Positions 1 to 37,685 of a stretch of DNA of 37,685 nucleotides are shown in pieces; position 1 is the first letter of the stretch; each line of letters opens with the position of its first letter. A program made the translations under genes and the position numbers. Where the stretch lies: NCBI GenBank assembly GCA_016840685.1, contig JAEORX010000015.1:1-37685 (forward strand). Direction: 5' to 3'. The stretch is from Candidatus Thorarchaeota archaeon. Its GTDB lineage: Archaea > Asgardarchaeota > Thorarchaeia > Thorarchaeales > Thorarchaeaceae. Below the pieces are notes generated by a model, which saw only the letters and a list, made by a program, of their open reading frames with translations, was not told the origin of the DNA and searched no databases.

Positions 1-413
1 TAGGAGCAAGCTGGGTTTTCGAGAATCATATTGGAACCCTCCAAGCACTCAAACAGATGACCAAATCAGGAGGTCTTGTAATTGTTGGTGAACCATTTTG
101 GTTGAAAGAACCTGAAGCTGATTATCTTGAAGCAATTGGTATGACCCGTGATTCATTTGGATTGCATGAGGAGAATGTGTATCAAGGTGAAAAGATGGGA
201 CTTACCTGTCTCTATACACTTGTTTCTAACAAGGATGATTGGGACCACTATGAAACTCTTCAATGGTGGGCTGTTGATAGATATATTCAGTCACATAGTG
301 ATGACCCAGACAATCAGGAGCTTATTGAGAAAACAAAGATTGCGAAAGAGAATTATCTAAAGTGGGGAAGAGACACATTCAATTGGGGAATTTACATCTT
401 TAGAAATCCGTAG
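1..413 (+). CDS. Class I SAM-dependent methyltransferase, 3' part only
   Basis: The reading frame is open to the left edge of the window (first full codon at position 3), so the start and the SAM-binding N-terminal half lie outside. The visible part begins GASWVFENHIGTL and runs through a beta-strand motif GGLVIVGEPFW, followed by an acidic helical C-terminus ending IYIFRNP. This layout matches the C-terminal half of stand-alone class I methyltransferases, where the motif GGxxxxGEPFW/YW follows the last part of the Rossmann core. The substrate cannot be told. The stop codon lies only 5 nt from the 3' CCA end of the oppositely oriented tRNA-Lys gene, so the two transcripts converge. Family call is from remembered similarity; the missing N-terminus keeps the certainty moderate. 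Confidence 0.7.
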   Translation, partial: GASWVFENHIGTLQALKQMTKSGGLVIVGEPFWLKEPEADYLEAIGMTRDSFGLHEENVYQGEKMGLTCLYTLVSNKDDWDHYETLQWWAVDRYIQSHSDDPDNQELIEKTKIAKENYLKWGRDTFNWGIYIFRNP

Positions 414-418
414 ATAGA

Positions 419-554
419 TGGCGGGCCAGGAGGGATTTTTGGGCGACCTGCTGGAAGTCAGCATGCCAGAACCCTCGACCAACAAGTTAAGAGCTTCAAC
501 ACATCAGAGGAGTTCTGAGTGTACTGTCGCTATACCTGGCTTAGCCACTGGCCC
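419..554 (-). tRNA. tRNA-Lys (anticodon CUU) with two non-canonical introns
   Basis: Reading the minus strand from 554, the acceptor strand GGGCCAG pairs perfectly with CTGGCCC (429-423), followed by discriminator G (422) and an encoded CCA (421-419). The D arm is GCTA/TAGC with a nine-base loop AGCCAGGTA. The anticodon arm is ACAG+G / CTTGT with loop CTCTTAA (493-487), anticodon CTT. The variable loop is TGGTC and the T arm GAGGG/CCCTC with loop TTC+AAAT. Two stretches interrupt this: intron 1 at 523-495 (29 nt, between bases 30 and 31) and intron 2 at 468-439 (30 nt, in the T loop between 56 and 57). Removing both leaves a 74-nt cloverleaf with U8, A14, G18G19, A21, G15-C48, T54T55C56 and A58 all in place. 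Intron 1 folds as helix CGAC/GTTG with bulges AG|T and AA|G; intron 2 as helix GGGT/GCCC with bulges TC|T and AA|A. A 65-codon open frame on the plus strand across this gene is spurious. Confidence 0.93.
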
Positions 555-579
555 ACAAAACGCCATCTGTCCGTCTTCA

Positions 580-587
580 GTTTATAG
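580..587 (-). promoter_or_regulatory. TATA box of the tRNA-Lys gene
   Basis: On the minus strand the sequence reads CTATAAAC, centred about 30 nt upstream of the first base of the tRNA (554), the usual spacing for an archaeal TATA element with a start a few bases before the mature 5' end. The remaining 588-728 stretch up to the next gene shows nothing else that I recognise beyond a purine-rich leader. Confidence 0.7.
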
Positions 588-728
588 AGATTGCGGTGAG
601 ATGAGTTGGTTGTAAATCTTCTTCTTCGATAAGGAACAAGATTTCACCCCATGTTCTAAGAAGGATATTCATTTACACACTTTAGTCAGTAGAATGATAA
701 GATGTAAAACGAAAGACTGTGCATATGG

Positions 729-1724
729 ATGGAGGCGATTGTGGTGGCTAGATCCATCCTCGTCAAGGGTGCAATTGTAGTTATCCTCTCTGGACTCATC
801 ATCTCGGTTGGAGTTCTATTCTTCCTAGGTACACAAGAACAACCTACAGATCTAAGCAATGTGGATGTTGCGTACTACAATGGAAACGGGGCGTGGGAAA
901 TATCAGAAACAATTCTATCGAATATGACTAAATGGATGGGCTACTCTTTCACTACAGTGAGGGGTCAGGATATCAAAGACGGATGCCTTGACGATTATGA
1001 TTTGCTAATGTGGCCAGGAGGCCACTATCCAGCATATTGGGAGGAAGTGGGTCTTGAAGGGAAAGCAGAGATACAGGAATTTGTTTCTAGAGGTGGTGGA
1101 TATCTGGGAATTTGCGCTGGGGCGTACTATGCTGCAGACTACATGGTCTGGATGGATGATGCTGCTTATCCGCCACCCGATTATAAGGTGGAGGGGGACG
1201 AATTGAACCTGGACCTTTTTCCAGGAGTGGCCTATGGACCTATTTTCGAAATCGCAGATCGCGATACTACCTATTGGGCGATGGTTGAGATTAATATTGT
1301 CGACCAGACTCATCCCATTACTCAATCGATGCCAAACCCGATGACAATGTTCTACTATGGCGGACCCTATCTTGAAACATATGATGATGCCAACGTTTCG
1401 ATTCTGGGGAGGTATGATATCACAGGAACACCAGCAATCGTAGCCTGTTCGTACGGAGAAGGTCGAGTGTTTCTTATTGGTCCCCATGGCGAGATAGAGG
1501 AGGGTGGCAATCGGGACGGCTGGTCGTTCCCGGACATTCCAGAACCGGATGATGTGGAGTCAGATTGGCCATTGTACAGAAATGCAGTTAGATGGCTGTG
1601 CAAGATAGATTCCCCCAGTTCCTTTGCAACTGGGCTTGTTGGTTCATTCGAGATACAAGTCAATACAAATAGAGTATCACATTTCAACGAACGAATCCAA
1701 TATTTCCTTTCATCGAGATGGTGA
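729..1724 (+). CDS. Membrane-anchored GATase1-like protein (biotin-protein-ligase N-terminal type)
   Basis: The 331-residue protein has an uncleaved N-terminal hydrophobic helix (about residues 11-34), placing the rest outside the membrane. The soluble part resembles the class I glutamine-amidotransferase-like fold found at the N-terminus of some eukaryotic biotin protein ligases (BPL_N family). It has LLMWPGGHYP, then a nucleophile-elbow motif GGGYLGICAGAYYA with Cys129, and late glycine-rich strands including VFLIGPHGE. An intact Cys elbow is visible, but a clear catalytic His-Glu pair is not obvious, so enzymatic activity is uncertain. Start: ATG 729 gives the full membrane anchor; a GTG a few codons later is also possible. 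It stands alone, facing away from the tRNA. Function unknown. Confidence 0.7.
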   Translation: MEAIVVARSILVKGAIVVILSGLIISVGVLFFLGTQEQPTDLSNVDVAYYNGNGAWEISETILSNMTKWMGYSFTTVRGQDIKDGCLDDYDLLMWPGGHYPAYWEEVGLEGKAEIQEFVSRGGGYLGICAGAYYAADYMVWMDDAAYPPPDYKVEGDELNLDLFPGVAYGPIFEIADRDTTYWAMVEINIVDQTHPITQSMPNPMTMFYYGGPYLETYDDANVSILGRYDITGTPAIVACSYGEGRVFLIGPHGEIEEGGNRDGWSFPDIPEPDDVESDWPLYRNAVRWLCKIDSPSSFATGLVGSFEIQVNTNRVSHFNERIQYFLSSRW

Positions 1725-1779
1725 GTAGACGTACAGCTCAACAGCAAGTTTTGCCTGTGAATCTGTCACTTTTCAAAGA

Positions 1780-2241
1780 TTAGGTTCCACGAAATTTCTT
1801 TCGGGTTTCTTGGAATCTTGTCAGAGGACGATAGTGGAAGACATAAGTTAGAACTAGGAATATCAACCACATCAAGAATGCCGCAAGTGCCAGTGACGTG
1901 AGATTCAGAAGTAGAAACATCAGGATAATGACGATACCAATCATCTGATACAACGTAAATGCCAAGATTGTAGCATTTCGGGCCGGTTTCGTCATAGGGG
2001 GGACTCGATCACAGAAATACAAAACGAACCAGAAGCTCCAACCAATAATGAAGAGGAGAAGATCAAAGATGAGAGCTAGAACAAAAAGGATTACTTGGGC
2101 AATAACCAAAGTAGGGTCTGGAAGTTGTGTCACTAGTAATGTAATGACTGTGAATGTGAAGACAGCAAATAGAGAGGCGATGTTGACACCACTTATCAAA
2201 AATGAGATGTAGTTTGAGTAGTCTTTCTTTTCGATTGTCAT
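1780..2241 (-). CDS. Four-helix membrane protein, unknown function
   Basis: The 153-residue protein is made almost entirely of four hydrophobic stretches at about residues 13-38, 44-74, 88-112 and 116-136, joined by short polar loops, with a basic C-terminal tail (TRFQETRKKFRGT). It carries no charged or metal-binding motif in the membrane segments and I do not recognise a family. It is transcribed towards the GATase-like gene, with 55 nt between the two stops, and diverges from the ferredoxin gene at 2389. The leader at 2242-2388 contains a short inverted repeat (ATACC...GGTAT at about 2248-2265) whose role is unclear. Confidence 0.6.
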   Translation of the reverse strand: MTIEKKDYSNYISFLISGVNIASLFAVFTFTVITLLVTQLPDPTLVIAQVILFVLALIFDLLLFIIGWSFWFVLYFCDRVPPMTKPARNATILAFTLYQMIGIVIILMFLLLNLTSLALAAFLMWLIFLVLTYVFHYRPLTRFQETRKKFRGT

Positions 2242-2388
2242 TTACGAATACCAATGTTTCGGTATCCAAACTTCAAAATAAAACCTATGCACCAAATTAG
2301 CTAGTTTGATATTTTGTAGATTGATTTTTCAGATGGTTTTTTCAAGTGCTTACACGCACAGCTGAAGGTTGTTAGAGGAGAGATTGGA

Positions 2389-3474
2389 ATGGGTGATGAT
2401 GTCTACAGAGCACTACAAAAACATCTAGATAGCATGCCAGCTGGGTTTCCAGCCACAGAGTCAGGAGTTGAGATTAGGATTCTGAAGCAGTTGTTTTCCC
2501 AAGAAGAGGCAAAATTGGCAACCCAGCTGAAATACTCTACATATCCGAACGAGTCCTTGGAGAGTATCTTTGATCGTCTGAAGGAAACGGGTTTCTCTAT
2601 AGAGGAGCTGGAAGAAAGACTTGATACTATGGCAAGCAAGGGACTGATTCACTCTAAATATGATGAAAGAACGAAGTTCTTTAGCGGTGCCCAGTGGGTT
2701 GTGGGTATCTATGAGTTTCAAGTGAATAAACTGACCAAGGAGCTATCAGAGGATATCCATCAGTATAACAACGAGGCTTTTGGGTGGAACTTGTTCAGTG
2801 CAAAACCGACTCAATTGAGAGTTATCCCCATTGGGAAGAGTATCAAGCCAGAAGATGGAGTCGCAAGCTATGACGATTTTCGTGCGATGTTTTCCACAAT
2901 TGATGGACCATTCATGGTTACAAGTTGTATCTGTCGCCAACGGAAGGATCTTGCAGAATCTCCATGTAAGGTCACTGAGAGAGAAGAAACCTGCATTGCA
3001 TTTGGGACCTTTGCACAAATGTACATTGACCAAGGATGGGGTCGCGAAATAAGCAGAGAGGAACTGCTTGAGATAATCGAGATGAATGAACGAGAGGGTC
3101 TGGTCCTGCAGCCTAGCAACTCACAGAAGCCTGAGTTCATCTGTTCATGTTGTGGTTGTTGTTGTGGCCTTCTCCGTGGAAAGGGGGCGATGTCGAAACC
3201 TGTTGATTTCTTTTCAACAAACTATCACTCTGCAGTCAATCTTGACCTATGCACGTCTTGTGGGACATGTGTGGATCTCTGTCAGATGAAGGCGTTGAGT
3301 TTCCAAGATGATGTTCTGACCATTGATTTGGATAGATGTATAGGATGCGGAGTCTGTGTTGCAAATTGTCCCGAGGGGGCAATGGGTCTACATAAGCGTG
3401 ACAAAGAGCTAGTTCCACCTAAAACAATGGAGGAAACATTCTCACGCATTGCTGACAGCAAGACTCGAATGTGA
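2389..3474 (+). CDS. Winged-helix / cysteine-rich / 2x[4Fe-4S] ferredoxin protein
   Basis: The 361-residue protein has three parts. Residues 27-110 look like a winged-helix unit. Residues 170-260 hold a cysteine-rich block: C180, C182, C193, C202, then the dense motif CSCCGCCCG (C252-C259). Residues 285-330 are a classical bacterial-type ferredoxin with C288/C291/C294/C298 and C317/C320/C323/C327, enough for two [4Fe-4S] clusters. Proteins with this CCxCCC block plus ferredoxin occur in anaerobic bacteria and archaea without an assigned reaction. An electron-transfer or redox-sensing role is inference; the winged helix could mean DNA or protein binding. ATG 2389 has a Shine-Dalgarno sequence (GAGGAGA) about 8 nt upstream. 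It converges with the RraA-like gene. Confidence 0.75.
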   Translation: MGDDVYRALQKHLDSMPAGFPATESGVEIRILKQLFSQEEAKLATQLKYSTYPNESLESIFDRLKETGFSIEELEERLDTMASKGLIHSKYDERTKFFSGAQWVVGIYEFQVNKLTKELSEDIHQYNNEAFGWNLFSAKPTQLRVIPIGKSIKPEDGVASYDDFRAMFSTIDGPFMVTSCICRQRKDLAESPCKVTEREETCIAFGTFAQMYIDQGWGREISREELLEIIEMNEREGLVLQPSNSQKPEFICSCCGCCCGLLRGKGAMSKPVDFFSTNYHSAVNLDLCTSCGTCVDLCQMKALSFQDDVLTIDLDRCIGCGVCVANCPEGAMGLHKRDKELVPPKTMEETFSRIADSKTRM

Positions 3475-3527
3475 TTTTTTCGAGGGGTGGATATTATTCT
3501 ATCAAATCGTCAATCAGAGCATAGCGG

Positions 3528-4235
3528 CTATTCTTCGATGGCCCCACCTATTTTGCGAAGATGTTTTCGGAAGTCATAATCAGGGTCCAGCTTCCTCTGG
3601 GCAAGATATTCATCAAACTGAAGCTGCTCTCTCAACGTCTTTCCCCTTCTCACAGCTTCTGCCTGTAATCGTTCTCTTTCCCGGAGTGACTCCGCCATTT
3701 GCAGAATATCAATGGCACTCTTGTATGGTACAAAGAGCACACCATCCAAATCACCAAACACTGTATCATCCCGTGTCACATTAAACTCTCCAAAACAGGC
3801 AGACTTGAAAGTGTCAGGAGTTCTATTATCGACTCTTACTGGACCAACGGGCCAGTGACCATAACTGAATACAGGAAAACCAATCCGCTGAAGTTCCGGG
3901 GTATCCCGATGAGCTCCCCAAATCACAATTCCTCCAAGCTTACATGCAGTTGCTTCGATGACAATGAGGTCCCCGATACATCCCTCATCATATCGACCCG
4001 AGTTGTCCACAACAAGAATATCTCCCGTTTCTGAATCGTTCATCGCTTCCAGAAATACATCCACACTCCCAAAATGACGGACTGGAGCAGCTGCACCTCC
4101 GATGCGGCTATCAGGTAGCACGGGATGGATTCCTGAGGGGGCTGCATTGAATGATACTCCCAATCGCACGCAGGCATCAGCCACTAGAGGAGTTGAGAGT
4201 TTCAAGAATCGTTCTGCAATCTCTCTATTATCCAT
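3528..4235 (-). CDS. RraA-like / HMG-CHA aldolase family protein
   Basis: The 235-residue protein matches the RraA-like fold family, formerly mislabelled as demethylmenaquinone methyltransferase. It has the early motif STPLVADAC, the strand GDILVVDNSGR, and the core GDLIVIEATACKLGGIVIWGAHRDT, which corresponds to the family's G-D-x(n)-A-x-x-x-G-x-x-G-x-V-x-x-G-x-x-R-D signature with the substrate-binding Arg-Asp conserved. A later segment GDLDGVLFVP is also typical. Members include 4-hydroxy-4-methyl-2-oxoglutarate and oxaloacetate-handling aldolases/decarboxylases and RNase E inhibitors; RNase E control is unlikely in an archaeon. The actual substrate is unknown. A TATA-like GTATAAAC lies at about 4250-4257, rather close to the ATG, so the leader must be very short. 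Confidence 0.82.
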   Translation of the reverse strand: MDNREIAERFLKLSTPLVADACVRLGVSFNAAPSGIHPVLPDSRIGGAAAPVRHFGSVDVFLEAMNDSETGDILVVDNSGRYDEGCIGDLIVIEATACKLGGIVIWGAHRDTPELQRIGFPVFSYGHWPVGPVRVDNRTPDTFKSACFGEFNVTRDDTVFGDLDGVLFVPYKSAIDILQMAESLRERERLQAEAVRRGKTLREQLQFDEYLAQRKLDPDYDFRKHLRKIGGAIEE

Positions 4236-4369
4236 TTCAAATCAATACCAGTTTATACAAAACTTGTGTCTTAATCTTTCTACCGTACTATGTCTGGTGA
4301 CATGGTTCCTCTGACAAATACTCGAGCAGATTCAAATGTCACATTTTTCGGATGGGAGATTGCACAAGT

Positions 4370-4417
4370 CATATAACGAAGACCTGTCTAGCGGCCATTG
4401 TCTTCAGGATAAGGAGG
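4370..4417 (+). promoter_or_regulatory. TATA box and Shine-Dalgarno of glyA
   Basis: CATATAAC at 4370-4377 is a good TATA element; a start near 4400 would follow. AAGGAGG at 4411-4417 sits 7 nt before a TTG at 4425 and fixes that TTG as the start. The nearer ATG at 4421 is out of frame and stops after five codons. Confidence 0.7.
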
Positions 4418-4424
4418 CTCATGT

Positions 4425-5747
4425 TTGAGCGAGCATAAGAAACTATACGATTCAGTCTTTAATTTGATAGAGCATCATGACAAATGGATGCAGACCACAC
4501 TCAACCTAATAGCTAGTGAGAACGTCAGTTCTCCAGCAGTGCGCTCTGCAATAGTCTGTGACTTTAGAGATCGGTATGCAGAGGGATGGCCGGGAGAACG
4601 GGTTTACGCAGGTTGTAAGTACATAGATGAGGTGGAACTCATCACAATAGACCTTGCAAAGAAGTTGTTCAATGCAGAGTTTGCCGATGTCAGACCAATC
4701 TCAGGGGTGGTGGCAAACCTTGCCATGTACACAGCAGCCATGGAACCGATGGAGAGAATGATGGCTCTGTCCATCGCTCATGGGGGGCATATCTCTCATG
4801 CACGGAAAGATCTTGGGGGGACTGCTGGCCAGATACGGGGACACAAAGTACGAAACTGGGTCTTCGATGACACAGAGTTCAACATCGATGTTGATGCCAG
4901 CATGAAACTCATCAGAGACCTTCAGGAGAAGGGTGATGAGATAAAGTTCCTCCTCTTTGGAGGAAGTGTGTTTCCGTTCCCACATCCTGTCAAGGAGTTT
5001 CGGGAGATAGCAGATGAGTATGGGATGACCATCGGCTATGACTCGGCGCATGTCTCGGGGCTTATCGCTGCTGGGTTTTTCCAGGACCCACTGAGGGAGG
5101 GCGCAGACATGATGACCGCATCCACCCATAAGACAATGCCTGGTCCGCAACATGGAATCATATTAGCAAAAGAGATGTTCGCTGATGCAATCAAGAGAGC
5201 ATCATTTCCAGGTCTCTTGAGCAACCACCATTTACACAATGTGGCGGGTCTTGCAGTTGTCCTTGCTGAGATGACAGAGTTTGGAGTCGACTATAGTAAA
5301 CAGATAATGAAGAACGCGAAGGCATTGGCTCAGTCACTCCACGAGAGAGGATGGCAGGTTATAGCTGAACATAAGGGCTTTACAGAGTCGCATGTCATCT
5401 TGGTTGATGTCACTGAAACACCCTTGAAGGATGGAGCCACAGTTGAAGAAACCCTGGAGGATGCAAACATTGTGCTCAACCGAAATCTCTTGCCTTGGGA
5501 CAAGAAGAGAGGTCGTGACTATAGAACTCCTGGTGGTATCCGCCTGGGTACAAGCGAACTGACCAGACTCGGTATGAAGGAGTCTGAGATGGACACTGTT
5601 GCAGAGTTCATGACTCGAGTTGTCATGAGGGGTGAGGATTTCAAGAAGATAGCCGAAGAGGTTGGAGAGTTTCGCAAGGACTATCAGAAGGTGTACTATG
5701 CATTCGACACAGAAACCCCTGCTTATGCACATTTGAGATTTATGTAG
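4425..5747 (+). CDS. glyA: Serine hydroxymethyltransferase
   Basis: This PLP enzyme interconverts serine and glycine with transfer of a one-carbon unit to a reduced folate or methanopterin. The 440-residue protein shows LNLIASENV near the N-terminus, the PLP-ring aspartate in DSAHV (D206), and the Schiff-base lysine in STHKTMPGPQ (K236, with the family's S-T-x-H-K-T pattern). The C-terminal RTPGGIRLGTSELTRLGM holds the carboxylate-binding arginine. Its length and the wording of several blocks fit the archaeal branch of GlyA. It starts with TTG, supported by a strong Shine-Dalgarno sequence. It pairs functionally with GcvT and GcvH 7-9 kb away, and the MazG-like gene follows 36 nt downstream, probably in the same transcript. 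Confidence 0.95.
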   Translation: MSEHKKLYDSVFNLIEHHDKWMQTTLNLIASENVSSPAVRSAIVCDFRDRYAEGWPGERVYAGCKYIDEVELITIDLAKKLFNAEFADVRPISGVVANLAMYTAAMEPMERMMALSIAHGGHISHARKDLGGTAGQIRGHKVRNWVFDDTEFNIDVDASMKLIRDLQEKGDEIKFLLFGGSVFPFPHPVKEFREIADEYGMTIGYDSAHVSGLIAAGFFQDPLREGADMMTASTHKTMPGPQHGIILAKEMFADAIKRASFPGLLSNHHLHNVAGLAVVLAEMTEFGVDYSKQIMKNAKALAQSLHERGWQVIAEHKGFTESHVILVDVTETPLKDGATVEETLEDANIVLNRNLLPWDKKRGRDYRTPGGIRLGTSELTRLGMKESEMDTVAEFMTRVVMRGEDFKKIAEEVGEFRKDYQKVYYAFDTETPAYAHLRFM

Positions 5748-5783
5748 GCCTGATTCATCGCAGGCTCTTTTGGGGGAATATCA

Positions 5784-6074
5784 TTGAAGATTGAAGAAGC
5801 ACAGGAAATGATGCGAAGAATCTACCTTGAGAGGGACCGAGCTCGAGGTGTTGAAGTAACTATGAAGAGAACCCTCGATGAGGCTGAGGAGCTACGAGAA
5901 GCCATAGAAAACAAGGAACAAATGGAAATTATATCGGATGAGGTTGCAGATGTCTTTGCGTGGCTCTGCTCTCTTGCAAATCTTCTAGACCTCGATATTG
6001 CTGATGCGTTCTACGCGAAGTACAGTGATGTATGCTCTAAATGCAAGAAAAGTCCGTGCGTTTGTCCAGAATAA
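5784..6074 (+). CDS. MazG-like nucleotide pyrophosphohydrolase with C-terminal Cys cluster
   Basis: The 96-residue protein has the all-alpha MazG-type layout. A helix holds the acidic segment DEAEELREAIEN, followed by the metal-binding helix EIISDEVADVFAWLCSLAN, which carries the E-x-x-D pattern used to bind magnesium and a nucleoside triphosphate. These enzymes hydrolyse (d)NTPs to NMP and pyrophosphate and are thought to clean nucleotide pools. The tail CSKCKKSPCVCPE adds a four-cysteine cluster that could bind zinc; similar tails occur in some archaeal members. The start is a TTG at 5784 just after glyA; no better in-frame ATG precedes the first helix. The natural nucleotide cannot be told. 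Confidence 0.8.
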   Translation: MKIEEAQEMMRRIYLERDRARGVEVTMKRTLDEAEELREAIENKEQMEIISDEVADVFAWLCSLANLLDLDIADAFYAKYSDVCSKCKKSPCVCPE

Positions 6075-6178
6075 ATATCCATGAACCATGACACTCAAGT
6101 TCCAGGACTCTCGCTTGAACTTTGCTAAAGAAAAAGAAATAAGTTTCCTTTTTTCAATCACGAGAGGGTAGAGTTTCC

Positions 6179-7897
6179 TTGAAGCTTTGGAGTGGAATAT
6201 TCCTATTTATCTTAACGATTAGTTTTCTACATGGAGCTTCCAGTACTAATTTCACAGAGAAATCATTTGATGAATCAGAATCGAATAAAGGATACATCTA
6301 CACTAATGAACCTCTACTATTTTCAACCATAACAAGAATCCTTGGCTATGACACTATCGTCAGTGTGGGTCTAGATGGCGTTGGTGATATCTATATGTTA
6401 GGAATCACAGTGGACCCCTATGCTCCAGATTATAACCGAGTAGATTGTTTCCTGTTCAAGATAAATGGCACTGACTTCACTCAAATCTATTTCAAAGAGT
6501 TCGGAGGATCCGATTCAGATTACGCAACAGATATGTTTGTAGATCCTTCAGGAAGAGTCTACATCACGGGGTATACATACTCCGATGATTTCCCTATGCA
6601 GAATGCATATCGTCATGATAACAACGGAACTATTGATTGTTTCATAATTTGTTTTGACGTTGAGCCAGAAAAAGTACTGTTTTCTACATATCTAGGAGGA
6701 GATGGACTTGACCGGGGAAATTCAATCTTTGTGGATGATGAGGGATCAATCTATGTGACAGGGTTTACTTCATCAATCAATTTCCCGAAGACTTCTGAAA
6801 GCAATACAACAGGTGTCTTCTACCCGGAGGATGTTTTTGTAACTAAGCTTAATTCAACGGGAAATGGGCTTCTTTATTCAAGCTGCATTGGGGGAGTACG
6901 TGATGATGGCGGATATACGCTCACCGTTGACTCTCAAGGAAATGCATACATTGCAGGTTTCACAATGTCTTATGACTTCCCTATTGTGAATGCATATGAC
7001 AGCGTTCCAAATATGTTCGACTTCAGTCCCTATGATGGATTTGTGTTCTGTCTCAATTCCACTGGTAATGGCTTGTTATTCTCAACCTATATGGGAGGAA
7101 ATCGTTCGGAGATCTTCACTGATATCGAACTCGATTCAAATGGAGATGTCTGGGTTTGCGGATACACTGACTCAGCTGATTTCCCAACTATTGACAGCTT
7201 TCAGAATTATAGTGATGTTTCAGAAAGTGATTGCGTTATATTCAAGCTAAGTTCCAACGGGAGTGACCTCCTGTTTTCGACATTCTTTGGAGGAAGTTGG
7301 GAAGACGAATGTCGGTCAATGGAATTCGATGAGAGAGATAACCTATTTGTTGCTGGGATGACAAGCTCTGTTGAGTTCCCATGGTTCAGGGCAGCCAAAT
7401 CAGTGTATAGCGAAAATTATCCCAAAGACAGAAGAAGTGAGGAGGGGTTTGTAATGAAAATCAGTCCGGAGGAATCAATACTCTACTCGACGCCTGTGGG
7501 GGGACATGTCCAAGACGTTGTGAATTCGATCACAGTAGATGAGAATGGAGCTGCAATCATCGGCGGGATAACAAATTCTGTTGATTTTCCACTTAGAAGA
7601 GAATTCCCCTATGAACCCGAATTCACGGTCGAGCCTGTGTTCCCAAACAAGACTGCATTTCCAAAATCCCCAGATGGGTTCGTCCTGATGCTTCTCGACA
7701 TTAGTGATGAGGACGGAGATACTTTTCCGAATTGGTGGGAGTTTGTAAATGGATTTGATCCATTAAATCCTGATGCACCACTTGTGGAGTTACTCATGTG
7801 GTACTCACCAGTCATCGTGATGTTTGGGTTTATAGCATCCATAGCTATCATTGTATTGTGGATTGGAAGACATCGAATACAATCTTTAAAGAAGTAA
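6179..7897 (+). CDS. Secreted SBBP-repeat beta-propeller protein with C-terminal anchor
   Basis: The 572-residue protein begins with a signal peptide (hydrophobic about residues 3-20). It then carries about seven copies of the SBBP beta-propeller unit, recognised by the repeated pattern S-x-Y/F-x-G-G ... D-x-x-G-x-x-Y-x-x-G-x-T-x-S-x-D-F-P. After the propeller comes an acidic loop DEDGDTFPNWWEF...DPLNPDAP that resembles a thrombospondin type-3/EF-hand calcium linker. It ends in a transmembrane helix (about 542-563) and a short basic tail (GRHRIQSLKK). It is therefore predicted to face outward as a type I anchored protein. Several N-x-S/T sequons make it a plausible STT3 substrate. Binding partner unknown. 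The start is TTG 6179, directly before the signal peptide. Confidence 0.85.
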   Translation: MKLWSGIFLFILTISFLHGASSTNFTEKSFDESESNKGYIYTNEPLLFSTITRILGYDTIVSVGLDGVGDIYMLGITVDPYAPDYNRVDCFLFKINGTDFTQIYFKEFGGSDSDYATDMFVDPSGRVYITGYTYSDDFPMQNAYRHDNNGTIDCFIICFDVEPEKVLFSTYLGGDGLDRGNSIFVDDEGSIYVTGFTSSINFPKTSESNTTGVFYPEDVFVTKLNSTGNGLLYSSCIGGVRDDGGYTLTVDSQGNAYIAGFTMSYDFPIVNAYDSVPNMFDFSPYDGFVFCLNSTGNGLLFSTYMGGNRSEIFTDIELDSNGDVWVCGYTDSADFPTIDSFQNYSDVSESDCVIFKLSSNGSDLLFSTFFGGSWEDECRSMEFDERDNLFVAGMTSSVEFPWFRAAKSVYSENYPKDRRSEEGFVMKISPEESILYSTPVGGHVQDVVNSITVDENGAAIIGGITNSVDFPLRREFPYEPEFTVEPVFPNKTAFPKSPDGFVLMLLDISDEDGDTFPNWWEFVNGFDPLNPDAPLVELLMWYSPVIVMFGFIASIAIIVLWIGRHRIQSLKK

Positions 7898-7949
7898 AGT
7901 GATATATGTTAAAAGTGTGCTCACAAAGGATTGAAAACAAGCTAACATA

Positions 7950-7965
7950 GGACCATTACAGGTCC
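7950..7965. other. Short perfect inverted repeat downstream of the SBBP gene
   Basis: GGACC-ATTACA-GGTCC forms a five-base-pair stem with a six-base loop, 53 nt after the stop of the SBBP gene. No T run follows, so it is not a classical terminator. It could stabilise the 3' end of the upstream transcript or be chance. Confidence 0.3.
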
Positions 7966-7987
7966 AACGCACTGACCATTAGAAGAG

Positions 7988-8010
7988 TTAATAAACCTCA
8001 CACGGTGAGG
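7988..8010 (+). promoter_or_regulatory. TATA-like box plus 6-bp inverted repeat before Sec61-beta
   Basis: TTAATAAA at 7988-7995 is a TATA-like element about 45-50 nt before the Sec61-beta start. It is followed at once by CCTCAC-ACG-GTGAGG (7996-8010), a perfect six-base-pair inverted repeat. Its place between the TATA box and the expected transcription start would suit an operator, but this is only positional inference. Confidence 0.45.
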
Positions 8011-8039
8011 GCAAGTATCCTTTATGTAGGGTGACTATG

Positions 8040-8237
8040 ATGCCAAAGACTGCGAAAAAAAGTCGAAAGAAGAAAGGCAGCGGCCCGATGCCGAGTGGCG
8101 GCGCAGGCTTGATCAGATTCTTCGAAGACGAGACTCCAGGCATCAAGGTGGGGCCAACCATGGTTGTGATTCTCGCAGCCATACTGCTAATGATGACAGT
8201 GATTGCACACATTGCGGCGTTGGCTGCTCAACCCTAA
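8040..8237 (+). CDS. secG: Preprotein translocase subunit Sec61-beta
   Basis: This is the small tail-anchored subunit of the SecYE-beta channel. The protein has a lysine-rich N-terminus, the signature GPMPSGGAGLIRFFEDETPGIKVGP, and one C-terminal membrane helix (about 40-62 residues in) that ends almost at the C-terminus, as in archaeal and eukaryotic Sec61-beta. Three starts are possible: GTG 8031, ATG 8037 and ATG 8040. The Shine-Dalgarno core GGTGA at 8030-8034 stands 5 nt before ATG 8040, the same spacing as in the next genes, so 8040 is preferred (65 residues). It lies 92 nt upstream of the L44e gene, which has its own TATA box. Confidence 0.9.
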   Translation: MPKTAKKSRKKKGSGPMPSGGAGLIRFFEDETPGIKVGPTMVVILAAILLMMTVIAHIAALAAQP

Positions 8238-8280
8238 TAATAATGCTGAACTTGGATTCAGAAGGAACATGCCCTAATGA

Positions 8281-8288
8281 TTATAAAG
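8281..8288 (+). promoter_or_regulatory. TATA box of the rpl44e-rps27e-eif2a-nop10 operon
   Basis: TTATAAAG lies 42 nt before the rpl44e ATG. With a usual start about 25 nt downstream, the leader would be about 20 nt and would hold the Shine-Dalgarno core GGTGA (8319-8323). Confidence 0.65.
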
Positions 8289-8329
8289 GACTCTAGACCG
8301 TTTCGCAGAACCAGGATTGGTGACTGTCA

Positions 8330-8611
8330 ATGAACATGAAGAGCGAACTGAACAAGTACTGTCCCCGGTGTAAAAAGCACACATTGCACACTGTTTCAAT
8401 TGCAAAGGCAGGTAAGAGACGCAGCGCAGCTCAGGGAGAGCGCAGGATGAGAAGGAAGACTCGGGGATATGGATCATTTCCAAAACCAATCGTGAAGAGG
8501 TTCGCAAAGACGACAAAGAAGACCGTTCTGAAGTTCAAATGCAAAGAATGTGAGCACACAATCCAGACTAAGGGGATGCGGCTGAAGAAGGTCGAGGTTC
8601 AAAGAGCGTAG
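8330..8611 (+). CDS. rpl44e: 50S ribosomal protein L44e
   Basis: The 93-residue protein of the large ribosomal subunit has the L44e zinc ribbon split into two pairs, C11/C14 (YCPRCKKHT) and C71/C74 (FKCKECEH). Between them lies the highly basic rRNA-binding segment with RRKTRGYGSFPKP. Its length matches archaeal L44e. ATG 8330 lies 6 nt after a GGTGA Shine-Dalgarno core. It is the first gene of a conserved archaeal run: L44e, S27e, aIF2-alpha, Nop10. Confidence 0.97.
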   Translation: MNMKSELNKYCPRCKKHTLHTVSIAKAGKRRSAAQGERRMRRKTRGYGSFPKPIVKRFAKTTKKTVLKFKCKECEHTIQTKGMRLKKVEVQRA

Positions 8612-8620
8612 GTGACTGAT

Positions 8621-8821
8621 TTGCCTAAAGGAGATATCGTTCAACAACCAAGGTCGCGGTTCCTCAAGGTGAAATGCCTTGACTGCGAGAATGAACAGAT
8701 TATCTTTGGACATGCTACCACTGAGGTAAAATGTTTGAAGTGCGAAAAAGTGCTGGCAAGACCCAGCGGCGGCAAGGCGAAGCTGGAGCCAACCGCGAGA
8801 GAGATTGAGGTGCTTCCATAG
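8621..8821 (+). CDS. rps27e: 30S ribosomal protein S27e
   Basis: This small zinc-finger protein of the small ribosomal subunit shows SRFLKVKCLDCENEQ and VKCLKCEKVL, giving two CxxC pairs, followed by the family's PSGGKAK segment. Starts GTG 8612 and TTG 8621 are both open. The GGTGA core at 8611-8615 overlaps the first and stands 5 nt before the second, so TTG 8621 is preferred (66 residues). The gene follows rpl44e at once and precedes eif2a by 12 nt, so translation is likely coupled. Confidence 0.95.
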   Translation: MPKGDIVQQPRSRFLKVKCLDCENEQIIFGHATTEVKCLKCEKVLARPSGGKAKLEPTAREIEVLP

Positions 8822-8833
8822 GGAGTAGGGAAG

Positions 8834-9628
8834 ATGGTCCTGAAACGTGCTGAGTGGCCGCAAGCAGACGAGTTTGTCATTGCAGTTGCCACTAAGGTGG
8901 CAAACTATGGGGCATATGTCACTCTGCCAGAGTATGGCGAGAAGGAGGGTTTTATCCATATCTCAGAGATAAGCAGCACATGGGTCAGGAACATTCGCAA
9001 TCATATTCATGAGAATCAGCGTGTGGTAGTGAAGGTTCTGAAGGTTGATACCGAGAAGATGCACATTGACTGCTCTCTTCGACGAGTTTCAAACGAAGCG
9101 AGAAGGACAAAGAATAACGAGTGGAAACGTGCACAGAAGGCTGAGAAACTCCTTGAACTGATAGCCAAGGAAAATGGAATTTCGCTTGAAGAAGCATATG
9201 AGAAGATTGGTTGGCCGATAGAGGATGAGTTTGGAGAGATCTATAAGGGTCTTGAACGCGCAGCTGATGGTGACGTTGATGTCTTTGAGAATGTAGTCGC
9301 GACCAAGAAGCTGAAAAAACAGGTCGCAGACTTGGCAAAGCAGAGAATTGAGATTCCATTTGTAGAGATTGATGGAGAGTTGACAATCACAGTTCCAGGT
9401 CCAAATGGTATCGAAGTGATAAAGAAAGCCCTGACGGAAGGGCTTGATGAGGGGAAGAAAAGAGAGAAGTCAACCACTGAGATATACACCCTTGGTTCGC
9501 CGCGGTACAAGCTCAGGATTGTCAGTCCTGACTATAAAGAGGCAGAAGACCTGCTCTCAGATATTCTCAAACTTGTCACAAAAACAGTAGAAAGTGGCTC
9601 AGGCACCATCAGCTTTTTGCGAAAGTAG
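8834..9628 (+). CDS. eif2a: Translation initiation factor aIF2 subunit alpha
   Basis: This is the alpha subunit of the heterotrimeric factor that brings initiator tRNA to the small subunit. Residues 10-85 form an S1-type OB domain (ATKVANYGAYVTLPEY, GFIHISEIS, DCSLRRV). Residues about 90-170 form a helical domain (ENGISLEEAYEKIGWP), and the C-terminal alpha-beta domain from about 175 to 264 binds the gamma subunit. The serine in SEISS matches the loop phosphorylated in eukaryotes, but no regulatory kinase is seen here. The 264-residue length is normal. ATG 8834 follows a purine-rich GGGAGTAGGGAAG leader. Confidence 0.96.
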   Translation: MVLKRAEWPQADEFVIAVATKVANYGAYVTLPEYGEKEGFIHISEISSTWVRNIRNHIHENQRVVVKVLKVDTEKMHIDCSLRRVSNEARRTKNNEWKRAQKAEKLLELIAKENGISLEEAYEKIGWPIEDEFGEIYKGLERAADGDVDVFENVVATKKLKKQVADLAKQRIEIPFVEIDGELTITVPGPNGIEVIKKALTEGLDEGKKREKSTTEIYTLGSPRYKLRIVSPDYKEAEDLLSDILKLVTKTVESGSGTISFLRK

Positions 9629-9637
9629 GGATTTGTT

Positions 9638-9811
9638 GTGACTCATCTCTATAAGTGTAGTAAGTGTGGGGAGTACACACTGGAACAAAAGAAGTGTCCA
9701 AAGTGCGGCGGGACTGTTTGTAGCCCAAAACCCTCAAAATACAGTCCCCAAGATAAGTATGGAGAATACCGTCGAAGGGCAAAACGTAAGGCACAGCAAC
9801 AAGCACCTTAG
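9638..9811 (+). CDS. nop10: H/ACA ribonucleoprotein protein Nop10
   Basis: A 57-residue protein begins with GTG 9638, 9 nt after the aIF2-alpha stop. It has a zinc ribbon with C7/C10 (YKCSKCGEYTL) and C20/C23 (KKCPKCGG), followed by PKPSKYSPQDKYGEYRR, the classic Nop10 linker that wraps around Cbf5, and a basic tail. Nop10 is part of the RNA-guided pseudouridine synthase with Cbf5, Gar1 and L7Ae. The aIF2-alpha/Nop10 pairing is a well-known archaeal gene order, which supports this short call strongly. Confidence 0.96.
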   Translation: MTHLYKCSKCGEYTLEQKKCPKCGGTVCSPKPSKYSPQDKYGEYRRRAKRKAQQQAP

Positions 9812-9873
9812 TAGTCATGAAGAAAAGAGGACTTGGCGATTGACCTTGAAGTCAACCGCCAATATGTTTCGTT

Positions 9874-12600
9874 CTAGTAGAGTTCCACTGGAATCCAGAC
9901 AACATTCCAGTTACCTGTGAAAGATGGCTCACCTCGGTTGATATTGTTCCACCAGAGTAGTCGAATCTGGTAGTTCATCCCGGGTGTCATCGAGAGGTCC
10001 TGAGGATCATCCTCATCCAGTGGTATTATGAATTCAATCACATTACTTCCGGAAGCAAACTCCGATTGGTCGGTCCCAGCGGAGTCCTCCGCCCATGTGC
10101 CATCATAGCGGATGTGTCCATCGAAGTCCTGTCCCCTGAAGTTGACAATACGAAGGTCAGAGCTGGCAGGTGCGCCTATAGGTGCAATCTGAAGACCAAA
10201 TGCATCATCGCCAACAGTGTAGTTGTCCATCTTGATTCCATAATATATGTGGGTGGAGTTGGACTGAGTGTACACCTGTGCTTCGTAGCTACCACCAAAT
10301 GGCACGGAATAACTCGGGAATGTTGTTTCAGAACCACTGAGATTGCCATCAATCGTTACAGGCAAATTATTTCCTGAGAGACCGGGTCGCCAATCAGACT
10401 GTGTACGATTGAACCACTGCTCATACATAGTATAGTCGATTTCATAGATTTTGACGGTGCCATAACCAGAGCTGTAATAGGGCGCTTTGAAAGCACCATG
10501 AAGATTCACAGGCATGTGGGACACCCAATTTGTGTCACTCCAGAGAATCTGGTCAAGACTCACTCGAGAGTCTGGGAGCGCCATTGCAGTTGCTTCTTCT
10601 TGGCTTGAGGGCTCTCCGTATACCAATAGCCTGAACAGTGTGGACTGGTAGAAGGGCTCTAGTGCCGCATCACTCGGACTGAGATAGGTCGCATCATCAA
10701 TAAGATCGCTACCAAGTTTGTCCTCTGCGATTCTGACCATCCAGGGCCACTTCCCCTCATCGCCACCGAATCCACTATAACGATGCCCAAAGTAGACAAG
10801 CACATGAGTCGTGTTCCAGTTCTTGAACGTCCTCAACGACTCTGTGAAGTTAAGGGCCATGAGCGCATAGCCCATTAATGCAATCTGTGTACTATTGAAC
10901 GTGGCATTATCCACTATCGTGATTTTTTCAGTGGCACCATTTATCCAGTACCCATAGTCCCACCAACTTGCTATTACTGCATCATCGGGCAGAACATTCC
11001 TGATGTATGTCATTGCAGTCTGCCAATCGGTGACTTGTCCAGAGGATGAGAGGTCAGCCTGAGCGAATTCGGGGTTACCGACTTGGATTGACACGTATTG
11101 AACTCCTAGTATGATATTGATTGAAAGGAGTAGTCCAACGAACGCGAAGGCGGTCAGTGCATGTTCCGAAGTCAGTGATGAACTCATCCGGAACCGTCGT
11201 CTCTCAAACACTGACTTTTGGGTAACAACCTTAGCAAATGGAGCAAGGATGTTGTAGGATGCCACAGCCGCCAGGATTGCAACTCCAGGAGCCAGAATGA
11301 GATTCAGTCGTATCATGCTGCCTGCAAAGTAGACCGCCGTTAGACCATAGAGAATCATAAACCAGTCTTCATCACGACCTCTCTTAAACAGGAAATACAT
11401 ACCAAGTGGGAAGAAGAATATCAGAATCAGGAGTATGTTATAGAAGCTACCCCATGGACTGGGTAGATGTTCAGCAACTGATGCAAGAATACGCTGATCA
11501 AGACGTATAAACGGATTGATTACTGTGAGAAACTTTGAACCGATTCGAATAATGGGATTTGTGTTGTACGGAGTGATTTCAAGGTCCATGCCACTGCTAT
11601 ACAACATATATGCACCAATCCCGACAAAGGGAATAATTAGACCCGTGAGGATTGGTTTGATATGGGGCATCAATACTGTTGCTGTGGCTTCACGATAACC
11701 TCCAATCCTGAGCCAAATCTCATACCCAACTAGTAGTGCACCAACGCCAATTGGAGCAAGGACTGAAAAATCACCAAGACTGCCAAATCCATTGCGGGGA
11801 ATTAATGAACCAATGAAAATACCTAGTGACACTGTCAAGAGGTATGTTGTCAAAAGACGCCTACTGTATCGACCCATCAGTAGCATGAGAAAACCATAGA
11901 CCGCAAGGAGACCCAACATGTATTCGGATGCACCCCAAGATATCTGTAGATATCCAAGTGCAACACCAGCACCGATTGATGCCGGGATGGAACCACGTTT
12001 CAATCCACGCGTGAATAGGAATGCGGTCAGAACGATTGAAAAAACCCCTATACACTCATTATCATAAAAGCCTGCGACTGTTCGCGTAATGAAAGCCGGG
12101 ATGAATGCAGTGAAAATCCCGGCAAACAGTCCTACTGTGTTGTTTGAAAGTTCTCTTCCAAGCAAGAAGACAACGATTGCAGTGAAGGCACCCATAAAAG
12201 CTGGCAAGACAAGAGATACTGTTAGGACATCCACATGTATTCCAATCGCATTGAGGAGAAAATAGAAGAATGCACTTGTGAATGGAACACCAACATAGCT
12301 TGTGGTAGCCATGTCTCGACCAAATGGGACCCAGGTGGTTTCATCGTACCAAGTGAAGAAGGCACTGAATCCGTTCTCAGCTATATAATCAGTCACCTTT
12401 AGCTGGAACCAGGGGTCAAACGCACGTACGATTGGTTGGGCATTGAATAGAGGTTCAATACGAAGCAAAAGGGCGGTGGTAAATATCAGAAGAAGTATTA
12501 TAATTAGCATGATTGAACCGCGGGAAATCTTTGACTTTGGTCGATGGATTGCTTTCCGTAGAAATCTTCCAGTTGTTTTTTTGAACTTGCCAAATGACAT
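9874..12600 (-). CDS. aglB: STT3/AglB oligosaccharyltransferase with extra C-terminal carbohydrate-binding-like domain
   Basis: This membrane enzyme transfers a lipid-linked glycan to Asn in N-x-S/T. The first two-thirds hold about 13 hydrophobic helices with the metal-binding acidic motifs FDPWF (D62) and GFYDNE (D180/E182). They are followed by the sequon-binding motif WWDYGYW at about residues 546-552. Beyond the usual soluble domain, roughly the last 160 residues (from VTIDGNLSGSE) look like a beta-sandwich of the CBM9/DOMON type: DDAFGLQIAP, DLRIVNFRG and IEFIIPL. Such a domain is not part of standard STT3. ATG 12600 is preferred over an in-frame TTG at 12618. It converges with nop10. 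The 160-nt gap before gcvH holds a T-rich stretch but no clear extra gene. Confidence 0.93.
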   Translation of the reverse strand: MSFGKFKKTTGRFLRKAIHRPKSKISRGSIMLIIILLLIFTTALLLRIEPLFNAQPIVRAFDPWFQLKVTDYIAENGFSAFFTWYDETTWVPFGRDMATTSYVGVPFTSAFFYFLLNAIGIHVDVLTVSLVLPAFMGAFTAIVVFLLGRELSNNTVGLFAGIFTAFIPAFITRTVAGFYDNECIGVFSIVLTAFLFTRGLKRGSIPASIGAGVALGYLQISWGASEYMLGLLAVYGFLMLLMGRYSRRLLTTYLLTVSLGIFIGSLIPRNGFGSLGDFSVLAPIGVGALLVGYEIWLRIGGYREATATVLMPHIKPILTGLIIPFVGIGAYMLYSSGMDLEITPYNTNPIIRIGSKFLTVINPFIRLDQRILASVAEHLPSPWGSFYNILLILIFFFPLGMYFLFKRGRDEDWFMILYGLTAVYFAGSMIRLNLILAPGVAILAAVASYNILAPFAKVVTQKSVFERRRFRMSSSLTSEHALTAFAFVGLLLSINIILGVQYVSIQVGNPEFAQADLSSSGQVTDWQTAMTYIRNVLPDDAVIASWWDYGYWINGATEKITIVDNATFNSTQIALMGYALMALNFTESLRTFKNWNTTHVLVYFGHRYSGFGGDEGKWPWMVRIAEDKLGSDLIDDATYLSPSDAALEPFYQSTLFRLLVYGEPSSQEEATAMALPDSRVSLDQILWSDTNWVSHMPVNLHGAFKAPYYSSGYGTVKIYEIDYTMYEQWFNRTQSDWRPGLSGNNLPVTIDGNLSGSETTFPSYSVPFGGSYEAQVYTQSNSTHIYYGIKMDNYTVGDDAFGLQIAPIGAPASSDLRIVNFRGQDFDGHIRYDGTWAEDSAGTDQSEFASGSNVIEFIIPLDEDDPQDLSMTPGMNYQIRLLWWNNINRGEPSFTGNWNVVWIPVELY

Positions 12601-12778
12601 GTAGAGTGCAGTCTCCAAGCTATTTCGAACTATCGGCAGCGATTTTGTGATGCGCTAAAAAGGTTGCTGTTAATTGTAAATTCGTCCTATACAAAAATAG
12701 CTCTCAGGTATGGTAATAGAGCTATGGAAAGAGATGCAATCTCCTTTCCATAATCCTCAACCATCGAGATTCTAGATT

Positions 12779-13174
12779 TCAAAGCGACTCGATGAATTCC
12801 CTGTAAGCCGATGCATCCATCAGACCTGCAAAATCGGCATCAAGATTTGATGGTTTGAGCTTGAACATCCAGCCTTTGCCGTATGGATCTTCGTTGACAA
12901 TCTCAGGGGCATCTTCAAGGTCCTTGTTGACCTCGACAATCTCACCACCAACTGGTGAGAATATGTCTGAAGAGGCTTTCATGGACTCCACCAATCCACA
13001 CTCGCCATTGGCTTCAAGAGTTGTGCCAACTTCAGAGATTTCAACAAATGTGATCTCGTGAAGTGAGTTTTGAGCAAAGTCAGTTATGCCGACGACGACC
13101 AAGTCACCCTCGACTTTGACCCACTCGTGATCCTTGCTGTATTTTCTATCATCTTTAACCTCGGTGTCACTCAT
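12779..13174 (-). CDS. gcvH: Glycine cleavage system H protein
   Basis: This lipoyl carrier shuttles the aminomethyl group between the P, T and L proteins. The 131-residue protein has DHEWVKVEGD near the start, the GITDFAQ strand, and the lipoylation site VESMKASSDIFSPVGG with the acceptor lysine at about K66. DPYGKGWMFKL follows near the end. ATG 13174 is chosen over an upstream GTG because the Shine-Dalgarno GGTGG stands 5 nt before it. It follows gcvT by 50 nt on the same strand, forming a gcvT-gcvH operon. The P protein is not in this window. Confidence 0.95.
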   Translation of the reverse strand: MSDTEVKDDRKYSKDHEWVKVEGDLVVVGITDFAQNSLHEITFVEISEVGTTLEANGECGLVESMKASSDIFSPVGGEIVEVNKDLEDAPEIVNEDPYGKGWMFKLKPSNLDADFAGLMDASAYREFIESL

Positions 13175-13224
13175 TAGGTCCACCTACATGTTGCGATGAG
13201 CTGATGCGGTTTAAATGAGTTTGG

Positions 13225-14373
13225 TTATTGTGTCCTAGAGCCTCCATATGCCGCGGGATCATAAAATGGCCACGTGGAAACCTCAGCTTTCCTCAATCGC
13301 CCCTTGATATCAATCTGCACAACCCCTCCTGTGACGACTGAATCAGGTTTGACATAGGCAAGGGCAATGCCCTTGTTTAATATTGGTGACAACCCTCCAC
13401 TACTGGTTTCTCCGATTTTCTCTCCATCAACCAGAATAGGATAATGCTCCCTCGGGATTCCACGATCCAGCATAATCAAGCCAATGCGTGTCTTTCTGAT
13501 GCCACCCTCGTTTTTATGATGCTTTACAACATCATATCCAATATAATGTGGTTCTACCTTGAACTTCACTGCATATGGAATTCTTGCCTCGATTGGGGAG
13601 GTGTCCTCATCCAGCTCGTGACCATATAGGACAAATCCAGCCTCTAATCGCAGTGAGTCTCGTGCACCGAGCCCACAAGGTTTCACGCCAAACTCCTTGC
13701 CCTTTTCTAGGAGTTCTTCCCAGAACGAGATCGCCTTCAACTTACCCTCATCAGTGCATGGCGTTTCTAACAAAAGAATCTCAACACCATCCTCGCCGGT
13801 ATAGCCAGTCCTACAGAGGTAGCAGTCATACCCAGCAAGTTTGACTCGATAAGAGGAAAATCGACTATATTCACAAATATCGCGGTCAGCGATCTTCTGA
13901 ATGAGCGAAAGTGCCTTTGGACCTTGAACAGCAATCATCGTGATCTCCCTGGATTTGTCAACCACCTCAACCTCAAAGTTCGATGAGTGTTTTGTTAAAT
14001 GGTCGTAGATTTTGGGACCATTTACTGCGTTGGTAATCCAGATGTATTCATCCTCCCCCACCCTATAGAGCGTTAAATCATCATGAATCCCGCCATGTTC
14101 ATTCAGACAAGTGGTGTATTGACCTCCATTGACCTTCAGGGTGCTGACATTGTTTGTAGTGAGCGTTTGAAGGAACACCTCTGCTTGAGAGCCCTTGATT
14201 ACAAATCGGGACATATTAGAGGTGTCAAAAATCCCCACATTGTTTCTAACAGTCATATGCTCTTCTCTAATGTCTGAGAATCTGACGGGCATCTCCCACC
14301 CTACAAAATTAACCAGATCGCCATGTTCTCTGTGCCATTCGTATAATTGAGTGTGTTTCAATGTTTCATTCAT
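13225..14373 (-). CDS. gcvT: Glycine cleavage system T protein (aminomethyltransferase)
   Basis: This enzyme releases ammonia from the aminomethyl-loaded H protein and forms methylene-tetrahydropterin. The 382-residue protein carries the family blocks MPVRFSDIREEH, VGIFDTSNMSRF, the folate-site segment TGYTGEDGVEI, and GLGARDSLRLEAGFVLYGHELDE. The catalytic aspartate of the T protein would be the D of FDTSNM. ATG 14373 lies 6 nt after a GGTGA Shine-Dalgarno core. It is the first gene of the gcvT-gcvH pair and diverges from folP. The C-terminal barrel (SGGLSPILNKGIALAYV) is complete. Confidence 0.96.
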   Translation of the reverse strand: MNETLKHTQLYEWHREHGDLVNFVGWEMPVRFSDIREEHMTVRNNVGIFDTSNMSRFVIKGSQAEVFLQTLTTNNVSTLKVNGGQYTTCLNEHGGIHDDLTLYRVGEDEYIWITNAVNGPKIYDHLTKHSSNFEVEVVDKSREITMIAVQGPKALSLIQKIADRDICEYSRFSSYRVKLAGYDCYLCRTGYTGEDGVEILLLETPCTDEGKLKAISFWEELLEKGKEFGVKPCGLGARDSLRLEAGFVLYGHELDEDTSPIEARIPYAVKFKVEPHYIGYDVVKHHKNEGGIRKTRIGLIMLDRGIPREHYPILVDGEKIGETSSGGLSPILNKGIALAYVKPDSVVTGGVVQIDIKGRLRKAEVSTWPFYDPAAYGGSRTQ

Positions 14374-14426
14374 GTTATCTCACCAAAAAGATACGCTGCC
14401 AAGCAAACGTGACGGAGTTAGCTACC

Positions 14427-14439
14427 ATTTTATTTATTT
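14427..14439. promoter_or_regulatory. Shared AT-rich promoter element between gcvT and folP
   Basis: ATTTTATTTATTT is the only TATA-like stretch in the 120-nt divergent gap. It lies about 55-65 nt from each start codon and could serve both directions, which would tie one-carbon use to pterin synthesis. This is inferred from position only. Confidence 0.4.
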
Positions 14440-14493
14440 CCATACATCTGAGCTTCAAGGCTCTAAGAAACTGTAGACAAGAGGCTTCATCAC

Positions 14494-15327
14494 TTGAATA
14501 ATATCCTGAGTGTCAAAATAGATGGACTATTGGTTGGACCAAGCAACCCTGTTCGAGTGATGAGTGTCATTAATCTGTCCTCCGAGTCATTCTACAAGAG
14601 ATCCATCGCAGATAGCCCTGAGATGTTTCATAAGATGATTGATACTGCTGTGAAGGAAGGAGCAGACATCATAGACATTGGTGCGGCATCCAGTGCACCA
14701 AAGGAAATCTATGGAACTCCAGAAATTTCGATTGAGAGAGAGCTTGAGAGGGTGAATAAATCGCTTAGTTCCATAGATGTTTCGAAGTACCCACCGATTT
14801 CAATTGATACCACTTCTTCGAGAGTTGCGGAGGCGGCCTTGGATTTAGGCGTGTCTATGGTCAACGACATCTCTGGGTTGCACGCAGATGTGGAGATAGC
14901 AAGCCTTGTTGCAGACCGGGGTGTGCCCATAGTTCTAATGGCTAATTGTGGAACCCCATGTGGGAGTGTCCAGGCATCCTTGAACTCATTGAAAGAGAGT
15001 CTTGCGATTGCAGGAGAGGTTGGGATTGAATCAGAGAGAATACTCATTGACCCGGGAATTGGGTTCGGCAAACCTCCAGAGGTGGATATAGCAATCCTCA
15101 ATGACTTAAACCGGTTTGTAGGACTCAATCATCCCCTGTTGGTTGGTGTATCGAGGAAGGCATTCATTGGTCATGTCCTTGGTCAGCCAAATCCGGAGGA
15201 TCGACTGATTGGTTCCCTTATACTATCTGCATTTGCAGTGATGAGGGGAGCTAGTGTCATCCGAACTCATGATGTGAGAGAAACAAAGGTGGCTGTACAG
15301 ATAGGAGAATCCTTACGTGGGTCATAA
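14494..15327 (+). CDS. folP: Dihydropteroate synthase family protein
   Basis: The 277-residue TIM-barrel protein shows the DHPS blocks in order: VMSVINLSSESFYK (strand 1), GADIIDIGAASSAP, ISIDTTSSRVAEAAL, VSMVNDISGL, LIDPGIGFGKP, LVGVSRKAFIG and the terminal IRTHDVRE with the phosphate-binding arginine and histidine. DHPS joins hydroxymethyl-pterin diphosphate to p-aminobenzoate. Archaeal relatives may use other acceptors, and the exact partner here is not settled. The TTG start at 14494 directly precedes the first conserved strand. The MptE-like kinase gene follows after 22 nt, so the two likely form one operon supplying the pterin that GcvT and GlyA need. Confidence 0.88.
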   Translation: MNNILSVKIDGLLVGPSNPVRVMSVINLSSESFYKRSIADSPEMFHKMIDTAVKEGADIIDIGAASSAPKEIYGTPEISIERELERVNKSLSSIDVSKYPPISIDTTSSRVAEAALDLGVSMVNDISGLHADVEIASLVADRGVPIVLMANCGTPCGSVQASLNSLKESLAIAGEVGIESERILIDPGIGFGKPPEVDIAILNDLNRFVGLNHPLLVGVSRKAFIGHVLGQPNPEDRLIGSLILSAFAVMRGASVIRTHDVRETKVAVQIGESLRGS

Positions 15328-15349
15328 AGTAGTGTCCAAGTGAACGAAC

Positions 15350-16063
15350 ATGAAGTGGGATGACTGGCGTCCAAAGTATCTCGATATTGTACAGAGATTA
15401 GACATCGATTCCTCAGCAGACAGACAGGCCACCAAACTTCTCACATCACTACTCAGAGCTGTTGAGCCGGAGCTTTTACTGAAACGTCTGTCTGATTCCA
15501 TCTTCGGAAAACATGTAATTGTCTGTGGTGCGGGTCCTTCGTTGAAGCAACACATGAAATCTCTGATGAGCTCTGAGGATCTATCAGAAACTGCGATTGT
15601 TGTTGCGGATGGTGCTGTTTCAGTCATGCTTGAGCTTGGTCTACATTGCGATGTTGTGGTGACTGACCTCGATGGGGACATAGACCATCTGAGGGAGATG
15701 ATGAGCAAAGGCGCCCTTCTTATTGTGCATGCTCATGGTGATAATATGGAGCGTGTTGAGTTGATAGTCCCCCTTTTGGGAGAAGTTTTAGGGAGTACCC
15801 AGGTCGAGCCAACAGACAGGGCTTTCTTGTGGGGGGGATTCACAGATGGTGATCGGGCGTGTCACATAGTCTGTGAGTATTCACCTCAAAGAGTCACTCT
15901 TGCTGGAATGGACTTTGGCACAACGGTTGGAAGATGGTCTAAGCCAGGACATGAATATCACTATCCTGCAGACAAGAGGAAGAGGATGAAACTGAAGCTG
16001 GCTGAGGAATTGATAGCTGACCTTCTCAAGAGAACCGGAGTGGATTATTCATACCTACCATGA
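15350..16063 (+). CDS. mptE: Archaeal 6-hydroxymethylpterin diphosphokinase (MptE-like)
   Basis: The 237-residue protein belongs to the MptE (DUF115) family, which replaces bacterial FolK in archaea and transfers diphosphate from ATP to 6-hydroxymethyl-dihydropterin. Visible blocks are the glycine-rich GKHVIVCGAGPSL, IVVADGAVSVML, DVVVTDLDGD, LLIVHAHGDN, and FTDGDRACHI followed by VTLAGMDFG, the family's signature order. It follows folP by 22 nt and would make folP's substrate. Confidence 0.9.
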   Translation: MKWDDWRPKYLDIVQRLDIDSSADRQATKLLTSLLRAVEPELLLKRLSDSIFGKHVIVCGAGPSLKQHMKSLMSSEDLSETAIVVADGAVSVMLELGLHCDVVVTDLDGDIDHLREMMSKGALLIVHAHGDNMERVELIVPLLGEVLGSTQVEPTDRAFLWGGFTDGDRACHIVCEYSPQRVTLAGMDFGTTVGRWSKPGHEYHYPADKRKRMKLKLAEELIADLLKRTGVDYSYLP

Positions 16064-16101
16064 TCTGGGGTTCGATATTGATGAGGTCAGAGCTTAGGGA
16101 T

Positions 16102-16524
16102 CTATAGAAGCCCCGCCTTGATGTTCCATAGATAACTGAAGATTAGGAAGGCAACTCCTGCCATTATCATTCCCAGTATCATGAGTCTCGTTGCATAGCC
16201 TGGTTGGAAGACATACTTAGAAGCATAGTATACCAGTCCAAGTCCAGCAACACCGACAAGAATGATGACTGAGGCAACTATCCCTTCCATACCAAGCTGT
16301 TGGTCAATCCCTGGGGCAATTAGAATGGGGGCGCCGCTTTGACTCCCTGCAATGGCGGGCGGAGTTCGGACTAGAGTGTAGATGTTACCACCGAGAACAA
16401 ACAGTATAGCAAGGAACATGATGCCAAATATGACTGTGTCAGGGGGACGAGTAGGCATCCGAAAACTGGGTCTGCTGAGCCGTACTCTTGGCTTTACTAT
16501 GATTCTGGGCCACCAGGGCTTCAC
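16102..16524 (-). CDS. OSTC / OST3-OST6-like oligosaccharyltransferase subunit (candidate)
   Basis: The 140-residue protein has three membrane helices at about 31-53, 80-100 and 112-133, with a basic N-terminus (KPRVRLSRPSFRMP). Its loop-1 and helix-2 wording follows human OSTC/DC2: GGNIYTLVRTPPAI matches the G-G-x-I-Y-x-x-V-x-x-P-P pattern, then a Q-x-x-MEGI-x-x-S block (Q76, M79-E80-G81-I82, S85) and GLGLVYY. In eukaryotes this family is the oligosaccharyltransferase subunit that links STT3 to the Sec61 channel (OSTC) or forms the membrane part of OST3/OST6; the thioredoxin domain is absent here. The similarity is recalled, not computed. GTG 16524 has a GAGGTA Shine-Dalgarno and a TATA box. 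It is a single gene convergent with mptE. Confidence 0.75.
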   Translation of the reverse strand: MKPWWPRIIVKPRVRLSRPSFRMPTRPPDTVIFGIMFLAILFVLGGNIYTLVRTPPAIAGSQSGAPILIAPGIDQQLGMEGIVASVIILVGVAGLGLVYYASKYVFQPGYATRLMILGMIMAGVAFLIFSYLWNIKAGLL

Positions 16525-16560
16525 ATATCTTACCTCGAGCGGTTCACAATTTCTGTCTGC

Positions 16561-16568
16561 TTTTAAGA
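16561..16568 (-). promoter_or_regulatory. TATA box of the OSTC-like gene
   Basis: On the minus strand TCTTAAAA lies about 40 nt before the GTG start, with the purine-rich GAGGTA (16536-16531) between them. Confidence 0.5.
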
Positions 16569-16658
16569 CTTACGCGATATGCAATGTTGTACTAGCATTA
16601 CGACCTCATGCCACAACTGCTATTTGAGTGTGTAATTGATGAGAGAAAGTGAGAGAGA

Positions 16659-18788
16659 ATGTCTAAGCTGATGGTCATCACAGAGAAACCTACTGCGGCA
16701 AGACGTATTGCTCTTGCTCTGGATGAGAATAGAGCCCCTTCTGAGGTTAAGAGGAGTGGTGTGTCATACTATGACTGTAAGAGGGGAAACGATGACCTCA
16801 TTATTGTTTATGCACTTGGACACCTGTTTGAATTGAAACAGACTGTCAAGGGTTGGACCTACCCACGAACGGAAACTATGTGGGTTCCAAGATATGAGGT
16901 TGAGAAGAAGGCAGCTCAGACAAAGTCAATCATTAGTCTAATCAAGAGGCTATCAAAAAATGTAGACACTTTTGTTGTTGCAACGGACTACGACATCGAG
17001 GGAAGTCTAATCGGATATCTTACCTTGAAGCATGCCTGCAATGCAGATCCAAAGAGGGCTCGCAGGATGTTCTTCAGTGCTCTTACTGATGTAGAGATAC
17101 TGAATGCCTTTGATAATATGTCAGACACGCTAGACTTTCCTTTGATAGAGGCAGGTCATGTTAGACATGAGATTGATTGGTTGTATGGCATTAATCTTAC
17201 ACGAGCACTGACTCTTGCTGTAAAGAATACAGCAGGATGGTTCAAAATAATATCTACAGGAAGAGTTCAGGGTCCCACTCTTTCATTTGTGGCTGAGCGA
17301 GAACAGAAAATCAATCTGTTTGTGCCATGTCCGTTTTGGGTTGTCCGAGCAAGGACTCTGCATGATGGTGTGGATATTGAACTGGAGTATTCTAAGAAAC
17401 GTATTGCAACCGAAGGTGAAGCTAAACGAATTGTGGAAGATCTTAGCGGAAAAATGGCATGTGTTGAATCAATAAGCAGTAAGATTATCATTCAACCACC
17501 ACACCCACCATTCAATCTGAGTACCCTGCAGTCAGAGGCATTTCGCCATTTTGGTTTCAAACCGAGTAGAACGCTTGCCATTGCACAGGCGCTCTACTTA
17601 GACGCACTTATCTCATATCCTAGGACAAGCAGCGAGCAGTTACCAAAGACTATAGACATAGGGGAAATCCTCAGAGGGCTGGGAAGGATGAAGGATTATG
17701 CAGCAATGGTGAATCTGATAGTTCAAAGAAGTAATCTCACACCTGTACAAGGGAAGAAGACTGATCCAGCCCATCCTGCTATTCATCCCACAGGGACAAT
17801 GGCGTCAAGACGACTAACACCTAGTGAGAAGAAACTGTATGATTTGATTGCCCGAAGATTTCTTGCTCTCTTTGGTGAGGCCTCAGAGAGAGAACACCTC
17901 CGTGCTGACGTCAGATGTGAAGAGCATCTTCTCTATTTGCGAGGGCTTAGGATAAAGAAGCATGGTTGGATGCAGTTCTATGAACCGTATGCTGTAGTAC
18001 AGGAGAAAGAGCTTCCAAGGATATCTGAGGATGATTTGCTTCTATTGAGCCCTGTAGATAATGATGAGCGATACACCAAACCGCCAGCGCGGTTCAACCC
18101 TGCCAGTCTGTTGAAACTTCTAGAAAAGGAGAATCTAGGGACAAAGGCAACAAGAGCAAGAATTGTTGACTCTATCAAGTCTCGAGGCTATACACTCAAT
18201 GATAAGTTCGAGCTCTCCACTCTAGGCTACGCCCTCTATGAAACCCTCCAAAAGCACATACGAGAGATTCTCTCTCCCGAATTGACACGAAATCTAGAAA
18301 GTGAGATGGATGAGATTCAACAGAAAACAAAAAGCAGACGAGACGTATTATCAAGGGCTAAGAGGGATCTTCTACTGCTGCTTGAGAGTTTTGAGTCACA
18401 AGAGGAGGATATTGGAAACGATCTTGTGGCAGGTCTTCAGAGATATTGGAAATCGAGGGAGGAGTTTGGTGATTGTCCCAAGTGTGGCGAGGGCACGCTT
18501 CGAGTGATACGATCCTCAAAGACAGGAAAGAGGTTTATAGGCTGTTCCAACTACAGCGAGGAAAAGTGTGACCAGACATTTCCACTTCCGCAGAAGGGAG
18601 ATATACATCCTTTAGACAAGGCGTGTCCGTATTGTGGATACCAAATATTCCAAGTGATATCAAGCCGTAAAAAATGGGAAACTTGCATAAATTGGACAAA
18701 GTGTCCGGGAAGACAAGAGGAGCTCAAAGCCCTTGAGGAGCAACGGACTAAGCATGAACAGAAACTTCAGGAGGGGGCTGAAGAGTGA
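16659..18788 (+). CDS. topA: DNA topoisomerase I (type IA)
   Basis: The 709-residue enzyme relaxes negative supercoils by a transient 5'-phosphotyrosyl break. The Toprim domain holds E9 (VITEKP) and the acidic triad ATDYDIEGS (D110, D112, E114). The catalytic tyrosine is Y320 in LISYPRTSSEQL, and TGRVQGPTL is the nearby conserved helix. Two C-terminal zinc ribbons follow: CPKCGEGTLRV...GCSNY...KC, and CPYCGYQIFQV...CINWTKC. There is no helicase domain, so it is not a reverse gyrase. The stop codon overlaps the start of the next small zinc protein by 4 nt. Confidence 0.96.
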   Translation: MSKLMVITEKPTAARRIALALDENRAPSEVKRSGVSYYDCKRGNDDLIIVYALGHLFELKQTVKGWTYPRTETMWVPRYEVEKKAAQTKSIISLIKRLSKNVDTFVVATDYDIEGSLIGYLTLKHACNADPKRARRMFFSALTDVEILNAFDNMSDTLDFPLIEAGHVRHEIDWLYGINLTRALTLAVKNTAGWFKIISTGRVQGPTLSFVAEREQKINLFVPCPFWVVRARTLHDGVDIELEYSKKRIATEGEAKRIVEDLSGKMACVESISSKIIIQPPHPPFNLSTLQSEAFRHFGFKPSRTLAIAQALYLDALISYPRTSSEQLPKTIDIGEILRGLGRMKDYAAMVNLIVQRSNLTPVQGKKTDPAHPAIHPTGTMASRRLTPSEKKLYDLIARRFLALFGEASEREHLRADVRCEEHLLYLRGLRIKKHGWMQFYEPYAVVQEKELPRISEDDLLLLSPVDNDERYTKPPARFNPASLLKLLEKENLGTKATRARIVDSIKSRGYTLNDKFELSTLGYALYETLQKHIREILSPELTRNLESEMDEIQQKTKSRRDVLSRAKRDLLLLLESFESQEEDIGNDLVAGLQRYWKSREEFGDCPKCGEGTLRVIRSSKTGKRFIGCSNYSEEKCDQTFPLPQKGDIHPLDKACPYCGYQIFQVISSRKKWETCINWTKCPGRQEELKALEEQRTKHEQKLQEGAEE

Positions 18789-19018
18789 GTTTCTGTGCGA
18801 TTTGTGATCGTGTCGTAGTGGATCAAAAGGAGTTCTGCTATTACCATCAAGAGGCACTTGGGAGGCTTCAGGAAACATTTGAGGACTGGAGGAAAGCAAG
18901 CGGAATCGGATGGGAGGAGTATTTAGACAAGCTCTGTCAAATAGATGAAACTGGACAATGGGTACGAGAGGTTGCTGAACATATTAAGTCAAAAGACGGT
19001 CCTTCAACAAAGACATGA
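18785..19018 (+). CDS. Small zinc-finger-like protein coupled to topA
   Basis: The 77-residue protein starts at a GTG whose bases overlap the topA stop (GTGA), a sign of coupled translation. Residues 4-21 hold CAICDRVVVDQKEFCYYH, a CxxC...CxxH pattern that could bind one zinc. The rest is a helical segment with WRKASGIGWEEYLDKLC. I do not recognise a named family. The tight coupling suggests a partner or accessory of topoisomerase I. Its last 35 nt overlap the end of the oppositely oriented PAC-like gene. Confidence 0.6.
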   Translation: MSFCAICDRVVVDQKEFCYYHQEALGRLQETFEDWRKASGIGWEEYLDKLCQIDETGQWVREVAEHIKSKDGPSTKT

Positions 19019-19328
19019 GCTCCAACATTCGTTCTCTTGTCAGCGAGCTCATTCCGACAACAAGCATACAGGTCTGGTTTGTCCATGAAGCCACTCTCTC
19101 AGCGAGAGTCCGAACCAGAGTGCTATCAATCTCCTTAGTGAAGAACCCAACTGATGTGGGTTCAGACCGACCTTGTCCTGCGGGGATTGCCATAGCGGAA
19201 AGACCAAGTCTATACTCATCTGAATCTGAAATCAGGACAAGAAGCCCGTTTTTCAGACTCATAATACGTACCTTAATCGAGCCCGTAGAGGTTAATGATG
19301 AGAACTCGGATATGTCATCAAACTCCAT
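18984..19328 (-). CDS. Small protein resembling proteasome assembly chaperones PAC3/PAC4
   Basis: The frame encodes 114 residues from ATG 19328 (or 120 from ATG 19346). The predicted order is beta-strands (IKVRIMSLKNGLLVLISDS, YRLGLSAMAI), a T-S-V-G-F-F strand, a long helix (DSTLVRTLAERVASWT), another strand (QTCMLVVGMSS) and a final helix (RERMLELMSLLKDRL). This order and the S/T-x-x-L-A-x-x-x-A-x-x-T-N-Q pattern recall PSMG3/PSMG4, which are about 120 residues long. The opposite strand is open too, as an upstream extension of XPD, but that reading is compositionally odd and not XPD-like. A TATA box 32 nt before ATG 19328 supports this gene. Function by similarity only. Confidence 0.55.
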   Translation of the reverse strand: MEFDDISEFSSLTSTGSIKVRIMSLKNGLLVLISDSDEYRLGLSAMAIPAGQGRSEPTSVGFFTKEIDSTLVRTLAERVASWTNQTCMLVVGMSSLTRERMLELMSLLKDRLLT

Positions 19329-19356
19329 GATTATCAAGTATCCCATGTTGAGGCGG

Positions 19357-19364
19357 AATATATC
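19357..19364. promoter_or_regulatory. Possible bidirectional TATA box between PAC-like gene and XPD
   Basis: AATATATC reads as a TATA-like box on both strands. It lies 32 nt from ATG 19328 on the minus strand and about 70 nt from ATG 19432 on the plus strand, so it best fits the minus-strand gene but could serve both. Confidence 0.45.
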
Positions 19365-19431
19365 ACTAACGCATTGGTCCCAGAAGCAACAGGATTATCA
19401 AGGCTGTAGCCGGCAAATGGTTAGAGGTCTA

Positions 19432-21363
19432 ATGGCCGAAGAATCCTCAAGCTATACGGACTTCTTCCCGTATCCTGAAGCTCGTGATGGTCAAAATGAA
19501 ATGATGAAGAGAATTGAGGAGTCTGTAAAAGCTGGGCTCAATCTCTGTTCGGAAGCGCCTAATGGTTTTGGAAAGACATGTGTCACACTAAGCGGCGTAC
19601 TGCCATGGATAAAGGAGGAAGGAGGTAAGCTTCTCTACTGTGCACGTACTCATAGGCAACTTGATCGTGTCATGGAGGAACTCGACGAGATATCAAAGAA
19701 CAAAGATGTGTCTGGTGTTTCTTTCCGTGGGCGCCGACACATGTGCTTAAACACCTTTGTGCTTGAGAACGCTGATTTTGTGGCTCCGATTTCTGAGGTC
19801 TGTGGGCAGTTGAAAACCACTGGAAGATGTGCATTTTATGAGAATCTTCGTCGTGCTGGAGGTCCGGAAGACCTTCTGGAAAATATGCCGAAGAAGGTTC
19901 TTTCAGCCCCAGAGATTGCTAAGGTTGCCAGTAGTAGATCCCTGTGTCCATATGAACTTGCTAAGCGTCTGGCTAAAATAGTAGACGTCGTCGCTCTATC
20001 ATATCTTTATGTCTTTGATCCTTGGATACTTGATGTGTTCATTCCTGATCTTGAAACACCCCCTTCAAAGATGATACTTGTAGAGGATGAGGCTCACAAT
20101 GTCCCAGCGACAGCGCTAGAATCAGCCAGTGACTCATTAACCATTGGAACCATTAGACAGGCGTTACGCGAAGCCACAACTTACAATGATGAGGCGTCCA
20201 AGGATTTTATTCGTGCACTAGCCAAGATAGTCTTGGAACTCTCTTCAGACATGAAACAGGTTGAGGAGCGAACAGTAAATCCTCGTGCTATTGTAGAGTC
20301 TGTGATAAAGACTGCACAGCTCGAACATCAACCACAGATACTCTTCCATATGAGAGACTTGGGGACAAAGATCAGGAGAGGACTCCTGAAAGCTGGCAAG
20401 TTTCCCCGCTCTTTAATCCATAGAGTTAGTGAGTTCCTAGTCAGGTGGTTGAGGTGTACAGAAAGGGAGGACTATACCTTTTTGTTAGTGTCCAGTAGGG
20501 GATATGGAGAAAGTAGGAGGGTATCATTGGACCTTGTTGCATTGGATCCAACATCAGTCACAGAGAATATCTTGAAAATGGTTCATAGCTCAATTGCAAT
20601 TTCTGGCACAATGTCACCATTGGATGCATATGCTGAGATGTTGGGGTTAGGTCCGGATGCAGTCAAGGCAACTTTCCAGAGTCCTTTTGCCAGGAAAAAT
20701 AGACTTGGGTTGGTTGTCGATGGCGTGGATACTTCATTTCAGAACCGGAACAAATCGACTTTCAGATGTATTGTAGAACACTGCGCAGCAGTCGCAAATG
20801 CGACGCCAAGTAATACTGGGATTTTCACCTCCAGCTATTCAGTGGGAAAATCGCTTATGGAAGCAGGTCTTGAGAAACAACTCCGACGCAATCTCTTCGT
20901 GGAAAAGCCCGGGATGAAGGGTGCTGAGAATGACAAGTTGATTGATGAATTTAAAAGGTCAGGAGATCGAGGGGGATCAGTACTTCTTGGCGTACAGGGT
21001 GGTCGTAACTCCGAGGGCGGTGATTTTCCTGGATCAACAATGGAGAGTGTGGTGGTAGTGGGTGTGCCATATGCAAAACCCATCCCCAGAATGGAGGCCC
21101 TGATAAGCTATTACGATTCAAGATTCAATCAGAGAGGTAGAGATTATGCCTATGTTCTACCAGCAATGACTCGTGCCATCCAAGCGGCAGGCAGACCTGT
21201 GAGAAGGTTGGACGACAGAGGCGTGATTGTGCTGCTTGACCAACGGTTTGGTACACCATATCTCAGTAGGTTCATTCCAGCATGGTTGAAAGATGTCACA
21301 CAGCTTGTTCCAAATGACCCTAAGGTGACCTCACACCAGGTTGAGAGTTTTTTTAATGCCTAG
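19432..21363 (+). CDS. xpd: XPD/Rad3-family Fe-S helicase
   Basis: This 5'-3' DNA helicase of nucleotide excision repair type has Walker A EAPNGFGKT (41-49) and four Fe-S cysteines C105, C124, C133 and C172 (HMCLN, EVCGQ, GRCAF, SLCPYE). DEAH box D219-H222 (VEDEAHN), late motif GGDFPGSTMESVVVVGVPY and motif VI QAAGRPVRRLDDRG follow. With ATG 19432 the protein is 643 residues, a normal archaeal XPD size, and it begins TDFFPYPEARDGQ, the usual Q-motif region. The frame is open 417 nt further upstream, but that stretch is antisense to the PAC-like gene. It ends 4 nt inside the convergent RuvC-like gene. Confidence 0.93.
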   Translation: MAEESSSYTDFFPYPEARDGQNEMMKRIEESVKAGLNLCSEAPNGFGKTCVTLSGVLPWIKEEGGKLLYCARTHRQLDRVMEELDEISKNKDVSGVSFRGRRHMCLNTFVLENADFVAPISEVCGQLKTTGRCAFYENLRRAGGPEDLLENMPKKVLSAPEIAKVASSRSLCPYELAKRLAKIVDVVALSYLYVFDPWILDVFIPDLETPPSKMILVEDEAHNVPATALESASDSLTIGTIRQALREATTYNDEASKDFIRALAKIVLELSSDMKQVEERTVNPRAIVESVIKTAQLEHQPQILFHMRDLGTKIRRGLLKAGKFPRSLIHRVSEFLVRWLRCTEREDYTFLLVSSRGYGESRRVSLDLVALDPTSVTENILKMVHSSIAISGTMSPLDAYAEMLGLGPDAVKATFQSPFARKNRLGLVVDGVDTSFQNRNKSTFRCIVEHCAAVANATPSNTGIFTSSYSVGKSLMEAGLEKQLRRNLFVEKPGMKGAENDKLIDEFKRSGDRGGSVLLGVQGGRNSEGGDFPGSTMESVVVVGVPYAKPIPRMEALISYYDSRFNQRGRDYAYVLPAMTRAIQAAGRPVRRLDDRGVIVLLDQRFGTPYLSRFIPAWLKDVTQLVPNDPKVTSHQVESFFNA

Positions 21364-22124
21364 CTCGTTCCAGTCAATATGGCGTCCAATGACTGATTTC
21401 CGAGTATGATAGCTCGAGCCTCGTCTGTAGAGATTTCTCTTGTCCCGCGAGTGGACCGTTTTACAAGCAGTTTCAAAGATTTTACATGTCCCTCCTTGGG
21501 TTCAATGACCATGTCATTCTCTTCTAGAGGTCTTCCAGACCTTCCAGCGATGATTATTGCTGAGGTTTGATCGGATGTGATTCCACCTATGAGAGTTGTT
21601 CGATGTTCGTTCACAAGTTCAATGACCAGATTTGGGGATTCTTGTTTCATACTCCTGAGATACAATGCTGAAAATAACCTTGATCCAGTTCCTGTTCGAA
21701 CGATTGTGCGGCAATGCGTAAAGAGCCGAGTTACATAGGACTCTAGACGCGATGTCAGTTTAGCTGCAGCTCCAGGGGTTGTGAGTGAAGTTTTGAAGAC
21801 TATAACTCCATCAATGACTAGAGCCGCCCCAAATCGCATTCCAGGGTCAATGCCAATAACTGCAAGGGAAGGATTGTAGACATCATTGAGTTTGGCAAGA
21901 ATCTCAACCGACTTGAACTCTTGGTCTATGTTTTCATCCACAATGACAAGAGAATCATAGGCTTTGGCGTCATCGGCTGTTGAAATCACTACTTTCGCCT
22001 CGTCGCATCGAGAGTCCTCTGGTGGACAGACTATGAACTTGAGATGGAGTTTCTTCAGGAGCTCGATGACGAGATATAGTACCCGTGGGTTCTTTGTGGA
22101 TATTGCAACCTGCCACCTAGGCAT
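21360..22124 (-). CDS. RuvC/YqgF-fold RNase H-like protein next to radB
   Basis: The 254-residue protein (from ATG 22124; a GTG at 22154 is also open) has an N-terminal region of about 85 residues of its own. An RNase H-like core follows: SLAVIGIDPGMRFGAALV (D93), a strand TIVRTGTGSRL, VIELVNEHRTT (E173), and STDEARAIILG (D234). The D-E-D spacing and the N-E-H-R-T-T and D-E-A-x-A-I-I-L blocks match RuvC/RuvX-YqgF resolvase-type proteins. Such enzymes cut Holliday junctions or process RNA. It is divergent from radB, whose product handles recombination intermediates, which makes a resolvase-like role plausible but unproven. Confidence 0.65.
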   Translation of the reverse strand: MPRWQVAISTKNPRVLYLVIELLKKLHLKFIVCPPEDSRCDEAKVVISTADDAKAYDSLVIVDENIDQEFKSVEILAKLNDVYNPSLAVIGIDPGMRFGAALVIDGVIVFKTSLTTPGAAAKLTSRLESYVTRLFTHCRTIVRTGTGSRLFSALYLRSMKQESPNLVIELVNEHRTTLIGGITSDQTSAIIIAGRSGRPLEENDMVIEPKEGHVKSLKLLVKRSTRGTREISTDEARAIILGNQSLDAILTGTS

Positions 22125-22176
22125 GACAGCAGTCCTTCTAGATACGCTTATCACTCAAGGTGATGACAAGTAGGCA

Positions 22177-22878
22177 GTGAGATTGAATTTGATTCTTCCG
22201 TCTGGTGTATCATTGCTTGATCGCCTACTTAATGGAGGGCTTCACACAGGTCTTCTAACACATGTATATGGGGAGGCTGCTGCTGGAAAAACCACTCTTG
22301 CACTGCAGTTCGTAGCTAATGCATTCAGAATAAATTTTGGTTCCATCTATGTTAACTCCGAAGCCACACCACCTGTAAAACGGCTTGAACAAATCATGTC
22401 ACAATCATACAATGAAGCAGAGAAGCTGGTCAAGATTTTAGCTCCAAAGGGGTTCGATGAGCAAGGTGAGTTGATAGACAATTTGGAGCTGTATCTACGG
22501 GAGGAAATAAAGATCATAGTTGTTGACACTTTGACCAAATTTTATAGACTAGAGTTGGAGGACAAGAAGACAAATTACTTGAAACACAGGGAATTGAATA
22601 GACAAGTTGGCTTCTTGAAGGGACTTGCCAGAAATCATGATGTTGCAGTATTAGTTCTGAATCAGGTCAGAACACGACTGTCAGGTGTTGATGATTTTGA
22701 ACCTGTTGCAAAGAACATCTTGGACTATTGGTCTGACTACTCGATTAAACTAAGGGTCGCAAGAGGAACAGGGGAAAGGATTGTCAAGAAGACTGTCCCC
22801 ACAGACGAGTTTTCTGACGCAAAACTTTACTTGATTGAGAGGGGCTTCTCATCCGATAGGCCCCATGAGAAAGAGTGA
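22177..22878 (+). CDS. radB: Recombinase paralogue RadB
   Basis: The 233-residue RecA-fold protein lacks the N-terminal helix-hairpin-helix of RadA, which defines RadB. Walker A is GEAAAGKTT (32-40) and Walker B is KIIVVDTLTKFY. Near the C-terminus VLNQVRTR corresponds to loop L1/L2 of RadA relatives. RadB assists RadA and Hjc in archaeal recombination. GTG 22177 is the best start in frame with the N-terminal LPSGVSLLDRLLNGGL; a Shine-Dalgarno is weak. The last 4 nt overlap the start of carS. Confidence 0.9.
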   Translation: MRLNLILPSGVSLLDRLLNGGLHTGLLTHVYGEAAAGKTTLALQFVANAFRINFGSIYVNSEATPPVKRLEQIMSQSYNEAEKLVKILAPKGFDEQGELIDNLELYLREEIKIIVVDTLTKFYRLELEDKKTNYLKHRELNRQVGFLKGLARNHDVAVLVLNQVRTRLSGVDDFEPVAKNILDYWSDYSIKLRVARGTGERIVKKTVPTDEFSDAKLYLIERGFSSDRPHEKE

Positions 22879-23477
22879 AATTGTATAGCCAGACCGCAGA
22901 CATGGAGTATTACTTGATGTACGAGGAATTGGCCATCTTTGAACTATCGGTCTGGCTTGGACTATCTGCATGGATTGCGAATGCCACTCCTGTATTGGGT
23001 GGTGGAGGGAGCCCCATCGATGGTGGGAGGAATTTTCGTGATGGTCGACGAATACTGGGTGATAGCAAGACAATACGAGGATTCTTTGTGGGTGTATTTT
23101 TTGGAACACTTACAGGAACGGGGCAGTTTCTGGCCGCCCCCTATCTGCGACCAATACTTGCGCAGTTTGTAACCATAACACCGGAAATGGACTATGTCCT
23201 CAGTATTAGTATCCCAGTCGGATTTCTTTTATCGGTTGGGGCATTGACAGGCGATATGATTGGTTCATTCATCAAGAGAAGAGTGAATCTGAAGAGTGGT
23301 GACCCTTCGCCAGTTCTTGACCAGATAGGATTCATTATCATGGCTTTGATTTTTGCCTTCCCGCTCATGATGCCAAGTCCAATTTTTGTGGCTGTTTTAG
23401 TACTTACAACGCTCGGAATACACTGGCTTAGTAATGCACTTAGTTTCTTATTAGGACTGAAAAAGAATCCTTGGTAG
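22875..23477 (+). CDS. carS: CDP-archaeol synthase
   Basis: CarS joins CTP and digeranylgeranylglyceryl phosphate to make CDP-archaeol, the committed intermediate for archaeal phospholipids. The 200-residue integral membrane protein has about five helices and the family blocks NATPVLGGGGSPIDGG, DGRRILGDSKTIRGF, GALTGDMIGSFIKRR and SPVLDQIGF. This confirms ether-lipid biosynthesis of archaeal type. GTG 22875 overlaps the radB stop by 4 nt; ATG 22902 is an alternative start that would lose nine residues. Confidence 0.92.
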   Translation: MKLYSQTADMEYYLMYEELAIFELSVWLGLSAWIANATPVLGGGGSPIDGGRNFRDGRRILGDSKTIRGFFVGVFFGTLTGTGQFLAAPYLRPILAQFVTITPEMDYVLSISIPVGFLLSVGALTGDMIGSFIKRRVNLKSGDPSPVLDQIGFIIMALIFAFPLMMPSPIFVAVLVLTTLGIHWLSNALSFLLGLKKNPW

Positions 23478-23586
23478 ATTTGGGATAAGGAAAACCATAA
23501 AAGGTGACTCAAAAAACACTATTTCATCTACATCAACTCCACTGGACTGCTTAAAACTCCATGTGATTTGATGAGTACTCAAGTTT

Positions 23587-23594
23587 CTATAAAC
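23587..23594 (+). promoter_or_regulatory. TATA box of the CBS-domain gene
   Basis: CTATAAAC is centred about 21 nt before ATG 23611, so the mRNA should be nearly leaderless. This fits the lack of a Shine-Dalgarno there. Confidence 0.6.
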
Positions 23595-23610
23595 CGGAGT
23601 AGTCCTAACA

Positions 23611-24471
23611 ATGATGGTCAAGGATTGCATGCAAGCGGACGTAGTGCACATTTCAGTGCCAGGAACTAGAGAAGATGTTCTTCAATTGATGGCTGAAGAA
23701 CAGATTAATGGTGTTCCAGTTGTGAAGAAGGGTACCAAGTCACTTGTAGGAATAGTCACTAGAACTGATCTTCTCCGTAAAGCTGATGAAAATCAGCTTG
23801 CAATGCTCATGGTAAGAGACCCTGAAACTGTCACTCCTAGGACCGATGTTAAAACCGCTCTTAAGGTGATGATAGAGAAGGGGTACAGAAGACTTCCTGT
23901 CGTTGAGAAGGACGAACTGGTTGGCTTGGTTTCAATCCCTGATGTATTAGGATCAATACTTGAAGACAACAAGAAATTCGGATCACTGGAAATTGGTGAA
24001 TTCGTCACACGAACCATTAATGCTGTTTGGGAAAAAACTCCTCTTCCACTCTCATATTTGATAATGGAGATGGCTGGAAAGGATGGCCTTGTTGTACTTG
24101 GTGAGAGTGGAGGCGTTACTGGTATGATCACCGTCAGTGACTACATACGCCTTTCTGAGGTCACTGTAGAAAATAATATCTCACAGACCTTTAGTGGCAC
24201 AGACAGTTCGGTGGATTGGGGATGGACCTCGAAAGATTTTCTTGTCGTGACCAAGAAACTTCTTCGACTTCCAAGTAAAGAGGTTCGAGAGGTAATGACC
24301 AAGAATATCATCAACTTCAGCGAGATTACAACCGTGGCCGAATGTGTTAGAACTCTGAGGGTTGAGGACATTGACCAAGCACCCGTGTTGTCTGTCACTG
24401 GAAGCCTGGTTGGAATGATTGAAGACCGGTATCTATTACCTTTGGCTTTAAAAGCTCTAGATGAAGATTAG
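23611..24471 (+). CDS. Protein with four CBS domains
   Basis: The 286-residue protein is built of four CBS motifs at about 1-60, 65-120, 125-190 and 225-284, seen as repeats of the type M-x-x-D/N...INGVPVV...LVGIVTRTDLL, VTPRT...RRLPVVEKDELVGLVS and DIDQAPVLSV...LVGMIEDRYLL. CBS pairs bind adenosyl ligands (AMP, ATP, SAM) and act as energy-state sensors for linked proteins. No catalytic domain is attached, so it probably regulates a partner in trans; the partner is unknown. The convergent DP2 gene ends 4 nt inside its stop. Confidence 0.88.
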   Translation: MMVKDCMQADVVHISVPGTREDVLQLMAEEQINGVPVVKKGTKSLVGIVTRTDLLRKADENQLAMLMVRDPETVTPRTDVKTALKVMIEKGYRRLPVVEKDELVGLVSIPDVLGSILEDNKKFGSLEIGEFVTRTINAVWEKTPLPLSYLIMEMAGKDGLVVLGESGGVTGMITVSDYIRLSEVTVENNISQTFSGTDSSVDWGWTSKDFLVVTKKLLRLPSKEVREVMTKNIINFSEITTVAECVRTLRVEDIDQAPVLSVTGSLVGMIEDRYLLPLALKALDED

Positions 24472-27400
24472 GACTCGAAGTAGTCGGTCAGAACAGTCTG
24501 TTCTGACACAAACAGTGAATCTAGTGAAGCCGTGATGAGTCTCAATCGTTCCTGTAGGTATTTATCCAGACCATGTTCTTCGATTATCCTCCTTGTCACT
24601 TCGAGATACTTTGAGATATTCTTCTGCCTGACTGTCAAGGAGAGTTTGCTCCCACAAAGGCAAACTCCCGATAGAGGAATTCTTCTATAGGTCCTTCGAC
24701 ACTTCTGACATTGTGTCTTCTGTGTAGAATACGCTCTCAGGTTTCCTCGAATATCGCGGAAGAAATGATGAGAGAGAACCCTTTCTGCAACATCTCTTGC
24801 ATCAACTGCTGAAATCAGAGTGGCGAGTTTCAGCTGAGCAGTTAGTTTCTCATCCATACTGCCAAGGATTTTGTATCTACTATTCTTGGGACCAATATCG
24901 AAGGATGACGTGATGTGTGTGTAGCCAAATCCCTCATACTGTGCTGCTGAATTCAGTCGTGATGCGATAATATCAACGAGCTTCTCCACATCCTTGGGAG
25001 GTCTTGCTTCAGCCACCATATTGTAGAATTCTGCGGGGTATCGTCTACAGACTTCGATATTGTGACTTTCGTCGTCCACCTCAGTAGGTTTGAGAATGAC
25101 TGAGAGGACTAGAGGCGCATCCATAAGACCCCCCCTCCCGGCTGGGAGATAACTTTTAGAGAAATTGAGAAGCGCATCAAGGACCAAGATTAATGCATCC
25201 TCGTCACCATCGCAATTCCTTCTCTTTGCCGCATGCCAGTAGGGGTGGGCATAACAGACACTTGCATTAGTGAATCCGATAATACGACCAATTATCCCAG
25301 CAGATGTATGGGGGGCGAGACCGATGACCAGCTGACCGATAATGTCCTCCTGTCCACCAAACCCGTAGTACCTGTCTAAACCATATATCTTCTCTAGACA
25401 GTCATCAATGAACCTTCCCACCCGTACGAGATACATTGCACAGTTCTCTGGTACTACGATGTCCTGAACCTTGAGTTCTACAACTTGTTCATCGGAGATG
25501 AGAGGCTCTCCATCCATGTCAGTTATGTAACCCAAATCGTGTAGACGACTGACAGGAGTGCCTATCTCCCTTGGTGTGAAATGTGTTAATGGAGCATCTG
25601 TCGCATCAAAACGGGCGGTCCCATCACGATAGCAGTAGACATCATGTTTGGCTCGTAGAATTCCCTTTCCAAGGTACTCGGGGATCTTATAGTCACTAGT
25701 GAGACCGAGTACTCCTCGGACACCATGTGCCTCAAACTCACTAACCTCGGCCTTAACCCGGTTTAATAGGCCTGTAATATCCACGGGAATATGTTTTGTC
25801 ACTCTTATCAGGTTCACATCATGGCTATATTGACACATTCCTGTGTTTGGATCAACTGGTCGTCCGCAGTCCTCGTGAGAACACCATGGTTGAATATTTG
25901 TGTGAACTCCACATTTTGGGCATCTTGATTCGAAGGTTTCAGATGAACAACTAGGACATACTCGTGAAACCATCTCAAGTTCAACCCCAGGAAGCGATTT
26001 GGATTCAGTATCTTCTTTCCCTTCTTCGAATACATCGATTGTTGAAATATGCTCTATGCTCTTTGCTACTTCTTCAATCCGACGTTCTGTCCCCTTTGTG
26101 CGACCTACAGGAAACAGAGCTTGAACAGGTGGTCTCATCTTTCGTTCTTCTGCTTTCTCTGGTCTACCCATCCGTGCTCCTATAGAGAAACCAATCTTAT
26201 CCATCAATCTTATAGTAGCTACAGAATTCATCAGTTCAAGAGGAGTTGCACCCCTTGGCCTTGCTTCCTTCGTTCCAATCTGTGCAAGGATAGATACCGA
26301 TTCATCGCTAAGTAGAATTTTCTTCTTGTTTGGTGATATCGTGTGGGGTATGGCTGTCTTCTCAAGGAGTTTCTTGTACTCCAGACCAAAAGGGAGAGTC
26401 ATGATAGAGTCCTTGATGGTGCTCTTTTCGAGTAACCACTTTCTCAACATCAGCGTTTCCTCTGAGGTGAGTACATTCCAACGATAGAGATAGAACGGGT
26501 GAAGTGGTATCTTGAGCTTCTTCGCCAGATGTACTGATTGGGCAGCGGTCGGAATATGTGTGAGTGGCGAGTCAATGAAGTGGTTGATATCTTCTGGAGT
26601 CATATCAGATTTGGAGAGATGCTTTGTCAGCGTAGTTGGACTGATTCTAGAAACTGCACGGTCGAGATCGTGTGACCACCATTCTTCACAATACCCTGAG
26701 GGAACAAGTGGGTGATTGTTTTCAAGGAACTCACCAAGGGCAACAAGAATGTCGCCAAGGTAGAGAATCTTCTGGACTTTGCCTTCCATCTTCCTGGCAT
26801 CGTCAGTATTATTGACACGTACAACACTTCCGTCTTTCAGGAGAACGATTGGTCCTTCTATGGAGTCAACAGGAGCAACTATGGATCCCTTTCCAGGTCG
26901 TTCAGTCCGTATGTGTGTACCAGGAGCAAGAAACTCCTCCACTATGTACATGGTCGCTGGATGAATCCCAACGCCAGCAAGACCTGTATTTCGAGACCGG
27001 CCATATCTCAATCTGAATCCACCTATACGTGATGGATGAGAAAATACAGGTCGTCCTCCAATGACATCAGCCAAGTACTCGGATTTCGGTTCAAGTTTCT
27101 TATCGACTGCGTCTTCCTCCTCAGTGGATGCGACCTTTGACATTCTTGAAGCGAGTTCATCAAGCCACTCCCAACCACTGATTTCATTGCTGCTCACAAT
27201 CTTTGCTAGCTTCACAGCCCTTCCAACAACACCATCATTTAGAACTAGTACTGCACCCCCTCGAACTCGGTTCGTTTCGATACGTTCCAAATCTCGACTT
27301 CCTGAAACCTCAAACTCCTCAGTTGGTTCACCGGTCAGCATGATTGGTAATCGTGATGCAGCAAAACGCACCAAATCAGGATAGACGGGGTATTGAAGAT

Positions 27401-28004
27401 GAGCAAACCGTGCATAGAGTTCAACTTCTTCCAGAGCACGTTCAGTCTCCTCTATCGTGGCTTTGAATGTGGGTAGATTTAGCACTTGGCGTACATAATC
27501 AGCCACAAGCACAGTCATGGCGGCCTCAGTTCCACCTGCAGCTCGTATAGGTCCTGCGAGATACAATGCAAGGTATTGATCAGTTCCAGACCCCCGGATT
27601 CGAACCTTGGCAATTCCCTCAAGAGGAGCAGCGGTGATACTCTCAGTGAGAATGGAGAGTGCCACTCGTACAGCCTTGTCCGCAGCCTTCTCGGCATCCT
27701 CAATTCCACCTAGTTTCCCCTCTGCAATCTCTTTAGCAATAGCAAAGGCTACTTCTTCTCGTGAGTTGTGCTCCTGTAGTTCACGAATCCGTTTAGCTAC
27801 GCCTATAGGACCCTCCAGAGTGGCTTCAACTCGCGCTGCAACATCATGAGCGGGAGGAATCTCGACCCTTGTGGTTGGGTCAAATCCTTGCAGTTTTGCA
27901 GTTTCTGCGATGGCGTATAAAGTATGTATCTCTTCATTTAGTGCGGTGAAATACTTATCATAGAAGATACTATGCTCGGGAAGACTCAGGTCAGGTTCGG
28001 TCAC
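24468..28004 (-). CDS. polC: DNA polymerase II (PolD) large subunit DP2
   Basis: DP2 is the catalytic subunit of the archaeal D-family replicative polymerase. The 1178-residue protein shows the N-terminal block YLALYLAGPIRAAGGTEAA, the RIGGFRLRYGRSRNTGLA segment, and the active-site region HPYWHAAKRRNCDGDEDAL with the catalytic aspartates, followed by YLPAGRGGLMDAPLVLS. Two zinc modules are seen, CPSCSSETFESRCPKCG mid-protein and CQKCRRTY...CLCGSKL near the end. The NCDGDED site, a common place for inteins, is uninterrupted. GTG 28004 is the start; no Shine-Dalgarno precedes it, so the message may be leaderless. It diverges from the RPA gene. Confidence 0.96.
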   Translation of the reverse strand: MTEPDLSLPEHSIFYDKYFTALNEEIHTLYAIAETAKLQGFDPTTRVEIPPAHDVAARVEATLEGPIGVAKRIRELQEHNSREEVAFAIAKEIAEGKLGGIEDAEKAADKAVRVALSILTESITAAPLEGIAKVRIRGSGTDQYLALYLAGPIRAAGGTEAAMTVLVADYVRQVLNLPTFKATIEETERALEEVELYARFAHLQYPVYPDLVRFAASRLPIMLTGEPTEEFEVSGSRDLERIETNRVRGGAVLVLNDGVVGRAVKLAKIVSSNEISGWEWLDELASRMSKVASTEEEDAVDKKLEPKSEYLADVIGGRPVFSHPSRIGGFRLRYGRSRNTGLAGVGIHPATMYIVEEFLAPGTHIRTERPGKGSIVAPVDSIEGPIVLLKDGSVVRVNNTDDARKMEGKVQKILYLGDILVALGEFLENNHPLVPSGYCEEWWSHDLDRAVSRISPTTLTKHLSKSDMTPEDINHFIDSPLTHIPTAAQSVHLAKKLKIPLHPFYLYRWNVLTSEETLMLRKWLLEKSTIKDSIMTLPFGLEYKKLLEKTAIPHTISPNKKKILLSDESVSILAQIGTKEARPRGATPLELMNSVATIRLMDKIGFSIGARMGRPEKAEERKMRPPVQALFPVGRTKGTERRIEEVAKSIEHISTIDVFEEGKEDTESKSLPGVELEMVSRVCPSCSSETFESRCPKCGVHTNIQPWCSHEDCGRPVDPNTGMCQYSHDVNLIRVTKHIPVDITGLLNRVKAEVSEFEAHGVRGVLGLTSDYKIPEYLGKGILRAKHDVYCYRDGTARFDATDAPLTHFTPREIGTPVSRLHDLGYITDMDGEPLISDEQVVELKVQDIVVPENCAMYLVRVGRFIDDCLEKIYGLDRYYGFGGQEDIIGQLVIGLAPHTSAGIIGRIIGFTNASVCYAHPYWHAAKRRNCDGDEDALILVLDALLNFSKSYLPAGRGGLMDAPLVLSVILKPTEVDDESHNIEVCRRYPAEFYNMVAEARPPKDVEKLVDIIASRLNSAAQYEGFGYTHITSSFDIGPKNSRYKILGSMDEKLTAQLKLATLISAVDARDVAERVLSHHFFRDIRGNLRAYSTQKTQCQKCRRTYRRIPLSGVCLCGSKLSLTVRQKNISKYLEVTRRIIEEHGLDKYLQERLRLITASLDSLFVSEQTVLTDYFES

Positions 28005-28021
28005 AACAAATCAGTATGTGT

Positions 28022-28033
28022 CTATCATGATAG
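28022..28033. promoter_or_regulatory. 12-bp perfect palindrome in the DP2/RPA divergent promoter
   Basis: CTATCATGATAG is a perfect palindrome 18 nt upstream of the DP2 start. It lies between a TATA-like AAAATACA (about 28042-28035, minus strand) and the expected DP2 transcription start. A second inverted repeat, GTGTAT...ATACAC (about 28033-28058), overlaps its edge. Both would suit a repressor site, but no regulator is identified. Confidence 0.4.
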
Positions 28034-28098
28034 TGTATTTTGTGTTTCGCTTGATACACACTAGAAATTCTCCAAGCTCGTACTCACTGAGGATATTA

Positions 28099-28106
28099 CT
28101 TTAAAG
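28099..28106 (+). promoter_or_regulatory. TATA box of the RPA gene
   Basis: CTTTAAAG lies only 10 nt before ATG 28116, too close for that codon to be on the mRNA. It is about 65 nt before TTG 28167, which has GGTGA 5 nt upstream. This decides the RPA start. Confidence 0.6.
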
Positions 28107-28166
28107 CAGCTGGACATGACCATACAACAGCCTACGTCACCACATAGGCAATGGAAGGTGACCCAC

Positions 28167-29954
28167 TTGCTTACTCTTGAGGAAACAATCGAACTAATTC
28201 TGAAACACAAGCCAGATTATGAACGCAAAGACATTCTTGCAATGATTGAGGAGAAAAGGGAGGAGCTTGGACGAGAGGTAATCAACGACGAGTCTGCTTC
28301 GATGATTGTGGCTAGAGAGCTAGGAGTTGATCTTCATCAAATCTCGCCCAAAGCACGTCAAAGAGTTGAGGACATAACAGAAGCTACCCGAAATGTGGCA
28401 CTCACAGCCAAAGTGGTCAACATAGGCACTGTCAGAACCTTCTCTAGGAAAGATGGTGGAGGAGAGGGAAGAGTAGCGAACATAGTTGTTTCAGATGAAA
28501 CGGGCAGCATAAGAGTGGTCCTATGGGATGATCTTACAAATGCTATTTCTGAGGATGCTGTTTCAGTTGGAGATGTCATTCAGCTGCGAGGGGCCTATGT
28601 CAAGAGAGGCCTTGGAGATGCACTGGAACTGAACTTGGGAAGACTGGCACAGATTAGGGTCCTCGAGGATTACGAAATCGATGATCTTGGTGTTGACTTT
28701 GGTGACTCTGCAACTGAAGATCAGAAGATATCTGACCTCAAGGAGGGCCTCTTCAATGTCAGTCTTAAGGTCAAGATTCAAAGAGTGTTCCGACTGTCCA
28801 CATTCACAAGACAGAGGGATGGTTCTGAGGGTAAGGTTCTCAGCATCATTGGAGCCGATGAAACTGGTGCAGTCAGGCTGGTTTTTTGGGATGACAAGGC
28901 CGCAGAGATGGAGGATGCAGAGGAAGGTGAGATCATCCACCTCAGGGGAGTAAACACAAGATTGAATCGTGATGGTTCTGAGGTGGAGGTACACATCGGA
29001 CGAGCTGCTTCTATTGTTCGGAATCTCAAGGAGAAAATAGATGCAGTGGATGTAGAAACGTCCAGAGAGGTGTCAGAACCCCTTGGAATGAAAGAGATTA
29101 TTGACCTCACAACAGGGATGTGGGATGTAGACATAGAGGGGAAGGTTGTGACGGTTTATGACACGACTGACTTCACGACCAAGGACGGAAGAGATGGACG
29201 TGTCAAGAATATCATTCTTGCTGACAGGTCGGGTAAGACTCGGGTCACTTTTTGGAATGATGATGTCGACAAGATAGAAGATATCAAGGAAGAAGACATC
29301 ATCAAAATCCTTCATGGTTATGTGAAGGAGGGATTTAGAGGAGGTGTCGAATTCCAGGTAGGCCGTAAGGCTGAGATTCAAATTAACCCCAAAGGATCTA
29401 AGCTCAAGAACTTAGATGTGTCACAGGTGTCTGTCCAACCAATGGCTAAGGCTTCACGGTTTCTTATTGGGGACATAGATGACACAATGGAGGGGAAAAG
29501 CGTAGAAATATGCGGCATTGTTGTGAACCTGAGTCAATCAATATCTCCAATCTATCAGGCATGTCCGAGTTGCAGCAAGAAGCTAGATGAGTTGGATGAT
29601 GGATATGTCTGCAAATCCTGTGGAAAAATCGATAAACCAGAACCGAGGATGCTTTACAAGGTATCAGTAGATGATGGCTCAGGATCTATCAGAGTCACAC
29701 TCTTTGGAAAAGTCGGAGAGGAACTACTTCAGATGACTGCAGAGGAAGCCAATGAGATGATAAAGAAGACCGGAAAAGGAGAACAGCCACTGATTGAAAA
29801 TGCGGACAAGGTCATTGGGAAGTATATTGCAGTATATGGTCGTGTGAAGAAGTTCAGAGATTCGTTTGACCTTTCAGCAAGTGGTTTCGAGTTTGCAGAC
29901 CCTGTAAGAGAGATTAAAAGAATGAAGGAAGAAATCCAGAAAGAGGTGGGTTGA
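28167..29954 (+). CDS. rpa: Replication protein A (single-stranded DNA-binding), multi-OB with zinc finger
   Basis: The protein (595 residues from TTG 28167; 612 if ATG 28116 were used) has a helical N-terminus (TIELILKHKPDYERKDIL). Three tandem OB folds follow, each with the repeated pattern V-x-x-I/V...F-T/S-x-K/R-D-G...G-R/K-V...I-x-x-x-D-E/R-T/S-G-x-x-R-V-x-F/L-W-x-D. The fourth OB fold is zinc-containing (CPSCSKKL...YVCKSCGK), as in RPA70 domain C. It coats single-stranded DNA in replication and repair. The start choice rests on the TATA position at 28099-28106 and on GGTGA at 28157-28161. It is divergent from the PolD large subunit. Confidence 0.93.
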   Translation: MLTLEETIELILKHKPDYERKDILAMIEEKREELGREVINDESASMIVARELGVDLHQISPKARQRVEDITEATRNVALTAKVVNIGTVRTFSRKDGGGEGRVANIVVSDETGSIRVVLWDDLTNAISEDAVSVGDVIQLRGAYVKRGLGDALELNLGRLAQIRVLEDYEIDDLGVDFGDSATEDQKISDLKEGLFNVSLKVKIQRVFRLSTFTRQRDGSEGKVLSIIGADETGAVRLVFWDDKAAEMEDAEEGEIIHLRGVNTRLNRDGSEVEVHIGRAASIVRNLKEKIDAVDVETSREVSEPLGMKEIIDLTTGMWDVDIEGKVVTVYDTTDFTTKDGRDGRVKNIILADRSGKTRVTFWNDDVDKIEDIKEEDIIKILHGYVKEGFRGGVEFQVGRKAEIQINPKGSKLKNLDVSQVSVQPMAKASRFLIGDIDDTMEGKSVEICGIVVNLSQSISPIYQACPSCSKKLDELDDGYVCKSCGKIDKPEPRMLYKVSVDDGSGSIRVTLFGKVGEELLQMTAEEANEMIKKTGKGEQPLIENADKVIGKYIAVYGRVKKFRDSFDLSASGFEFADPVREIKRMKEEIQKEVG

Positions 29955-30011
29955 AACTAGGCTCTTTCACCGCAATCTGTCAGATATAGCAGATTGTTCA
30001 TATTATTCGTG

Positions 30012-30019
30012 TTTATAAT
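30012..30019 (+). promoter_or_regulatory. TATA box for the small hypothetical gene at 30045
   Basis: TTTATAAT is centred about 29 nt before ATG 30045, the spacing expected for a nearly leaderless mRNA. Confidence 0.5.
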
Positions 30020-30044
30020 CGACGGTGCTTTGATATTATATGCA

Positions 30045-30317
30045 ATGAGTCCTGTTCGAATGGTTATTGCAGAGCGAAATTACCTTAGGGGTGTTCTTAG
30101 AGCCTTCTTAGAGGGCAAGAAGAATCAAAACTATGTCATAGGTTGTTTTAGAAATGTACCTATTTCAATATTCGATGAAATAGCACAAGAGCTTTCTCAG
30201 TACTCTGATACTCTTCGTTTTGGACAACTGTATAAAATAAGGAAAAAGCTACTGCAAAATCTACAGAATCGAGAAGAGAAGACCCGTTGGAGTCCTTGGG
30301 CGATTGGAAAATACTAA
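30045..30317 (+). CDS. Small basic protein of unknown function
   Basis: From ATG 30045 the frame encodes 90 residues, rich in Arg and Lys and predicted mostly helical (ERNYLRGVLRAFLEGKK, FDEIAQELSQYSDTLRFGQLYKIRKKLLQNLQNR). The frame is open to a TTG at 29994, but the TATA box lies inside that extension, so ATG 30045 is preferred. I do not recognise the family. It stands between the RPA gene and the convergent cysteine desulfurase. No motif suggests an enzyme. Confidence 0.45.
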   Translation: MSPVRMVIAERNYLRGVLRAFLEGKKNQNYVIGCFRNVPISIFDEIAQELSQYSDTLRFGQLYKIRKKLLQNLQNREEKTRWSPWAIGKY

Positions 30318-30332
30318 TCAGTTATTGACACT

Positions 30333-31574
30333 CTACTTGCTAGCTTCAATGAGTGTTTCTATTCCAGATAGAAAGCTGGATACATCCTCACGGTTGTTGT
30401 ACAAATAGAAACTAGCTCTTACTGTACCTTTCTTTGGATCGATGCCCATCTGATAATGAAAGGGTCCAACACAGTGCCAGCCGCTACGGACCATGATATT
30501 GAATTCATCATTCAAGAATGTGGCTACATCATGTGCAGAAGAGACCGTGTCTACATTGAACGTAACCAACCCTGTCTTGATGGAAATATCATTGGTTCCC
30601 AAGATATGGACATGCTCCATGTCAGAGAGTCTTTTTAGAGCCACTTCAAGCAATGAACGTTCGTGCTTCTCAATCTCGCTCATTCCAATGGCTTGAAGAT
30701 AGTCTGCTGCTGCACCAGCTCCAATAGCACCAGCATAGTTCTGTAGCCCAGCTTCGAACTTCTCTGGTGGAGGAAGATACTCAGGGAGTATTTCGCCGTT
30801 CTCAAAACGGACGTCACTTACAGTGTCTCCACCATAGAAGCACATGTTCATAGACTTAAGATGTTCCAGCTTGCCATATAGAACGCCCATCCCGGTTGGT
30901 CCACACATCTTATGAACAGATATGGCAGAAAAATCAACGTCAAGATCCTGAACATCAAGTGGATGATGTGGAGCATACTGAGCGTCATCGCTTATAACCA
31001 GAGCCCCACGGTCATGTGCAATTTCAACAATCTCTTTCATCGGAGCAACAGTACCAGTCACATTAGAAGAGTGAACAACCGATATCATGCTCGTGTTTCT
31101 GTCGACCGCCTTCTTCCAGTCTTCGATGTCAAAAGTGCCATCTGGTAGCGCCTTGACAATCTCAGTCTTCAGACCATCTCGCCGAGCCCGTTCCACAAAG
31201 GGGAGCGAACCACTGTGATGTTCCAGAGATGTAGTAATGATCTTTGACCCTTTTGGCAGTTTTACTGCACTTGCAACAATGTTCAATGACTCAGTGGCGT
31301 TCCTGGTCCAGATACATTCTGAATCATCAGAAGCATTTAGGAATTTTCTGAACTTGCGTCTCGCTTCACTATATGCATTGGAAGCCTCTTCCCCGAATTT
31401 ATGGATGCTTCTTCCTCCGCATGCAGGGTAGCACTCATAGTACTCATTCATGGCATCGATTACCTGTCTGGGTTTGAGTGCCATACATGCACTGTCCAAA
31501 TATACTACTGGACGACCGTTTATGGTACGTTCAAGGGCAGGGAAGTCGTTTCTAATCTTGGTCCAGTTCACCAT
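30333..31574 (-). CDS. sufS: Cysteine desulfurase (SufS/CsdA type)
   Basis: This PLP enzyme removes sulfur from cysteine for Fe-S cluster or thiolation pathways. Counted from ATG 31574 the Schiff-base lysine is K222 in SVHKMCGPTGMG, with the PLP aspartate in SDDAQYAPHH. The persulfide cysteine is C368 in RSGWHCVGP, corresponding to the R-S-G-x-H-C signature of the SufS branch. Other blocks are YLDSACMALKP, WTRNATESLNIVA and EHHSGSLPF. The frame is open to 31601, overlapping the upstream gene; a TTG at 31583 with GGTGA close by is a second candidate start. The small winged-helix gene upstream is probably cotranscribed. Confidence 0.92.
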   Translation of the reverse strand: MVNWTKIRNDFPALERTINGRPVVYLDSACMALKPRQVIDAMNEYYECYPACGGRSIHKFGEEASNAYSEARRKFRKFLNASDDSECIWTRNATESLNIVASAVKLPKGSKIITTSLEHHSGSLPFVERARRDGLKTEIVKALPDGTFDIEDWKKAVDRNTSMISVVHSSNVTGTVAPMKEIVEIAHDRGALVISDDAQYAPHHPLDVQDLDVDFSAISVHKMCGPTGMGVLYGKLEHLKSMNMCFYGGDTVSDVRFENGEILPEYLPPPEKFEAGLQNYAGAIGAGAAADYLQAIGMSEIEKHERSLLEVALKRLSDMEHVHILGTNDISIKTGLVTFNVDTVSSAHDVATFLNDEFNIMVRSGWHCVGPFHYQMGIDPKKGTVRASFYLYNNREDVSSFLSGIETLIEASK

Positions 31575-31579
31575 GCTGA

Positions 31580-31813
31580 TCAATCCTTCACCAGTTGCCA
31601 CCGGTAACCTCCCTTGCCGAACTTCTTCGAGATCAAACCCATTTGCACTAGTTGATTCGCAGCAGCCACAAAGGCATCACCACCTGCGCAATCTGTGCAG
31701 AAATCGGCAAATTCGTCAGTGCTAGCAATCTCAAGTATCTCTGTGGTTGTCAATGCACCAGCGCTTGCAAGAATCCTGAGAACACACTGTGCGTTTTTTG
31801 AGAGGTCTGACAT
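31580..31813 (-). CDS. Small winged-helix-like protein upstream of the cysteine desulfurase
   Basis: From ATG 31813 the protein has 77 residues: helices (NAQCVLRILASAGALTTTEILEIAS), a CTDC pair, a longer helix (AFVAAANQLVQMGLISKKFG) and a C-terminal wing (GGYRWQLVKD). This is the shape of a compact winged helix, possibly with metal or redox sensing through CxxC. A TTG at 31879 would extend it, but a TATA-like GATTTAAGC at about 31888-31895 is too close to that codon. It could regulate the desulfurase that follows 5 nt downstream; this is inference from position. Confidence 0.55.
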   Translation of the reverse strand: MSDLSKNAQCVLRILASAGALTTTEILEIASTDEFADFCTDCAGGDAFVAAANQLVQMGLISKKFGKGGYRWQLVKD

Positions 31814-31973
31814 GATTGGCTGAAGCGGGGAAATTGACAATATGAAGCCTTCGTAATAGGCTTGAAAGTCATTCAACAAAACGCTTAAATCAATACCTGA
31901 GCCGGAGAGCCCGCTCTATTTCTTTCGGGGCTACTGCTCTGACATGTGAGAAATAGGTAAAGGGTGAAACTTC

Positions 31974-32225
31974 ATGGGACGACGACGAAGACAGAAAGTA
32001 CGGAGACGACCACAGAAACGCATTCCAGACGTGTATCCGTGTCCTGACTGTGGCAATACTGCTATCAAGATTGAACTCTATCGGGACAATGCGATGGCCA
32101 TAGTGAAGTGTGGTTCTTGTGGGCTAGAGATGACCGTTGATGAAGTCAACCCACTGACCGAACCAGTAGACATCTATGGGTCATTCATTGATAGATTCTA
32201 TGAGGGTCGAAAAGCAGAGGTCTGA
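31974..32225 (+). CDS. elf1: Transcription elongation factor Elf1 (ELOF1 family)
   Basis: The 83-residue protein starts MGRRRRQKVRRRPQK, the basic tail that contacts DNA in eukaryotic Elf1. It then has a zinc ribbon with C23/C26 (YPCPDCGN) and C46/C49 (VKCGSCG), and the diagnostic NPLTEPVDIYGSFIDRFYEG, matching the L-x-E-P-V-D-V/I-Y-x-x-x-I-D signature of ELOF1. It rides on RNA polymerase near the downstream DNA. ATG 31974 lies 6 nt after GGGTGA. Homologues are known in several archaeal groups, so this is a shared archaeal-eukaryotic factor. Confidence 0.93.
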   Translation: MGRRRRQKVRRRPQKRIPDVYPCPDCGNTAIKIELYRDNAMAIVKCGSCGLEMTVDEVNPLTEPVDIYGSFIDRFYEGRKAEV

Positions 32226-32255
32226 AAGCAGTACATCATCCAATATTCAGCAATC

Positions 32256-32263
32256 GTTATAAG
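32256..32263 (+). promoter_or_regulatory. TATA box of the microprotein-Lhr operon
   Basis: GTTATAAG is centred about 33 nt before ATG 32293. CGGAGGA (32275-32281) between them can serve as a Shine-Dalgarno sequence at a slightly long spacing. Confidence 0.6.
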
Positions 32264-32292
32264 CGGACACAGTCGGAGGACACAAGATTTTG

Positions 32293-32409
32293 ATGCAGAA
32301 CATTGAGACCTTCATAACCATCGTCTTCATTCTACTTGCTGCAATGGGAGTTCTAGCAATCATTCTTACGATGGGCTACATGGTCTATGGTGAGGAAGAA
32401 GAGGAATAG
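32293..32409 (+). CDS. 38-residue single-pass membrane microprotein
   Basis: The frame runs from ATG 32293 to TAG 32407-32409 and encodes a short polar start (MQNIET), one hydrophobic helix of about 24 residues (FITIVFILLAAMGVLAIILTMG) and an acidic tail ending GEEEEE. A TATA box 33 nt upstream and a purine-rich GGAGGA support real expression. The coiled-coil gene begins 17 nt downstream. No family is recognised. Confidence 0.6.
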   Translation: MQNIETFITIVFILLAAMGVLAIILTMGYMVYGEEEEE

Positions 32410-32426
32410 ACCACGGGTTGTTTCCA

Positions 32427-32657
32427 ATGACAAGCTCACTAGTACGCACTGCTTTTGAGACGGTAGCGCCTCATATTTCCAATCTTGAAGAAATGAAGAG
32501 GCTTGTTAATGAGATTGAGAAGATCTCTGAATCTCTTGATTCTGTGATTCATGAATTGGAAACAAGAATGGATAATGCAGAAGTCACCTTCAGGACTGAT
32601 ATACGCATCTTGATTAATGAGTGTCGACACCTTGGGAAAAGGACGACACACAGATGA
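32427..32657 (+). CDS. Short coiled-coil protein coupled to the Lhr helicase
   Basis: From ATG 32427 the 76-residue protein is helical with heptad character (NLEEMKRLVNEIEKISESLDSVIHELETRMDNAE), followed by RTDIRILINECRHLGKRTTHR. Its stop overlaps the Lhr start as ATGA (32654-32657), a typical sign of translational coupling. It could be a helicase partner, though only the coupling argues for it. A TTG at 32418 gives three extra residues. Family not recognised. Confidence 0.6.
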   Translation: MTSSLVRTAFETVAPHISNLEEMKRLVNEIEKISESLDSVIHELETRMDNAEVTFRTDIRILINECRHLGKRTTHR

Positions 32658-35494
32658 AGGCGTTTGCACCCCTTAGTGAAGAGATAGCAAGTTTCCTCAA
32701 GACAAATGGTATGGTTCAATTCACGCCAATCCAGGAGTTATCAGTACCATTCCTCATCAGAGAGAGGGAAAATGCCCTTCTCTTAGCTCCTACAGGAAGT
32801 GGCAAAACTGAGGCGGCATTATTACCTCTTTTGCATCGATTACAGGAGTTGAAAGAGCAACAAGAAATCTTTGGATTCTATATTCTCTATATCACGCCGC
32901 TCAGAGCATTGAATCGTGATGTGTTCAAAAGAATCCAAGAACTGTGCAAGCATTTGGGCATCAGTGTTGCTGTTCGTCATGGTGATACAACCCAGTACGC
33001 CAGAAGGCAACAGGCTATCACACCTCCAAACCTCCTCATCACTACACCTGAAACACTCCAAGCAATACTGCCAGGAAAGCGACTGAGGTATCATCTCAGA
33101 ACAGTCTTTGCAGCCATTATTGATGAAGTACACGACTTAGCAGGCAGTAAGAGAGGAGTACAGCTTAGTCTGGGTCTCGAGAGACTCGAGCAAATTGTAG
33201 GCAGTCCCATACAGCGCATTGGATTATCAGCCACAGTTGGGAATCCTGATGAAGTCGCATCGCTTCTGGGGGGTAATCGCCCAGGGAAGTCTTTCTGGGC
33301 AGGATATAGCAGACGTAAGATAAAGCTTAGAGTAGAAGTTCCTGAACCAACAGAGAAACATCGGACATTGGCAAAGAAGATATCGTATCCACCTCATTCA
33401 ATGGCTCGCTTGGATAGAATTGTTGACCTTATCAGTAACCATCAGTCAGTCATTGTATTCACGAATACTCGCTCATTTTCTGAGGTCCTAGGAGCAAAGA
33501 TGCGAGCTGTTTCTCCACCATTCGAGTTCGATGTTCACCACGGATCACTTTCAAAAACCGCACGACTGTCTGCTGAAGATGGACTCAAGTCAGGGACTTC
33601 AAAGGCCATAATTGCCACATCAAGCTTGGAGTTAGGAATTGATATTGGACTGGCTGATTTGGTGGTGCAATACTCATCGCCGAGAGAGGTCGCCAGGCTT
33701 CTTCAACGTGTGGGGAGGTCGGGTCATGGAGTTGGTCAGTCTTCAGAGGGTATAATCATAGCAACAGTCAATCTCGATGATATCATCGAGTCAGGAGTCA
33801 TACTAAAACGAGCTCGTCAGAACAAGGTAGAAGATGCGAAGATACCAGAAAAGTCATGGGATGTGCTTAGTCATCAGATTGCTGGTGTTCTTCTTGATTC
33901 AGACGAGATTGCTAAAGAGGACCTCTTGAAGTTGATTAGGTCTTCATTTCCCTTTAGGAAGGTCACAGAGGAGGAACTTGATGCCCTTCTAGACTTCATG
34001 GATGGAAGGAGGGTCTTGGAGATAGATGGGACAACTGTCAAGAAGGGAGCAAGAACTAGGGTTTTCTACTACAACCATCTGAGTATGATCCCTGATGTTC
34101 ACCAGGTAAATGCAATAGATATGACGACACGGACATCGATTGGGGTGCTTGATGAAGACTTTGTTTCATCCAATGTTGAAGCAGGTTCAGTGTTTGTGAT
34201 AAGAGGACGACCGTGGTCTGTGGTCAATATAGATGAGGAGACAGGAGAGGTCATGTGTGTTCCTGCAGGAGGAACAGACATGGAGGCGCCTAGGTGGGTG
34301 GGCGAGATGATTCCAGTCCCATTTGAGGTGGCATCTGAGGTGGCGAAAGTATGGAACTATGTGCTGGATAAAGATACTAAGACTGTTGAGAAATGGCTGA
34401 TCAAACAATATGGAATATCTTCTGAGTCACATGGACATATCTTGAGAGTTCTGAGAAATAGCAAAGAAACTCTTGGGAGTCTCCCCTCTGATAGCTCCTT
34501 TATCATTGAGGATTTTGAGTCAGGACTAGTACTCCATGCCCCTCTTGGGACTAAAGCTAATGAGGCTCTAGGAATTGTTATTGCGTCATTATTGACGACA
34601 CGATTTGGAATTGAGGTCGCGGTGGAGAGAGATCCATATCGTATTCTTTTCACAGCAGGAAGAAGGATCAATCCAAGCTGGATTACGGATGTTCTTCAGG
34701 AGTATTCAGGAGAACAGGCATCAGCTATCCTTCGTTTAGCTATGAAGAACACACAGAATTTTGCATCAAGATTCATCCATGTGGCAAGAAGGATGGATAT
34801 CATAAAAAGAACTGCAAAACAAAAAGAAATCCCTGTGAGGTATTTAATAAAGTCACTAGAGAACTCTCCAGTATTTCAAGAGGCCATGAGAGAAGTATTA
34901 GATGACAAGATGGATGAAAAACGGGTTATGGATGTTTTTGATAAGTTCTCTAATGCTCAATTAACAATCCATATTGTAAAAACTGATGGTCCCTCACCAC
35001 TCGCACGATTGATAGTTGAGGAAAAGACAAGATTCGAGGTGATGGGAGAAATCACAGATGAGGATGAAGTACTTCGAATGATGGAAGAACGTTTGAACGC
35101 CAAACGGTTTCGATTGGTATGCATGGCCGCGAGTCATTGGAACTCTGTCAGGACTCTGTCTACTCTTGACCATGATGTCAGTTGTCCTGTGTGCGGGTCA
35201 AAGATGATTGCTGTACTGTCACCAACAAACAAGGACTTTCAGAAAATAGTAGGAAAGCGGGTTCGTGGCGAAAAACTCACAAGAGATGAGGATAAAGAAC
35301 TCAGGGCAGCATCCCTTACAGCTGAGCTAGTTTCAATGTATGGAAAAACTGCGCTGTTGGTCTTGGCAGGAAGGGGAATTGGTGCAACGACTGCTGCAAG
35401 AATACTCAAACCAGGGTTGAACAATCGACTTGAAATTCTTAGAGCAATAGCAAAGGGAGAGCTTCAATATGAAAGAACCCGACCATATTGGTAG
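32654..35494 (+). CDS. lhr: Lhr-type ATP-dependent DNA/RNA helicase
   Basis: The 946-residue superfamily 2 helicase shows the Q motif FTPIQ, Walker A APTGSGKTEAALLP (45-52 for the core), motif II IIDEVH (D157-H160), motif III SAT (192-194), motif V-like ATSSLELGIDIG, and motif VI RLLQRVGRSGH. After the RecA pair comes the Lhr core/C-terminal part, and near the C-terminus a CPVCGSKM pair that may be half of a zinc site. Archaeal Lhr proteins act on branched DNA and RNA-DNA hybrids. ATG 32654 overlaps the coiled-coil gene. A GTG at 32621 is less likely because the coupling fixes the later ATG. Confidence 0.92.
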   Translation: MKAFAPLSEEIASFLKTNGMVQFTPIQELSVPFLIRERENALLLAPTGSGKTEAALLPLLHRLQELKEQQEIFGFYILYITPLRALNRDVFKRIQELCKHLGISVAVRHGDTTQYARRQQAITPPNLLITTPETLQAILPGKRLRYHLRTVFAAIIDEVHDLAGSKRGVQLSLGLERLEQIVGSPIQRIGLSATVGNPDEVASLLGGNRPGKSFWAGYSRRKIKLRVEVPEPTEKHRTLAKKISYPPHSMARLDRIVDLISNHQSVIVFTNTRSFSEVLGAKMRAVSPPFEFDVHHGSLSKTARLSAEDGLKSGTSKAIIATSSLELGIDIGLADLVVQYSSPREVARLLQRVGRSGHGVGQSSEGIIIATVNLDDIIESGVILKRARQNKVEDAKIPEKSWDVLSHQIAGVLLDSDEIAKEDLLKLIRSSFPFRKVTEEELDALLDFMDGRRVLEIDGTTVKKGARTRVFYYNHLSMIPDVHQVNAIDMTTRTSIGVLDEDFVSSNVEAGSVFVIRGRPWSVVNIDEETGEVMCVPAGGTDMEAPRWVGEMIPVPFEVASEVAKVWNYVLDKDTKTVEKWLIKQYGISSESHGHILRVLRNSKETLGSLPSDSSFIIEDFESGLVLHAPLGTKANEALGIVIASLLTTRFGIEVAVERDPYRILFTAGRRINPSWITDVLQEYSGEQASAILRLAMKNTQNFASRFIHVARRMDIIKRTAKQKEIPVRYLIKSLENSPVFQEAMREVLDDKMDEKRVMDVFDKFSNAQLTIHIVKTDGPSPLARLIVEEKTRFEVMGEITDEDEVLRMMEERLNAKRFRLVCMAASHWNSVRTLSTLDHDVSCPVCGSKMIAVLSPTNKDFQKIVGKRVRGEKLTRDEDKELRAASLTAELVSMYGKTALLVLAGRGIGATTAARILKPGLNNRLEILRAIAKGELQYERTRPYW

Positions 35495-36104
35495 AATGAA
35501 AAAACCAATGATTGTTTTTGCGGGTAGAAGCAATGTTGGCAAGAGCAGTGCAATTCGAACTCTTACTGGAAAAAAAGTGCGAGTCGGTAAACAACCAGGA
35601 AGCACTCGTTGGGAAGTCATAATCGATTATGGTCCAATTACATTAGTAGACATTCCAGGTTTTGGATACATGGCAGGACAAAGCAAAAAAACAATAGAAG
35701 AAACCAAAGCCAATGTAGTTCAGAAACTAGAGACTTGGAGTGGGCAGCTGGCACTATCGGTTTTAATAATTGATATCTCACTTTTCAGAGAGCTGTATGA
35801 GAGATGGTCATCTCGTGGAGAGATTCCAATTGATGTTGAATTTTACAGCTTTCTGTCTGAGATATCGCCAAAAGTCGTTGTGGCAGCAAACAAGATTGAC
35901 AAAGTGAAAAATCGTGAACTTCAAGGTGAAATCGATTATCTTCAGACCAAACTGTACGACATGGTTCCGGACAAGGCGCCAACAATAATACTAATGTCTG
36001 CCCGGAAGAAAGAGGGATTGATTCACTTGGTGAATGCCATAGATACTATCTTAATGGAACAGGGATTGAAAACACCCCGATGGGCTGTTACCGAATCTTT
36101 TTGA
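35469..36104 (+). CDS. engB: EngB/YihA-type GTPase
   Basis: The 211-residue TRAFAC GTPase has G1 GRSNVGKSS (19-27), the G2 threonine in PGSTRWE, G3 DIPGFG (61-66), G4 NKID (141-144) and a G5-like ILMSAR. This matches the EngB family, which helps large-subunit assembly in bacteria; the archaeal role is less clear. ATG 35469 lies within the 3' end of lhr (26 nt overlap) behind a GGGAGA; ATG 35496, 2 nt after the lhr stop, is an alternative that keeps all motifs. Its last 17 nt overlap the convergent secreted-protein gene. Confidence 0.9.
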   Translation: MKEPDHIGRMKKPMIVFAGRSNVGKSSAIRTLTGKKVRVGKQPGSTRWEVIIDYGPITLVDIPGFGYMAGQSKKTIEETKANVVQKLETWSGQLALSVLIIDISLFRELYERWSSRGEIPIDVEFYSFLSEISPKVVVAANKIDKVKNRELQGEIDYLQTKLYDMVPDKAPTIILMSARKKEGLIHLVNAIDTILMEQGLKTPRWAVTESF

Positions 36105-37185
36105 GTATATAGAAGGACACACCTACCGCCATTATCACAGAAGAGATGATTAGCATTGGTAGTATTGCACTTGGAGCTTCGACAGAATCCTGAGACAACC
36201 AATTAATGATGTTCAAGAAGAGACGTGAGTTATCACCCATATAGAACCATCTTTGATCTGTGCTTGGGTAAGCGAGTACTCTTCCAGTGAACATCAGGGT
36301 TGATCCAACAATGGTGATTCTGCTCTCGTCATATTCGAATGCAGACATCCAAGATGGAAAGGTTCCATTTATTGCGGAGTAGGAGAGTGGTTTCTCTTCG
36401 AATTCCTCAAGAGTCATGTTTGGAAATGAATAGTTTGCCCAAGTGTTTGGACCCCTCCGAAACTGTGCAAAAGAGGTTTCATAACCGGATGCGAGTCCAC
36501 TAGAGAGCCCAATTGGTTTTAGGGTGGCGGTTAGTGTATAGAGAGTATTTATGTTTCTGAAAATAGGATGATCTGTTTCCCATGTTGATGGGTCAAGCTG
36601 TATCATGTAGGGGTATGTTTCATTGAAGATCGGATGTTCATAGTCGAACATCGTATCCGCATAGATGTTTTCGAGAACAGTTCGATTTACGCTGAATCTT
36701 ACACCTGTAACATTGATACTATCCAAGAGACTGTTGATTGCATTATTCTCACCCAAGTCCCGCATAAGAGCCTCAGACCAGTAAGTAGTGGTTTGGTCTA
36801 TTACTGGATCACCCAAGAGAAACAATGAGCTTCCATTGGCAAGCATCTCTTTGATACCATGAGTTTCATCATCTGAAAAGGGAGAACTCGTGTGGGGAGC
36901 TGCAATGATGAGAATATCAACGTCATTCAGGACTGAGTCTGTAAGTTCGGCATCTTCATTGACCTTGACGATATACCTTGTTGATGTGTTGACAGCATCG
37001 AGCATGAGTTTCAGGCCTAACGTTTCATCATCAGCAGCATACTGTTGACTGTGGCTTGCATCATAGAGTACAAGAATGGGGTCTAAATTGGCCTGAGCAA
37101 TGACATTTGTCTGAAGGCTAGATAGGATGACTATCACTGTCACCATCACTGCAAGTACTCTATGGGCTTTCCTGAGCTGATTCAT
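36088..37185 (-). CDS. Secreted type I membrane protein with GIFT-like (OST48/GldG-type) domain
   Basis: The 365-residue protein starts with a signal peptide (basic NQLRKAHR, then a hydrophobic core, cleavage near VIAQA). The outer domain begins DPILVLYDASHSQQY, then VDILIIAAPHTS and GIKEMLANGSSLFLLGDP, a pattern of the GIFT fold shared by GldG, IFT52 and eukaryotic OST48/WBP1. A later strand reads ITIVGSTLMFTGRV. It ends with one membrane helix (about 341-360) and a KKIR tail. Many N-x-S/T sequons are present. OST48 kinship is attractive beside STT3 and the OSTC-like gene, but similar proteins serve other roles. A TATA-like CTTTAAA lies at about 37244-37238. Confidence 0.6.
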   Translation of the reverse strand: MNQLRKAHRVLAVMVTVIVILSSLQTNVIAQANLDPILVLYDASHSQQYAADDETLGLKLMLDAVNTSTRYIVKVNEDAELTDSVLNDVDILIIAAPHTSSPFSDDETHGIKEMLANGSSLFLLGDPVIDQTTTYWSEALMRDLGENNAINSLLDSINVTGVRFSVNRTVLENIYADTMFDYEHPIFNETYPYMIQLDPSTWETDHPIFRNINTLYTLTATLKPIGLSSGLASGYETSFAQFRRGPNTWANYSFPNMTLEEFEEKPLSYSAINGTFPSWMSAFEYDESRITIVGSTLMFTGRVLAYPSTDQRWFYMGDNSRLFLNIINWLSQDSVEAPSAILPMLIISSVIMAVGVSFYILKKIR

Positions 37186-37267
37186 TTTGCTGCTCCGACC
37201 TTGTTGCTCAGTCAGCGTGCCTGACCCTAGGCCGTGTTTTAAAGTTATCCTCGCAGGCGATTGCTAT

Positions 37268-37654
37268 TCAATCGGTTCTACGCCATTCAACAAACAGCTT
37301 TCGACGATTTGTGTCAGTGGAGTTCTGAGAATCATACCTTTCGCCAATCTCAGCGATTCGTTGTGCCAAAAGATGATAGCACATGTTGGTTTCTCTCGCG
37401 ATTACTACTTCTTGGTAGAAACTCCTGCAAGTACAGTATAGTTCTGGAATGACAAGATACTGACGACTTCGACCCTTCACAATCCAGGTCACAGATTCAC
37501 TTGGACTGAACTTGTACCTGATGACTTTTCCTTCCTCTACAGCTCTCAGTGCCTTTACAAACTTCTTACCATACTTGTTTTTGAAGTATTCAATGTCATC
37601 CTGTGTGAGGGTTTCCTTTGATAGTCTGTTCACCTCTGATTGTGGAAGAGCCAT
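37268..37654 (-). CDS. SWIM zinc-finger protein
   Basis: The 128-residue protein (from ATG 37654; the frame is open to 37678) has the SWIM signature CxC...CxH: C74/C76 in ELYCTCRSF and C92/H94 in NMCYHLLA. Upstream the strands VIRYKFSPSESVTWIVKG and RQYLVIP form the usual sheet before the finger. SWIM domains bind zinc and mediate DNA or protein contacts; archaeal and eukaryotic members (Sws1 group) work with RadA/Rad51 paralogues. A RadB gene lies 15 kb away, which fits but proves nothing. ATG 37654 lies about 5 nt after a GAGTGA. Confidence 0.85.
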   Translation of the reverse strand: MALPQSEVNRLSKETLTQDDIEYFKNKYGKKFVKALRAVEEGKVIRYKFSPSESVTWIVKGRSRQYLVIPELYCTCRSFYQEVVIARETNMCYHLLAQRIAEIGERYDSQNSTDTNRRKLFVEWRRTD

Positions 37655-37685
37655 TATACTCACTCTGTTTTCATACATAATGAGG

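What the first reader, a model, noticed from the sequence alone, without database searches (positions are those of the whole stretch)
419..554. tRNA-Lys(CUU) gene with two introns at non-canonical positions 30/31 and 56/57
Removing 523-495 and 468-439 (minus strand) leaves a complete 74-nt tRNA with perfect acceptor and T stems and all tertiary bases in place. Each removed piece folds into a 4-bp central helix flanked by 3-nt bulges with the cut after the second bulge base: intron 1 CGAC/GTTG, cuts AG|T and AA|G; intron 2 GGGT/GCCC, cuts TC|T and AA|A. Each also has an inner hairpin (TCAGA/TCTGA and TGCTG/CAGCA). Known knowledge: multiple non-canonical tRNA introns are best described in Thermoproteales; I recall no well-known case of this pair in an Asgard tRNA-Lys. 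A standard tRNA scan could miss this gene because the T loop is broken.
Basis: partly seen in the sequence, partly recalled or inferred. Interest (0 to 1): 0.85.

Follow-up and report, generated by a model that had tools for sequence, protein, structure and literature searches.

The report
Double-intron lysine tRNA anchoring gene cassettes
In a Thorarchaeal (Asgard) genome a lysine tRNA gene is interrupted by two small removable introns, one inside the T loop, and in its relatives the last 20 bases of this tRNA are copied again and again downstream with one gene between copies, so one locus records both tRNA-intron turnover and gene insertion.

Summary
Confirmed. Window 554-419 (-) is a tRNA-Lys(CUU) gene with introns at 30/31 (523-495, 29 nt) and 56/57 (468-439, 30 nt). 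Standard scans miss it; the spliced sequence is a complete tRNA-Lys(ctt). Relatives supply exact empty sites for both introns, an intronless orthologue, and strong covariation in intron 2. The genome has a two-subunit splicing endonuclease (catalytic alpha plus His-less beta) and RtcB. The host is a Thorarchaeote. Abundant non-canonical introns were already reported in other Asgard lineages (PMC11291895), so the introns are a new example of a known kind. Relatives carry zero to four introns at seven positions in this one gene.

The surroundings are more surprising. Exon 3 (20 nt, starting exactly at the intron-2 3' splice site) recurs in direct orientation downstream of tRNA-Lys in many relatives and on the window's continuation contig. 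The 44 intervals measured have a median of 0.8 kb; 41 hold at most one ORF of 80 aa or more. Similar single-gene units follow other tRNAs in this genome but hardly occur in two sampled relatives. No tyrosine or serine recombinase or Cas1 was detected in the host genome. The inserting enzyme, and any causal link between T-arm introns and insertion, remain unproven.

The parts
524..554 (-). tRNA-Lys(CUU) exon 1 (positions 1-30)
   Evidence: identical 31 nt in many relatives
495..523 (-). Intron 1 at 30/31, 29 nt, BHB CGAC/GTTG
   Evidence: Exact empty site in G004 (L071) and intronless G020 (L087); similar 28-30-nt introns at 30/31 in 15 genomes
469..494 (-). Exon 2 (positions 31-56), anticodon CUU at 34-36
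439..468 (-). Intron 2 at 56/57 (T loop), 30 nt, BHB GGGT/GCCC
   Evidence: Exact empty site in G034 (L065) and G008 (L075); covariation 175/182 cells, 0/10000 shuffles
419..438 (-). Exon 3 (positions 57-73 + CCA), 20 nt AAATCCCTCCTGGCCCGCCA; the unit repeated downstream in cassette arrays
   Evidence: repeats on continuation contig G000:C168 at 532, 1359, 1951, 2542, 3006
580..587 (-). Promoter: CTATAAAC TATA box about 32 nt upstream of the tRNA, preceded by CACCGCAATCT
   Evidence: TATA-like element about 29-35 nt upstream in 22 of 23 aligned full-length genes
1..418 (.). First downstream cassette (truncated by the contig end): C-terminal part of a SAM-dependent methyltransferase, ORF 57-413 (+), stop codon 5 bp from the tRNA 3' end
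   Evidence: 81% identical DNA follows a tRNA 3' repeat at C168:532; homologous cassettes in G021, G022, G026 are bounded by the repeats
4425..5747 (+). Glycine hydroxymethyltransferase-like gene, conserved neighbour on the 5' side of tRNA-Lys
   Evidence: Family F0 has 16 members in the 19 neighbourhoods compared

Best explanation
This is a functional tRNA-Lys(CUU) gene of a Thorarchaeote, the only one found in the genome. Its precursor is transcribed from a conserved TATA-box promoter. The two BHB introns are cut out by a two-subunit (alpha-beta)2-type EndA whose alpha subunit carries the Tyr/His/Lys triad and a KPK loop like the crenarchaeal specificity loop, and the exons are joined by RtcB. 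Intron 2 pairs with strands of the T arm, so it must be removed before the T arm can form. The same gene is an insertion hot spot: single-gene cassettes have been inserted at its 3' exon, each leaving a 20-23-nt copy of the tRNA 3' end at its far end, so the tRNA stays intact and older units lie further away. T-arm introns at this spot turn over quickly (53/54, 56/57, 58/59 in one genus). Shown: anatomy, boundaries, conservation, covariation, cassettes bounded by the repeats. Inferred: transcription, splicing in vivo, enzyme roles, and the direction and enzyme of cassette insertion.
For: Spliced form is tRNA-Lys(ctt), unspliced forms are missed. Empty sites and intronless orthologue. Covariation in intron 2. 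Conserved promoter. EndA: the 187-aa protein best matches 3p1z and 3ajv, with VYEHGPGKDHAPF...VRKKF and IRKPKSSVF aligned to VEKPRGADF; the 233-aa protein lacks the His. RtcB present. Only tRNA-Lys(UUU) otherwise found. Repeats: downstream, forward orientation only, none reversed, shuffled-pattern null 0.00, reversed-pattern control mostly 0 per genome. Cassettes aligned across genomes start after CCA and end at the repeat. 44 cassettes, median 807 bp, 41 with at most one ORF of 80 aa or more, 25 of 44 repeats preceded by TTC. Syntenic flanks.
Against: No RNA data, so splicing is inferred. The genome is a draft MAG (93.8% complete, 7% contamination), so a second tRNA-Lys(CUU) or a recombinase could be missing; contig C168 begins with an identical 58-nt 3' part of the gene. 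Intron 1 has only a weak outer helix (relaxed BHB). For the cassettes, no enzyme, circular intermediate or excised state was seen.
Confidence: 0.9

Rival explanations
1. A decaying pseudogene or chance resemblance: the two removed pieces are random inserts in a dead tRNA copy.
For: tRNA fragments are common around this locus in relatives; the gene is missed by standard scans.
Against: Perfect acceptor and T stems, conserved promoter, exact empty sites, compensatory changes, no other tRNA-Lys(CUU) found. Real 5' fragments nearby lose the 3' half and several have eroded TATA boxes.
Confidence: 0.03
2. The T-arm introns are kept because they shield the tRNA gene from integration (hypothesis of Randau and Soell as cited in PMC3293823): intron 2 splits the TTC|AAATCCC core that the inserted units carry uninterrupted.
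For: 25 of 44 right-hand repeats read TTC joined to AAATCCC, while the window gene has a 30-nt intron exactly there. Introns at three neighbouring T-arm positions in one genus suggest repeated gain. All 9 arrays in the 20 loci tested occur in genomes with a T-arm intron and none in the 6 without (Fisher p = 0.014, not corrected for ancestry).
Against: Introns and arrays coexist, and some displaced copies carry an intron (L068:6384, L077:11588), so insertion was not fully blocked. The association is confounded by relatedness and by short downstream sequence in some of the six.
Confidence: 0.25
3. The introns arrive with the inserted elements: attachment sites with an intron replace the resident 3' part at each integration (model proposed for Caldiarchaeum in PMC3293823).
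For: Displaced 3' ends in G030 and G022 carry a different T-arm intron from the resident gene (comparison made by reading the sequences). Repeats share host-specific variants (CCCGTC in G030, three perfect copies).
Against: Most displaced ends are intronless; intron 1, outside the repeat, also varies in presence and position.
Confidence: 0.3
4. The repeats are remnants of ordinary integrase-bearing islands that lost everything except one gene.
For: tRNA 3' ends are classic integrase targets; some relatives have tyrosine recombinases (19 of 47 genomes).
Against: None detected in the host genome for PF00589, PF16795 or PF00239. Units nearly always hold one gene (41 of 44) and the same gene families recur at precise boundaries in different order.
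Confidence: 0.3

Closest known systems
Multiple non-canonical BHB tRNA introns in Atabeyarchaeia and Freyarchaeia (PMC11291895)
   Same: Asgard archaea, introns away from 37/38, several per gene
   Different: Other Asgard lineages; no T-arm/insertion link in the passages read
Thermoproteales multi-intron tRNAs (discussed in PMC8450103)
   Same: BHB introns at non-canonical positions, up to three per gene
   Different: Two relatives here reach four introns in tRNA-Lys(CUU) (L030, L031)
Caldiarchaeum tRNA-Thr locus (PMC3293823)
   Same: Intron gain, tRNA fragments as direct repeats, insertion at the tRNA
   Different: An insert with a putative recombinase there; serial one-gene units with no detected recombinase here
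tRNA-targeted genomic islands (Islander, PMC4383910)
   Same: Displaced 3' tRNA end marks the far border, resident tRNA stays whole
   Different: No integrase inside; many small units in series
Integron gene-cassette arrays
   Same: Tandem single-gene units separated by a short recombination-like repeat
   Different: Repeat is a tRNA 3' end, genes in both orientations, no tyrosine integrase found in the host genome
Casposons (PMC6614799)
   Same: A. boonei casposase uses a tRNA 3' end, needs the T-loop motif TCAAATC and duplicates the target
   Different: No Cas1 in the host genome, no terminal inverted repeats in the units

Membership tests
Archaeal BHB pre-tRNA introns | 4-bp central helix with two 3-nt bulges cut after the second base | tested here: met
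   Sequence reading; both introns
Archaeal BHB pre-tRNA introns | Excision restores a complete cloverleaf | tested here: met
   ARAGORN tRNA-Lys(ctt)
Archaeal BHB pre-tRNA introns | Splicing endonuclease and ligase encoded | tested here: met
Archaeal BHB pre-tRNA introns | Excision in vivo | not testable with these tools
   No RNA data
Integron cassette array | IntI-type tyrosine integrase | tested here: not met
   No PF00589 match in the host genome, a draft genome
Integron cassette array | Serial single-gene units separated by a shared site | tested here: met
Integron cassette array | Structured attC sites | not tested
   Repeat is the 20-nt tRNA 3' end; single-strand folding of the repeats was not analysed
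tRNA-targeted integrative island | Direct repeat of tRNA 3' end at far border, resident tRNA intact | tested here: met
tRNA-targeted integrative island | Integrase gene in the element | tested here: not met
Casposon | Cas1-family casposase | tested here: not met
   Absent in the host genome; in the genus only G026
Casposon | Terminal inverted repeats | tested here: not met
   End matches no better than mismatched pairs, mean 7.39 vs 7.49 of 12

The most novel reading that the evidence does not exclude
Some Thorarchaea have an undescribed gene-capture system in which single genes are inserted in series at tRNA 3' ends by an enzyme outside the recombinase families searched, with tRNA-Lys(CUU) as the main platform, and the fast turnover of T-arm introns in this tRNA is a consequence of, or a defence against, that insertion.
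Probability: 0.4. Interest if true: 0.87.

Novelty: new variant of a known kind. Interest (0 to 1): 0.62.

Why it matters
Whether tRNA introns arise from, or protect against, integration has been argued without direct evidence (PMC3293823). Here one gene in one family shows zero to four introns at seven positions, and its displaced 3' ends preserve a record of insertions, with and without introns. That makes the question testable by comparative genomics and by simple enzyme assays. The cassette arrays may also reveal an unknown route of gene acquisition in Asgard archaea, and genomes scanned with standard tools can miss such tRNA genes.

Tried and rejected
Rfam and ARAGORN on the window gave nothing. 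Exact search for the repeat in viral contigs gave nothing. Tyrosine recombinase, archaeal integrase PF16795, serine recombinase and Cas1 as the inserting enzyme: not found in the host genome. Terminal inverted repeats in cassettes: none. Repeats as something every Thorarchaeal tRNA has: rejected by two sampled relatives, 1 clear case among 29 + 11 tRNAs (a second listed hit is a neighbouring tRNA-Arg), against about 8 of 27 in the host. Repeats as a contig-end artefact: rejected, arrays lie inside 62-kb and 85-kb contigs (G022, G027). My first splicing script had wrong length limits for two introns and was redone. Paper searches found no report of four introns in an archaeal tRNA or of such arrays; the library is limited to open-licence papers.

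Full report
OBSERVATION. The minus strand from 554 to 419 holds a tRNA-Lys(CUU) in three exons. Removing 523-495 and 468-439 leaves 74 nt plus an encoded CCA. ARAGORN calls the joined sequence tRNA-Lys(ctt) and finds nothing in the unspliced form. ARAGORN on the window and Rfam on the window also find nothing, and a permissive Rfam search of 300-700 shows no tRNA.

IS IT MORE THAN CHANCE. Relatives answer this directly. A search of 47 family genomes with the unspliced gene matched 42. G034 has intron 1 but an uninterrupted T loop, GGGTTCAAATCCC. G008 likewise has intron 1 only, with an uninterrupted T loop. G004 has an uninterrupted GACAGGCTCTTAA and uses the usual 37/38 position instead. G020 has an intronless orthologue, 69.6 bits with the tRNA covariance model; two one-intron genes score 47.9 and 58.4 bits, and the three- and four-intron genes checked give no match. 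After removal of predicted introns, 24 of 25 genes give a 77-nt tRNA-Lys(ctt) including CCA; the exception (G015) has a T-arm intron my pattern did not cover. For intron 2 at 56/57 in 14 genomes, 175 of 182 base-pair cells are standard pairs. Dealing the 3' arms out at random gave a mean of 134.7, a maximum of 162, and no shuffle in 10,000 as high. This treats related genes as independent, but the changes on both sides of most inner-helix pairs are plain in the table.

INTRON TURNOVER. In this one gene the family shows introns at 22/23, 30/31, 37/38, 43/44, 53/54, 56/57 and 58/59, from none to four per gene. Two relatives, G038 and G039, have four. [quoted passage not shown] The 58/59 placing (G025) rests on its GTTC/GAAC helix, because the AA there lets the cut slide; my script labelled it 56/57.

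MACHINERY. The host genome encodes two tRNA-intron endonuclease proteins. The 187-aa one best matches 3p1z and 3ajv, has the Tyr, His and Lys positions, and has KPK where those chains have KPR; from my own knowledge these are Aeropyrum pernix (alpha-beta)2 structures. PMC12397907 describes such a lysine loop in (alpha-beta)2 enzymes and links it to diverse introns. The 233-aa one lacks the histidine. This is the make-up of a broad-specificity (alpha-beta)2 enzyme; assembly into that form is inferred. RtcB ligase is present. A TATA-like box lies about 29-35 nt upstream in 22 of 23 aligned full-length genes. Splicing itself was not observed.

HOST AND PRIOR ART. Named relatives with the same exon 1 are nearly all Candidatus Thorarchaeota. 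PMC11291895 reports that 92-95% of tRNA genes in three Atabeyarchaeia and Freyarchaeia genomes have introns, often non-canonical, over half with several. So the introns are a new example of a known kind.

WHAT LIES BESIDE IT. Exon 3, AAATCCCTCCTGGCCCGCCA, starts exactly at the 3' splice site of intron 2. Copies of it lie downstream of tRNA-Lys in many relatives, in the same orientation. In 20 loci tested with each genome's own 3' end, 9 had one to five copies within 8 kb, none were reversed, and shuffled patterns gave none. The 44 intervals between copies have a median length of 807 bp. In 41 there is at most one ORF of 80 aa or more, the longest ORF covers a median of 86%, and genes point both ways. 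The same gene families recur in different genomes and in different order: nitronate monooxygenase, a CAAX-protease-like membrane protein, a methyltransferase, a 124-151-aa unknown, acetyltransferases. Alignments show that similarity between such units starts after CCA and stops at the repeat. I call them cassettes for their shape; movement has not been seen.

THE WINDOW'S OWN ARRAY. The window contig ends inside a methyltransferase unit 418 bp past the tRNA. Contig C168 begins with the identical last 58 nt of this tRNA gene, then carries five further copies with one main ORF between each, then genes that in relatives lie downstream of tRNA-Lys. C87 and C168 share that stretch and then part: one leads to the methyltransferase, the other to a different unit. 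This is what an assembly makes of a fork. The likeliest readings are that cells in the sample differ in their first cassette, or that there is a second copy of the tRNA; I cannot tell which.

OTHER tRNAs. In the host genome about 8 of 27 other tRNA genes (Met, Ala-CGC, Phe, Ser-TGA, Pro, Leu-CAG, Leu-CAA and, more distant, Leu-GAG) have a forward copy of their own 3' end at 0.26 to 2.7 kb, and a Leu-TAG copy series lies elsewhere on its contig. Controls with the 5' end or the middle of the tRNA found no copies beyond weak cross-matches between tRNAs. In G034 (29 tRNAs) and G004 (11 tRNAs sampled) only one clear case was found. So the feature is unevenly spread among lineages.

ENZYME. The host genome gave no match to tyrosine recombinases, the archaeal integrase family PF16795, serine recombinases or Cas1. 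Many array-bearing relatives also lack detected tyrosine recombinases. The genome is 93.8% complete by markers, so absence is not proof. Cassette ends show no inverted repeats. The enzyme is unknown.

INTRONS AND INSERTION. In 25 of 44 cases the copy reads TTCAAATCCC without interruption, while the window gene has its intron between TTC and AAATCCC. Some displaced copies carry an intron, and in G030 and G022 it is of a different kind from the resident one. All nine arrays in the test set are in genomes with a T-arm intron and none in the six without (p = 0.014), but relatedness alone could produce this and several of the six have only 1-6 kb of downstream sequence. The data fit introns that arrive with insertions, or introns selected as a shield after them. 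They do not settle which, and they do not show that an intron stops insertion.

VERDICT. Its class is known; its intron turnover is unusually clear; and its neighbourhood deserves study in its own right.

Noticed in passing
L030 and L031 (G038:C68, G039:C1): tRNA-Lys(CUU) genes with four introns (22/23, 30/31, 43/44, 56/57), 195 nt, both splicing in silico to tRNA-Lys(ctt); a cited paper gives three as the archaeal maximum.
   Followed up: partly
L062 (G000:C168) 39-3025: Series of six tRNA-Lys 3'-end copies with one main ORF between each pair, on the apparent continuation contig of the window's locus.
   Followed up: yes
L097, L098, L099, L104, L106, L108, L112, L113: Other host tRNAs (Met, Ala-CGC, Ser-TGA, Phe, Leu, Pro) also have forward copies of their 3' ends, mostly with single-gene units between.
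   Followed up: partly
L064 3997, 4771, 6043; L065 5726; L077 9434; L067 7627; L075 5832: 5' fragments of tRNA-Lys including its promoter region, mostly upstream of the full gene (inverted and downstream in L067 and L075); several have eroded TATA boxes. How they arose is unexplained.
   Followed up: partly
L110 5343-5446 (tRNA-Ala TGC): Another host tRNA that appears to have a T-arm intron and is not called by ARAGORN; no downstream copies found.
   Followed up: no
whole host genome: No match to tyrosine recombinases (PF00589), serine recombinases (PF00239) or Cas1 (PF01867) in a 3.2-Mb draft; unusual, since all 14 control genomes have PF00589.
   Followed up: partly
window 418-476 / contig C168 1-59: The two contigs share an identical 58-59-nt stretch of tRNA-Lys and then diverge into different cassettes, suggesting variation within the sampled population or a second tRNA copy.
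   Followed up: partly
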